Of a stretch of DNA of 42,196 nucleotides, positions 1-42,196 are shown in pieces. Position 1 is the first letter of the stretch; each line of letters starts with the position of its first letter. Source of the stretch: Herbidospora galbida (GTDB lineage Bacteria > Actinomycetota > Actinomycetes > Streptosporangiales > Streptosporangiaceae); contig NZ_SZQA01000051.1 of the NCBI RefSeq assembly GCF_005233835.1, positions 1-42,196 on the forward strand, written 5' to 3'. The notes under the pieces are model-generated. The model saw only the letters and a list, made by a program, of their open reading frames with translations. It was not told where the DNA came from and ran no database searches. A program made the translations under genes and the position numbers.

Positions 1-641
1 TCGGCGGCGGCCCCGGCCCCGGCGACCCGGGCGCGGGCGTCGGCGGTGGCCGCCTCGAGCTCGCCGGCCCGCTGCTCGGCGGCCTTGGCCCGCTCGCGGG
101 CGTCGTGGAGCTTGCGGCGCAGGTCGGTGTTCTCGGCGCGGGCGGCCTTGAGCTGCTCGCGGACCCGGTCGACCTCTTCCTTGGCGGCCGTGCGCTGCTG
201 GGCGAGCTGCTCCTTGAGCCGCCCCTCGGCCTGCTCACGCTGGGTGTCGAGGGCGGCGGCCTGGTCGAGGTCTTCGCGCGCCAGTTCGACCATCCCGGCC
301 CACCCGGGCGGCCGGGTCAGATAGGCTGCCGCCGCGACCAGCACGGGCTCGGCGGCGGGCGGGATCGTCTCCTCGGCGAGCGAGGCGACCAGCTCTGGCC
401 AGGCCTGGGTGAGCGCCTCGGCGACCAGTTCCCGGAACTTCTTGTCGTTCTCGAGCTGGGCCGCTATCGGCGCCGACCCCAGACGGGCCCGCTTGCGCGG
501 CTCGAACTTGGCGACGGCGCGCAGCGGCGCGGGCACGCCCGCGGCGGGCATCGTCCCCAACACCTGAGCCGCCAGTTCGACGACGTGTGTTCGCACCTGC
601 TCGGGCAGGGGACGAGACAGGCCCTCTCCGGCTGAACTCAT
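1..641 (-). CDS. NYN-type RNA-binding protein, N-terminal part (partial)
   Basis: The minus-strand frame starting at ATG 641 stays open to the window edge, so about 213 N-terminal residues are visible and the C-terminus lies outside. The protein begins MSSAGEGLSRPLPEQVR and has a conserved helical part containing KFEPRKRARLGSAPIAAQLE and the short PPGWAGM motif, followed from about residue 110 by a long coiled coil rich in Ala, Arg, Glu and Gln. This arrangement matches, from memory, actinobacterial proteins that carry a C-terminal NYN (PIN-like nuclease) domain; that domain is not in the window, so the name is an inference. The gene is divergent from the small WXG100-like gene across a 160-nt region full of TCACGT half-sites. 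A SMC-like or other coiled-coil protein is the main alternative. Confidence 0.6.
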   Translation of the reverse strand, partial: MSSAGEGLSRPLPEQVRTHVVELAAQVLGTMPAAGVPAPLRAVAKFEPRKRARLGSAPIAAQLENDKKFRELVAEALTQAWPELVASLAEETIPPAAEPVLVAAAAYLTRPPGWAGMVELAREDLDQAAALDTQREQAEGRLKEQLAQQRTAAKEEVDRVREQLKAARAENTDLRRKLHDARERAKAAEQRAGELEAATADARARVAGAGAAA

Positions 642-704
642 CCCTGCTGCTCTCTTCCTGTCCTGGTCGTTCATTCAAGGGTACGGCTCTGCGAGTCCAC
701 TACA

Positions 705-799
705 TCACGTTCAGCGACGTGAACGGGGAGCAAGTAGGACACGAACCACTTGTCTCATAAATCGCTCACGTTACGTCAAGATCTGCTCACGTGATGTCA
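705..799. promoter_or_regulatory. Cluster of TCACGT half-sites in a divergent promoter
   Basis: TCACGT at 705-710 and its complement ACGTGA at 717-722 form a perfect inverted repeat with a 6-nt spacer. Two 15-nt near-identical direct copies follow at 764-778 and 785-799 (GCTCACGTTACGTCA and GCTCACGTGATGTCA), 21 nt apart, which is two helical turns. The second contains the perfect palindrome TCACGTGA at 787-794. The sites fill the gap between the NYN-type gene (minus) and the small plus-strand gene at 802, so they probably bind a regulator controlling one or both. The regulator is unknown. Confidence 0.5.
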
Positions 800-801
800 C
801 A

Positions 802-1020
802 ATGACGGACGTGACGATTGCAAGTGACCATCTGCGCCGGCTCGCGGCCGAGATGGAAGAGGTGCTCGACCCCGTCTGGGCGCTGCGCGCCTTCCCCCGG
901 TGGACGGGCCCGGCGGCGATGCGCTTCGACGCCGAGCTCTACCGCCACCGCACCCTGCTGGCCGCCCTGACGGCCGAGGCCACACTGCTGGCCGCACACA
1001 AGGAAAAAGAACTCGCCTGA
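802..1020 (+). CDS. Small WXG100-like protein (72 aa)
   Basis: This 72-residue, mostly helical protein has a helix (residues 6-30), the turn motif W34-T35-G36 and a second helix, with the spacing W-x-G-x-A followed by Phe42 and Leu46 that is typical of WXG100/ESAT-6 proteins. It is shorter than the usual 95-105 residues, mainly at both ends, so it is only WXG100-like. No signal peptide or membrane segment is present, as expected for that family, whose members leave the cell through type VII secretion. No secretion ATPase is visible nearby. ATG 802 follows the TCACGT cluster with no clear ribosome-binding site. A non-secreted helical hairpin protein is an equally simple reading, and a false ORF cannot be fully excluded. 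Confidence 0.5.
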   Translation: MTDVTIASDHLRRLAAEMEEVLDPVWALRAFPRWTGPAAMRFDAELYRHRTLLAALTAEATLLAAHKEKELA

Positions 1021-1036
1021 GTCATTTGTCCAGGTT

Positions 1037-1042
1037 TAGTCT
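1037..1042 (+). promoter_or_regulatory. Candidate -10 box, leaderless GNAT gene
   Basis: TAGTCT ends 6 nt before ATG 1049, the spacing expected for leaderless transcripts in actinobacteria. There is no Shine-Dalgarno sequence in front of this start. No convincing -35 box is seen. Confidence 0.4.
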
Positions 1043-1048
1043 GCGCGG

Positions 1049-1600
1049 ATGCTCCGACCCGTGCTGCCGATCGAGACCTCCCGCCTGATCCTGCGGCTGT
1101 TCACCCCCGACGACCTGACCGAGCTCCACTCCATCTACTCGCGCCCCGACGTCGCCCGGTTCCTCTACTGGGAGCCGCGTGATCTCGTACAGGTGCGCAC
1201 CGTGCTGACCGACAAGGCGGCCACCGCCGAGCTCACCGACGAGGGGCAGGCGCTGTGCCTGGCGGTCACCCTCCGCGAGACCGGCGCCCTGATCGGCGAG
1301 GCCCTGCTGTTCTGGCGCAGCCGCGAACACCTCCAGGGCGAGGTCGGGTACGTCTTCCACCCCGACCACCACGGCAAGGGCTACGCCACCGAGGCGACCA
1401 GGGAGATGCTCCGCCTGGGGTTCGAGGGCCTGGGCCTGCACCGCGTCACGGCCCGCTGCGACGGCCGCAACACGGCCTCCACCAAGGTGATGGAGCGGCT
1501 CGGCATGCGCAAGGAGGCCCACCTGGTGGAGAACGAGATGGTCAAGGGCGAGTGGACCGACGAGATCGTCTACGCGATGCTGCGGCGCGAATGGCACTGA
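1049..1600 (+). CDS. GNAT-family N-acetyltransferase (RimJ/RimL type)
   Basis: The 183-residue protein starts with the RimJ/RimL-type strand ETSRLILRLFTPDDL and carries the acetyl-CoA-binding segment near residues 103-118, including the H-G-K-G-Y-A-T-E stretch that corresponds to the family Q/R-x-x-G-x-G/A loop. The later part, TARCDGRNTASTKVMERLGM, is the typical β5-α4 region that ends the fold. The family moves an acetyl group from acetyl-CoA to a primary amine, such as a protein N-terminus or a small molecule; the substrate cannot be read from sequence. The length is normal. The gene stands alone, and ATG 1049 is preceded by a candidate leaderless -10 box rather than a ribosome-binding site. 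Confidence 0.88.
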   Translation: MLRPVLPIETSRLILRLFTPDDLTELHSIYSRPDVARFLYWEPRDLVQVRTVLTDKAATAELTDEGQALCLAVTLRETGALIGEALLFWRSREHLQGEVGYVFHPDHHGKGYATEATREMLRLGFEGLGLHRVTARCDGRNTASTKVMERLGMRKEAHLVENEMVKGEWTDEIVYAMLRREWH

Positions 1601-1627
1601 CGCGCTGAACTGTCGGTCGGGGTCTCT

Positions 1628-3358
1628 ATGGTCGTCAGCGTGGAACAGGGCACGCTGGACGACCTCGGAACCCCCCTCGTCGACGTCACGTTCGTCGTGT
1701 TCGACCTCGAGACGACCGGCACCTCCCCCGCCGAGTGCGCCATCACCGAGATCGGCGCGGTCAAGGTGCGCGGCGGCGAGGTGCTGGGCGAGTTCGCCAC
1801 GCTCGTCGACCCGGGCGGCCCGATCCCGCCGTTCGTCTCCGTCCTGACCGGCATCACCGACGCCATGGTGGTGGCGGCGCCGAAGATGACCGAGGTGCTG
1901 CCGAGCTTCCTCGAGTTCGTCAAGGGCGCCGCCCTGGTGGCCCACAACGCCCCCTTCGACATGGGGTTCCTCAAGGCCGAGTGCGCCCGGCAGGGCTACC
2001 CGCCGCCGGTCAACGCGGTCGTCGACACCGCCGACCTGGCCCGGCGGGTGCTCACCCGCGACGAGACCCCCAATTGCAAGCTGTCCACGCTGGCCCGCCA
2101 CTTCCGCAGCGCCACCGAACCCTGCCACCGGGCCCTGGCCGACGCCCGCGCCACGGTCGACGTGCTCCACGGCCTCATCGGCCGGGTCGGCAACCTGGGC
2201 GTCCACTCCCTGGAGGAGCTCAAGGGCTTCGTCCGGATGCCCACCCCCGAACAGCGCGGCAAGCGCCACCTGGCCGACGGCGTGCCCGACAAGCCGGGGG
2301 TGTACGTCTTCGAAGACGCCCGCGGCGAGGCGCTCTACGTCGGCAAGAGCTCCAACCTGCGCACCCGCGTGCGCAGCTACTTCACCGCCAGCGAGACCCG
2401 GCCGAGGGTCCGCGAGATGATCGGCATCGCCGAGCGGGTCCGCCACATCGTGTGCGCGACCCCGCTGGAGGCCGAGATCCGCGAGTTACGCATGATCGGC
2501 GAGACCAAGCCCCGCTACAACCGGCGGTCCCGCTTCCCCGAGCGGGTGGTCTGGCTGAAGCTGACCGACGAGCCGTTCCCCCGCCTGAGCATCGTGCGCG
2601 ACCTGAAAGACGACGGCGCGACCTACCTGGGCCCGTTCGGCAGCAGCCGCACCGCCGACGACGCCCGCACCGCCATCCACGAGGCCCTCCCGCTGCGCCA
2701 GTGCACCGAACGCCTGTCGCTCACGGTCCGGCGCAGCGCGTGCGCGCTGGCCGAGATCGGCAAGTGCGGCGCCCCCTGCGAGGGCCGTGAGAGCCACGAC
2801 GACTACGCCCGCCACGTCGCGGCGGCCCGCCACGCCATGCTGCTCGACGGCAGCTCGGTCTTCTCCGCCGTCGAGGCCCGCATGGACCGCCTGTCGGCCG
2901 AGCAGCGCTACGAGGAGGCCGCCGTCGACCGCGACCGGCTGGCCGCCTACGTCCGCGCCGCCGCCCGCATGCAGCGGCTCGCCGGCCTGACCGCCATCAC
3001 CCAGATGGTGGCCGCCGGCCCCGGCAAAGACGGCGCCTGGGACATCCACGTGATCCGCCACGGCCGGCTGACCGCCGCCGGGGTGATGCCGCGCGGCGCC
3101 CACCCGGTCCCCTACGTCGAGGCCCTGGTCGCGACCGCCGAGACCGTCCACCCCGGGCCCGGCCCGACCCCCGCCGCCAGCGCCGAGGAGACCGAGACGA
3201 TCCTGCGCTGGCTCGAGTCGCCGGGGGTCCGGCTGGTGCGGGTCGAGGGCGGCTGGAGCCTGCCCGCCCAGGGGGCCGCCCGGCTCAAGCAGCGCATCGA
3301 CCGGGCGTACGACCAGGGAGGTTCCCGCTCAGCGAGGGAGGGCAGACCGCTGCGATAG
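1628..3358 (+). CDS. DnaQ-like exonuclease fused to UvrC/Cho-like GIY-YIG endonuclease
   Basis: The 576-residue protein joins two nucleases. Residues 20-190 are a DEDDh 3'-5' exonuclease: Exo I FDLETTG (Asp26, Glu28), Exo II VAHNAPFD (Asp111) and Exo III HRALADAR (His167, Asp172). Residues 218-300 are a GIY-YIG nuclease of UvrC/Cho type: GVYVF, YVGK (237-240), the arginine-rich LRTRVRSYF and the terminal PRYN. Around 415-440 a UVR-like helix pair (MDRLSAEQRYEEAAVDRDRL) is seen; no helix-hairpin-helix domain follows, unlike true UvrC. The family resembles M. tuberculosis Rv2191, which also sits beside trpD and ctaE. A DNA repair or end-processing role in the cytoplasm is likely, but the substrate is unknown. 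The C-terminal 100 residues are not assigned. Confidence 0.92.
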   Translation: MVVSVEQGTLDDLGTPLVDVTFVVFDLETTGTSPAECAITEIGAVKVRGGEVLGEFATLVDPGGPIPPFVSVLTGITDAMVVAAPKMTEVLPSFLEFVKGAALVAHNAPFDMGFLKAECARQGYPPPVNAVVDTADLARRVLTRDETPNCKLSTLARHFRSATEPCHRALADARATVDVLHGLIGRVGNLGVHSLEELKGFVRMPTPEQRGKRHLADGVPDKPGVYVFEDARGEALYVGKSSNLRTRVRSYFTASETRPRVREMIGIAERVRHIVCATPLEAEIRELRMIGETKPRYNRRSRFPERVVWLKLTDEPFPRLSIVRDLKDDGATYLGPFGSSRTADDARTAIHEALPLRQCTERLSLTVRRSACALAEIGKCGAPCEGRESHDDYARHVAAARHAMLLDGSSVFSAVEARMDRLSAEQRYEEAAVDRDRLAAYVRAAARMQRLAGLTAITQMVAAGPGKDGAWDIHVIRHGRLTAAGVMPRGAHPVPYVEALVATAETVHPGPGPTPAASAEETETILRWLESPGVRLVRVEGGWSLPAQGAARLKQRIDRAYDQGGSRSAREGRPLR

Positions 3359-3370
3359 GTTGGGACCCTC

Positions 3371-3380
3371 GGAAAGGAGC
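3371..3380 (+). promoter_or_regulatory. Ribosome-binding site fixing a TTG start
   Basis: GGAAAGGAGC lies 5 nt before TTG 3386 and supports this rare start codon for the RAM-domain gene. The next residues read V-T-A-I-V, as in homologues recalled from Streptomyces. Confidence 0.6.
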
Positions 3381-3385
3381 ACGCT

Positions 3386-3673
3386 TTGGTCACCGCGATC
3401 GTGCACATCAAGGCCGACGTCAGCCGGATCCCCGAGGTCGCCCAGGCGATCGCCGGGCTGGCCGGCGTCAGCGAGGTCTACTCGATCACCGGCGAGTTCG
3501 ACCTGATGGCCATGGTCCGGGTCGCGCGCTACGAGGAGATCGCCGAGGTCGTGCCGGGGCGGCTCAACAAGATCGAAGGCGTGCTGGCGACCGACACCCA
3601 CATCGCCTTCCGCACCTACAGCCGCCACGACCTGGAGGCCGCCTTCTCCATCGGCCTGCCCGACGCCGACTAG
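3386..3673 (+). CDS. Stand-alone Lrp/AsnC ligand-binding (RAM) domain protein
   Basis: The 95-residue protein covers only the αβ-sandwich RAM domain of Lrp/AsnC regulators (VTAIVHIKADVSRIPEVAQA, then GVSEVYSITGEFDLMAMVRV). The helix-turn-helix is missing. RAM domains bind amino acids and form dimers or octamers, so this protein may sense a small molecule or assemble with full-length Lrp proteins; it cannot bind DNA by itself. The gene uses TTG 3386 with a good ribosome-binding site and lies 27 nt after the exonuclease gene, so it may share its transcript. The same short form sits beside trpD in other actinobacteria (recalled), so this is not a truncation. Its proximity to trpD makes a link to tryptophan or aromatic amino acids possible, but unproven. 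Confidence 0.85.
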   Translation: MVTAIVHIKADVSRIPEVAQAIAGLAGVSEVYSITGEFDLMAMVRVARYEEIAEVVPGRLNKIEGVLATDTHIAFRTYSRHDLEAAFSIGLPDAD

Positions 3674-3712
3674 ATTTCCATCGTCCCCCCGACGTCGAAC
3701 CACGGAGGGATC

Positions 3713-4459
3713 ATGGACTTCACCGGCCGCACCGTCGTCGTCACCGGCGCGGGATCGGGCATCGGCCGCGCCGCCGCCCGGCTGTTCGCCGAAGCGGGCG
3801 CGCTCGTCCTGGGCGTCGGACGCCGCCGCGAGGCCCTCGCCGAGACGGCGGGCCGCGACGAGGCGATCAGTGCCCACGTCGCCGACCTGCGCGACCCGGC
3901 GGCGCCCGAGGAGGTCGTCGCGGCGGCCGTGGCCCGCTGGGGGCGGATCGACGTGCTGGTGAACAACGCCGGGGCCACCAGGATCATGCCCTTGGCCGAG
4001 ACGACCGCCGACGGGATCGCCGAGCTGTTCGTCCTCAACGTCACCGCGCCGAGCCTGCTCGCCCGGCACGCCCTGCCGCACCTGCGCGCCTCGCAGGGAT
4101 GCGTCGTCAACGTCTCCAGCACCTACGGCCACCGGCCCCTGCCCGGTGGCGCCCACTACGCCGCGTCCAAAGCCGCCGTGGAGCAGCTCACCCGGAGCTG
4201 GGCCCTGGAACTGGCCGCCGACGGGGTCCGCGTGAACGCCGTCGCGCCCGGCCCCACTGAGAGCGAGGCCCTCACCGCCGCGGGCCTGCCCGCGGCGACC
4301 GTGGAGCGGATCAAGTCCGACGAGGCCGCCCGCATTCCGCTCGGCCGCCGCGGCGACCCCGACGAGGTGGCGACCTGGATCCTGCGACTGGCCGACCCGT
4401 CGGCGACCTGGCTGACCGGCCAGATCCTCACCGTGGACGGGGGCCTGGAGCTCGCCTGA
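3713..4459 (+). CDS. Short-chain dehydrogenase/reductase
   Basis: This 248-residue classical SDR carries the cofactor motif TGAGSGIG (11-18), the NNAG motif (84-87) and the catalytic Ser136, Tyr149 and Lys153. The basic stretch GRRRE after β2 (37-40) suggests NADP(H) preference, although it is not decisive. It ends with the usual GQILTVDGG substrate-loop/C-terminal motif. The start ATG 3713 has the ribosome-binding site GGAGGG 3-8 nt upstream. It oxidises or reduces an alcohol/ketone pair in the cytoplasm; the substrate is not predictable. No neighbour suggests a pathway. About 200 nt without a convincing gene separate it from the histidine kinase that converges on it. Confidence 0.9.
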   Translation: MDFTGRTVVVTGAGSGIGRAAARLFAEAGALVLGVGRRREALAETAGRDEAISAHVADLRDPAAPEEVVAAAVARWGRIDVLVNNAGATRIMPLAETTADGIAELFVLNVTAPSLLARHALPHLRASQGCVVNVSSTYGHRPLPGGAHYAASKAAVEQLTRSWALELAADGVRVNAVAPGPTESEALTAAGLPAATVERIKSDEAARIPLGRRGDPDEVATWILRLADPSATWLTGQILTVDGGLELA

Positions 4460-4657
4460 CCGTCCGGACGACCGTTTGCCACCTGCCGCGGGCCCGCACA
4501 GCCGGATGCGGCCCGCAGGCCGTCATCTGATCGGCTCCACGGTCGCCAAGCCGCCCGGCCTGGTCCCTGCGCTCACCGTGCCGCCCGACCAGGCCCCCGC
4601 GGTCTCCATGTCGTCGGATCGGGCCACGCTCCACGTCGCCTGCAAGGGCGCCGGGCG

Positions 4658-5350
4658 CTAGCCCGTGCGCTCCCCGCTCAGAGCCCGGGTCCGGCCGCCC
4701 GTCAGGAGTCTCACGCGGACCTCGAACCCGCCCCCCACCGGTCCGGCCGTCACCGAGCCGCCGAACAGGGCGGCGCGTTCCCAGATGCCCAGCAGGCGTT
4801 CGCGGGGACCGCCGTCGTCGCGGACGCCCACCTCGATCAGGCCGCTCTGCCAGCGCAGGGTCACCCAGGCCTTCCGGGCCGCGCCGTGCTCCAGGGCGTT
4901 GACCAGCGCCTCCTCCACGATGCGGTAGGCCGACAGCTCCAGCACGGGGCCGGGGCGCCGCCGGCCCTCCTCATCGAAGCCGACCGCCAGCCCGGCCGAC
5001 CGGAACCGGTCGAACAGGGCGGGCAGGGCGGCCAGGGTGGGCTGGGGGCCGGTGGTCGTCGCGCTCCCCGACCGCAGCAGGCCCGCCACGCGCTGCAGAT
5101 CGGTCAGGGCCTGGCGGCCGGCCTCCTCGGCGTCGCGCAGCGTCTGCCGGGCCCGCTCGGGGTCGCGATCCATGATGACCCGGCCGGCCCCCACCCCCAG
5201 GGTGAGCACGCTCAGGTCATGGGCCACCACGTCGTGGAGCTCCTCGGCGATCCTGAGCCGTTCCCTGGTCACGGCGTCGGCGGGGTCCGGTGACCGGCGT
5301 CGGGTCACGCGGGCCGTCACTTGGGCCAGGCGGGCGATGAGGCGCGTCAT
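4658..5350 (-). CDS. Short cytoplasmic sensor histidine kinase (NarL/LuxR-partner type)
   Basis: The 230-residue protein has a HisKA_3 dimerisation helix with the phospho-acceptor His39 in [11 protein letters not shown], and a HATPase domain with the N-box [13 protein letters not shown] and a G-box DDGG followed by [13 protein letters not shown]. There is no membrane segment, PAS or GAF domain, so it lacks any visible sensor; most relatives are 350-600 residues. The longer open frame upstream is antisense to trpD and is not used: ATG 5350 is preceded by a leaderless -10 box. No response regulator with a DNA-binding domain is adjacent, but a degenerate receiver protein lies on the other side of trpD. 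It is either an orphan kinase or works with that receiver. Confidence 0.85.
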
Positions 5351-5356
5351 GCCGGA

Positions 5357-5362
5357 AAGATA
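5357..5362 (-). promoter_or_regulatory. Candidate -10 box, leaderless histidine-kinase gene
   Basis: On the minus strand TATCTT ends 6 nt before ATG 5350. No Shine-Dalgarno sequence precedes the start, which fits leaderless transcription and a promoter separate from trpD. Confidence 0.4.
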
Positions 5363-5421
5363 AGCCGCCGCCCGGCCCGTGGGCGTCCTCCCAGGAGGTG
5401 AACGCGGATCAGCCCAGAGGC

Positions 5422-6468
5422 TTACCCGCGCAGCCCCTGGGAGACCTCGATCCAGCGGTCGAGCAGCGTCGCGGCGGCGCCCGAGTCGACCACCTGGCCG
5501 ACCGTGGCGTAGGCGGCGGCGATGCGTCCGGGCAGGTCGTCGGTGGTCGGGCCCTCGTGGGCGACCAGCGCGGCGGCGGCGTTGAGCAGCACCGCGTCGC
5601 GGATCGGGCCGGTCTTGCCCCGGACCAGGTCCTGGACCGCGCCCGCGTTGAACACCACGTCGCCGCCCTTCAGGTCGCCGGGCTGGGAGCGGGCGATGCC
5701 GATGTCGGCCGGGTCGAAGGTCGTCTTGACGGCCTGGCCGTCGCGGACGACGTACACGACCGAAGGAGCGGCCGTGGACAGCTCGTCGAGGCCGTCGTCG
5801 CCCCGGAAGACCAGGGCCGAGACCCCGCGCTCGGCGAACACGCCCGCCACGACCGGCAGCATCCGCTCGTCGAACACGCCGATGGCCTGGGCCGACGGGC
5901 GGGCCGGGTTGGTCAGCGGGCCGAGGAAGTTGAAGACCGTCGGGACGCCGATCTCCTTGCGGGTCGGCCCGGCGTACCGCATGGACGGGTGGTAGACCGG
6001 CGCGAAGCAGAACGCGATGCCGGCCTCCTCGGCCACCCGGGCGGTCGCCGCGGGCGACAGGTCGATCACGACGCCGAGGTGCTCGAGCACGTCGGCGGCG
6101 CCGCACTTGGAGGAGGCGGCCCGGTTGCCGTGCTTGACGACCCGGGCGCCCGCCGCGGCCACCACGACGGCGGCCATCGTCGAGACGTTCACCGTGTGGG
6201 CCCGGTCGCCGCCGGTGCCGACGACGTCGACCGCCGGGCCCTCGATCGCGAGCGGGGTGGCGATGGACAACATGTGCCGGGCCAGGCCGGACACCTCGGC
6301 GACGGTCTCCCCCTTGGCCCGCAGCGCGACGACGAACGCCGCGATCTGGGACGGGGTGGCCGCGCCCGACATGATCTCGCCCATCGCCCACGAGGTCTCG
6401 TCGGCGGTCAGGTGCTCACCGGCGAGCAGCGCGTTGAGCAGCGAGGGCCAGGTGGTACGGGCGTCCAT
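5422..6468 (-). CDS. trpD: Anthranilate phosphoribosyltransferase
   Basis: The enzyme joins anthranilate to PRPP, the second step of tryptophan synthesis from chorismate, in the cytoplasm. The 348-residue protein has the PRPP/Mg-binding motif GTGGD (84-88) and the anthranilate-site motif [12 protein letters not shown] (112-123), both intact, with normal family length. ATG 6468 is preceded by TAAGGAC as ribosome-binding site. It lies 24 nt downstream of the receiver-domain gene and probably shares its transcript. No other trp gene is in the window; isolated trpD beside the cytochrome genes is the usual actinobacterial arrangement. Confidence 0.95.
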
Positions 6469-6492
6469 GGCGGTCCTTACGGATTGTGGATG

Positions 6493-6882
6493 TCAGGAGA
6501 CGGCGGGCAGCCGCCCGCGCATCAGCCCGGCGATCGTCTCGGCGACGACCATCGGGTCGAGCGGCTGGGAGATCACGGCGTCGGCGCGCGACCAGTTGGC
6601 CAGCCAGCGGTCGTCGCGCCGGGCGATGATCAGGCAGATGGGCGGGCAGTCGTGCACCTCGTCCTTGGCCTGCTTGGCGATGCCCATGCCCCCGGCCGGC
6701 GCGGCCTCGGAGTCGAGGATCGCGATGTCGATCTCCCCCGAGTCGAGCTTGCGGACCACGGCTGCCTGGGTCGCGCACTCGACGATCTCCACCAGCGGCA
6801 GGTCGGCCGCGGGACGGCGGCCGAGGGCCAGCCGCACCTTCTCACGGGTGGCCGCGTCGTCGCTGTAGACGAGAACCTTCAT
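6493..6882 (-). CDS. Degenerate receiver (REC) domain protein
   Basis: This 129-residue protein is a single CheY-like receiver domain with the acidic pair Asp8-Asp9 and the phospho-acceptor Asp57 (IAILDSEA). Two switch residues are altered: the Thr/Ser position is Ala87 (CLIIARRD) and the conserved Lys before Pro is Gln106 (ISQPLDP). It may therefore be phosphorylated poorly or signal by conformation alone. There is no output domain, so it would act through protein contact. The start is ATG 6882; the much longer upstream frame is antisense to ctaE. It precedes trpD by 24 nt and is divergent from ctaE, so the 6883-7017 gap must hold both promoters. Confidence 0.75.
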
Positions 6883-7004
6883 GTTGCGCACTCCAGTCAC
6901 CGGGTAGGGTCCACCAGGGATGCTATCGGCCCGGAGTGGCCGTCGACATCCCGGCTCGCACCCCCTATTGGGGGGCCGTGCGGCGACCCGGCCCCACGAG
7001 CCGC

Positions 7005-7010
7005 AATAAT
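7005..7010 (+). promoter_or_regulatory. Candidate -10 box, leaderless ctaE
   Basis: AATAAT ends exactly 7 nt before GTG 7018, the spacing seen at several other starts in this window. The box overlaps the alternative ATG at 7009, which would then be inside the promoter. Confidence 0.4.
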
Positions 7011-7017
7011 GACGTGC

Positions 7018-7629
7018 GTGGCGACAGCATCCGCAATTACTACGACGACGACAGCCCACTCGTCGCGCCGGCCCAACCTGGTCAGCGTAGGGACGATCAT
7101 CTGGCTGTCCTCTGAGCTCATGTTCTTCGCGGCGCTGTTCGCGATGTACTTCACCATCCGCTCGGTGAGCGTGGGCCAGGACCCGGCAAGCTGGCCCGGC
7201 GCCCATCTGAACGTCCCGTTCGCGACGGTCAACACGATCATCCTGGTGCTGTCCTCGGTGACATGCCAGTTCGGCGTGTGGGCCGCGGAGAAGGGCCAGG
7301 TCAAGAAGCTCCGGTTCTGGTATTTCGTCAGTTTCCTCATGGGCGCGGTCTTCGTCGCCGGGCAGCTGATCGAGTACGCCGAACTGGTCAAGGAGGGCAC
7401 GACCCTCTCCTCCGACGCCTACGGCTCGGTGTTCTACCTGACCACGGGCTTCCACGGCCTTCACGTGACGGGTGGTCTGATCGCGTTCCTGTTCCTCCTG
7501 GGACGCACGTACGCCGCGAAGCGCTTCACGCATGAGCAGGCCACCAGCGCGATCGTCGTGTCCTACTACTGGCACTTCGTCGACGTCGTCTGGATCGGCC
7601 TTTTCGCGACCATCTACATCATCAAATGA
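7018..7629 (+). CDS. ctaE: Cytochrome c oxidase subunit III
   Basis: The 203-residue membrane protein has five hydrophobic helices, as in actinobacterial subunit III, with the conserved [15 protein letters not shown] first helix and the C-terminal [19 protein letters not shown] segment. It belongs to the aa3 oxidase that reduces oxygen to water and stabilises the proton-pumping core. The start is either GTG 7018 (leaderless, favoured because of the -10 box) or ATG 7009, which adds three residues; neither has a ribosome-binding site. It is the first gene of ctaE-qcrC-qcrA-qcrB, the layout that couples oxidase and bc1 complex into a supercomplex in actinobacteria. The other oxidase subunits lie at 22764-25662 on the other strand. 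Confidence 0.95.
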
Positions 7630-7646
7630 TCGGAACGGGGATTTCG

Positions 7647-8459
7647 GTGAACTCCATCACCGCGCGACGGCGGCGGCATCCCCTCGCGCGCCTCGCGGTC
7701 GTGGCGCTCGCGCTGGGCCTGCTGGGCGGCGGATACGCCGTCGCGGCGCCCAGTGACAGCACCGCCGACGCGGCGGTCGCGTCGGGCAAGGCCGACGACG
7801 TGGCCGAGGGCAAGAGCCTGTTCGTGGCTCACTGCGCGAGCTGCCACGGCCTGAGCGCCGAGGGCACCTCCATGGGCCCGACCCTCGTGGGCGTGGGCGC
7901 CGCCGCCGTCGACTTCCAGGTCAGCTCGGGCCGCATGCCCGCGGCCGACCCGAGCGCGCAGGCTCCGCGCAAGCCGCTCGGCGAGTGGGTCACTCCCGAG
8001 GCGGTCAGGCAGCTGGCCGCCTATGTGCAGACCCTCGGTGGCGGTCCCACGATCCCCACCAAGGAGATGGTCTCCGGGGGCGACGCGGCCAAGGGCGGTG
8101 AGCTGTTCCGCGCCAACTGCATCCAGTGTCACAACTTCGTCGGCGCCGGCGGCGCGCTCACCTACGGAAAGTACGCCCCCGACCTGAACGAGTCGACGCC
8201 CGAGCAGATCTACGAGGCGATGGCCACGGGTCCGCAGGCGATGCCGGTCTTCAACGACTCCGTCGTCAAGCCGGAGAACAAGGCCGACATCATCGCCTAC
8301 ATCACCCAGGTCCGCGGCCAGGTCGACCCGGGTGGTTTCGGGCTCGGCCGCATCGGCCCGGTCACCGAAGGCCTCGTCGTGTGGGTCGCCGGCATCAGCT
8401 TCATGTCCCTCGCCGCCATTTGGATCACCGCCAAGAAGCGTAAGAGAACATCAAAATGA
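7647..8459 (+). CDS. qcrC: Di-haem cytochrome c subunit of the bc1 complex
   Basis: The 270-residue protein has an N-terminal membrane anchor (about 11-33), two c-type haem sites CASCHG (Cys63, Cys66, His67) and CIQCHN (Cys158, Cys161, His162), and a C-terminal membrane helix (243-262) with a lysine/arginine-rich cytoplasmic end. It carries electrons from the Rieske protein directly to the aa3 oxidase, replacing soluble cytochrome c, on the outer face of the membrane. GTG 7647 is preferred because GGAACGGGG precedes it and homologues begin just before an Arg-rich stretch. An ATG at 7626, overlapping the ctaE stop, would add seven residues. It overlaps qcrA by ATGA. Confidence 0.94.
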   Translation: MNSITARRRRHPLARLAVVALALGLLGGGYAVAAPSDSTADAAVASGKADDVAEGKSLFVAHCASCHGLSAEGTSMGPTLVGVGAAAVDFQVSSGRMPAADPSAQAPRKPLGEWVTPEAVRQLAAYVQTLGGGPTIPTKEMVSGGDAAKGGELFRANCIQCHNFVGAGGALTYGKYAPDLNESTPEQIYEAMATGPQAMPVFNDSVVKPENKADIIAYITQVRGQVDPGGFGLGRIGPVTEGLVVWVAGISFMSLAAIWITAKKRKRTSK

Positions 8460-9532
8460 CAGATAACGAGCTTCCCGGCCCCGATGACGAGGCGCGCGTG
8501 CCGCGTCGCGTCATCGGCACCCCGGCTCAGGGAACCGCCGTGCTCGGCACCCGCCCGGTCGAAACCGAGGTGGAGACGCCCGGCGTGACGCTCCCCGACC
8601 CCGCCGACGCCCGCAAGGCCGAGCGCACGGTCACGCTGCTGTTCTTCGTCGCCTTCCTGGCGGGCATCGCCTTCATCGCCTCGTACGTCGTCTTCCAGGT
8701 CGGCAGCCTCGACAAGACGGCCGTGTCGAACGCGGCGCTCGGCGGCACCCTCACGGTGGCGCTGCTGGCGCTGGCCTCGGGCGTGGTCGTCTGGGTCCGG
8801 CGCATGATGCCGAAGTACAACCTGGTCCAGGAGCGCCACGAGATGCGCTCCGACGACGACACCCGCGGCTACGTCGACGAGACGTTCCGCGCGGGCGCCG
8901 CCGAGAGCGGCTTCGTCAAGCACAAGATGATGCGCCGCACGCTCCTGCTGGCGGCGGCGCCTCTCGGCCTGGCCCCGCTGGTGCTGCTGAAGGACCTGGG
9001 CCCGCTGCCCGGCACCTCACTGCGTCACACGGTGTGGAAGAAGGGCATGAAGCTGGTCGTCGAAGGCACCGGCCAGCCGATCCTGGCGGCCGACTTCGAC
9101 TCGCCGGGCGGGATCCTGTCGGTCGTGCCCGAAGGTTACGAGCACGACCTCAACGCCCTCGCCAAGGCCACTCTGATCCTGATCAAGTTCCGTCCTGAAG
9201 ACCTCAAGTCGGGCACGATCAAGAACTGGACCTACGACGGCATCGTCGCCTACTCGAAGATCTGCACCCACGTGGGCTGTCCCGCGGCGCTCTACGAGCA
9301 GACGACCCACCACATCCTGTGCCCCTGCCACCAGTCGACGTTCGACGCGACCGACGGCGCGAAGGTCATCTTCGGGCCGGCCGCGCGGCCGCTGCCGCAG
9401 CTGCCGATCGGCGTCGACGGCCAGGGCTACCTCATCGCCCAGGCAGACTTCGACGTGCCCGTCGGTCCCAGCTTCTGGGAGCGCGGCGACGCCGAGGCCG
9501 ACGCCCGGGAAGCCAGGGGGAACCAGTCGTGA
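8456..9532 (+). CDS. qcrA: Rieske iron-sulfur subunit of the bc1 complex
   Basis: This 358-residue subunit has three membrane helices (about 57-80, 96-115 and 160-178), the actinobacterial form, rather than the single helix of mitochondrial Rieske proteins. The 2Fe-2S ligands are Cys270, His272, Cys289 and His292, and Cys275 and Cys291 form the stabilising disulfide (CTHVGC and CPCH motifs). It takes the first electron from quinol and passes it to QcrC. ATG 8456 overlaps the qcrC stop (ATGA), so translation is likely coupled. The N-terminal 55 residues are hydrophilic and cytoplasmic. Confidence 0.95.
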   Translation: MTDNELPGPDDEARVPRRVIGTPAQGTAVLGTRPVETEVETPGVTLPDPADARKAERTVTLLFFVAFLAGIAFIASYVVFQVGSLDKTAVSNAALGGTLTVALLALASGVVVWVRRMMPKYNLVQERHEMRSDDDTRGYVDETFRAGAAESGFVKHKMMRRTLLLAAAPLGLAPLVLLKDLGPLPGTSLRHTVWKKGMKLVVEGTGQPILAADFDSPGGILSVVPEGYEHDLNALAKATLILIKFRPEDLKSGTIKNWTYDGIVAYSKICTHVGCPAALYEQTTHHILCPCHQSTFDATDGAKVIFGPAARPLPQLPIGVDGQGYLIAQADFDVPVGPSFWERGDAEADAREARGNQS

Positions 9533-11172
9533 ACGAGACTCCGAAGCCCATCGCGGGCACCGCGTCCTACCTCGACGACCGACTCGGCGCGGGCAGCTTC
9601 CTGAAGCGCAACCTGCGCAAGGTCTTCCCCGACCACTGGTCGTTCCTGCTGGGCGAGATCGCCCTCTACTCCTTCATCATCCTGCTGCTGACCGGTACGT
9701 TCCTGACGTTCTGGTTCAAGCCGAGCATGGGTCACGTCGAATACCAGGGCGTGTACGAGCCCCTCAAGGGCGTCATGATGTCGGAGGCCTACGCCTCGAC
9801 GCTCCACATCAGCTTCGAGGTCCGGGGCGGTATGCTGATCCGGCAGATGCACCACTGGGCGGCCCTGCTGTTCGTGGCCGGCATGATGGTCCACGCGCTG
9901 CGCGTCTTCTTCACCGGCGCCTACCGCAAGCCGCGTGAGCTCAACTGGCTCATCGGCGTGCTGCTGCTGACGCTGGCACTGGCCGAGGGCCTCACCGGCT
10001 ACTCCCTCCCCGACGACCTGCTCTCCGGCGCCGGTCTGCGGATCACCGAGGGCGTGGCGATCTCGCTGCCGATCGTGGGCACGTACATCACGTTCTTCCT
10101 GTTCGGCGGGGAATATCCGGGCGTCGACGTCATCTCGCGCTTCTACACCCTGCACATCCTGCTGATCCCCGGCATCCTGCTGGCCCTCATCTCGGCCCAC
10201 ATGGTGCTGATGTGGGTGCAGAAGCACACCCAGATGCCCGGCCCGGGCCGCACCGAGCACAACGTGGTGGGCGCGCCGTTCTACCCGGCCTTCATGGCCA
10301 AGGCGGGCGCCTACTTCCTGTTCACGTTCGCGTGCATCGCCGGTCTCGGCACGTTCGCCCAGATCAACCCGATCTGGTTGTTCGGACCGTACACACCGGC
10401 CGACATCTCGGCGGGTTCACAGCCCGACTTCTACATGGGCTTCCTGGAAGGCGCGCTGCGTCTGATGCCCGCCTGGGAGATCAACTTCCTGGGTTACACG
10501 CTGCCCCTGAGCGTGCTGATCCCGGCGCTGGTCCCCATGGGCATCATCATGACGGGCCTGGCGCTCTACCCGTTCGCCGAACAGTGGGTCACCGGCGACC
10601 GTCGTGAGCACCACCTGGCCGACCGTCCCCGCAACGCCCCGGTCCGCACCTCGATCGGCATGGCGGCGGTGACGTTCTACGGCATCCTGTGGCTGCTGGG
10701 CGCCAACGACGAGATCTCGACGCACTTCCACATCGGTCTCTACGAAACGACGATCATCGGCCGGTTCGCCATCTTCCTCGGCCCGGCGATCGCCTACTGG
10801 ATCACCTACCGGATCTGCATCGGCCTCCAGCGTCGCGACCAGGACATCCTGTCCCACGGCGTGGAGTCGGGCGTGATCAAGCGACTGCCGCACGGTGAGT
10901 ACATCGAGGTCCACGTGCCCCCGGCCGAGGACATCGCCGACCACCTGCGCGGCAAGAAGCAGATCCCGATCGTCCCCGGCGACGAGGACAAGGACGGCAT
11001 CCCGCCGAAGGGCGTGCGCGGTCCGATCGGCAAGCTCCGGGCCAAGGCCAGCAAGTTCTACGGCACCGACCACGTGCCGCTCGACGGCGACGGCCACGCC
11101 GACGGCCACGGTCACGGCCACGACGAGCACGCCGCGGTCGGCGCGGGCGACAAGCCGCGCGAGCTGCACTGA
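9529..11172 (+). CDS. qcrB: Cytochrome b subunit of the bc1 complex
   Basis: The 547-residue membrane protein holds both b haems: His108/His122 (14 apart) and His209/His224 (15 apart, as in b6f and Gram-positive enzymes). The quinol-site motif is PDFY (QPDFYMGF) in place of PEWY. About eight helices are followed by a long cytoplasmic tail of roughly 120 residues. The last 30 residues are rich in His, Asp and Gly (DGHADGHGHGHDEH), which may bind metal. GTG 9529 overlaps the qcrA stop (GTGA) after the purine-rich AGGGGG. The long frame reading in from 9319 is an artefact. A terminator hairpin follows directly. Confidence 0.95.
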   Translation: MNETPKPIAGTASYLDDRLGAGSFLKRNLRKVFPDHWSFLLGEIALYSFIILLLTGTFLTFWFKPSMGHVEYQGVYEPLKGVMMSEAYASTLHISFEVRGGMLIRQMHHWAALLFVAGMMVHALRVFFTGAYRKPRELNWLIGVLLLTLALAEGLTGYSLPDDLLSGAGLRITEGVAISLPIVGTYITFFLFGGEYPGVDVISRFYTLHILLIPGILLALISAHMVLMWVQKHTQMPGPGRTEHNVVGAPFYPAFMAKAGAYFLFTFACIAGLGTFAQINPIWLFGPYTPADISAGSQPDFYMGFLEGALRLMPAWEINFLGYTLPLSVLIPALVPMGIIMTGLALYPFAEQWVTGDRREHHLADRPRNAPVRTSIGMAAVTFYGILWLLGANDEISTHFHIGLYETTIIGRFAIFLGPAIAYWITYRICIGLQRRDQDILSHGVESGVIKRLPHGEYIEVHVPPAEDIADHLRGKKQIPIVPGDEDKDGIPPKGVRGPIGKLRAKASKFYGTDHVPLDGDGHADGHGHGHDEHAAVGAGDKPRELH

Positions 11173-11185
11173 CCATCAGACGAAG

Positions 11186-11218
11186 AAGACCCGGAGCATC
11201 TCGCTCCGGGTCTTTTTC
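11186..11218 (+). terminator. Rho-independent terminator after qcrB
   Basis: A perfect 12-bp stem, AAGACCCGGAGC (11186-11197) with GCTCCGGGTCTT (11203-11214), closes a 5-nt loop and runs into a T tract. It ends the ctaE-qcrCAB operon. The opposite strand has a weaker TCTTCTTC tract, so it could partly stop the PLA2-like gene coming the other way. Confidence 0.9.
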
Positions 11219-11233
11219 ATTGCCCCGGGTACG

Positions 11234-11980
11234 TCAGCGGCGCACCCACTTCGTGCACGCGATGCCGGCGTCACGCACCTGGCCGCAGGCGCGCACCGTG
11301 GTGAAGCGGGCCCAGATCGGCGCGGTGATCGCCTTGTCGAGGAAACGCTGGATCCTGGTCACCCCGAGCTGGCTCCAGCTCGCGCCGTAGTCGTAGGAAC
11401 GGTCCACCCAGACCGAGTCGCCCGGTGAGCCGTTCGAGATGTGCCCCACGGCGAAGGGCTCCTCGGTGCTGCTGTAGAGCCGGATCGCCACCCCGCCAGT
11501 GGAGACGACGGCGGCGGGGTAGACACGTCCGACCGCGCGCACGGCCTCGTAGAAGACCCGCGCCTCGGCCCGGCAGGCCACGCCCTTGTACGACTGCAGG
11601 CCGCGGTGGCGGTTGCAGATCGAGTTCATGTCGGTTCTGAACTGGTCGTCGATGAGCTTGCGGTTGGCGGAGGTGAAGCGGCTCTGCTTCTTGTAGTTGC
11701 GGTAGCCGAAGTCGTGCCGCCAGCAGGCCTTGAGGAAGTCGAAGACCCCCCTGTCGCCGATGAACGAACAGTTGTCGGTGCTCCAGTCGAGCGGCTCGTT
11801 CGCGGAGGCGCGCCGGTTCACCGCCTCGGCGGCGAAGGTGTCGAGAGGGGTGCTGAACAGCCACCTGTCGGTCTCGGCGACGTCGGTCTTGACGTCCGCG
11901 TGGACCGGCGGGGCGGAGACGACGAGGGTCAGGGCGGCGGCTCCCACGACGTGCAAGAACCGGCGAATCGAACGGGTCAA
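11234..11980 (-). CDS. Secreted phospholipase A2-like protein with C-terminal accessory domain
   Basis: The 248-residue protein has a Sec signal peptide (MTRSIRR, hydrophobic 8-24, cleavage near VHA/D at 28). Residues 35-150 are a prokaryotic phospholipase A2 domain with the catalytic pair His89-Asp90 in CWRHDFGYRN, the partner DNC at 69-71, and cysteines 71, 86, 122 and 136 available for two disulfides. Such enzymes release fatty acid from the sn-2 position of phospholipids outside the cell. Residues 155-248 form an extra domain ending VRACGQVRDAGIACTKWVRR, resembling the C-terminus of the kinase encoded just upstream. The start is TTG 11980 with AGGAG 7 nt before it. It lies 36 nt downstream of that kinase gene, so the two are probably cotranscribed. 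Confidence 0.82.
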   Translation of the reverse strand: MTRSIRRFLHVVGAAALTLVVSAPPVHADVKTDVAETDRWLFSTPLDTFAAEAVNRRASANEPLDWSTDNCSFIGDRGVFDFLKACWRHDFGYRNYKKQSRFTSANRKLIDDQFRTDMNSICNRHRGLQSYKGVACRAEARVFYEAVRAVGRVYPAAVVSTGGVAIRLYSSTEEPFAVGHISNGSPGDSVWVDRSYDYGASWSQLGVTRIQRFLDKAITAPIWARFTTVRACGQVRDAGIACTKWVRR

Positions 11981-12016
11981 GGTCTCTCCTCTGCTTGGCG
12001 GGGATGGGGACGGCCC

Positions 12017-14050
12017 TCAGGGCACCCAGGCCGTGCAGTCCCTCCTTCCGGCGATCTCGGCGCAGGCGCGGACGCGTCCGCCCGCGAAGGGGTGGGACTC
12101 GGTGTGCGAGAGGCCGAGGGCGGACCGCTCCCCGAGCCGTTCGGCCGCGCGTTCCAGCCAGATCAGGGCGGGGCGCCCCGAGCTGGTCACGAGCGCCCAG
12201 GCACAGCCGGGCTCGTCGGTCCAGCGCAGGCTGAACTCGGCCCGCGCTCCGCCGGTCTCGATGGTCACGGGGGTGGAGAACCGTTCCAGACGGCCGTCCG
12301 TCCCGAGGTGTGAGGAGCGCTGGCGGCGGCCCAGGTAGTCGTCACACGGATCGGAGGGCGGCAGCGCGACGGCAAGATGGGGCAGCAGCACCAGCGCGGG
12401 CACCCATGACAGGACCCGGGTACGCGGCTCGGCCACGGCTCCAGGGGCGCGCCAGGCCGTGGCCACCAGATACCGGGCAGTGGCGCCCGTGAGGACGTAC
12501 CAGAGCCCGAGAGGCAGGCCCACCGCCGGGAGGGCCTCGGCGCACATGGCCGAGAACTGGTCGAACATCTCTCCTGACCGGGGCAGGCGGTCGAGGGTCA
12601 GCAGGGAGCCGGCGACGTATCGCACGGTCCCGGCGGCGTTCCCGGCCAGCAGCGCCAGTGCGAGAGCGCCGATCGCGGTGACGAGCAGATCGGTGCGGAC
12701 CGACGGACGGGCGGCGGGCGTGCCGGTCGACGGGCCGAACACGGTCCGCCAGGCGGCCACGCCCGAACAGCCCGCGAAGACCACCGCCCCCGCGATCACA
12801 TGGCCGGTCACCAGGCCCGCGAGCACGCCGGATCCAGCGGCCAGGCCGAAAGCAGCCGGGCGGCCGCTTCTCGGCACTGGCCCGAGTTCCACCGGCGACC
12901 GGCCCCGCGCGCAGACCCGCCGGTCGGCGGCGGCGCCGAGGATGAGTCCGAGGGTCAGCCCGTAGGCCCATCCCGACACGACCGTAGTGACGGCGGCCAC
13001 CGCGACGCCGGCCACGACCGGCTGGAGCAGGGCGGGCACGCGCAGGTGGACTCGCCAGCGCGGATCGTCCTCCGGCGTCTCACGGACGGCCAGACCGGGC
13101 GGCGCGACCCCCCAGAAGATCGCCAGCAGCGAGCACCAGATCCCGGCCGACACCGCCGCCGTCACGTAGGTCGGAGTCCCCGTGGGCAGTGCCAAAACGC
13201 CCAGCACCAGGCACTGGGCCACGGCCGCGAGCCCCAGCCCGGCGACGGTGAGCGCCCGCACCACCGCCCGGGAGCGGCGGCCCGGCCGGGTGAGCCCGCG
13301 CAGCAGGTCCTCGGCGGTGGGCCGGGCGGCCGGGTCCTTGTCCAGTGCCCGGGTGACGAGCGCCAGCAGACCCGGGTCCAGCCCGTCGAGCTGGGGCGGT
13401 TCACCCAAGATGGCGTCGCGCAGTTCCTGCTCCGTGCCGGAGAAAGGCCATCGGCGGGTGCCCGCGTACGCCACCGCCACGCCCCAGGCGAAGACGTCGG
13501 CGGCGAACCCGGCGGCCTCGCCCCGCCACAATTCGGGCGCCATCACGTGGATCGTTCCAGGAGGTACGCCGGGATGGGTCAGCTCGACGGGGTCGTGCAG
13601 GTGGCGAGCCAGGCCGAAGTCGATGACGCGCGCCCCGCCGGGCGCCAAGACGATGTTGTCCGGCTTGAGGTCGCGGTGCACGATCCCGGCCCGATGGAAC
13701 TCCACGAGCCCCCGCAGCACGTCTGTGGCGACCTGCCGCAGTCTCTGCGGCGGCAGGGGGGCGGCGTCGGCCAGCGTCGGTCCCGGCAGGTACTCGGTGA
13801 CCAGGTAGGGGCGCGCGGCGGTCGCGTCGGCGTCGACCAGGGCCGGGGTCGACGGGCTCCGCATCCGCCGTGCCATCTCTATCTCACGGGCGAACCGCAG
13901 CCGAATCGCGGGATGGCCGGCCAGTTCCGCCCGGATGACCTTGACCACGACCGGCCGCCCGCCGGGTGCGGCGGCCAGGTAGGCCACGCCCATCCCGCCT
14001 TCGCCGAGGCGCCGTTCGAGCAGGTAGGGCCCGATCGTCTCGGGGGTCAC
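12017..14050 (-). CDS. Polytopic Ser/Thr protein kinase with outer C-terminal domain
   Basis: The 677-residue protein begins with a complete kinase domain (7-255): glycine loop GEGGMG, Lys37, HRDLKPDN (Asp127, Lys129, Asn132), DFG (144-146) and APE (171-173). It is followed by roughly nine hydrophobic segments between 264 and 563. That odd number would place the last 110 residues outside, where four cysteines (569, 616, 663, 672) could form disulfides. This outer domain resembles the C-terminal domain of the next gene, the PLA2-like protein. GTG 14050 overlaps the stop of the TIR-kinase gene (GTGA), which suggests coupled translation; an in-frame GTG at 14089 would add 13 Pro-rich residues. 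It probably senses an extracytoplasmic signal and phosphorylates cytoplasmic targets. Confidence 0.88.
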   Translation of the reverse strand: MTPETIGPYLLERRLGEGGMGVAYLAAAPGGRPVVVKVIRAELAGHPAIRLRFAREIEMARRMRSPSTPALVDADATAARPYLVTEYLPGPTLADAAPLPPQRLRQVATDVLRGLVEFHRAGIVHRDLKPDNIVLAPGGARVIDFGLARHLHDPVELTHPGVPPGTIHVMAPELWRGEAAGFAADVFAWGVAVAYAGTRRWPFSGTEQELRDAILGEPPQLDGLDPGLLALVTRALDKDPAARPTAEDLLRGLTRPGRRSRAVVRALTVAGLGLAAVAQCLVLGVLALPTGTPTYVTAAVSAGIWCSLLAIFWGVAPPGLAVRETPEDDPRWRVHLRVPALLQPVVAGVAVAAVTTVVSGWAYGLTLGLILGAAADRRVCARGRSPVELGPVPRSGRPAAFGLAAGSGVLAGLVTGHVIAGAVVFAGCSGVAAWRTVFGPSTGTPAARPSVRTDLLVTAIGALALALLAGNAAGTVRYVAGSLLTLDRLPRSGEMFDQFSAMCAEALPAVGLPLGLWYVLTGATARYLVATAWRAPGAVAEPRTRVLSWVPALVLLPHLAVALPPSDPCDDYLGRRQRSSHLGTDGRLERFSTPVTIETGGARAEFSLRWTDEPGCAWALVTSSGRPALIWLERAAERLGERSALGLSHTESHPFAGGRVRACAEIAGRRDCTAWVP

Positions 14051-16764
14051 CGGACGGGCCGGAGGAGGGACGGGAACAGGCGGAACCACTCGTCCTCCGT
14101 CGGCGGCTCGAGTCGGTCTGCCGCCCGTTCCGGGTCGGTGGCCCAGAGGCCCAGGTCCCCGTTCTCGGCCCCAGCCGCGAGGAAGGCTCCGTCAGGGCTG
14201 AACGCGGTGGCCCAGACCTTGTCGGCCAGCCCGGGCAACGGGGTGGAGACCGTGGTGTCGGCGCGGTCCCACAACCGCACTGTCGGGCCTCGCGGGTCTT
14301 CGTTGCCGGTGGCCAACCGGGTGCCGTCGGGGCTGAGCGCGACGGCGAGGGTGGCGAAGCCGCTGTGGCCGGGGATCACGCTGGCGCGGCCCAGCCCGTC
14401 GTCTCCGTCGCGGAGCCGAAGGACCCGCACGTCGCTGTTCCCGCCCTGGGCGACCGGGGCGCTCACGACGAACACGACGCGGTCGTCGGCCGGGTCGGTG
14501 GCCACGTGGCCGATGCCGGCGAAGGCGTTGGCGCTCATGTCGAGCTGCTGGCGAACCGGGGCCGGGTCGGGCCGGTCGGCGTCGAGGCCGTCGAGGCTCC
14601 AGAGTTTGACCGACGATCCGGTGCTGGAGTCTCCGGCGGTGACGACCATCCGGTCTCCGGCGCAGAAGTCCATCCCCCACACCCACTTGTTGTCCACGGC
14701 CCGATCTGCGTGGTCGAGGACCCTGAGCGGGAGCGTGGGGTCGACCGGGTTCCAGATCCGCACGGTCCCGTCGACACTGGAGGAGGCGAGCAGCCCGCCG
14801 GTCGGGCCGAAGCGGACCCGCAGCACCTCCTGTCCCGGCGGGTGCGCGGGGAAGGTCCGCCGCCGCCACCTCCCAGACCGGGGGTCGCCGCGCTCGGGCC
14901 GGGCGATGGTGACCAGGCCCTCGACGTCACCGAAGGCCACCAGGCCGGCCGGCCCGAAGGCGACGCAGAGCACGGAGGAGACGTTCCGCAGCGGCTCGGC
15001 CGCCTGCCGGGCGTGGTTGTCGCGCGGATCCCAGAGCCGGACGGCGCCGTCGTACCCGGCGCTGGCCAGCAGCCCCGACGACGGGTCGAAGGCTAGCCCC
15101 TTCACCGGTCCGCTGTGCCGGGAGAGCCGGGTCATCTCGGTATGCCGAAGCACGTTCGCCCGGGTGCGCGGCGTCGACCGGATCAGATAGGCGGCCAGGT
15201 CGAGCCGCGCTGCGAGGTCGGGGTCCCGGCTCCGGAGGCGGTCTGCGGTCACGGCCACCACCTCGGCCCGGGCGGCCGGATCACGCGGCGGCGCGGCCGG
15301 GCCGGCAGCGGTGTCGCGGGTCAGCCCGGCATTGGCGGCCATCGCGAGGACCGCGCCGCCGGAGGTGAAGAGGGCCCGGCGGCCGAACCTCGGCGCGGAG
15401 ACCGGCCGGGCGGCCGGGGCCTCCGTCAGGCGCCCGAGCAGGTCGGCGACCGTCGGCCGAGAGGCGGGTTCCCGGTGCAGGGCCGCCCGCACCGCGCCCC
15501 GCACCGGTTGGGCGAGGCCGGTCAGGCCGGGGGCGGCACCGAGGATCCGGCCGCGGACCTCGTCCTCCGTGGCGCCGGGGAACGGCCAGCGGCGGGTGCC
15601 GGCGTAGGTGACCAGGCACCCCCAGGCGAACACGTCGGCCGCCGTGGTGACGACGGAGTTCCGCCAGAGTTCCGGGGCCATCACGTTGGCGGTGCCCTCG
15701 GCCCGGGGACCGCGCGGCCGGTCGCCGTCAGGCCGGGCCGCGCCGAAGTCGATCAGGCGCGGCCCGCTGGCGGACAGGATCACGTTGCCGGGCGCCACGT
15801 CGCCGTGCACGATCCCGGCCCGGTGGACATCGGCGAGCACGCCCAGCAGATGTACGGCGAACTGGTGCAGGCCGGTCGCGGTGAACGGCCCCCGCAGGGC
15901 GACCCGCTCGGCCAGGGTCGTCCCGTCGGCGTACTCGGTGGCCAGGTAAGGAGGCGCGGAGCCGGCGCCCAGCACGGCGGGCACGTGCACGCTGCGGACC
16001 GCCCGGGTGTGCCGGGCCTCCCGGGCGAGGCGTTCGGGCGACCCGGACGTCTTGACCGCCGCCGTCCGGCCCTTGTCGTCCTCTCCGAGGTAGACGGTGC
16101 TGAGCAGCCCGGCGCCGAGGCGGTAGCGCAGCGTGTAGGGCCCGATGACGGTGGGGTCGTGCTCGGTCAGCGGCGCGACCCGGGTCCCGCCGCTGCGGGC
16201 CAGGAACGCCGCAGAGGTGAGGGTCGACCCACCGGGCCCGGGGAAGCTCGGGGGCGGGGTGGGCGGGTGGAGCCCGGGCACGGACACCCGTGTGGGCAAG
16301 ACCCCCGGAAAGGCCGGGCTCTGTGACGGTTTGGCCCGCCCGGTCACGACGTGTTCGATCGCCCCCAGGAGCCGGTTCCGGGCCGCGCCCTCGGTCAGGC
16401 CGACCAGGTCGACCCAGACGACCTGCCGCAGCAGCGGCGACAGCTCGCAGTCGGCGACGCGGATCGGCACCAGTTTGCGGTCGGTTCCGGAGGAGTCGGC
16501 CTGCAGTGCGCCGTGCCATTCCATCTGGCCCCAGCCGGAACGCATATAAGCCTCCGAGCAGACGGCTATGGTGCGGCGGGACTTCGCCATTCCCAGGTCC
16601 ATGCTCGCCATCCAGTGAGCCCCGGGACCGAAGTCCCATTCCTGGATGAGAACCCGATATTCGGCCAGTTCGAGCTGCCAGGCGATCCACACCGCCCAGT
16701 CCTTGTCGACGGCCGTGTAGGAAATGAAGAAATCCCAGGTGGCCGTCTCCGCCCCCGATGACAT
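14047..16764 (-). CDS. TIR domain-Ser/Thr kinase-WD40 fusion protein
   Basis: The 905-residue protein has three parts. Residues 9-140 are a TIR_2-type domain (WDFFISYTAVDKDWA) with W78-G-Q-M-E82, where Glu82 corresponds to the catalytic glutamate of NAD-cleaving TIR domains such as SARM1. A Pro-rich linker (145-205) follows. Residues 207-447 are a kinase domain with Lys238, DFG (339-341) and APE, but HRDLKPEN is replaced by HGDVAPGN: Arg becomes Gly and the catalytic-loop Lys becomes Ala, while Asp322 and Asn327 stay. Residues 545-880 form about five to six WD40-like repeats (ASAGYDGAVRLWD, SSSVDGTVRIWN, AAGAENGDLGLWA). A weak hydrophobic stretch near 463-480 may touch the membrane. ATG 16764 fits a leaderless promoter; the kinase gene downstream overlaps it. 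Confidence 0.9.
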   Translation of the reverse strand: MSSGAETATWDFFISYTAVDKDWAVWIAWQLELAEYRVLIQEWDFGPGAHWMASMDLGMAKSRRTIAVCSEAYMRSGWGQMEWHGALQADSSGTDRKLVPIRVADCELSPLLRQVVWVDLVGLTEGAARNRLLGAIEHVVTGRAKPSQSPAFPGVLPTRVSVPGLHPPTPPPSFPGPGGSTLTSAAFLARSGGTRVAPLTEHDPTVIGPYTLRYRLGAGLLSTVYLGEDDKGRTAAVKTSGSPERLAREARHTRAVRSVHVPAVLGAGSAPPYLATEYADGTTLAERVALRGPFTATGLHQFAVHLLGVLADVHRAGIVHGDVAPGNVILSASGPRLIDFGAARPDGDRPRGPRAEGTANVMAPELWRNSVVTTAADVFAWGCLVTYAGTRRWPFPGATEDEVRGRILGAAPGLTGLAQPVRGAVRAALHREPASRPTVADLLGRLTEAPAARPVSAPRFGRRALFTSGGAVLAMAANAGLTRDTAAGPAAPPRDPAARAEVVAVTADRLRSRDPDLAARLDLAAYLIRSTPRTRANVLRHTEMTRLSRHSGPVKGLAFDPSSGLLASAGYDGAVRLWDPRDNHARQAAEPLRNVSSVLCVAFGPAGLVAFGDVEGLVTIARPERGDPRSGRWRRRTFPAHPPGQEVLRVRFGPTGGLLASSSVDGTVRIWNPVDPTLPLRVLDHADRAVDNKWVWGMDFCAGDRMVVTAGDSSTGSSVKLWSLDGLDADRPDPAPVRQQLDMSANAFAGIGHVATDPADDRVVFVVSAPVAQGGNSDVRVLRLRDGDDGLGRASVIPGHSGFATLAVALSPDGTRLATGNEDPRGPTVRLWDRADTTVSTPLPGLADKVWATAFSPDGAFLAAGAENGDLGLWATDPERAADRLEPPTEDEWFRLFPSLLRPVR

Positions 16765-16771
16765 GGCCGGG

Positions 16772-16777
16772 AGTCTA
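16772..16777 (-). promoter_or_regulatory. Candidate -10 box, leaderless TIR-kinase gene
   Basis: On the minus strand TAGACT ends 7 nt before ATG 16764, which selects this start over GTG/ATG codons further upstream. It lies beside a perfect palindrome at 16783-16798. Confidence 0.45.
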
Positions 16778-16782
16778 CGCCA

Positions 16783-16798
16783 CAATTAACGCTAATTG
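16783..16798. promoter_or_regulatory. Palindrome in the TIR-kinase promoter
   Basis: CAATTA (16783-16788) and TAATTG (16793-16798) form a perfect inverted repeat around ACGC. It overlaps the place where the -35 box of the TIR-kinase promoter would be and lies in the most AT-rich stretch of the window (about 16780-16866), so a repressor operator is plausible. Confidence 0.45.
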
Positions 16799-16866
16799 CG
16801 AGCATAGACTTGATTTAAATGGCTATTCCACGATTTCGTCCATAAAGATGTAGTTGGAACTCCTTA

Positions 16867-18120
16867 TTAACGGGGAGCCGTGTGACCAATGCGAAAGAGG
16901 TTTCCCGGATCGACGTTTCTCCTGATCTCGGCCAGCCGCCGCCGTGTCGCCTCCGGCCAGGCCCGCCCGGTCGTCGTCAGGTCCGAGCCGTGCATGTTGA
17001 TCAGCGACCCGCCCGTCGACCACGGCGCCAGCGCCCCCACGACCGCCCCGGGATCGCTCCCCGGCAGCCCGATCGCCAGCACGTTGAACGCCCCGTCCCG
17101 CCCGCCGACCGCGTTCGGTTCCTTCGGCTCCCGCCCCAGCGCCCCGCCCAGGTGCCGGATCTCCACCACCGGGATCGGCAGCTCGACCGAGGGCCCGGCG
17201 ACCGCCAGCAGGGCCTCCACCGTCTCCGGCGTCAGCTCGCGCAGCAGAGTGCTGCGTTCGACGGCCGGCATCGGGTCGGTCGGGTCGTTGTGGACGCGGT
17301 CGAGCTGCGTGTACGGCAGCTCCCCCACCCCGCCGAGCACCGGCTCGGCCACCCCGAGCATCGGGGCCAGGAGAGCCTCCTGGGGCTCCACCGAAGCCAC
17401 CCGCAGGTGGGCCACGAACTGCCCGCGCAGCGGCGGGGGCAGCTGGGGCAGCGGCGGCAGGCGCAGGAAGGCGAGCGAGGTGGTCAGCGTCTCGGGCAGG
17501 CCCGGCGCCCAGCGCTGGTAGGCCCGCAGCACGGCCGGGGCGTCGGCGGCGGCGTAGTAGAAGCCGCCGCCCCACACGGTGGCCAGCGGGAACAGGTCGA
17601 CCGTCAGCGAGGTCACCACGCCGAAGCCGCTCTTGCCGCCGCGCAGCGCCCAGAACAGGTCGGGCTCGCTGCCGGGGTCGGCGATCCTGACCGCGCCGTC
17701 GGGGGTCACGACGGTCAGCGACCGGACGTGGTCGGCCGCGAAGCCGTAGGAGCGGGCCAGCGGGCCGATGCCGCCGCCCAGGGTGAAGCCGACGGCGCCG
17801 ACCCCGGAAGCCGAGCCGCACAGGGGCGCGAGCCCGAAGGGGGCCGCCGCCCGGACGACCTCGGCCCACGTGCAGCCGGCGCCGATGGTCGCGGTGCGCT
17901 CCTCGGGGTCGATCGACAGGGAGCGCATCCGGGAGGTGAGGATCAGGACCGCGCCGTCGGCGGCCTGGACGGCTCCGTGGCCGGTCGCCTGGACGGCCAC
18001 GGGCAGGTCGCGGGCGGCCGCGTGGGCGAGGGCCTCCGCGACGTCGGCGGCGGTCTCCGCCTCGGCCACGAGGGCGGGGTGGTGGCGGACCGCGAGGTTG
18101 AATCTGGAGATCTCGTTCAT
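16867..18120 (-). CDS. FAD-binding (BBE/PCMH-type) oxidoreductase
   Basis: The 417-residue protein has a PCMH-type FAD domain in its first half: the VAVQATGHGAV segment, whose His matches the covalent flavin-linking His of the family, and the GFTLGGGIGPLARSYGFAADH pyrophosphate loop region. The C-terminus RRNVDPGNLFRIGH is the berberine-bridge-enzyme (BBE) motif. Such enzymes oxidise sugars, alkaloids or polyketide intermediates with oxygen. It lacks a signal peptide. The real start is ATG 18120; the longer frame upstream is antisense to the regulator gene. It is divergent from a large SARP-type regulator with an 81-nt shared promoter region, so it is probably that regulator's target. Confidence 0.9.
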   Translation of the reverse strand: MNEISRFNLAVRHHPALVAEAETAADVAEALAHAAARDLPVAVQATGHGAVQAADGAVLILTSRMRSLSIDPEERTATIGAGCTWAEVVRAAAPFGLAPLCGSASGVGAVGFTLGGGIGPLARSYGFAADHVRSLTVVTPDGAVRIADPGSEPDLFWALRGGKSGFGVVTSLTVDLFPLATVWGGGFYYAAADAPAVLRAYQRWAPGLPETLTTSLAFLRLPPLPQLPPPLRGQFVAHLRVASVEPQEALLAPMLGVAEPVLGGVGELPYTQLDRVHNDPTDPMPAVERSTLLRELTPETVEALLAVAGPSVELPIPVVEIRHLGGALGREPKEPNAVGGRDGAFNVLAIGLPGSDPGAVVGALAPWSTGGSLINMHGSDLTTTGRAWPEATRRRLAEIRRNVDPGNLFRIGHTAPR

Positions 18121-18141
18121 GGGAGAGGTTGTCCCATGGTG

Positions 18142-18183
18142 TCCTCGTATGCGGCTGAGGCGGCATCCTAGTGTGGTCCTAGT
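18142..18183. promoter_or_regulatory. SARP-like heptamer direct repeats
   Basis: TCCTAGT occurs at 18166-18172 and again at 18177-18183, an exact 11-bp period with a 4-bp spacer, which is the classic arrangement of SARP-family binding sites. A third, imperfect copy, TCCTCGT, lies at 18142-18148. The repeats sit between the oxidoreductase and the SARP-type regulator, and TAGGAT on the minus strand (18165-18170) could be the oxidoreductase -10 box. Autoregulation and control of the oxidoreductase by the neighbouring regulator is the simplest reading. Confidence 0.5.
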
Positions 18184-18201
18184 CAACGGGGAGGAACGGC
18201 G

Positions 18202-21200
18202 ATGCGGCACGACTTCCGGGTCCTCGGGCCCGTGGAGGTCCTCAGCGAGGGGCGGCCGGTCGACCTCGGCCCGCGCAAGCAGCGGGCGGTCATGGCGTTG
18301 CTGCTGACCCACGCCCCGAGGGTCGTGGCGCTCGACCAGATCATCGACGCCCTCTGGCAGGACGAGCCGCCCTCCAGTGCGACCGGAACGCTCCAGGCGT
18401 ACATCTTCCAGCTCCGCAAGGCCCTGGAGCCCGAGAGGAGCCCGCGCACCCCGGCGCGGACCCTGCGCACCCGCGAACCCGGCTACCTTCTCGACGTCGA
18501 GCCCGACCAGATCGACTCCCACCGGTTCCTGCGGGCCATGGAGCAGGCCGAGGCGGCCCCTCCCGACCAGGTCGAGAAGGTCCTCACCCCCGCGCTGGCG
18601 CTGTGGCGCGGGGAGCCGTACACGGGGCTGCAGGACGAGGAGTACCTGCGGCCGACCATCGCCCATCTGAACGAGGCCCGGCTGACGGCGCTGACCACCC
18701 GGGCCGAGGCGCGGCTGGCCCTCGGTCGCGCGGCCGAGGTGGCGCTGGAGGTCGAGCGGCTGCTGGAGACGGCGCCGTACCGGGAAGGGCTCTGGTCGCT
18801 GCTCATCCGGGCGCTCTACACCGACCGGCGGCAGGCCGACGCGCTGGCCGCCTACCAGCGCTGCCGGACGCTGCTCGACGAGGAGCTCGGGCTGCTGCCG
18901 GGCCCGGAGCTGCGGGCTTTGGAGCAGGCCGTGCTGCGGCAGGAGGAGCTGCCGGCCTCCCGGGTCGCCGTGGTCGCCGCGCCCGCGCCCGCCCAGGTCG
19001 AGACGCCCCGGTTCGTCGGCCGGGCGGCCCAGCTGCGGCGCGTCCACGACCGTGTCGCCGACGCCGTCAAGGGCTCCGGCGGGGTGCTGCTGATCGGCGG
19101 AGAGGCGGGCATCGGGAAGACCACCCTGGCCGAGGCCGCCGCCGGGCACGCGTCCCGGCAGGGGTTCACCACCGCGTGGAGCCGCTGCGCCGAGGACGCC
19201 CCCGCCTTCTGGCCGTGGATCCAGGCCCTGCGGCTGCTCGACCCGCCCATGGCCGAACGCCTGTCGGCCCCCGGCGAGGCCGCCGACCCCGACGCCGCCC
19301 GCTTCCTGCTGCACGACGCGGTCGCCCGCGCCCTCGAACGGCGCGCCGCGCGGGGCCCGGTCATGATCGTGCTGGAGGACGCCCACTGGGCCGACGCGGC
19401 CACCCTGAAGCTCCTCACGTTCCTCGGCGCCGACCTGCACCGGGTCCCGCTCCTGGTGGTCGTGACGGTACGCCACCACGACGCCCCCCAGCCCGTCGAC
19501 GTGTTCGCCGAACTCGCCCGCCAGCGCGGCACCGAACGCCTCACGGTCGGCCCGCTGACCACCTCCGACGTCGCCGACTACCTCGACGGCCGCGACCCGG
19601 GCCTGCGCGAGCACGTGGCCGTGCTCCACGACCGGACCGGCGGCAACCCCTTCTACCTGGGCGAACTGCTGCGCCTGGCGGCCTCGACCCGGTCGGCCGA
19701 CATCGCGGCCCTGCCCGTACCGGACGGAGTGCGAGACGTCATCGCGCAGCGCGTCTCACGCCTGCCCGAGGAGACCCAGGCACTGCTGCGGACCGCGTCG
19801 GTGGCCGGCCGGGACGTCGACTCCGACGTGCTGGCCGGCGCCGCCGGCATCGACCCGGCGCGGCTGCTCCTGCTGCTCGAACCGGCCGTCGCGACCGGCC
19901 TGCTCGTCGAGCTCGACGGCGGCTGGGACTACCGCTTCTCCCACGCGCTGGTCCAGGAGTCCCTGTACGGCGAACTCACCCGCCTCCAGCGCGCCCGGCT
20001 GCACGGCAAGATCGGCGAGGCGGCCGAGTCGTTCGGCGGCGGCGACCTCGACCGCGTCCCGGTGCTGGCCCACCACTTCGCCCAGGCCGCCCGCGTCGGC
20101 CACGCCGACAAGGCCGTGAGCTACGCCGTGAAGGCCGCCGAGCAGGCCGCCGCGGGTCTGGCCTACGACGAGGCGGTGCGCTACTGGGAGCTCGCGCTGG
20201 CCTCCCACGGCCCGGCGGGCACCTCCCGCCGCTGCCGCCTGCTGATCGAGCTCGGCCGGGCCCGGCGCATCACGGGGGACGTGCTGGGCGCCCGCGCGCC
20301 CCTCGACGAGGCGGTCGACCTGGCCACCCGCCTGGGCGAGGACGACATGGCGATCGAGGCCACCAGCGTCTTCGGCGGCGTCACGCTGTGGAACTGGTGG
20401 TCCTACGGCGTGGTCAACCCGCGCATGGTGAACGTGCTGCGCGACCAGCTGGGCCGGCTGCCCGCCGACGACCTGGCCCGCCGCGCGGCCCTGCTCGGCA
20501 CCCTCGCCGTGGAGCTCTACTACGGCCCGCGCGCCGAGGGCCTGGCCTGCGCCGCCGAGGCGGTCGCCCTGGCCCGCCGGACCGGCGACCCGCAACTGCT
20601 GGCCCGGACCCTGAACAACTACGTCATCGCGGCCTGGTCACCCGAGCACGACGCCGAGCGGTTCGCCGCGGCGGCCGAGATCCTCACCCTGCCCGGCCTG
20701 CCCAAGCTGACCGAGGTCATCTCCCGCCTGCACCGCATGCAGGGCCTGATGCAGGACGGCGCGATCGCCGAGTACGACGCCGAGCTGGCCCGCTGCCTGC
20801 GGCTGACCGAGGAGCTGCGGATCCCCGAGATCACCGCTCAGGTCAACTACGCCGCCTCGGGCCGCGCCGTGCTCGACGGCGACTGGGCCGAGGCCCGGCG
20901 GTACAGTTCGCTGGCCGGCGAGTGGTACCGCCGCACCAGCCTGTGGGGTCCCGACGTCGTCGACCTGATGAGCGAGTTCTACATCGACTGGTCGCGGAAC
21001 GCGGTGCCGCCCGCCCTGGTCACCACGCTGGTGGAGCGGGCGGAAGACCCGTCAGACCGGCTGCTGCGCCCCACGGCGATCCTGGCCCTGTGGGAGTCGG
21101 GCGACCAGACGAGGGCCAAGGAACTGCTCGGCCGCTGGGGCGTCACCCTGGAACGCGACTGGGCCTGGCAGTTCTCCGCCTGGCAGTGGGCCCTGGTCGC

Positions 21201-21453
21201 CGCCCGGCTCGGCCGCCCGGCCCCCGAGGAGATGCTGGCGGCCCTGCTGCCGGTCGCCGGCCAGATCGCCACCCTCGGGACCGGCTGCGTCTCGTGGGGC
21301 TCGATCCACGAGGCCGTCTCGGGCCTGTACGAGGCCCTCGGCGACCTGGGCCGCGCCCGCGACCACGCGCGGGAGGCGGCCCGGGTGCACCGCAGGCTGG
21401 CCGTCCCCCACCTGGAGCGCCGCAGCGCGGCGCTCCTGGAGCGGCTCGGTTAG
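18202..21453 (+). CDS. AfsR/SARP-type transcriptional regulator with ATPase and TPR-like domains
   Basis: The 1083-residue protein has a winged-helix DNA-binding domain (1-100), a BTAD domain (105-250), an AAA/STAND-type ATPase with Walker A GGEAGIGKT (299-307) and Walker B VMIVLEDAHWAD (387-398), and a long helical repeat region (about 630-1083) of TPR type. AfsR-like proteins activate nearby genes, often in secondary metabolism, by binding direct heptamer repeats. Here the only divergent neighbour is the FAD oxidoreductase, and no biosynthetic cluster is visible. ATG 18202 is preceded by GGGGAGG. Its TAG stop overlaps the TAA stop of the convergent L,D-transpeptidase gene by 4 nt, with no terminator between. 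Confidence 0.92.
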   Translation: MRHDFRVLGPVEVLSEGRPVDLGPRKQRAVMALLLTHAPRVVALDQIIDALWQDEPPSSATGTLQAYIFQLRKALEPERSPRTPARTLRTREPGYLLDVEPDQIDSHRFLRAMEQAEAAPPDQVEKVLTPALALWRGEPYTGLQDEEYLRPTIAHLNEARLTALTTRAEARLALGRAAEVALEVERLLETAPYREGLWSLLIRALYTDRRQADALAAYQRCRTLLDEELGLLPGPELRALEQAVLRQEELPASRVAVVAAPAPAQVETPRFVGRAAQLRRVHDRVADAVKGSGGVLLIGGEAGIGKTTLAEAAAGHASRQGFTTAWSRCAEDAPAFWPWIQALRLLDPPMAERLSAPGEAADPDAARFLLHDAVARALERRAARGPVMIVLEDAHWADAATLKLLTFLGADLHRVPLLVVVTVRHHDAPQPVDVFAELARQRGTERLTVGPLTTSDVADYLDGRDPGLREHVAVLHDRTGGNPFYLGELLRLAASTRSADIAALPVPDGVRDVIAQRVSRLPEETQALLRTASVAGRDVDSDVLAGAAGIDPARLLLLLEPAVATGLLVELDGGWDYRFSHALVQESLYGELTRLQRARLHGKIGEAAESFGGGDLDRVPVLAHHFAQAARVGHADKAVSYAVKAAEQAAAGLAYDEAVRYWELALASHGPAGTSRRCRLLIELGRARRITGDVLGARAPLDEAVDLATRLGEDDMAIEATSVFGGVTLWNWWSYGVVNPRMVNVLRDQLGRLPADDLARRAALLGTLAVELYYGPRAEGLACAAEAVALARRTGDPQLLARTLNNYVIAAWSPEHDAERFAAAAEILTLPGLPKLTEVISRLHRMQGLMQDGAIAEYDAELARCLRLTEELRIPEITAQVNYAASGRAVLDGDWAEARRYSSLAGEWYRRTSLWGPDVVDLMSEFYIDWSRNAVPPALVTTLVERAEDPSDRLLRPTAILALWESGDQTRAKELLGRWGVTLERDWAWQFSAWQWALVAARLGRPAPEEMLAALLPVAGQIATLGTGCVSWGSIHEAVSGLYEALGDLGRARDHAREAARVHRRLAVPHLERRSAALLERLG

Positions 21454-22622
21454 ACCATCGGGTCGGTCGTGGCGTCGCGCAGGCGGCTCCACTTCAGCCA
21501 GTCCTTCCACTTCGGCTGCCAGTGGCCCCAGCCGTTGGTGGGCTCAAGCTGGCGCGGCGAGCCGGTGAGGATGATCGGGTCGCCGATCAGGGTCTCGTCC
21601 TTGTACCACTGCGCGTTGGACGGGCTGATGTTCACGCAGCCGTGGCTGACGTTGGAGTTGCCCTGCGAGCCGACCGACCAGGGCGCGCCGTGGACGTACT
21701 CGCCGCTGTTGGAGATGCGGACGGTGTCGTAGACGGTCTGCTGGTAGTAGCCCGCCTGGCCGGGACCCGCGTCGGGCGAGGTCATGACCGTGACGTCCTC
21801 ACGCGACATGGCCAGGTGGATGCCGCTGGTGGTGTGGTACTTCCACACGCCGCCCTTGCCGGCGCTGAACGGGATGGTCCGGATGACCTTGCCGTCGCGG
21901 ATCACGTCCATCGTGTGCTTGCTGATGTCTCCCTTGGTGATCTGGGAGCGGCCGATCGTGAAGTCGCGGACGACGTCCTTGCCGCCGTAGAGGCCGGTGT
22001 CGCCGCGTACGCCGGCCATCCGGGCGGTGACCCGGACCTTGGTCCGGGGCGGCCAGAACTTCTTGGGCCGGTAGGCGATCGTCTTGTCGTCGAACCAGTG
22101 CCACGCGCCCTCGACCGGCTTGGACGCCTGCACGAGCAGGTTGCGCTCGATCGACACCCGGTCCTTCACCGGCGTGTTGAAGCTGATCATGATCGGCATG
22201 CCGACGCCGACCGTCAGGCCGGTGTAGTCCTTGTTCGGCAGCAGCGTGTCGATCTCGAACGTCTTTGTGGCGGTCAGCGTGGAGAACGAGCTGCTCCCCC
22301 GCGCCGACCCGGCCGTGGCCGCGACCGTGTAGTGGGTGCCCGGCATCATCGGCCGCACGCTGCGCCACATCGTGCGGTCGGCGCTGTAGACGCCCTCGAC
22401 CGCCTTGCCGCCCTCGGCCGTGACGGCGACCGACCCCAGCGGGGCGCCGGACGCGTAGATCTTGATGGGGAGCTCCGGCGGCAGGTTCGTGGCCCCGTTG
22501 GTCGGAAAGATCATGACGGCTTCAGCCGCCTTCTGCTGGGTCGCGTCCTCCCCTGCTGTGGCGGTAGTGGCACAACCGGTCACCATCAGTAGGGCCAACG
22601 CCCCCGCACCACGACTTCGCAC
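21450..22622 (-). CDS. L,D-transpeptidase lipoprotein
   Basis: The 390-residue protein has a short lipoprotein signal (MRSRGAGALALLMVTGC; lipid-bearing Cys17), two Ig-like domains (about 35-235) and a YkuD catalytic domain with His311, His327 and the nucleophile Cys329 in SHGCVN. It makes 3-3 cross-links in peptidoglycan at the outer membrane surface of the cell; the two Ig-like domains plus a C-terminal extension (PKWKDWLKWSRLR) match the mycobacterial LdtMt2 type. GTG 22622 is chosen because GGGGGGAG stands 6 nt before it and it gives a normal lipoprotein signal; GTG at 22643 and 22652 are less likely. The stop overlaps that of the convergent SARP-type gene. The ctaCDF terminator separates it from ctaF. 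Confidence 0.92.
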   Translation of the reverse strand: MRSRGAGALALLMVTGCATTATAGEDATQQKAAEAVMIFPTNGATNLPPELPIKIYASGAPLGSVAVTAEGGKAVEGVYSADRTMWRSVRPMMPGTHYTVAATAGSARGSSSFSTLTATKTFEIDTLLPNKDYTGLTVGVGMPIMISFNTPVKDRVSIERNLLVQASKPVEGAWHWFDDKTIAYRPKKFWPPRTKVRVTARMAGVRGDTGLYGGKDVVRDFTIGRSQITKGDISKHTMDVIRDGKVIRTIPFSAGKGGVWKYHTTSGIHLAMSREDVTVMTSPDAGPGQAGYYQQTVYDTVRISNSGEYVHGAPWSVGSQGNSNVSHGCVNISPSNAQWYKDETLIGDPIILTGSPRQLEPTNGWGHWQPKWKDWLKWSRLRDATTDPMV

Positions 22623-22715
22623 GCGGATCTCCCCCCGGGTCACCTTGATCACTATCTCTGAGTTATTACCCGATTACGGGGAGTTCGGTCGCACGACACT
22701 CCTTTCGAAGGCAAA

Positions 22716-22750
22716 GAAAAAGTCCCGGCCCGCCCAAGGCGAACCGGGAC
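22716..22750 (-). terminator. Terminator of the ctaCDF operon
   Basis: On the minus strand GTCCCGG and CCGGGAC (outer arms 22744-22750 and 22722-22728) enclose a 2-nt mismatch and an inner GGCG/CGCC-type stem (22731-22734 with 22738-22741), followed by a TTTTT tract (22717-22721). It lies 14 nt after the ctaF stop. Confidence 0.8.
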
Positions 22751-22763
22751 CAAGCTGCGGGAA

Positions 22764-23159
22764 CTAGTGCGAGAAGTGCCCGCGGTAGTACTGGAAGACG
22801 AACCCGATCGTGCTCATGATCACCGCGAAGACGCCGATGATGAAGAGCCACCAGCCGATGACGAACCCGAAGAACGTCAGCGCGGCCGACAGGCACACGA
22901 ACAGCGGCCACCACGAGTGGGGGCTGAAGAAGCCCAGCTCACCCGCGCCGTCACTGATCTCGGCCTCCTTGTCGTCCTCCGGCTGCTCGCCGATGCGACG
23001 GGCCGTGAAGAGCAGGTAGTAGCCGATCATGAAGGCGAGGCCCACCGAGATCGCCATCGCGGTGGTGCCGGTCACCTCCTTGGACCAGAACCAGTAGACG
23101 ATGTCGGCAGCGGCGAAGAACGCGCCGGTGAGGATGAACATCCATCCCTGGACCTTCAC
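22764..23159 (-). CDS. ctaF: Cytochrome c oxidase subunit IV (actinobacterial type)
   Basis: The 131-residue protein has four membrane helices (about 4-24, 32-52, 83-103 and 105-125) separated by an acidic loop (residues 55-75, [13 protein letters not shown]). It matches the actinobacterial CtaF family, which has no close mitochondrial homologue and packs against the aa3 oxidase core. ATG 23159 overlaps the ctaD stop (ATGA). It ends ctaC-ctaD-ctaF and is followed by the operon terminator. Confidence 0.93.
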
Positions 23160-24832
23160 GACTTGACCTCCTCGATCTCCGGCTGGGCCTGACCAGGCGT
23201 GATGTGCGGGTACTTGAGATCGAACGCCGGGCGCTCAGACCGGATGCGGGGCAGCCGGTGGAAGTTGTGCCGCGGCGGCGGGCAGGAGGTCGCCCACTCG
23301 AGCGAACCGGCGTAGCCCCACGGGTCGTCGACCGTGACCTTGGGCGCGTTGCGCCAGGTCGTCCAGACGTTCCAGAGGAACGGCAGGGTGGACGCGCCGA
23401 GCAGGAAGGCGCCGACCGAGCTGATCATGTTCAGGTCGGTGAAGCCGTCGACCGCCGCGTAGTCGGCGTAGCGGCGCGGGAAGCCGATGACACCCAGCCA
23501 GTGCTGGACCAGGAACGTCAGGTGGAAGCCGAAGAACAGGGTCCAGAAGTGCAGCTTGCCGATCTTGTCGTTCAGCATCTTCCCGGTGAACTTCGGCCAC
23601 CAGAAATAGAAGCCGGCGAACATCGCGAACACGACCGTGCCGAACACCACGTAGTGGAAGTGGGCCACCACGAAGTAGGAGTCGGAGATCGAGAAGTCGA
23701 GCGGCGGCGAGGCCAGGATGACGCCGGTCAGGCCACCGAAGAGGAAGGTGACCAGGAAGCCCACCGCGAAGAGCATCGGCGTCTCGAAACTGAGATGCCC
23801 TCGCCACATCGTGCCGATCCAGTTGAAGAACTTCACGCCCGTCGGTACGGCGATGAGGAACGTCATGAACGAGAAGAACGGCAGCAGCACCTGGCCGGTG
23901 ACGAACATGTGGTGCGCCCACACCGTCACCGAGAGGCCCGCGATGGCGATGGTCGCGCCGACCAGGCCGATGTAGCCGAAGATCGGCTTGCGGCTGAAGA
24001 CCGGCAGGACCTCGGTGATGATGCCGAAGAACGGCAGGGCGATGATGTAGACCTCGGGATGGCCGAAGAACCAGAACAGGTGCTGCCACAGCATCGCGCC
24101 GCCGTTGGCGGCGTCGAAGACGTGGGCGCCGAGCTTCCGGTCGGCCTCCAGCACCAGCAGCGCCGCCGCCAGCACCGGGAAGGCCAGCAGCACCAGGATG
24201 CTGGTGAGCAGGATGTTCCAGGTGAAGATCGGCATGCGGAACATCGTCATGCCGGGCGCGCGCATGCAGATGATCGTGGTGATGAAGTTGACCGCGCCGA
24301 GGATGGTGCCCAGGCCCGACAGCGCCAGGCCCATGATCCACAGGTCACCGCCGATGCCCGGCGAGGTGACCGCGTTCGACAGCGGCGCGTAGGCGGTCCA
24401 GCCGAAGGCGGCCGCGCCGCCGGGCGTGAAGAAGCCGCCGACGGCGATGATGCTGCCGAACAGGTAGAGCCAGTAGCTCACCATGTTCAGACGCGGGAAC
24501 GCCACGTCGGGGGCGCCGATCTGGAGCGGCATCAGCTCGTTGGCGAAGCCCGCGAACAGCGGGGTCGCGAACATCAGCAGCATGATCGTGCCGTGCATGG
24601 TGAACAGCTGGTTGAACTGCTCGTTCGAGACGACCTGCATGCCCGGCTGGGCCAGCTCGGCGCGCATGACCAGAGCCATGACGCCGCCGATGAGGAAGAA
24701 CACGAACGAGGTCATCAGGTAGAGATGACCGATGATCTTGTGGTCGGTCGTCGTCAGCCACTTCACGACGACGGAACCCTTGCGGTAGGGCGGCCGCGGT
24801 GGGATCGCCCCGCCTTCGGCGTGCGCGGTCAC
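23156..24832 (-). CDS. ctaD: Cytochrome c oxidase subunit I
   Basis: This is the 558-residue catalytic subunit of the aa3 oxidase, with about twelve membrane helices. All metal ligands are present: His80 and His393 for haem a, His391 for haem a3, and His258, His307 and His308 for CuB, with the cross-linked Tyr262 in GHPEVYI. It reduces oxygen to water and pumps protons. GTG 24832 overlaps the ctaC stop (GTGA); the frame continuing upstream is antisense noise. The N-terminus ([20 protein letters not shown]) is hydrophilic, as in other actinobacteria. Confidence 0.97.
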
Positions 24833-25662
24833 TGTGCGCCTCCCGCGGCGGACTGGGTGGTCATGTACTGGTCGAACTCCGCCTGGGGAACCAGCTTGAC
24901 CGAGAACAACATCTTGCTGTGGTCGACGCCGCACAGCTCGGCGCACCGTCCGAAGAACACCCCGGTCTTGTCGAGGGTGTCGAGCTCGAACTTGTTGTGC
25001 ACGCCCGGGATGACGTCCTGCTTGAAGAGGAACGCCGGCACCCAGAACGAGTGGATGACGTCGGGCGACTCGAGGGCGAACTCGACCTTGGTGCCGACCG
25101 GCAGCACCAGCTGCGGGCCCTGCGGGTTGGTCGTGCTCTGCTTGGACAGGTCGACCGGGACGCCGGCCACCGTCGCCGTCTTGCCCTGGGCCTCGGTGGT
25201 GAAGCGCCAGCTCCACTGGTAGCCCTCGACCTTGACCTTCACCGGGGCGGTGCCGGAGACCTTGATGATCTCGGTCTCGTCGCGCGCGGTGAAGTAGAAG
25301 AAGACCGCCACCATGACCAGCGGGACGAGCGTGTAGAGCATCTCGATCGGCAGGTTGTACCGCACCTGGGGCGGCAGCTGCTGGTCGGAGTTCTTGCGCC
25401 GGCGGTGGAACAGCACCGACCACACGATCAGGCCGAAGACGACGACGAACGTCGCGAAGGCGGCCACCCACGAGCCCAGCCACAGGTCGAGCATCAGGTT
25501 GCCCTGCCGCGTCTGCGGCTCAGGCTGGGCCAGCCGGGACCACTGATCGGCTGCCTCTGAACTACACGCCGACGCGGACGCGACCAGAACCGCCACACCG
25601 GCGAGACTGGGCAGCCGGCGGCGGGCCAACGATCGCCGTGTCGTACGGCGGGTCGGACTCAC
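24829..25662 (-). CDS. ctaC: Cytochrome c oxidase subunit II
   Basis: The 277-residue subunit II has a basic N-terminus, a lipoprotein-like signal ending SASAC (Cys33), two membrane helices (about 62-84 and 107-125) and a periplasm-facing cupredoxin domain. The CuA site is complete: His204, Cys240, Cys244, His248 and Met251 ([12 protein letters not shown]). It receives electrons from QcrC. GTG 25662 is preferred because of a GGGGTAGG sequence upstream and a normal signal length; GTG/ATG codons further upstream (to 25728) would add up to 22 residues. It overlaps ctaD by GTGA and starts the ctaCDF operon, whose promoter lies in 25663-25820. Confidence 0.94.
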
Positions 25663-25822
25663 GGATCGCCTACCCCACACTTGAAGCCCATGGGGCACAC
25701 CCCTGGGCGGTTTTCGAGGATTCCACACAGCCGGGGGAATCTTCTCCCCCGCTTTACTTGATTCACTTCAATGCCGAGACACTTTAGCGCGGACCGGCAC
25801 CGGTCCTCGTTCCAGCCCCCGT

Positions 25823-25828
25823 TAATGT
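25823..25828 (+). promoter_or_regulatory. Candidate -10 box, leaderless cysteine desulfurase gene
   Basis: TAATGT ends 7 nt before GTG 25836, with no Shine-Dalgarno sequence between, the leaderless pattern seen repeatedly in this window. Confidence 0.45.
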
Positions 25829-25835
25829 CCTCACT

Positions 25836-26969
25836 GTGGCGTACCTCGATGCGGCATCGACCGAGCCCCTCCACCCAGCGGCCCGCGAAGCCCTGCTCGC
25901 GGCCCTCGACGTGGGGTGGGCCGACCCCGCCCGGCTCTACGGTTCGGCCCGGCGGGCGCGGCTGCTGCTCGACCAGGCCCGGGCCGAGATCGCCGAGGTG
26001 CTGGGCGCGCGGCCCGACGAGCTGTCGTTCACCACGTCGGGCACGCAGGCCGTCCACCTGGGCGTCCTCGGCGCGCTGCAGGGCCGTCGGCGGGCCGGGC
26101 GCCACCTGGTGGTGAGCGCGGTCGAGCATTCGAGCGTGCTGCACGCGGCGGGCGTCCACGAGGGTGCCGGTGGCAGCGTACAGACCGTCGGCGTGGCGCT
26201 CTCCGGGCGGGTCGACCTGCCCGCCTTCGCCGGGGCGGTGGCCGCCGAAGGGGTCGCGGCAGCGGCGCTCCAGACGGCCAACCACGAGGTGGGGACACTC
26301 CAGCCGGTGGCCGAGGCGGCCGAGGCGTGCCGGGCGGCGGGGGTGCCGCTGGTGGTCGACGCGGCCCAGTCGGCCGGGCGGCTGCCGATCCCGCCGGGCT
26401 GGTCGGTGCTGGCGGCCAGCGCCCACAAGTGGGGCGGGCCGGCCGGGGTCGGGGTGCTGGCGGTCCGCAAGGGCACCCGCTGGCGCTCGCCCTACCCGGA
26501 GGACGAACGCGAGTTGCGCCGGGTGCCGGGCTACGAGAACGTGCCCGCCGTGGTCGCCGCCGCCGCGGCGCTGCGCGCCCGCGCGGCCGAGTCGGCGGCC
26601 GAGAACGCCCGCCTGTCGGCGCTGGTCGACCGGATCCGCGCCGAGGTCCCGCGCCGGGTCCCCGACGTCGAGGTGATCGGTGATCCGGTCGACCGCCTCC
26701 CCCATCTGGTGACCTTCTCGTGTCTGTACGTCGACGGCGAGGCGCTCCTGACCGAACTCGACAAGGCCGGTTTCGCCGTCTCGTCAGGAAGTTCGTGTAC
26801 GGCGAGTACGCTTCGTCCATCACACGTACTGGAGGCGATGGGCGTGCTTACGCATGGAAACGTCCGGGTATCGCTGCCCCGTGGGATTCCCGAAGACGAT
26901 GTCGACCGGTTCCTCACCGTTCTCCCCGACATCGTGCGTCGCGTCCGCCAGCGTCTGGGGGTGCAGTGA
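25836..26969 (+). CDS. Cysteine desulfurase (NifS/IscS-like)
   Basis: The 377-residue PLP enzyme removes sulfur from cysteine as an enzyme persulfide. The PLP lysine is Lys198 (ASAHKWGG), the cofactor-holding residues include His98 and Asp175 (VVDAAQSAG), and the active cysteine is Cys321 in SSGSSCTASTLRPSHVL. The short segment around Cys321 fits the group I (NifS/IscS) type. GTG 25836 is leaderless. It overlaps the TusA-like gene by GTGA, so the pair very likely passes sulfur from desulfurase to TusA for tRNA thiolation, Fe-S or cofactor synthesis. It is divergent from ctaC. Confidence 0.92.
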   Translation: MAYLDAASTEPLHPAAREALLAALDVGWADPARLYGSARRARLLLDQARAEIAEVLGARPDELSFTTSGTQAVHLGVLGALQGRRRAGRHLVVSAVEHSSVLHAAGVHEGAGGSVQTVGVALSGRVDLPAFAGAVAAEGVAAAALQTANHEVGTLQPVAEAAEACRAAGVPLVVDAAQSAGRLPIPPGWSVLAASAHKWGGPAGVGVLAVRKGTRWRSPYPEDERELRRVPGYENVPAVVAAAAALRARAAESAAENARLSALVDRIRAEVPRRVPDVEVIGDPVDRLPHLVTFSCLYVDGEALLTELDKAGFAVSSGSSCTASTLRPSHVLEAMGVLTHGNVRVSLPRGIPEDDVDRFLTVLPDIVRRVRQRLGVQ

Positions 26970-27259
26970 TCTGGCGTAAGAAGTCGCCCGAGCCGCCTGC
27001 CGAAGCGCCTGCGCCGGTGGTGGTGCCGCCGGCCGCGCTGACCATCGACGCGCTGGGCCGCAAGTGCCCGATACCGATCATCATGCTGGCCGAGCGCGTC
27101 GGCGAGGTGCCCGTGGGGGCGGTGATCTCGGTGCTGGCCGACGACCCGGCCGCCTTCACCGACATCCCGGCCTGGTGCCGCCTGAAGTCGCACCAGCACG
27201 TCGAGAGCTACGAGCTGCCCCAGGGCGGCTGGGCGATCCACGTACGCCGGCAGTACTGA
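26966..27259 (+). CDS. TusA-like sulfur carrier protein
   Basis: The 97-residue protein has a 20-residue Pro/Ala-rich N-terminal extension and a TusA domain with the signature LGRKCPIPIIML, where Cys34 of the CPxP motif carries the persulfide. It would accept sulfur from the desulfurase whose stop codon it overlaps (GTGA) and hand it on in the cytoplasm. TusA proteins are usually 75-82 residues; the extension begins MIWRKKSPEPPAEAPAP and looks unstructured. A hairpin follows it directly. Which acceptor it feeds cannot be told. Confidence 0.9.
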   Translation: MIWRKKSPEPPAEAPAPVVVPPAALTIDALGRKCPIPIIMLAERVGEVPVGAVISVLADDPAAFTDIPAWCRLKSHQHVESYELPQGGWAIHVRRQY

Positions 27260-27286
27260 AAAAGGCCGCCCACGAGGGCGGCCTTT
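27259..27286. terminator. Bidirectional terminator between tusA-like and PfkB genes
   Basis: A perfect 11-bp stem AAAGGCCGCCC (27261-27271)/GGGCGGCCTTT (27276-27286) closes a 4-nt loop. The T tract is longer on the minus strand (AAAAA on plus at 27259-27263), so it should end the convergent kinase gene as well as the TusA transcript. Confidence 0.85.
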
Positions 27287-27296
27287 CGCGTGCGGA

Positions 27297-28283
27297 CTAC
27301 GGGCGCAGGCAGCGCAGGTGGGCGCCGATCTCGGCGGCGGCTTCCTTGCCGTAGCAGGCGCCGAAGCGCTCGAGGAAGTCGGCCTGGCCGAGCTCGTATT
27401 CCTGACCGCCGACGCGCTCGAGCACGTGGGTGGCGGTGAGGTTGCCGATCTGGGCGCAGCGCTCCAGGCTCAGGCCCCAGGTCAGGCCCGCGAGGAAGCC
27501 CGAGCGGAACGCGTCGCCGACGCCGGTCGGGTCGGCCTTGCCGCGCTCGGGGGCCGGGGAGACGTGGATCGAGGGCTCGCCCTTGCGGTCGATGCGCGAC
27601 CCCTTGGGGCCGAGGGTGGTGACCCGCACGCCGACGCGGTCGAGGACCTCTTCGTCGGACCAGCCGGTCTTCTGCTCGATGAGCCCCTTCTCGTAGTCGT
27701 TGGAGAAGAGGTAGGCCGCGCCGTCGATCAGCTCGCGGATCTGCTCACCGGGCATGCGGGCGAGCTGCTGGGAGATGTCGGCGGCGAAGGGGATGCCGCG
27801 CGACTTGCTCTCGGCGGTGTGGCGCAGCATGGCGTCGGGGTCGTTGGGGCCGACCAGCACGAGGTCGAGGCCGCCGACGCGGGCCGCGATCGGGCCGAGT
27901 TCGATGTTCCGGGCCTCGGCCATCGCGCCGGTGTAGAACGACGCGATCTGGTTGTGGTCCTGGTCGGTGGTGCACAGGAACCGGGCGGTGTGGTGGAGCT
28001 CGGAGATGTGGACGGAGTCGCAGTCGACGCCGTGGCGCTCCAGCCAGGACCGGTAGTCGGCGAAGTCGTCGCCGACCGCGCCCACGAGGATCGGCCGCAG
28101 CCCCAGGCCGCCCATGCCGAACGCGATGTTGCCCGCGCAGCCGCCCCGCCGGATCTCCAGCTCGTCGACGAGGAACGACAGCGACACGCGGTCGAGCTGC
28201 TCGGCGATCAGCTGGTCGCCGAAGCGGCCGGGGAACGTCATCAGATGGTCGGTCGCGATGGAGCCGGTGACGGCGATGCGCAC
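27297..28283 (-). CDS. PfkB-family kinase, probably adenosine kinase
   Basis: The 328-residue ribokinase-fold enzyme has the N-terminal GG motif (RRGGCAGNIAFGMGGLG, 46-62) and the C-terminal signature DPTGVGDAF (251-259) with catalytic base Asp257. The closest relative I recall is M. tuberculosis Rv2202c (AdoK/CbhK), an adenosine kinase placed between ctaC and an ErpA-like gene, just as here. It would phosphorylate adenosine to AMP in purine salvage. A generic sugar kinase is the alternative. GTG 28283 has GAGGAG 8 nt upstream. The bidirectional terminator lies 11 nt past its stop. Confidence 0.85.
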   Translation of the reverse strand: MRIAVTGSIATDHLMTFPGRFGDQLIAEQLDRVSLSFLVDELEIRRGGCAGNIAFGMGGLGLRPILVGAVGDDFADYRSWLERHGVDCDSVHISELHHTARFLCTTDQDHNQIASFYTGAMAEARNIELGPIAARVGGLDLVLVGPNDPDAMLRHTAESKSRGIPFAADISQQLARMPGEQIRELIDGAAYLFSNDYEKGLIEQKTGWSDEEVLDRVGVRVTTLGPKGSRIDRKGEPSIHVSPAPERGKADPTGVGDAFRSGFLAGLTWGLSLERCAQIGNLTATHVLERVGGQEYELGQADFLERFGACYGKEAAAEIGAHLRCLRP

Positions 28284-28375
28284 GGGGTGATCTCCTCGTT
28301 GTCAGCAGCGCGTGGAAGCCCGCCGGATCGCGAGCCCCGCAAGAATACGCGATATTCAGGCTGACCCGGGACATG

Positions 28376-28418
28376 GCGAGACACCCGCGCGCCCGAGCAG
28401 GGTGCGCGGGTGTCTCGC
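28376..28418 (-). terminator. Strong hairpin downstream of erpA
   Basis: GCGAGACACCCGCGC (28376-28390) pairs perfectly with GCGCGGGTGTCTCGC (28404-28418), a 15-bp stem with a 13-nt loop, starting 9 nt after the erpA stop. There is no T tract, so it may be an actinobacterial T-less terminator or an mRNA-stabilising stem. Confidence 0.6.
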
Positions 28419-28427
28419 CGGGCGCTC

Positions 28428-28781
28428 CTAGTTGAAGGAGTCGCCGCAGGCGCAGGAACCCGTGGCGTTCGGGTTGTCGATCGTGAAGCCCGACTTCTCG
28501 ATCGTGTCGACGAAGTCGACGGTCGCACCGATCAGGTAGGGGGCGCTCATCCGGTCGGTCACGACCGAGACGCCGCCGAAGTCGGAGACAACGTCGCCGT
28601 CCATCGAGCGGTCGTCGAAATAGAGCTGGTAACGGAGGCCGGAACAGCCCCCCGGCTGCACGGCGACACGGAGGTGGAGACCCTCCTCGCCCTGCTGCTC
28701 CAGCAGGCTGCTGACCTTGGCGGCGGCCGCGTCAGTCAGGATCAGGCCCTGCTTCGTGGTCTCGCTGCTCTCAACCGACAT
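28428..28781 (-). CDS. erpA: Iron-sulfur cluster insertion protein ErpA/HesB type
   Basis: The 117-residue A-type carrier has the three conserved cysteines: one in QPGGCSGL and two in the C-terminal GSCACGDSF motif. These proteins hold a cluster and deliver it to Fe-S enzymes in the cytoplasm. The length is normal. ATG 28781 is preceded by GGGAG 8 nt upstream. It is divergent from nadA, an Fe-S enzyme, and lies a few kb from the Rieske protein gene, so it may serve either. The first 10 residues are variable. Confidence 0.93.
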   Translation of the reverse strand: MSVESSETTKQGLILTDAAAAKVSSLLEQQGEEGLHLRVAVQPGGCSGLRYQLYFDDRSMDGDVVSDFGGVSVVTDRMSAPYLIGATVDFVDTIEKSGFTIDNPNATGSCACGDSFN

Positions 28782-28904
28782 CTTGGTGACTCCCAGCGTC
28801 TGTATCTGACGTCCTTCTAGAACGTTAGCAACACGTTGGCGCTGTCCCTACATTCCCGGTCCGGACACCCCAGGGGAATACCTCCCAAAGCGGATGTGTA
28901 ATTA

Positions 28905-28926
28905 TTAGTCGTCAGTTCGACGATAA
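28905..28926. promoter_or_regulatory. Inverted repeat in the nadA promoter region
   Basis: TTAGTCGTC (28905-28913) and GACGATAA (28919-28926) form an imperfect inverted repeat around a 5-nt centre, 22-43 nt before the nadA start. Its size and place suit an operator for an NAD-responsive or Fe-S-responsive repressor; the factor is unknown. Confidence 0.4.
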
Positions 28927-28947
28927 GTCCCCGAAGGGGGTGTGGTC

Positions 28948-30096
28948 GTGACGACCACGAGTCTTCCGCTCTTCGTCCTCGGGCAGGGCGTCGACCCGCA
29001 CAGTGAGCGCGGTGTCGACTGTCCCGGTGAGCTGCCCCCCGCCTCCGACCCGGCGCTGGTGGCGCGGGCCCGCAAGGCCAAGGAGGCGCTCGGCGACCGG
29101 CTGTTCGTGCTGGGCCACCACTACCAGCGGGACGAGGTCATCCAGTTCGCCGACGTGACGGGCGACTCCTTCAAGCTGGCCCGCGAGGCGGCGGCCCGGC
29201 CCGAGGCCGAGTTCATCGTGTTCTGCGGCGTCCACTTCATGGCCGAGTCGGCCGACATCCTGACCTCCGAGCGGCAGAAGGTGATTCTGCCCGACCTGGC
29301 CGCCGGGTGCTCCATGGCCGACATGGCCACCTTCGACCAGGTCGAGGAGGCCTGGGAGGTGCTGGAGGACGCCGGGATCGCCGGGGTCACGGTGCCGGTG
29401 ACGTACATGAACAGCAGCGCCGACATCAAGGCGTTCTGCGGGCGGCACGGCGGCGCGGTGTGCACCTCGTCCAACGCCAAGAGGGCCCTCGACTGGGCCT
29501 TCGAGCAGGGCGAGAAGGTGCTCTTCCTGCCCGACCAGCACCTCGGCCGCAACACCGCCGTGCTGGAGATGGGCCTGAGCCTGGACGACTGCGTCGTCTA
29601 CAACCCGCACCGCCCGAACGGCGGCCTGACGGACGAGCAGCTCAGGAACGCCAAGATGATCCTCTGGCGCGGCCACTGCTCGGTGCACGGCCGCTTCACC
29701 GCCGAGAACGTCGACGACGTGCGGGCCCGCGTCCCCGGCGTGAACGTGCTGGTGCACCCCGAGTGCCGCCACGAGGTGGTCACCAAGGCCGACTACGTGG
29801 GGTCGACCGAATACATCATCAAGCAGCTGGAGGCGGCCCCGGCCGGCTCGACCTGGGCCGTGGGCACCGAGCTCAACCTGGTGCGGCGGCTGGGGACGAT
29901 GTTCCCCGACAAGACGGTCATGTTCCTGGAGAAGACCGTCTGCTACTGCTCGACGATGAACCGCATCGACCTGCCCCACCTGGTGCGCTCGCTGGAGTCG
30001 CTGGCGGCGGGACAGGTCGTGAACCAGATCACGGTCGACCCCGAGACCACCCACTGGGCCAAGGTCGCGCTCGACCGGATGCTGGCGCTGCCGTGA
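28948..30096 (+). CDS. nadA: Quinolinate synthase
   Basis: The 382-residue enzyme condenses iminoaspartate with dihydroxyacetone phosphate to quinolinate, the first committed step of de novo NAD synthesis. It carries the 4Fe-4S cysteines in LAAGCSMAD, RGHCSVHGRF and TVCYCSTMNRIDL and the substrate-site segments VLGHHYQRDEV and MNSSADIKAF. GTG 28948 is chosen because AAGGGGG lies 7 nt before it and homologues start MTT; GTG 28942 would add two residues. The ribosome-binding site sits in a small CCCC-GAA-GGGG hairpin (28929-28939). nadB and nadC are not adjacent. Its stop lies 3 nt from that of the convergent SIMPL gene. Confidence 0.95.
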   Translation: MTTTSLPLFVLGQGVDPHSERGVDCPGELPPASDPALVARARKAKEALGDRLFVLGHHYQRDEVIQFADVTGDSFKLAREAAARPEAEFIVFCGVHFMAESADILTSERQKVILPDLAAGCSMADMATFDQVEEAWEVLEDAGIAGVTVPVTYMNSSADIKAFCGRHGGAVCTSSNAKRALDWAFEQGEKVLFLPDQHLGRNTAVLEMGLSLDDCVVYNPHRPNGGLTDEQLRNAKMILWRGHCSVHGRFTAENVDDVRARVPGVNVLVHPECRHEVVTKADYVGSTEYIIKQLEAAPAGSTWAVGTELNLVRRLGTMFPDKTVMFLEKTVCYCSTMNRIDLPHLVRSLESLAAGQVVNQITVDPETTHWAKVALDRMLALP

Positions 30097-30099
30097 CGG

Positions 30100-30813
30100 C
30101 TAGCGGAGCTCGAAGACGACCCTGACATTGACGCCCACCGACTGGCGGCCCGGCGAGATCGACTTGTCGGCCGCCATCAGGTGGACGCCCTCGAACGGGA
30201 TCGGGGCGCGCCCCTCGCCGTCTTCGCTGACGTTCAGCACCCGGCCCAGCCTGCGGCCGGTCAGCTTGGCGTACTGCCTGGCCTTGGCCTCGGCGTCCTT
30301 GTAGGCGGCGTCGCGGGCGGCGGCCAGCGCGGCCTTCGGGTCGCCGATCTCGAAGGAGACGCCGTTCAGGCGGGCCTCCTCCCCCGCGGCGGCCACCGCG
30401 TCGACCACCCGGTCGGCGTCGTCGAGGTCGCGGACGAGCACCTCGACGCCCTGCCCGGCGCGGTAGCCGGAGACCTTCGGGTAGTCGTCGTATTCGGGGC
30501 CGAGGGAGATCTCGCTGGTGCGCAGGTCGTCTTCGTCGACGCCGGCGGCGAGCAGGGCGGTGCGGAGGGTCGCGGCGGCCTTGCGGGCGTCGCCGAACGC
30601 GGCCCCGGCCGTCGCGCGGCGGACCTCGACGCCGGCCTGGAGGCGCATGCGGTCGGGGGCCGCCGAGACGGCGCCGTTGCCGGTGACGGTGATCTTCGCG
30701 TCGTCTGCCACGACCCCGGCATACCCGGCCGGGGTGGCGGCGAACGCCGCCGGGGTGGTCAGCAGTCCGGCGGCGAGGAAGGCGGCCGCGGTCGCGTACC
30801 TGATGGTGATCAT
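30100..30813 (-). CDS. Secreted SIMPL-domain (DUF541) protein
   Basis: The 237-residue protein has a signal peptide (MITIRYATAAAFLAAGLLTT, cleavage near AFA/A at 26) and a SIMPL/DUF541 domain: ITVTGNGAVSAAPDRMRLQAG near the start, EISLGPEYDDY, and the later DAEAKARQYAKLTGRRLGRV. Family members fold into oligomeric rings outside the membrane; their biochemical role is not settled. ATG 30813 gives a normal signal peptide; the frame extending further upstream is antisense noise. It follows the mycothiol-dependent enzyme gene by 56 nt and converges on nadA with a 3-nt gap and no terminator. Confidence 0.88.
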   Translation of the reverse strand: MITIRYATAAAFLAAGLLTTPAAFAATPAGYAGVVADDAKITVTGNGAVSAAPDRMRLQAGVEVRRATAGAAFGDARKAAATLRTALLAAGVDEDDLRTSEISLGPEYDDYPKVSGYRAGQGVEVLVRDLDDADRVVDAVAAAGEEARLNGVSFEIGDPKAALAAARDAAYKDAEAKARQYAKLTGRRLGRVLNVSEDGEGRAPIPFEGVHLMAADKSISPGRQSVGVNVRVVFELR

Positions 30814-30869
30814 GGGCGCGATCCCATCACCGGCCCGGCCCGCGCGGCCCGCGCGCCACGCGTCCTTGG

Positions 30870-31607
30870 TCACATCGTGGAGTTGTCGGCCCACCGCTTG
30901 AGCAGGGCGGCGTCGCCCTCGACGGAGTAGTCGCCGTAGCCGCGCCGGCCCCACATCAGCAGCAGGATGTCGGCCGCCGTGGAGGTGCGGACGGTGACCT
31001 CGCCGGGCATCGCGGACGGCTCGTAGGTGTAGCCGTCGGGGTAGAGGGTGACCAGGAAGCCCACTCCGGTGTCGGACTGCCACGACAGGCGCTCGCCGTC
31101 GCCGGTCAGGTCGCGGGGCTTCCAGTCGGCGTAGGGGAGGTTGTCGAGCAGCTCGCTCACCCCGTCTGCGGCCACGGCCTCGTCGATCTGCGGGGTGTGG
31201 CCGAGGGCGATGGCGGCGTCGGCGCCGTGGACGGCGTTCTCGCAGAGCTGGCGGCGGGCCCACCAGACCACGGGGCGGGGACCGGACCACGTCCAGACGA
31301 CCGTCGACGGGTCGTGGGCCAGCAGGCCCTTGCGCAGCGGTTCGGCCCCGGCCGCGAACCAGTCGGCGTAGCCGGCGTCGTCGGAGGGCAGGCCCAGGTC
31401 GATAGACGCCCGGTCGAGCCGCTCCTGACGGGCCTCGCCCGCCACCACGGCCGCCCTGCGATGGGTGCTGCCGGTGTGCTCGACCAGGTCGCGCAGGCTC
31501 CAGCCGGGGCAGGTCGGCACGGGCCTGGCCAGGTCGTGACCTCGGATGGCGTCGGCCATGCGGGTGATCTGCGCGGCGACGGCGTCGGCGTACTCCAGTC
31601 GGTCCAC
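30870..31607 (-). CDS. Mycothiol-dependent maleylpyruvate-isomerase family protein
   Basis: The 245-residue protein starts with a DinB-like four-helix domain bearing the actinobacterial signature TCPGWSLRDLVEHTGSTHR (31-49), whose His belongs to the metal site, plus a second His in ENAVHGADA. The rest (about 165-245) is the MDMPI C-terminal domain. Members use mycothiol, the actinobacterial thiol, for isomerisation or transfer; the substrate is unknown. GTG 31607 has AGGGGAG 7 nt upstream. It lies 18 nt after pspAB and may be the last gene of that operon, which would link it to envelope or thiol stress. Confidence 0.85.
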   Translation of the reverse strand: MDRLEYADAVAAQITRMADAIRGHDLARPVPTCPGWSLRDLVEHTGSTHRRAAVVAGEARQERLDRASIDLGLPSDDAGYADWFAAGAEPLRKGLLAHDPSTVVWTWSGPRPVVWWARRQLCENAVHGADAAIALGHTPQIDEAVAADGVSELLDNLPYADWKPRDLTGDGERLSWQSDTGVGFLVTLYPDGYTYEPSAMPGEVTVRTSTAADILLLMWGRRGYGDYSVEGDAALLKRWADNSTM

Positions 31608-31625
31608 TGGCTCCCCTGTCCTCGG

Positions 31626-32174
31626 CTACAGTCCGGGCGCTCCCCACACCGCGAACCAGCGGGACAGGTCGGCCTCGATGGGCAGGTCGCCCGCGAGCGT
31701 GCCGCGCGCCTGCAGTTCCAGGGCGTTGTCGCGCCGCTGGCCCGGCAGAGGGGCGAACGGGTAGAACGTGCCCTGCTTGTAGAGATATACCAGGGCGAGC
31801 CGCCGCCCGGCGGGGTCGGCGAAGACGACCGTCGTGCACAGCAGCGAGGAGCCGAACCCGGCGGCCTCCAGGCTGGAGTTGGCCCCGTGGAGATTGGTCA
31901 CCAGCGACGAGACCTCGTCGTCGCGCACGGTCAGCCACGTGAAGCCGTAGTCGTCCTGGGTGATCTCGGGGGTACCGACGAGAGCCCGTACGTCGTCCTG
32001 AAGCCGCGCGAACGCGGCCCCCTCGGCGGCCCGGAAGCAGACCGAGCCCACCCCGGCCGGCCCGAACGCGGTCGCGACCTGCAGCGTCACCGCGGCCGAC
32101 GGCAGCGCGAAGAGCGCGTCGAGATCGGGCCTGGCCTGTTTCGACCGGCCCAGGAGCGCGTCGAACCAGCCCAT
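31626..32174 (-). CDS. pspAB: PspA-associated protein PspAB
   Basis: The 182-residue protein begins MGWFDALLGRSK and continues with an αβ domain (SSAAVTLQVATAF-like and GFTWLTVRDDEV segments) typical of the actinobacterial PspAB family, found with PspA, PspAA and an HtpX protease. It has no signal peptide or membrane helix, so it acts in the cytoplasm, presumably at the membrane with PspA. Its exact function is unknown. ATG 32174 shares one base with the htpX stop (TGATG), so translation is coupled. The name rests on recalled family context. Confidence 0.8.
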   Translation of the reverse strand: MGWFDALLGRSKQARPDLDALFALPSAAVTLQVATAFGPAGVGSVCFRAAEGAAFARLQDDVRALVGTPEITQDDYGFTWLTVRDDEVSSLVTNLHGANSSLEAAGFGSSLLCTTVVFADPAGRRLALVYLYKQGTFYPFAPLPGQRRDNALELQARGTLAGDLPIEADLSRWFAVWGAPGL

Positions 32175-33067
32175 CAGGCCTCCCTGCCGAGTTCCCCGGA
32201 GATCCGGGCGAGCTGTTCGAGCCGCTTCTCCAGCGGCGGGTGGGTGGCGAACAGCGCCGCCACGCTCGCCCGGTTCAGCGCGGGCGCGAAGTAGAACGCG
32301 TTGAACGACTGCGCCTCGCGCAGGTCGCGCGTCGGGATGCGGGCGATCTCGCCGGAGACCTTGGTCAGGGCGCTGGCCAGCGCGGACGGACGCTGGGTGA
32401 GATAGGCCCCGGCCCGGTCGGCGGCCAGTTCGCGGTAGCGCGACAGCAGCCGGGTCAGCACGAAGCTGACGCAGTAGACGATCGTGGAGACCAGCACGAT
32501 GATCAGGCCGATCGGCAGGCCGCCCTGGTTGTCGCGGTTGCGGCCGAGGCCGGTGTACAGGGCGAAGCGGGTCATCAGCCCGGCCACCACGCCGAGGAAC
32601 GAGGCGATCGTCATCACCGCGACGTCGCGGTGGGCCACATGGGACATCTCGTGGGCCAGGACGCCCTCGAGCTCGGGCGGGTCGAGCCGCCGGAGCAGGC
32701 CGGTCGTCACGCAGACGACGGAGTTCTTCTGGTTGCGCCCGGTGGCGAACGCGTTGGGCAGGTCGCTGTCGGCGACGGCCACGCGGGGCTTGGGCATGTC
32801 GGCCAGGGCGCTCAGGCGGTCGATCACGGCGTGGAGCTCGGGGGCCTCCTGTGGCGAGACCTCTCTGCCGCCCATCGCGTACAACGCGATCTTGTCGGAG
32901 AAGAAGTACTGCACCAGCAGGAAGCCCGCGGCGATGACCAGGACGACGACCGCCCGCGCCCCGACGGCGATGAGCACCGCCATGAACACGACGTAGAGCA
33001 GGCCGAGCAGGAACATGGTCAGGACCATGCGGCGGGTCAGCCCGGAGTCGGGCCTGAACCGGGACAC
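32174..33067 (-). CDS. htpX: HtpX-like membrane zinc metalloprotease
   Basis: The 297-residue M48 protease has two N-terminal membrane helices (about 14-34 and 36-56), the zinc motif HEMSH (His139, Glu140, His143), a further helix pair (151-170, 186-206) and the third ligand Glu213 in ELAADRAG. It degrades misfolded membrane proteins. The start is GTG 33067, 4 nt after the pspAA stop. Placement within the psp genes suits a membrane quality-control role. Confidence 0.92.
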   Translation of the reverse strand: MSRFRPDSGLTRRMVLTMFLLGLLYVVFMAVLIAVGARAVVVLVIAAGFLLVQYFFSDKIALYAMGGREVSPQEAPELHAVIDRLSALADMPKPRVAVADSDLPNAFATGRNQKNSVVCVTTGLLRRLDPPELEGVLAHEMSHVAHRDVAVMTIASFLGVVAGLMTRFALYTGLGRNRDNQGGLPIGLIIVLVSTIVYCVSFVLTRLLSRYRELAADRAGAYLTQRPSALASALTKVSGEIARIPTRDLREAQSFNAFYFAPALNRASVAALFATHPPLEKRLEQLARISGELGREA

Positions 33068-33071
33068 GGCG

Positions 33072-33350
33072 CTAACCCGGGATGAGCCCCTGGTCGCCCA
33101 GCATCTCCCGGACCTCGTCGATCGAGGCGTCCGCGGGGGGCAGAATCAGCTCAGACGGTTCAAGGGCATCGTCCGCGAGGGGCTTCCCGACATGGCGAAC
33201 CTTGTCGAGGAGCGCGTGCAGCGCGGAACGGAACGTGGTCTCGTCGTCGGCCTCGATGGCCGACTCGAGTTCGGTGTCGAGGGCGTTGAGCACGCCGAGA
33301 TCGCCGTCGGCGATCTGGACCTGCCCCTCACCCATGATTCGGACGATCAC
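33072..33350 (-). CDS. pspAA: PspA-associated protein PspAA
   Basis: The 92-residue acidic protein begins MIVRIMGEGQVQIAD, the hallmark of the PspAA family that follows pspA in actinobacteria. It is probably cytoplasmic and binds or regulates PspA. GTG 33350 overlaps the pspA TAG stop by one base (TAGTG), so it is translated with pspA. Its function is only inferred from context. Confidence 0.82.
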   Translation of the reverse strand: MIVRIMGEGQVQIADGDLGVLNALDTELESAIEADDETTFRSALHALLDKVRHVGKPLADDALEPSELILPPADASIDEVREMLGDQGLIPG

Positions 33351-34144
33351 TACTGTGCCTCCCCCGGCTGACGGTATTGCTGGGTGTGCTGGGGCTGCGG
33401 CTGAGCGGCCGGCTGCCCCTGCTCGATGGCGCTCTTCGGCGCCGGGCCCTGCCCCAGCTCGGCCTTCATGCGGGCCAGCTCCAGCTCGACGTCGCCCCCG
33501 GCGCCCATGCGGTCGAGCTCGGACTGGATGTCGTCGCGCTGCCCGGTGTAGTCGTCGAGCGCGCCGCTGGCCAGCAGTTCGTCGATGGCGCCCGCGCGGG
33601 CCTGCATCTGGGCCGTCTTGTCTTCGGCTCGCTGGATCGCCAGGCCGACGTCGCCCATCTCCTCGGAGATGCCGGAGAAGGCCTCGTTGATCCGGGTCTG
33701 CGCCTCGGCGGCGGTGTAGGTGGCCTTGATCGTCTCCTTCCGGGTGCGGAAGGCGTCGACCTTGGACTGGAGACGCTGGCTCGCGAGCGTCAGCTTCTCC
33801 TCTTCACCCTGCAGGTTGTTGTACTGGATGCGCAGGTCGGCCACCTGGGCCTGAATGGCGGTGCGGCGCGAGAGGGCGTCGCGCGCCAGGTCTTCGCGAC
33901 CGGCGGCCAGGGCGCTCTTCGCCTGCGACTCACGCTTGGCGGCCTCGGCCTCGGCCTGGTTGATCTGCAATTCGACCCGCTTGCGGCTGGTCGCCACGTC
34001 GGCCACGCCGCGGCGTACCTTCTGGAGCAACTCGAGCTGGCGCTGATATGAGTAGTCCAGGGTTTCCCGCGGATCCTCCATTTTGTCCAGGGCCTTGTTG
34101 GCCTTGGACCTGAAGATCATGGAAAGTCTCTTCATCACGCTCAT
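33350..34144 (-). CDS. pspA: PspA/IM30 family membrane-stress protein
   Basis: The 264-residue protein is a PspA/ESCRT-III-like coiled coil: an amphipathic N-terminus (MSVMKRLSMIFRSKANKALD), the conserved DPRETLDYSYQRQLELLQKV segment, long helices, and FSGISEEMGDVG near residue 160. The last 35 residues are rich in Gln and Pro and look disordered. Such proteins polymerise on damaged membranes and keep the proton gradient. ATG 34144 is chosen by homology; the 21 residues upstream in frame are not conserved. It leads the pspA-pspAA-htpX-pspAB operon and is divergent from the DUF3043 gene. Confidence 0.93.
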   Translation of the reverse strand: MSVMKRLSMIFRSKANKALDKMEDPRETLDYSYQRQLELLQKVRRGVADVATSRKRVELQINQAEAEAAKRESQAKSALAAGREDLARDALSRRTAIQAQVADLRIQYNNLQGEEEKLTLASQRLQSKVDAFRTRKETIKATYTAAEAQTRINEAFSGISEEMGDVGLAIQRAEDKTAQMQARAGAIDELLASGALDDYTGQRDDIQSELDRMGAGGDVELELARMKAELGQGPAPKSAIEQGQPAAQPQPQHTQQYRQPGEAQ

Positions 34145-34276
34145 GCGCGTCGGCCGTCCCCTTCTTAGGTTGTGCGTGGGTAACCCCAGCCGTTTCAAGC
34201 TCCGCAAAGGCGGCCAAGGCCGCCTGGGTTCACCCTACGCATAACGCACGGGGGCGTCACTAAGTTGCACTCCCGG

Positions 34277-34282
34277 TACGCT
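34277..34282 (+). promoter_or_regulatory. Candidate -10 box, leaderless DUF3043 gene
   Basis: TACGCT ends 7 nt before GTG 34290 and no ribosome-binding site is present. Confidence 0.4.
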
Positions 34283-34289
34283 GGACAAC

Positions 34290-34916
34290 GTGTTCCGACG
34301 TCGTACCCAGACCACCACGGACGCTACCCCCGTCCCTGATGTTGATCCTAAGCCTGTGACGACCCCGGCGAAGGGCCGTCCGACGCCGAAGCGCGCGGAG
34401 GCCCAGGGGCGCCGGCGGTCACCTGTCACCGCTCCGAAGAACCGCAAAGAGGCCTATCGCCAGGCCCGGGAGCGTGACCGGTTGCTCCGCGACAAGGCCC
34501 GAGAGGGCATGATGCGCGGTGAAGACCGGTATCTCCCGGCCCGTGACCGGGGCCCGGTGCGGAAGTTCGCCCGCGACTTCGTCGACGCCCGGCGGCTTCC
34601 GGGGCAGTACTTCCTGCCCGCGGTGCTGGTCATCATGCTGCTGTCGATGATCCCGTTCCCGATCGAGATCCGGCGCTGGGTGCTGACCGTCTACACGATG
34701 TCGCTGCCGGTGGTGCTGGTGCTCGTGGTCGGCAGCTCCTTCTACGTCGCGGGCAAGGTCAAGAAGCTCGCGGCCGCCCGGTTCCCCGACGAAGACCTCA
34801 AGGGCGTCGGCTTCTACGCCGCCATGCGGTCGTCGCAGATCCGGCGGCTGCGGTTCCCGAAGCCGACCGTCCAGCCGGGTGGCGCACCGGTTCCCGACAG
34901 CTCCCCCAAGAAGTAG
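34290..34916 (+). CDS. DUF3043 membrane protein
   Basis: The 208-residue protein has a basic, Thr/Pro-rich cytoplasmic N-terminus (1-90), two adjacent membrane helices (about 107-125 and 131-152) and a basic C-terminus. The stretch RKEAYRQARERDRLLRDKAREGM and the DRGPVRKFARDFVDARR segment are the DUF3043 hallmarks. The function is unknown; it occurs only in actinobacteria and, as recalled, commonly beside pspA. GTG 34290 is leaderless. Divergent placement from pspA hints at a membrane-stress connection. Confidence 0.88.
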   Translation: MFRRRTQTTTDATPVPDVDPKPVTTPAKGRPTPKRAEAQGRRRSPVTAPKNRKEAYRQARERDRLLRDKAREGMMRGEDRYLPARDRGPVRKFARDFVDARRLPGQYFLPAVLVIMLLSMIPFPIEIRRWVLTVYTMSLPVVLVLVVGSSFYVAGKVKKLAAARFPDEDLKGVGFYAAMRSSQIRRLRFPKPTVQPGGAPVPDSSPKK

Positions 34917-34934
34917 AACTTCATTCTGGTTGTC

Positions 34935-34940
34935 TAGAGT
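34935..34940 (+). promoter_or_regulatory. Candidate -10 box, leaderless aldo/keto reductase gene
   Basis: TAGAGT ends 6 nt before ATG 34947; there is no ribosome-binding site in between. Confidence 0.4.
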
Positions 34941-34946
34941 TGGCCC

Positions 34947-35951
34947 ATGGAATTCCGCCATTTGGGCCGAAGTGGCCTCGTCATCAGCGAGATCAGCTAT
35001 GGCAACTGGATCACCCACGGCTCCCAGGTCGAAGAGGAGGCCGCCCGCGCTTGCGTGAAGGCCGCCCTCGACGAGGGCATCACGACCTTCGACACCGCCG
35101 ACGTCTACGCGGGCACCCGCGCGGAGGAGGTGCTGGGCCGCGCCCTCCAGGGCGTCCGCCGGGAGTCGCTGGAGATCTTCACGAAGGTCTACTGGCCGAC
35201 CGGGCAGGGCCGCAACGACCGGGGCCTGTCGCGTAAGCACATCATGGAGTCGATCAACGGCTCCCTGCGCCGCCTGCAGACCGACTACGTCGACCTCTAC
35301 CAGGCCCACCGCTACGACCACGAGACCCCGCTCGAGGAGACGCTGCGGGCCTTCGACGACATCGTGCGGCAGGGCAAGGCGCTCTACATCGGCGTCAGCG
35401 AGTGGACCGCCGACCAGATCGCCGCCGCGCTGAAGCTGGCCGACGAGATGGGCTTCGACCGCATCGTCTCCAACCAGCCGCAGTACTCCGCGCTGTGGCG
35501 GGTCATCGAGGGCGAGGTCGTGCCGCTGTCCGAGAAGGAGGGCATCGGCCAGATCGTGTTCTCGCCGATCGCCCAGGGCGTGCTGACCGGCAAGTACCTG
35601 CCCGGCCAGGCGCCGCCCGAGGGCTCGCGGGCGCTCGACCCCAGCGGCGGCAACTTCATCAAGCGGATGCTCGACGACGACCTGCTGACCCGCGTCCAGG
35701 AGCTCAAGCCGGTGGCCGCCGACCTGGGGCTGTCGATGGCCCAGTTCGCGGTGGCGTGGGTGCTGCAGAACTCGAACGTGTCGTCGGCGATCATCGGCGC
35801 CTCGCGGCCCGAGCAGGTGCGCGACAACGTCAAGGCGGCCGGGGTCAAGCTGGGCGCCGACGTCATGAAGAAGGTCGACGACATCCTCGGCCCGGTCGTC
35901 GAGCGCGACCCCTCCCTCACGAGTACCAACGCTCCCAAGAAACGCCCCTGA
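34947..35951 (+). CDS. Aldo/keto reductase (Kvβ/YghZ-like)
   Basis: This 334-residue TIM-barrel enzyme shows the AKR tetrad: Asp and Tyr in TFDTADVYAGTRAEEVLGRAL, Lys in EIFTKVYWP and His in LYQAHRYD. The loop GLSRKHIMESINGSLRRLQTDYVDLYQ groups it with Kvβ-like/YghZ reductases, which reduce aldehydes such as methylglyoxal with NADPH. The substrate here is unknown. The start ATG 34947 matches homologues (MEFRHLGRSGLVIS). It is followed by a clear bidirectional terminator and stands alone. Confidence 0.92.
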   Translation: MEFRHLGRSGLVISEISYGNWITHGSQVEEEAARACVKAALDEGITTFDTADVYAGTRAEEVLGRALQGVRRESLEIFTKVYWPTGQGRNDRGLSRKHIMESINGSLRRLQTDYVDLYQAHRYDHETPLEETLRAFDDIVRQGKALYIGVSEWTADQIAAALKLADEMGFDRIVSNQPQYSALWRVIEGEVVPLSEKEGIGQIVFSPIAQGVLTGKYLPGQAPPEGSRALDPSGGNFIKRMLDDDLLTRVQELKPVAADLGLSMAQFAVAWVLQNSNVSSAIIGASRPEQVRDNVKAAGVKLGADVMKKVDDILGPVVERDPSLTSTNAPKKRP

Positions 35952-35955
35952 AAAC

Positions 35956-35986
35956 AAAAGGCCCGCCATTATCGGCGGGCCTTTTT
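35956..35986. terminator. Bidirectional terminator
   Basis: AAAAGGCCCGCC (35956-35967) and GGCGGGCCTTTT (35974-35985) make a 12-bp stem with a 6-nt loop and T tracts on both strands. It separates the convergent aldo/keto reductase and small-protein genes. Confidence 0.9.
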
Positions 35987-36195
35987 CATTCCTGTGGACG
36001 CAATGACATTCCCTGGTATTCAACCCGGTCGCCGTCGAGCAGGGTCACCTGTTCGACCCCGGATTCCAGCAGGTCACGCCAGCTTTCTCCGAGCCACGAC
36101 TCCGCGTCGGCCTGACTGGGAAATACCTCGCGCGACAAATCGGCGGCGGATACCTCACCACCATTAGCGTTTTCATAACGCCAGCGCCATGTCAT
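35986..36195 (-). CDS. Conserved small actinobacterial protein (69 aa)
   Basis: The 69-residue protein reads MTWRWRYENANGG, then FPSQADAESWLGESWRDLL and a final VTLLDGDRVEYQGMSLRP. I recall similar small proteins across actinobacteria, always cytoplasmic and without a known function. ATG 36195 has ACAGGAG 7 nt upstream, which rules out the longer in-frame start at 36231. The acidic composition and the central Trp-rich helix suggest a small αβ fold. Its transcription is divergent from the SCO2322-like gene. Confidence 0.75.
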   Translation of the reverse strand: MTWRWRYENANGGEVSAADLSREVFPSQADAESWLGESWRDLLESGVEQVTLLDGDRVEYQGMSLRPQE

Positions 36196-36261
36196 GCCTA
36201 TGCTCCTGTTCGCGGCCGGTCGTTCCCTCAAGGGGAAATCCGAAGGGTGCCTGGGAACCCT

Positions 36262-36283
36262 ATCTCCCCGAGATCTCCCCGAG
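36262..36283. repeat. Perfect tandem 11-bp repeat in a divergent promoter
   Basis: ATCTCCCCGAG occurs twice back to back (36262-36272 and 36273-36283). The 11-bp period places both copies on the same DNA face, as expected of an activator site. It lies 30 nt before the start of the SCO2322-like gene. Confidence 0.5.
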
Positions 36284-36312
36284 CGTCATCACCCGAGCAC
36301 GGAGGCCATTCC

Positions 36313-36969
36313 ATGCTGCCCTCACACCTGCCCAAACTACTGATCCGCGTCATACTCGGCGCGCTGGCCCTGGCCGCGGTCTCGGCGTTCGCGCCCCAGC
36401 CGGGGCCCGACACCCCCCGCCAGTGGACCTTCTGGCAGAGCGACGGCCTCGCCTGGCTCGCGCCGGAGACCGGCGCGGTGCCGGAAGACGGTTCGGTCAT
36501 CGGCTGGCGCTTCGGCGTCTCCCCCGACGGCGCCGGCACCGACTCGCCCCGCGAGGTCCCCCTCTTCGACGACGTCTGCGGCACGCAGGCCGCGACCTCG
36601 GGCCAGAAGCGCGTCGTCCTGGCGGTCGACTTCGGCGACGGCGAGGTCGACGCCTACCCCGGCGACACCCCGCCCCAGAGCACCGTGACCTGTGTCGTCG
36701 CCCCCTCGGCGGCGACGTCACTCCAGCTGCTCTCGTCGGAGACGACCCGGCCCCGGGTCGACGACACCGGCAACGTCCTGGCCGTCAGCGGCTACCCGGC
36801 CAAGAACAACGCGACCGGCAGGGAACTCCCGATCAGCCGGGCCGCCGGCGCACCGTCGGCTCCCGCGCCGGAGGAGGGCGGCGCTCCCGTCCTGCTCGTC
36901 GCGGGGGGCGTGGTCGCGGTCGCGGCGGGGGTGGGCGTCTTCCTCCTCCTGCGCCGCCGGTCGGGCTGA
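36313..36969 (+). CDS. SCO2322-like secreted, membrane-anchored protein
   Basis: The 218-residue protein has a signal peptide (hydrophobic 9-26), a domain with RQWTFWQSDGLAWL and VIGWRFGVSPD, two cysteines (about 90 and 122) that may form a disulfide, a Pro/Ala-rich linker and a C-terminal membrane helix (about 190-213) ending RRRSG. The pattern matches the SCO2322 family, which I recall beside ECF-type transporter and cobalamin genes. No transporter is visible here, but cobU and cobS follow. ATG 36313 has GGAGG 7 nt upstream. Its function is unknown; a role in cobalt or corrinoid uptake is conjecture. Confidence 0.75.
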   Translation: MLPSHLPKLLIRVILGALALAAVSAFAPQPGPDTPRQWTFWQSDGLAWLAPETGAVPEDGSVIGWRFGVSPDGAGTDSPREVPLFDDVCGTQAATSGQKRVVLAVDFGDGEVDAYPGDTPPQSTVTCVVAPSAATSLQLLSSETTRPRVDDTGNVLAVSGYPAKNNATGRELPISRAAGAPSAPAPEEGGAPVLLVAGGVVAVAAGVGVFLLLRRRSG

Positions 36970-36975
36970 GTCCCG

Positions 36976-37032
36976 CGCACGGCGACCGCCGTCCGGCCCC
37001 TTAGGGTTTCCGGGCGGCGGTCCGGCCGTGCG
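36976..37032 (+). promoter_or_regulatory. Long interrupted hairpin in the cobU leader
   Basis: CGCACGGC (36976-36983) pairs with GCCGTGCG (37025-37032), CCGCCG (36986-36991) with CGGCGG (37015-37020) and CCGG (36993-36996) with CCGG (37010-37013), giving one long stem with small internal loops and a 13-nt apical loop. It ends 17 nt before the cobU start and could be an attenuator or the terminator of the gene before it. It does not show cobalamin-riboswitch sequence signatures. Confidence 0.5.
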
Positions 37033-37049
37033 GATGAGGGGAGACGGGG

Positions 37050-38021
37050 TTGAAGGTCGAGCTGAGCGGGACCGGCGGGCCTGGGGGGTGGCCGTCCGAC
37101 GGGTGCGCCTCGTGCCGGTCGGTGCGGCGGGAACGCCGGCCGCTGTCCGTGGTCGTCGACGACAACGCCCCCCTCGACGGCTACGAGCTCACCCGTACCG
37201 ACGACGGAGACATCGTCGTCGGGCCCGACGGGGGCAGCCTGCTGTTCGCCAACGGGCCCGGCGGGACGGGTCCCGGGCCGGCGTTCGACCTGGTGCTGAT
37301 CGATCTGCTCGACGACCCCTTCCGGCTCGGGGCGCTGCGCGGGCGGGGCCTGGTGAACCGGGCGACCCAGGTGGTGGCCGTCGGGCTCGACCACCGGGTC
37401 AGGTCGGAGGCCGAGCTCGACCGGCGGCTGGCCTACTGGGGCGCGGCGCAGGTGCCCGACGGAACGGTGCTGCGGACCTCCGACCGGGCGGCCCACGACC
37501 CGGCGGGTCCCCACCGGACGATCGTGCTGGGCGGGACCCGCTCGGGGAAGTCGGAGGAGGCGGAGACGCGCCTGGCCGGGGAACCGGACGTCCTCTACGT
37601 CGCCACCGGCGACACGGAGGGAGACGCGGCCTGGACCGACCGGATCGCCGCCCACCGGAACCGCCGCCCGGCCCACTGGCGGACCCGGGAGACGCGCGAC
37701 CTGGAAGACGTGCTGACGGCCGAGACCGGCGCGGTCCTCATCGACGGGCTGGGCACCTGGCTGGCGGGCGTCTTCGACGACCTCGGCGCCTGGGAGGACC
37801 CGGGCCGCGTCCGTGGCTCCTGCGACGGGCTGGTCGCGGCCTGGCGGGCGACCCGGGCACGGGTGGTCCTGGTCAGCGACGAGGTGGGCCTGGGCGTGGT
37901 GCCCGGCCACGCCTCGGGACGGATCTTCCGCGACGCCCTCGGCGAGCTGAACCGCCGCCTCGCCGACGAGTCGGAGGAGGCGGCCCTGGTCGTCGCGGGC
38001 CGCGTCACCCCGCTGCCGTGA
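37050..38021 (+). CDS. cobU: Adenosylcobinamide kinase/phosphate guanylyltransferase with reduced N-terminal domain
   Basis: Residues 155-323 are a CobU enzyme: P-loop GGTRSGKS (161-168), the ATGDTEGDAAWTDRIAAHR loop and VSDEVGLGVVPG. It phosphorylates adenosylcobinamide and attaches GMP in the nucleotide-loop assembly of coenzyme B12. Residues 1-150 start MKVELSGTGGPGGWPSDGCASCR, the opening of a metallo-β-lactamase-like domain seen in larger actinobacterial CobU fusions, but the HxHxDH metal motif and much of that domain are gone. TTG 37050 is preceded by GAGGGGAG. Its stop overlaps the cobS start (GTGA). Confidence 0.9.
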   Translation: MKVELSGTGGPGGWPSDGCASCRSVRRERRPLSVVVDDNAPLDGYELTRTDDGDIVVGPDGGSLLFANGPGGTGPGPAFDLVLIDLLDDPFRLGALRGRGLVNRATQVVAVGLDHRVRSEAELDRRLAYWGAAQVPDGTVLRTSDRAAHDPAGPHRTIVLGGTRSGKSEEAETRLAGEPDVLYVATGDTEGDAAWTDRIAAHRNRRPAHWRTRETRDLEDVLTAETGAVLIDGLGTWLAGVFDDLGAWEDPGRVRGSCDGLVAAWRATRARVVLVSDEVGLGVVPGHASGRIFRDALGELNRRLADESEEAALVVAGRVTPLP

Positions 38022-38794
38022 AGGAGCGCCTTCGCGAGTGGGGGAACGCCTGGTGGCTGGCGGTCTCCCTGCTGAGCGTGTTACCGGTCCCCCGGCATTC
38101 GCCGGTCGGCCCGCGCGTCGCCGGGCGGGCGATGGCGCTCGCGCCGCTCGTCGGGGTGCTGCTCGGGGTGATCGCGGCGCTCGTCTTCCAGGGCGCTTCG
38201 TGGCTCGGGCTCGGGCCGGTGACGGCGGGGCTGCTCGCCGTCGGGACGCTCGCCGTGCTGACCCGGGCGCTGCACCTCGACGGGCTCGCCGACCTGGCCG
38301 ACGGCCTCGGCAGCCGGAAGGGAGCGCCCGAGGCGCTGGCGATCATGAAGCGGTCCGACATCGGGCCCTTCGGGGTGGTCGCGTTGATCTTCTGCGTGGG
38401 ACTCCAGGTCAGCGCGCTGAGCGAGGTGGGGCCCCACGCTCTGTGGACGTTGCCCGTGGCCGTCGCGACCGGAAGGCTGGCCGTCACGTGGGCGTGCACG
38501 CCCTTTTTCCGGGCAGCGAGAGAGGAGGGGCTGGGCAGCCTCGTCGCGGGAACAGTGCGGGCGCCGGAGGCGTTGGCGTCTACTGGCACCTTGGTGATCG
38601 TCGCTATGATCGCGTTTCGCGACGTTCCGGTGCTGGTCAGCGCGGTGCCAATCGGGCTGGCCGTCGCCTGGGTCATCCTCGCCACCGCCGTTCGGCGGCT
38701 CGGGGGGATCACGGGGGATGTGCTCGGGGCGCTCGCCGAGGTCGCGACCGCGGCGTGCTTGCTCGCCGGCGCGGTGACGTTCACCGGCCCGTAA
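38018..38794 (+). CDS. cobS: Adenosylcobinamide-GDP ribazoletransferase
   Basis: This 258-residue membrane protein joins adenosylcobinamide-GDP to α-ribazole, the last assembly step of coenzyme B12. It has the acidic metal-binding segment LHLDGLADLADGLGS with the DGxAD motif, MKRSDIGPFG, and about six membrane helices. GTG 38018 overlaps the cobU stop (GTGA). cobT is not adjacent. The long frame that reads in from 36692 is antisense/out-of-frame noise upstream of this start. Confidence 0.93.
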   Translation: MKERLREWGNAWWLAVSLLSVLPVPRHSPVGPRVAGRAMALAPLVGVLLGVIAALVFQGASWLGLGPVTAGLLAVGTLAVLTRALHLDGLADLADGLGSRKGAPEALAIMKRSDIGPFGVVALIFCVGLQVSALSEVGPHALWTLPVAVATGRLAVTWACTPFFRAAREEGLGSLVAGTVRAPEALASTGTLVIVAMIAFRDVPVLVSAVPIGLAVAWVILATAVRRLGGITGDVLGALAEVATAACLLAGAVTFTGP

Positions 38795-38853
38795 ACATCC
38801 CCCAACCTATTGGTAGGACGAACCCGAGTTTATGAGTACGGAGAAAGCACAGC

Positions 38854-38859
38854 TAGCAT
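38854..38859 (+). promoter_or_regulatory. Candidate -10 box, leaderless pepA
   Basis: TAGCAT ends 8 nt before GTG 38868, just outside the usual 6-7 nt, and supports this start over ATG 38832. Confidence 0.3.
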
Positions 38860-38867
38860 CGGCTCAC

Positions 38868-40358
38868 GTGACCACAGTGCGCGTCAATGCATCTGACACG
38901 GTCTCCATAGAGACCGATGCCCTCGTTATCGGCATCCACGCCACCCCGCAGGGCCCACAGGCCGCGTCCGGGGCCGCCGGGCTCGATCAGGCCCTCGGCG
39001 GACGGCTCGCCGCCACGCTGACCGCGATGGGTTTCGCGGGCAAGCCCGAGGAGATCGCCAAGTTCCCCACGTTCGGCGCGATCCCGGCGCCGCTCGTCGT
39101 GGCGGTGGGGCTCGGCGCCCCGCCCGCCGACGGCGAGTCCCTGGAACTGGAGACCCTCCGCCGCGCCGCGGGCGCCGCCGCCCGCGCGCTGGCCGGCACG
39201 GCGTCGGCCGCCGTCGCGCTGCCCGCCACCACGACCGAAGAGGTCGAGGCGGTGGCCATCGGCAGCCTCCTGGGGGCCTACGTCTTCAGCCGCTACCAGA
39301 CCAACGGGCAGCAGAAGGCGCCGCTGGCCGAGGTGGAGCTGGTCACCTCCGCCCCCGAGGCCGAGAGCGCCATCCGGCGCGCCGCCACGCTGGCCGACTC
39401 GGTCACGCTGGTCCGCGACCTGGTGAACACCCCGCCGTCCGACCTGTGGCCGGCCCGGTTCGCCGAGATCACCGAGGAGATCGGCGGCAAGAACGGGCTG
39501 ACCGTCGAGGTGCTCGACGAGGTCGCGCTGAAGGACAACGGCTACGGCGGCATCGTCGGCGTGGGCCAGGGCTCGTCCCGGCCGCCCAGGCTGGTCCGGG
39601 TGGCCTACTCCCACCCGGAGGCCGCCAAGACGATCGCGTTCGTCGGCAAGGGAATCACGTTCGACTCCGGCGGGTTGTCACTCAAGCCGTCCGCGTCGAT
39701 GGACTGGATGAAGTCCGACATGGGCGGCGCGGCCGCCGTGCTCGGAGCCCTGCTGGCGGTCTCCCGCCTCGGGCTCCACGTCAACGCCGTCGGCTACCTG
39801 TGCCTGGCCGAGAACATGCCCTCGGGCACCGCCCAGCGGCCCTCCGACGTGCTCCACACCTACAGCGGCAAGACCGTCGAGGTCCTCGACACGGACGCGG
39901 AGGGACGCCTGGTGCTCATCGACGGCATCGCCCGCGCCGCCGAGGACTCGCCCGACCTGATCGTCGACGTCGCCACGCTGACCGGCGCCCAGATCGTCGC
40001 CCTCGGGTGGCGTACGGCCGGGGTCATGACCAACGACGACGACCTGCGCGGCGCCGTGGTCGAGATGGCCGGGGCGCAGGGCGAGAGCGTGTGGGGCATG
40101 CCCCTGCCCGCCGAGCTGCGCAAGGGGCTCGACTCGCAGGTGGCCGACATCGCCAACCTCCACCCCGAGCGGTGGGGCGGCATGCTGGCGGCGGGCGTGT
40201 TCCTGCGCGAGTTCGTCCCCGAAGGGGTTGACTGGGCCCACATCGACATGGCGGGACCGGCCTTCAACAAGGGCGAGCCCTACGGTTACACCCCCAAGGG
40301 CGGCACCGGAGCCATCACCCGCACGCTCGTCGCCATCGCCGAGCGCTATGCGGGCTGA
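38868..40358 (+). CDS. pepA: Leucyl aminopeptidase (M17)
   Basis: The 496-residue M17 peptidase removes N-terminal amino acids and is usually a hexamer with two metals. It shows the metal/catalytic segments VGKGITFDSGGLSLKPS and MKSDMGGAAAV and the signature DTDAEGRLVL (NTDAEGRL in most homologues). The N-terminal macro-like domain is intact. The start is uncertain: GTG 38868 (VTTVRVNASDTVSIETDA, aligned with recalled homologues and preceded by TAGCAT) is favoured, while ATG 38832 adds 12 residues and lacks a ribosome-binding site. It follows cobS by about 70 nt and precedes lpd. Confidence 0.92.
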   Translation: MTTVRVNASDTVSIETDALVIGIHATPQGPQAASGAAGLDQALGGRLAATLTAMGFAGKPEEIAKFPTFGAIPAPLVVAVGLGAPPADGESLELETLRRAAGAAARALAGTASAAVALPATTTEEVEAVAIGSLLGAYVFSRYQTNGQQKAPLAEVELVTSAPEAESAIRRAATLADSVTLVRDLVNTPPSDLWPARFAEITEEIGGKNGLTVEVLDEVALKDNGYGGIVGVGQGSSRPPRLVRVAYSHPEAAKTIAFVGKGITFDSGGLSLKPSASMDWMKSDMGGAAAVLGALLAVSRLGLHVNAVGYLCLAENMPSGTAQRPSDVLHTYSGKTVEVLDTDAEGRLVLIDGIARAAEDSPDLIVDVATLTGAQIVALGWRTAGVMTNDDDLRGAVVEMAGAQGESVWGMPLPAELRKGLDSQVADIANLHPERWGGMLAAGVFLREFVPEGVDWAHIDMAGPAFNKGEPYGYTPKGGTGAITRTLVAIAERYAG

Positions 40359-40425
40359 GCGCACGATCATCAAAGACAAGTGAAAAGATGCCGTACCACG
40401 GCAGTATTCATTAGGGAGCTTTCCA

Positions 40426-41808
40426 GTGGCTGAAGGCAGCGGCCCCTTCGACATCGTTGTCCTAGGCGGCGGTAGCGGCGGCTACGCCTGCGCCCTGCGG
40501 GCGGCCGAGCTCGGCAAGAGCGTCGTTCTCATCGAGAAGGCCAAGGTGGGCGGCACGTGCCTCCATCAGGGGTGCATCCCCACCAAGGCGCTGCTGCACG
40601 CCGCGGAGCTGGCCGACCAGGCGCGTGAAGGCGAGTCCTTCGGCGTGAAGACCCGCTTCGACGGGATCGACGTGCCGGGCGTCCTCGCCTACAAGGACAA
40701 GGTGATCAGCGGGCTCTGGAAGGGCCTGCAGGGTCTCATCAAGAGCAAGAAGATCACCGTGGTCGAGGGCGAGGGCCGGCTCACCGGTCCCAACCAGGTC
40801 ACCGTCAACGGCGAGGTCTACACCGGGCGCAACGTGGTGCTCGGCACCGGCTCGGTGCCGAAGTCGCTGCCCGGCCTCGACATCGACGGCCAGCGGGTCA
40901 TCACCAGCGACCACGCCCTGGTCCTCGACCGGGTGCCGTCGTCGGTGATCATCCTGGGCGGCGGCGTCATCGGCGTCGAGTTCGCCAGCGTGTGGCGCTC
41001 CTTCGGCGCCGAGGTGACCATCGTCGAGGCGCTGCCCCACCTGCTCCCGCTGGAAGACGAGTCCAACTCCAAGCTGCTGGAGCGGGCCTTCCGCCGTCGC
41101 GGCATCAAGTACGAACTCGGTCAGCGCTTCGAGAGCGTCAAGACCACCGACACCGGGGTCGTCGTCACCCTGGAGGGCGGCAAGACCCTCGACGCCGAAC
41201 TCATGCTGGTGGCCGTCGGGCGTGGCCCGGTCTCGGCCGGGCTCGGCTACGAGGAGCAGGGGATCTCGGTCGACCGGGGCTACGTCCTGGTCAACGAGTT
41301 CTGCCAGACCAGCGTCCCGGGCGTCTACGCCGTGGGCGACCTCATCCCCACGCTGCAGCTGGCCCACGTCGGCTTCGCCGAGGGCATCCTGGTCGCCGAG
41401 CACATCGCGGGCCTGCCGGTCGTGCCGATCGACTACGACGGCGTGCCGCGCATCACCTACTCCGAGCCCGAGGTCGCCTCGGTCGGCATCAGCGCCGCCA
41501 CCGCCCGGGAGCGCGGCCACGACATCGTCGAGCTGAGCTACAACCTCGCGGGCAACGGCCGCAGCAAGATCCTGCAGACCCAGGGCGAGGTCAAGGTCGT
41601 CGCCGAGAAGGACGGCGGCCGGGTGCTGGGCGTCCACATGGTCGGCGCCAGGGTCGGCGAGCTCATCGCCGAGGCGCAGCTCATCTACAACTGGGAGGCG
41701 ACGGCGGGCGACGTGGCGCAGCTCATCCACCCGCACCCGACGCAGTCCGAGGCCCTCGGCGAGGCCATGCTGGCCCTGGCCGGCAAGCCCCTCCACGTCC
41801 ACAACTAA
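40426..41808 (+). CDS. lpdA: Dihydrolipoyl dehydrogenase (E3)
   Basis: The 460-residue flavoprotein re-oxidises dihydrolipoyl groups of 2-oxoacid dehydrogenases using NAD. It has the FAD-binding VVLGGGSGGYACALRAAELG, the redox disulfide Cys45/Cys50 in GGTCLHQGCIPTK, the NAD-binding IILGGGVIGVEFAS and the C-terminal catalytic HPHPTQSE. GTG 40426 is preceded by TAGGGAGC 8-15 nt upstream and a small 6-bp hairpin (40389-40403). The E2 gene starts 29 nt downstream, so both probably share a transcript. Confidence 0.96.
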   Translation: MAEGSGPFDIVVLGGGSGGYACALRAAELGKSVVLIEKAKVGGTCLHQGCIPTKALLHAAELADQAREGESFGVKTRFDGIDVPGVLAYKDKVISGLWKGLQGLIKSKKITVVEGEGRLTGPNQVTVNGEVYTGRNVVLGTGSVPKSLPGLDIDGQRVITSDHALVLDRVPSSVIILGGGVIGVEFASVWRSFGAEVTIVEALPHLLPLEDESNSKLLERAFRRRGIKYELGQRFESVKTTDTGVVVTLEGGKTLDAELMLVAVGRGPVSAGLGYEEQGISVDRGYVLVNEFCQTSVPGVYAVGDLIPTLQLAHVGFAEGILVAEHIAGLPVVPIDYDGVPRITYSEPEVASVGISAATARERGHDIVELSYNLAGNGRSKILQTQGEVKVVAEKDGGRVLGVHMVGARVGELIAEAQLIYNWEATAGDVAQLIHPHPTQSEALGEAMLALAGKPLHVHN

Positions 41809-41837
41809 CTGCCCTCTAAGGAAGACGAAGACTCACC

Positions 41838-42196
41838 ATGCCTGTCTCCGTAACCATGCCCCAGCTCGGCGAGAGCGTGACCGAGGGCACCGTCACCCGC
41901 TGGTTGAAGTCGGAGGGCGACCACGTCGAGGCCGACGAGCCGCTGCTTGAGGTGTCGACCGACAAGGTCGACACCGAGATCCCCTCGCCCTCGGCCGGGT
42001 ACCTGACGAAGATCCTGGTCTCCGAGGACGAAACGGTCGAGGTCGGCGCCGAGCTCGCCGTCATCGACGCCAACGCCGCCAACGGCGGTGCGCCGGCCGC
42101 GCAGGAGGAGCCGCCCGCCGCGGCTCCCGAGCCGGAACCGGAGCCCGAGCCGGAGCCCGAGCCCGTCCAGGCCGCCGCCCCCGAGCCCGCCGTACT
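41838..42196 (+). CDS. sucB: 2-oxoacid dehydrogenase E2 subunit (dihydrolipoamide acyltransferase), partial
   Basis: The first 119 residues are visible; the gene runs off the window. Residues 1-76 are a lipoyl domain ([20 protein letters not shown]) with the lipoylated Lys in STDKVDTE. It is followed by an Ala/Pro linker with six consecutive Glu-Pro pairs (EPEPEPEP). The E3 gene lies directly upstream. In actinobacteria the E2 at this place (SCO2181-like) serves 2-oxoglutarate and possibly pyruvate dehydrogenase, so sucB is probable but the catalytic domain that would decide is outside. ATG 41838 follows TAAGGAAG. Confidence 0.88.

Follow-up and report, generated by a model that had tools for sequence, protein, structure and literature searches.

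A rare gene trio of Herbidospora and Planomonospora, encoding a TIR-kinase-WD40 protein, a membrane kinase and a predicted secreted phospholipase A2, with signs of inheritance as one block

Fusions of a Hanks-type kinase with a WD40 propeller are represented in actinomycetes by the PkwA-type proteins of Thermomonospora curvata, to which the first gene of the locus analysed here can be likened in this respect. To our knowledge, no TIR, membrane-kinase or PLA2 partner of PkwA-type proteins is known. The NTP-dependent conflict systems of multicellular bacteria (Kaur et al., 2020; PMC7159879) share TIR, kinase and propeller parts with the present locus, and their kinases, which are related to propeller-fused ones, mostly have disrupted catalytic residues. 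The trio differs from these systems in that its kinases keep most of their motifs and no NTPase core was recognised in the neighbours scanned, save for the regulator domains named below. The defence kinases PD-T4-6 and MAD6 have the kinase domain in common with the trio kinases, the match being limited to that part. Solved PLA2s of PF09056 (4aup, 7ygk, 8k1w, 1faz) have the same catalytic domain as the third gene, which carries an extra DUF2690-like C-terminal domain. The trio is rare and combines parts of known signalling and conflict kinds in a new arrangement; the first-pass annotation knew of no described system with this trio, and no paper presenting it was found in the open-access library searched.

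The window, i.e., the whole stretch of DNA that was analysed, is the 42,196-nt contig NZ_SZQA01000051.1 of Herbidospora galbida, and the trio lies within positions 11234-16764. All three genes are encoded on the minus strand, in the order and at the coordinates initially annotated. Gene 1 (14047..16764, 905 aa) starts at the ATG at 16764, the mechanical ORF start being an upstream TTG at 16785, and overlaps gene 2 (12017..14050, 677 aa, GTG start at 14050) by the four nucleotides GTGA at 14050-14047; gene 3 (11234..11980, 248 aa, TTG start) follows after a gap of 36 nt at 12016-11981. A TAGACT box (16772-16777, minus strand) 7 nt upstream of the ATG, read from the sequence as a possible leaderless promoter, is kept in all seven Herbidospora loci compared and was not among the results of a sigma-70 consensus scan. 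The hairpin located 3' of gene 3 (11180-11226, minus strand; -27.6 kcal/mol, z -5.9, equalled in stability by none of 200 shuffles) may act as a terminator between the convergent gene 3 and qcrB, and was likewise absent from the consensus-scan results. The block had been described as interrupting the respiratory gene order between qcrB and a SARP-type regulator. This description fits the kinase pair, which is variable, and not the PLA2 gene, which is present in all seven Herbidospora examined; moreover, an additional gene encoding an FAD-linked oxidase (16867-18183, minus strand, Pfam scan) separates the TIR gene from the regulator.

The domain make-up agreed with the first-pass annotation in both Pfam and hydropathy analyses. 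Gene 1 encodes a TIR domain (approximately aa 12-133; TIR_2, 6e-33, 114.4 bits against a cut-off of 28), a putative Hanks-type kinase (approximately aa 211-443; Pkinase, 1.7e-22, 80.5 bits) and, from about aa 545, a WD40 region with four stretches recognised by Pfam. The residues E82, Lys238, D322, N327 and D339 are invariant in the alignment of all three orthologues. In the kinase, HGD replaces HRD in 3/3 orthologues, which was counted against reading the trio as a single cassette, and DLG occurs in genome G021. E82 is aligned to the glutamate of the bacterial TIRs 3h16 and 7uxr, and we take this to be the active-site position of NAD-cleaving bacterial TIRs. Judged from the profile and the conserved glutamate, the TIR domain is predicted to cleave NAD and probably does so. 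The retained glutamate argues against an ordinary actinobacterial kinase cluster which regulates secretion or expression of a PLA2 exoenzyme, with the TIR as a protein-contact module and with neither an NAD signal nor a role in conflict. This explanation is possible, with a probability well below even, and agrees with the 52 kinase-domain matches in the same genome and with the common occurrence of kinase-WD40 proteins in prokaryotes, as reported in the literature.

Gene 2 encodes a Hanks-type kinase (Pkinase, 7.9e-36, 124.2 bits) with HRDLKPDN and IDFG in the translation, followed by six membrane segments predicted from simple hydropathy (seven in the G006 orthologue) and, at the C-terminus, by a domain of about 110 aa that contains cysteine (12020..12349, minus strand), which was DUF2690-like in hhalign comparisons and is probably located outside the cell. 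Its kinase is the nearest in the genome to that of gene 1 (50%; next 43%), which hints at a local duplication of the two kinases. Membership of the kinases in the defence families MADS or PD-T4-6 was rejected, as only the kinase domain matched: the MAD6 scores were 68.8 and 112 bits against an NCBIfam full-length cut-off of 460, and the PADLOC matches shown for the trio kinases were confined to the same domain.

Gene 3 belongs by family to the secreted phospholipases A2 (PF09056, aa 37-151; 1.4e-33, 116.2 bits, gathering cut-off 29.4) and is predicted to cleave phospholipids. A signal-like N-terminus was recognised by simple hydropathy, and H89, D90 and D111, presumably the catalytic His/Asp residues of PF09056, are invariant in all eight rows of the alignment. 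Its C-terminal domain (11237..11518, minus strand) is DUF2690-like according to hhalign. Pfam assigned no family to either end domain of the window or to the Planomonospora kinase domain. The eight PLA2 end domains were related at an hhalign probability of 99.6% to four domains of other secreted-type proteins (carriers), one of which matches PF10901 (DUF2690) above the cut-off (2.1e-5) and another below it (0.0042). The end domain of gene 2 reached 96.2% against this DUF2690-like domain family, with 30 shuffles at no more than 1.2% and 52 decoys at no more than 0.8%. Against the PLA2 end domains alone the value was weak (22.8%), and the A7 profile missed the gene 2 domain in its own genome; both observations were counted against a single cassette. 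In G321, the kinase-2 profile also matched the C-terminal domain (E 2e-4); this match was discarded as evidence in its own right, because matches in G143 and G162 (E 6e-4 and 9e-4) fall in unrelated genes and place it at noise level, so that the relationship rests on the hhalign controls. At the profile level, via the carriers, the end domains of genes 2 and 3 appear to be related, a relationship which is new here.

The trio was searched for with TIR+kinase and PLA2 profiles, each in 341 genomes of the family and 394 of the class, the class sample overlapping the family genomes already searched; four to seven candidates were scored per genome. The kinase-2 profile was run on the 341 family genomes, and contigs were additionally covered by one pattern-based scan. 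Among the matches listed, the full trio occurred in three of the 341 family genomes, H. galbida, Herbidospora mongoliensis and Planomonospora sp. ID82291, and no additional trio appeared in the class sample, so that broad conservation across genera was not observed. The three genes are rarely found together, as the first-pass annotation had named as grounds for doubt, and at the same time are spread over two genera instead of being restricted to close strains: H. mongoliensis carries them at the same locus, Planomonospora between different flanks. That only three trios are known was counted against a single cassette. Again among the matches listed, the TIR+kinase part together with the C-terminal half of gene 2 was found in the same 3/341 genomes, each with an adjoining two-domain PLA2, while the PLA2 profile gave near-full-length two-domain matches in 8/341 genomes and any match in 131/341. 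In a plasmid collection, 11 records matched the PLA2 query and 232 the TIR+kinase query, none covering 80% of either.

In the five other Herbidospora the PLA2 gene stands alone at the locus, preceded by the promoter region and by 30-34 nt from the start of the TIR gene, and in two of them a further TIR remnant was detected. From these remnants, the kinase pair was probably lost there and the PLA2 retained. The lone PLA2s show dN/dS < 1 among them and persist in 5/7 Herbidospora; therefore the PLA2 does not need the kinases, which was counted against a single cassette. The same persistence would be expected if the three genes formed no functional unit and a kinase pair had landed by chance beside a resident PLA2, to be deleted later in some species, and in genome G005 another insertion sits at this position, which may be insertion-prone. 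We regard such an accident as unlikely, given that the same three-gene order recurs in Planomonospora at another place, that the trio PLA2s cluster across the genus border and that the dS values of the three genes match. In the PLA2 tree, trio PLA2s are split from lone PLA2s with support 99/99, and the PLA2 data reject two groupings of the flanking-gene tree (p-AU 1.7e-5 and 3.4e-4, for clades picked after both trees were known). No weight was given to a Fisher test (p 0.0086), which was built on one hand-picked pair and on a count of 35 in place of the tabulated 36. Between G000 and G006, dS was 0.42 for gene 3, 0.45 for gene 1 and 0.46 for gene 2, as compared to 0.16 for qcrB; codon bias of the flanks, also counted against a single cassette, may explain part of this excess. 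The tree split, the rejected flank groupings and the similar dS above that of the flanks support inheritance of the block as one, and it was probably also exchanged as one. The trio can be considered a co-inherited unit whose PLA2 tree tracks the presence of the kinases and not the flanking genes. Such a history, distinct from that of the flanks, is atypical of housekeeping regulation and thereby of an ordinary kinase cluster, whereas a PLA2 that is constant in 7/7 Herbidospora next to variably present kinases is in line with one.

Around the loci of Herbidospora and Planomonospora, the neighbours covered by the Pfam scan were respiratory, regulatory, cell-wall and housekeeping genes. No defence gene was recognised among them, and they gave no support for a defence-island setting; this absence was counted against a single cassette and favours the ordinary kinase cluster. 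Neither MoxR-vWA nor another NTPase core was recognised among these neighbours, save for AAA_16 in the SARP regulator of the window and NB-ARC in that of Planomonospora. The lack of recognised defence neighbours also speaks against abortive anti-phage defence, in which gene 2 or the WD40 propeller would sense infection, the TIR would deplete NAD and the PLA2 would be an accessory effector, as do the defence-model matches on the kinase domain only and a signal-like PLA2 N-terminus, odd for an intracellular suicide effector. In its favour are the patchy presence of the trio and its TIR, kinase and propeller parts, which are typical of bacterial conflict systems according to PMC7159879 and PMC8195603, and overall we consider it improbable.

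The explanation that we prefer, tentatively and at somewhat less than an even chance, is one co-inherited cassette in which a surface-sensing kinase relay would act as the switch of a TIR NADase and cooperate with a secreted PLA2. It is based on the 4-nt overlap, the 36-nt gap and the hairpin after gene 3, on the occurrence in two genera with different flanks, on the PLA2-tree split, the AU rejections, the matching dS and the same-genome occurrence, and on related end domains of genes 2 and 3 with key residues intact. The three genes would be transcribed together. Gene 2 would use its DUF2690-like domain to sense a cue on the cell surface and would pass this on to gene 1, in which the kinase and the propeller would control the TIR, the probable NAD cleaver. 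The secreted PLA2 might act on whatever surface or target gene 2 monitors, possibly through a shared ligand of the related end domains, and the whole may serve in conflict with other microbes. A more speculative and rather unlikely extension is a two-sided recognition, in which the PLA2 and the membrane kinase recognise the same surface via their related outer domains and the kinase relays to an NAD-depleting TIR-kinase-propeller switch. The full trio and the PLA2 with kinase remnants would then be alternative alleles of the locus, exchanged between species independently of the flanks, as in self/non-self or competition systems.

If the preferred explanation is true, a small cassette joins a lipid-attacking enzyme on the outside, a receptor kinase in the membrane and a TIR effector inside the cell, a layout reminiscent of signalling by receptor kinases and TIR proteins in eukaryotic immunity. 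Close species whose shared locus holds either the trio or a lone PLA2 provide a natural test for the contribution of the kinases.

The window is contig C64 of the 8.3-Mb genome, and the three genes of the block share one strand, as the first-pass annotation had stated, all of them being encoded on the minus strand. The gene for the TIR-kinase-WD40 protein (gene 1, 16764-14047) most likely starts with the ATG at 16764. The TAGACT box located 7 nt upstream of this codon is kept in seven of seven Herbidospora loci, including that of Herbidospora genome G003, where GTG occupies the start position. The membrane kinase gene (gene 2, 14050-12017) starts with a GTG at 14050 within the stop of gene 1, and the phospholipase A2 (PLA2) gene (gene 3, 11980-11234) with a TTG at 11980, preceded by an AGGAG-like site. 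Downstream of gene 3 lies a hairpin (-27.6 kcal/mol, z -5.9); a simple consensus scan reported neither this hairpin nor any minus-strand promoter.

Gene 1 encodes a TIR_2 domain, a kinase domain and WD40 repeats. Glu82, whose position we take to be that of the catalytic glutamate, is invariant in all three orthologues and aligned with the glutamate in bacterial TIRs of known structure. In the kinase of gene 1, HGD replaces HRD, but Lys, Asn and the Asp of the DFG motif are retained, with DLG in the orthologue from Planomonospora sp. ID82291. The kinase of gene 2 possesses both HRD and DFG; its predicted membrane part comprises six or seven hydropathy segments, varying by orthologue, and is followed by about 110 residues with four invariant cysteines. 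The segment count does not settle on which side of the membrane this end domain lies; its cysteines, and its occurrence in secreted carriers, lead us to infer a position outside the cell. The product of gene 3 is composed of a signal-like N-terminus, a PLA2 domain and a C-terminal domain of about 90 residues. The PLA2 domain of this gene (window 11234-11980) is closer to the solved "phospholipase A2 group XIII" 4aup (E 3.4e-34), which is from a truffle fungus, than to the Streptomyces enzyme 1faz (1.6e-16); an exchange between fungi and actinomycetes is possible.

The trio is rare. With five candidates scored per genome, the C-terminal half of gene 2 was found at full length in three of 341 Streptosporangiaceae genomes, namely those of the window, Herbidospora mongoliensis and Planomonospora sp. 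ID82291, with partial weak matches in three further ones. The TIR and kinase part was covered in the same three (four candidates scored per genome, among the matches listed), the other listed matches starting at profile position 127 or later, downstream of the TIR; in a class sample of 394 it occurred in two genomes, both already known. A pattern-based scan of genome contigs, which may omit the window's own genome, returned two loci, in H. mongoliensis and Planomonospora sp. ID82291. Any PLA2 match was present in 131 of the 341 family genomes, the near-full-length two-domain form (E < 1e-100) in eight, i.e., seven Herbidospora and Planomonospora sp. ID82291, and in the class sample in two of 394, both already known (E up to 1e-44). 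In other family genomes the PLA2 domain is also matched within open frames 1440-1764 aa long (G183:C26:19112, G207:C1:3344705, G188:C72:47535), which perhaps encode polymorphic toxins.

The trio of H. mongoliensis occupies a position identical to the window's. The neighbours scanned in Planomonospora sp. ID82291 encode a SARP with NB-ARC domain, Lsr2, VanY, MscL, a nucleoside phosphorylase family protein and two unmatched proteins. In the five other Herbidospora genomes (G001-G005) the locus carries PLA2 without the kinases. At all five, the stretch similar to the window (E 8e-8 to 2e-20) covers the promoter region and the TIR gene's first 30-34 nt, and two retain a further collinear TIR remnant: in G001 56 bp with 80% identity (E 2e-7 against H. 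mongoliensis and 0.019 against the window, among the matches listed), in G004 38 bp with 79%, at E values of 3e-4 for the window and 0.013 for H. mongoliensis. No significant match to a further remnant was obtained at the loci of G002, G003 and G005. Since the TIR start and remnants persist, a loss of the kinase pair in the lone-PLA2 species seems likelier than a late gain. Across the eight loci compared, PLA2 occurred without kinases five times and kinases without PLA2 never; the kinases therefore appear to depend on PLA2, not vice versa. Between qcrB and PLA2 at this locus, G005 encodes an AraC-type regulator and a protein of 1615 aa which combines Ig-like and CBM96 domains with a NucA/NucB nuclease domain at its C-terminus (L046:2182-8089). 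TIR matches also occur elsewhere in G001-G005. The window's genome has a TIR domain in a 1910-aa frame (G000:C77:2315-2650, L001), with similar TIR scores in 1911-1914-aa frames of G001, G002, G004 and G005, and two TIR_2 matches within 0.9 kb (G000:C51:206236-207070), the second in a 1089-aa frame; similar pairs are found at G002:C9 and G006:C22 (H. mongoliensis).

In the unrooted PLA2 tree the three trio-borne genes split from the five lone genes (support 99/99), whereas a tree of three flanking proteins (one missing and another partial in H. mongoliensis, one partial in G005) grouped the window's genome with G002 and G004 (86) and G003 with H. mongoliensis (72). Both groupings, picked after the trees had been viewed, were rejected for PLA2 (p-AU 1.7e-5 and 3.4e-4). 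If Planomonospora is the outgroup, the lone PLA2 genes are a single clade cutting across the flanking-gene tree. Between the window's genome and H. mongoliensis, synonymous divergence was 0.42 for PLA2, 0.45 for gene 1 and 0.46 for gene 2 versus 0.16 for qcrB; towards Planomonospora it reached 0.77, 0.77 and 1.00, respectively. The lone PLA2 genes of G002 and G004 differed by 0.36 versus 0.11 for SARP and 0.09 for qcrB. The trio block and the lone PLA2 allele thus differ in history from their surroundings, which is compatible with an exchange of alleles; codon bias may be behind part of the difference. The dN/dS values were 0.38-0.88 across all 28 PLA2 pairs versus 0.11-0.31 across qcrB and SARP pairs. 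The lone genes evolve fast but are probably functional, as their dN/dS remains below 1 and no stop codon interrupts them. In trio pairs the C-terminal domain of PLA2 diverged more than the catalytic domain (ratios 2.50, 1.44 and 1.28), versus 0.59-1.07 in ten lone pairs, mostly with the C-terminal domain diverging less, and 0.98-1.43 in mixed pairs, these being few and non-independent pairs.

The C-terminal domain of PLA2 also occurs without PLA2, terminally or internally, in frames of other family proteins. Three carriers were inspected (loci L026, L027 and L050) and read as GH76-like and NlpC-like, the former in agreement with one annotated GH76 match in a plasmid record. Pfam DUF2690 matched one carrier domain above the cut-off (2.1e-5) and another below it (0.0042), and gave no direct match to the window's two end domains. 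In hhalign comparisons the PLA2 domains matched the carriers with 99.6%, and the end domain of gene 2 matched four carrier domains with 96.7% and these combined with eight PLA2 domains with 96.2% (E 2.4e-9), versus at most 1.2% for 30 column-shuffled profiles and at most 0.8% for 52 decoys, which were real profiles of flanking genes. Against a relationship counts the value of only 22.8% with the PLA2 domains alone; a search of the window's genome with the profile of the PLA2 C-terminal domain (A7) found PLA2 and three other places, not gene 2. On these profile comparisons, the link between the two end domains is transitive. A 157-aa protein without Pfam match (L128:1438-1911) has a signal-like N-terminus and a domain related to the C-terminal one of PLA2.

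Kinase-WD40 proteins are already known (PMC6113231; PMC5587647), conflict systems of multicellular bacteria join TIR, kinase and propeller parts (PMC7159879; PMC8195603; PMC10907252), and PLA2 is among the polymorphic-toxin domains, with secreted fungal relatives (PMC3482391). DUF2690 came up in one paper. In searches of an open-access library, none of the titles and abstracts returned described this trio. The end domain of gene 2 might sense a surface signal, upon which gene 2 would activate gene 1, via phosphorylation or the propeller, and hence the TIR domain; the secreted PLA2 would work on the same surface. Roles in defence, competition and exoenzyme regulation are indistinguishable at the sequence level. 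We regard the trio as a real, rare and co-inherited cassette, a new combination of known signalling and conflict parts.
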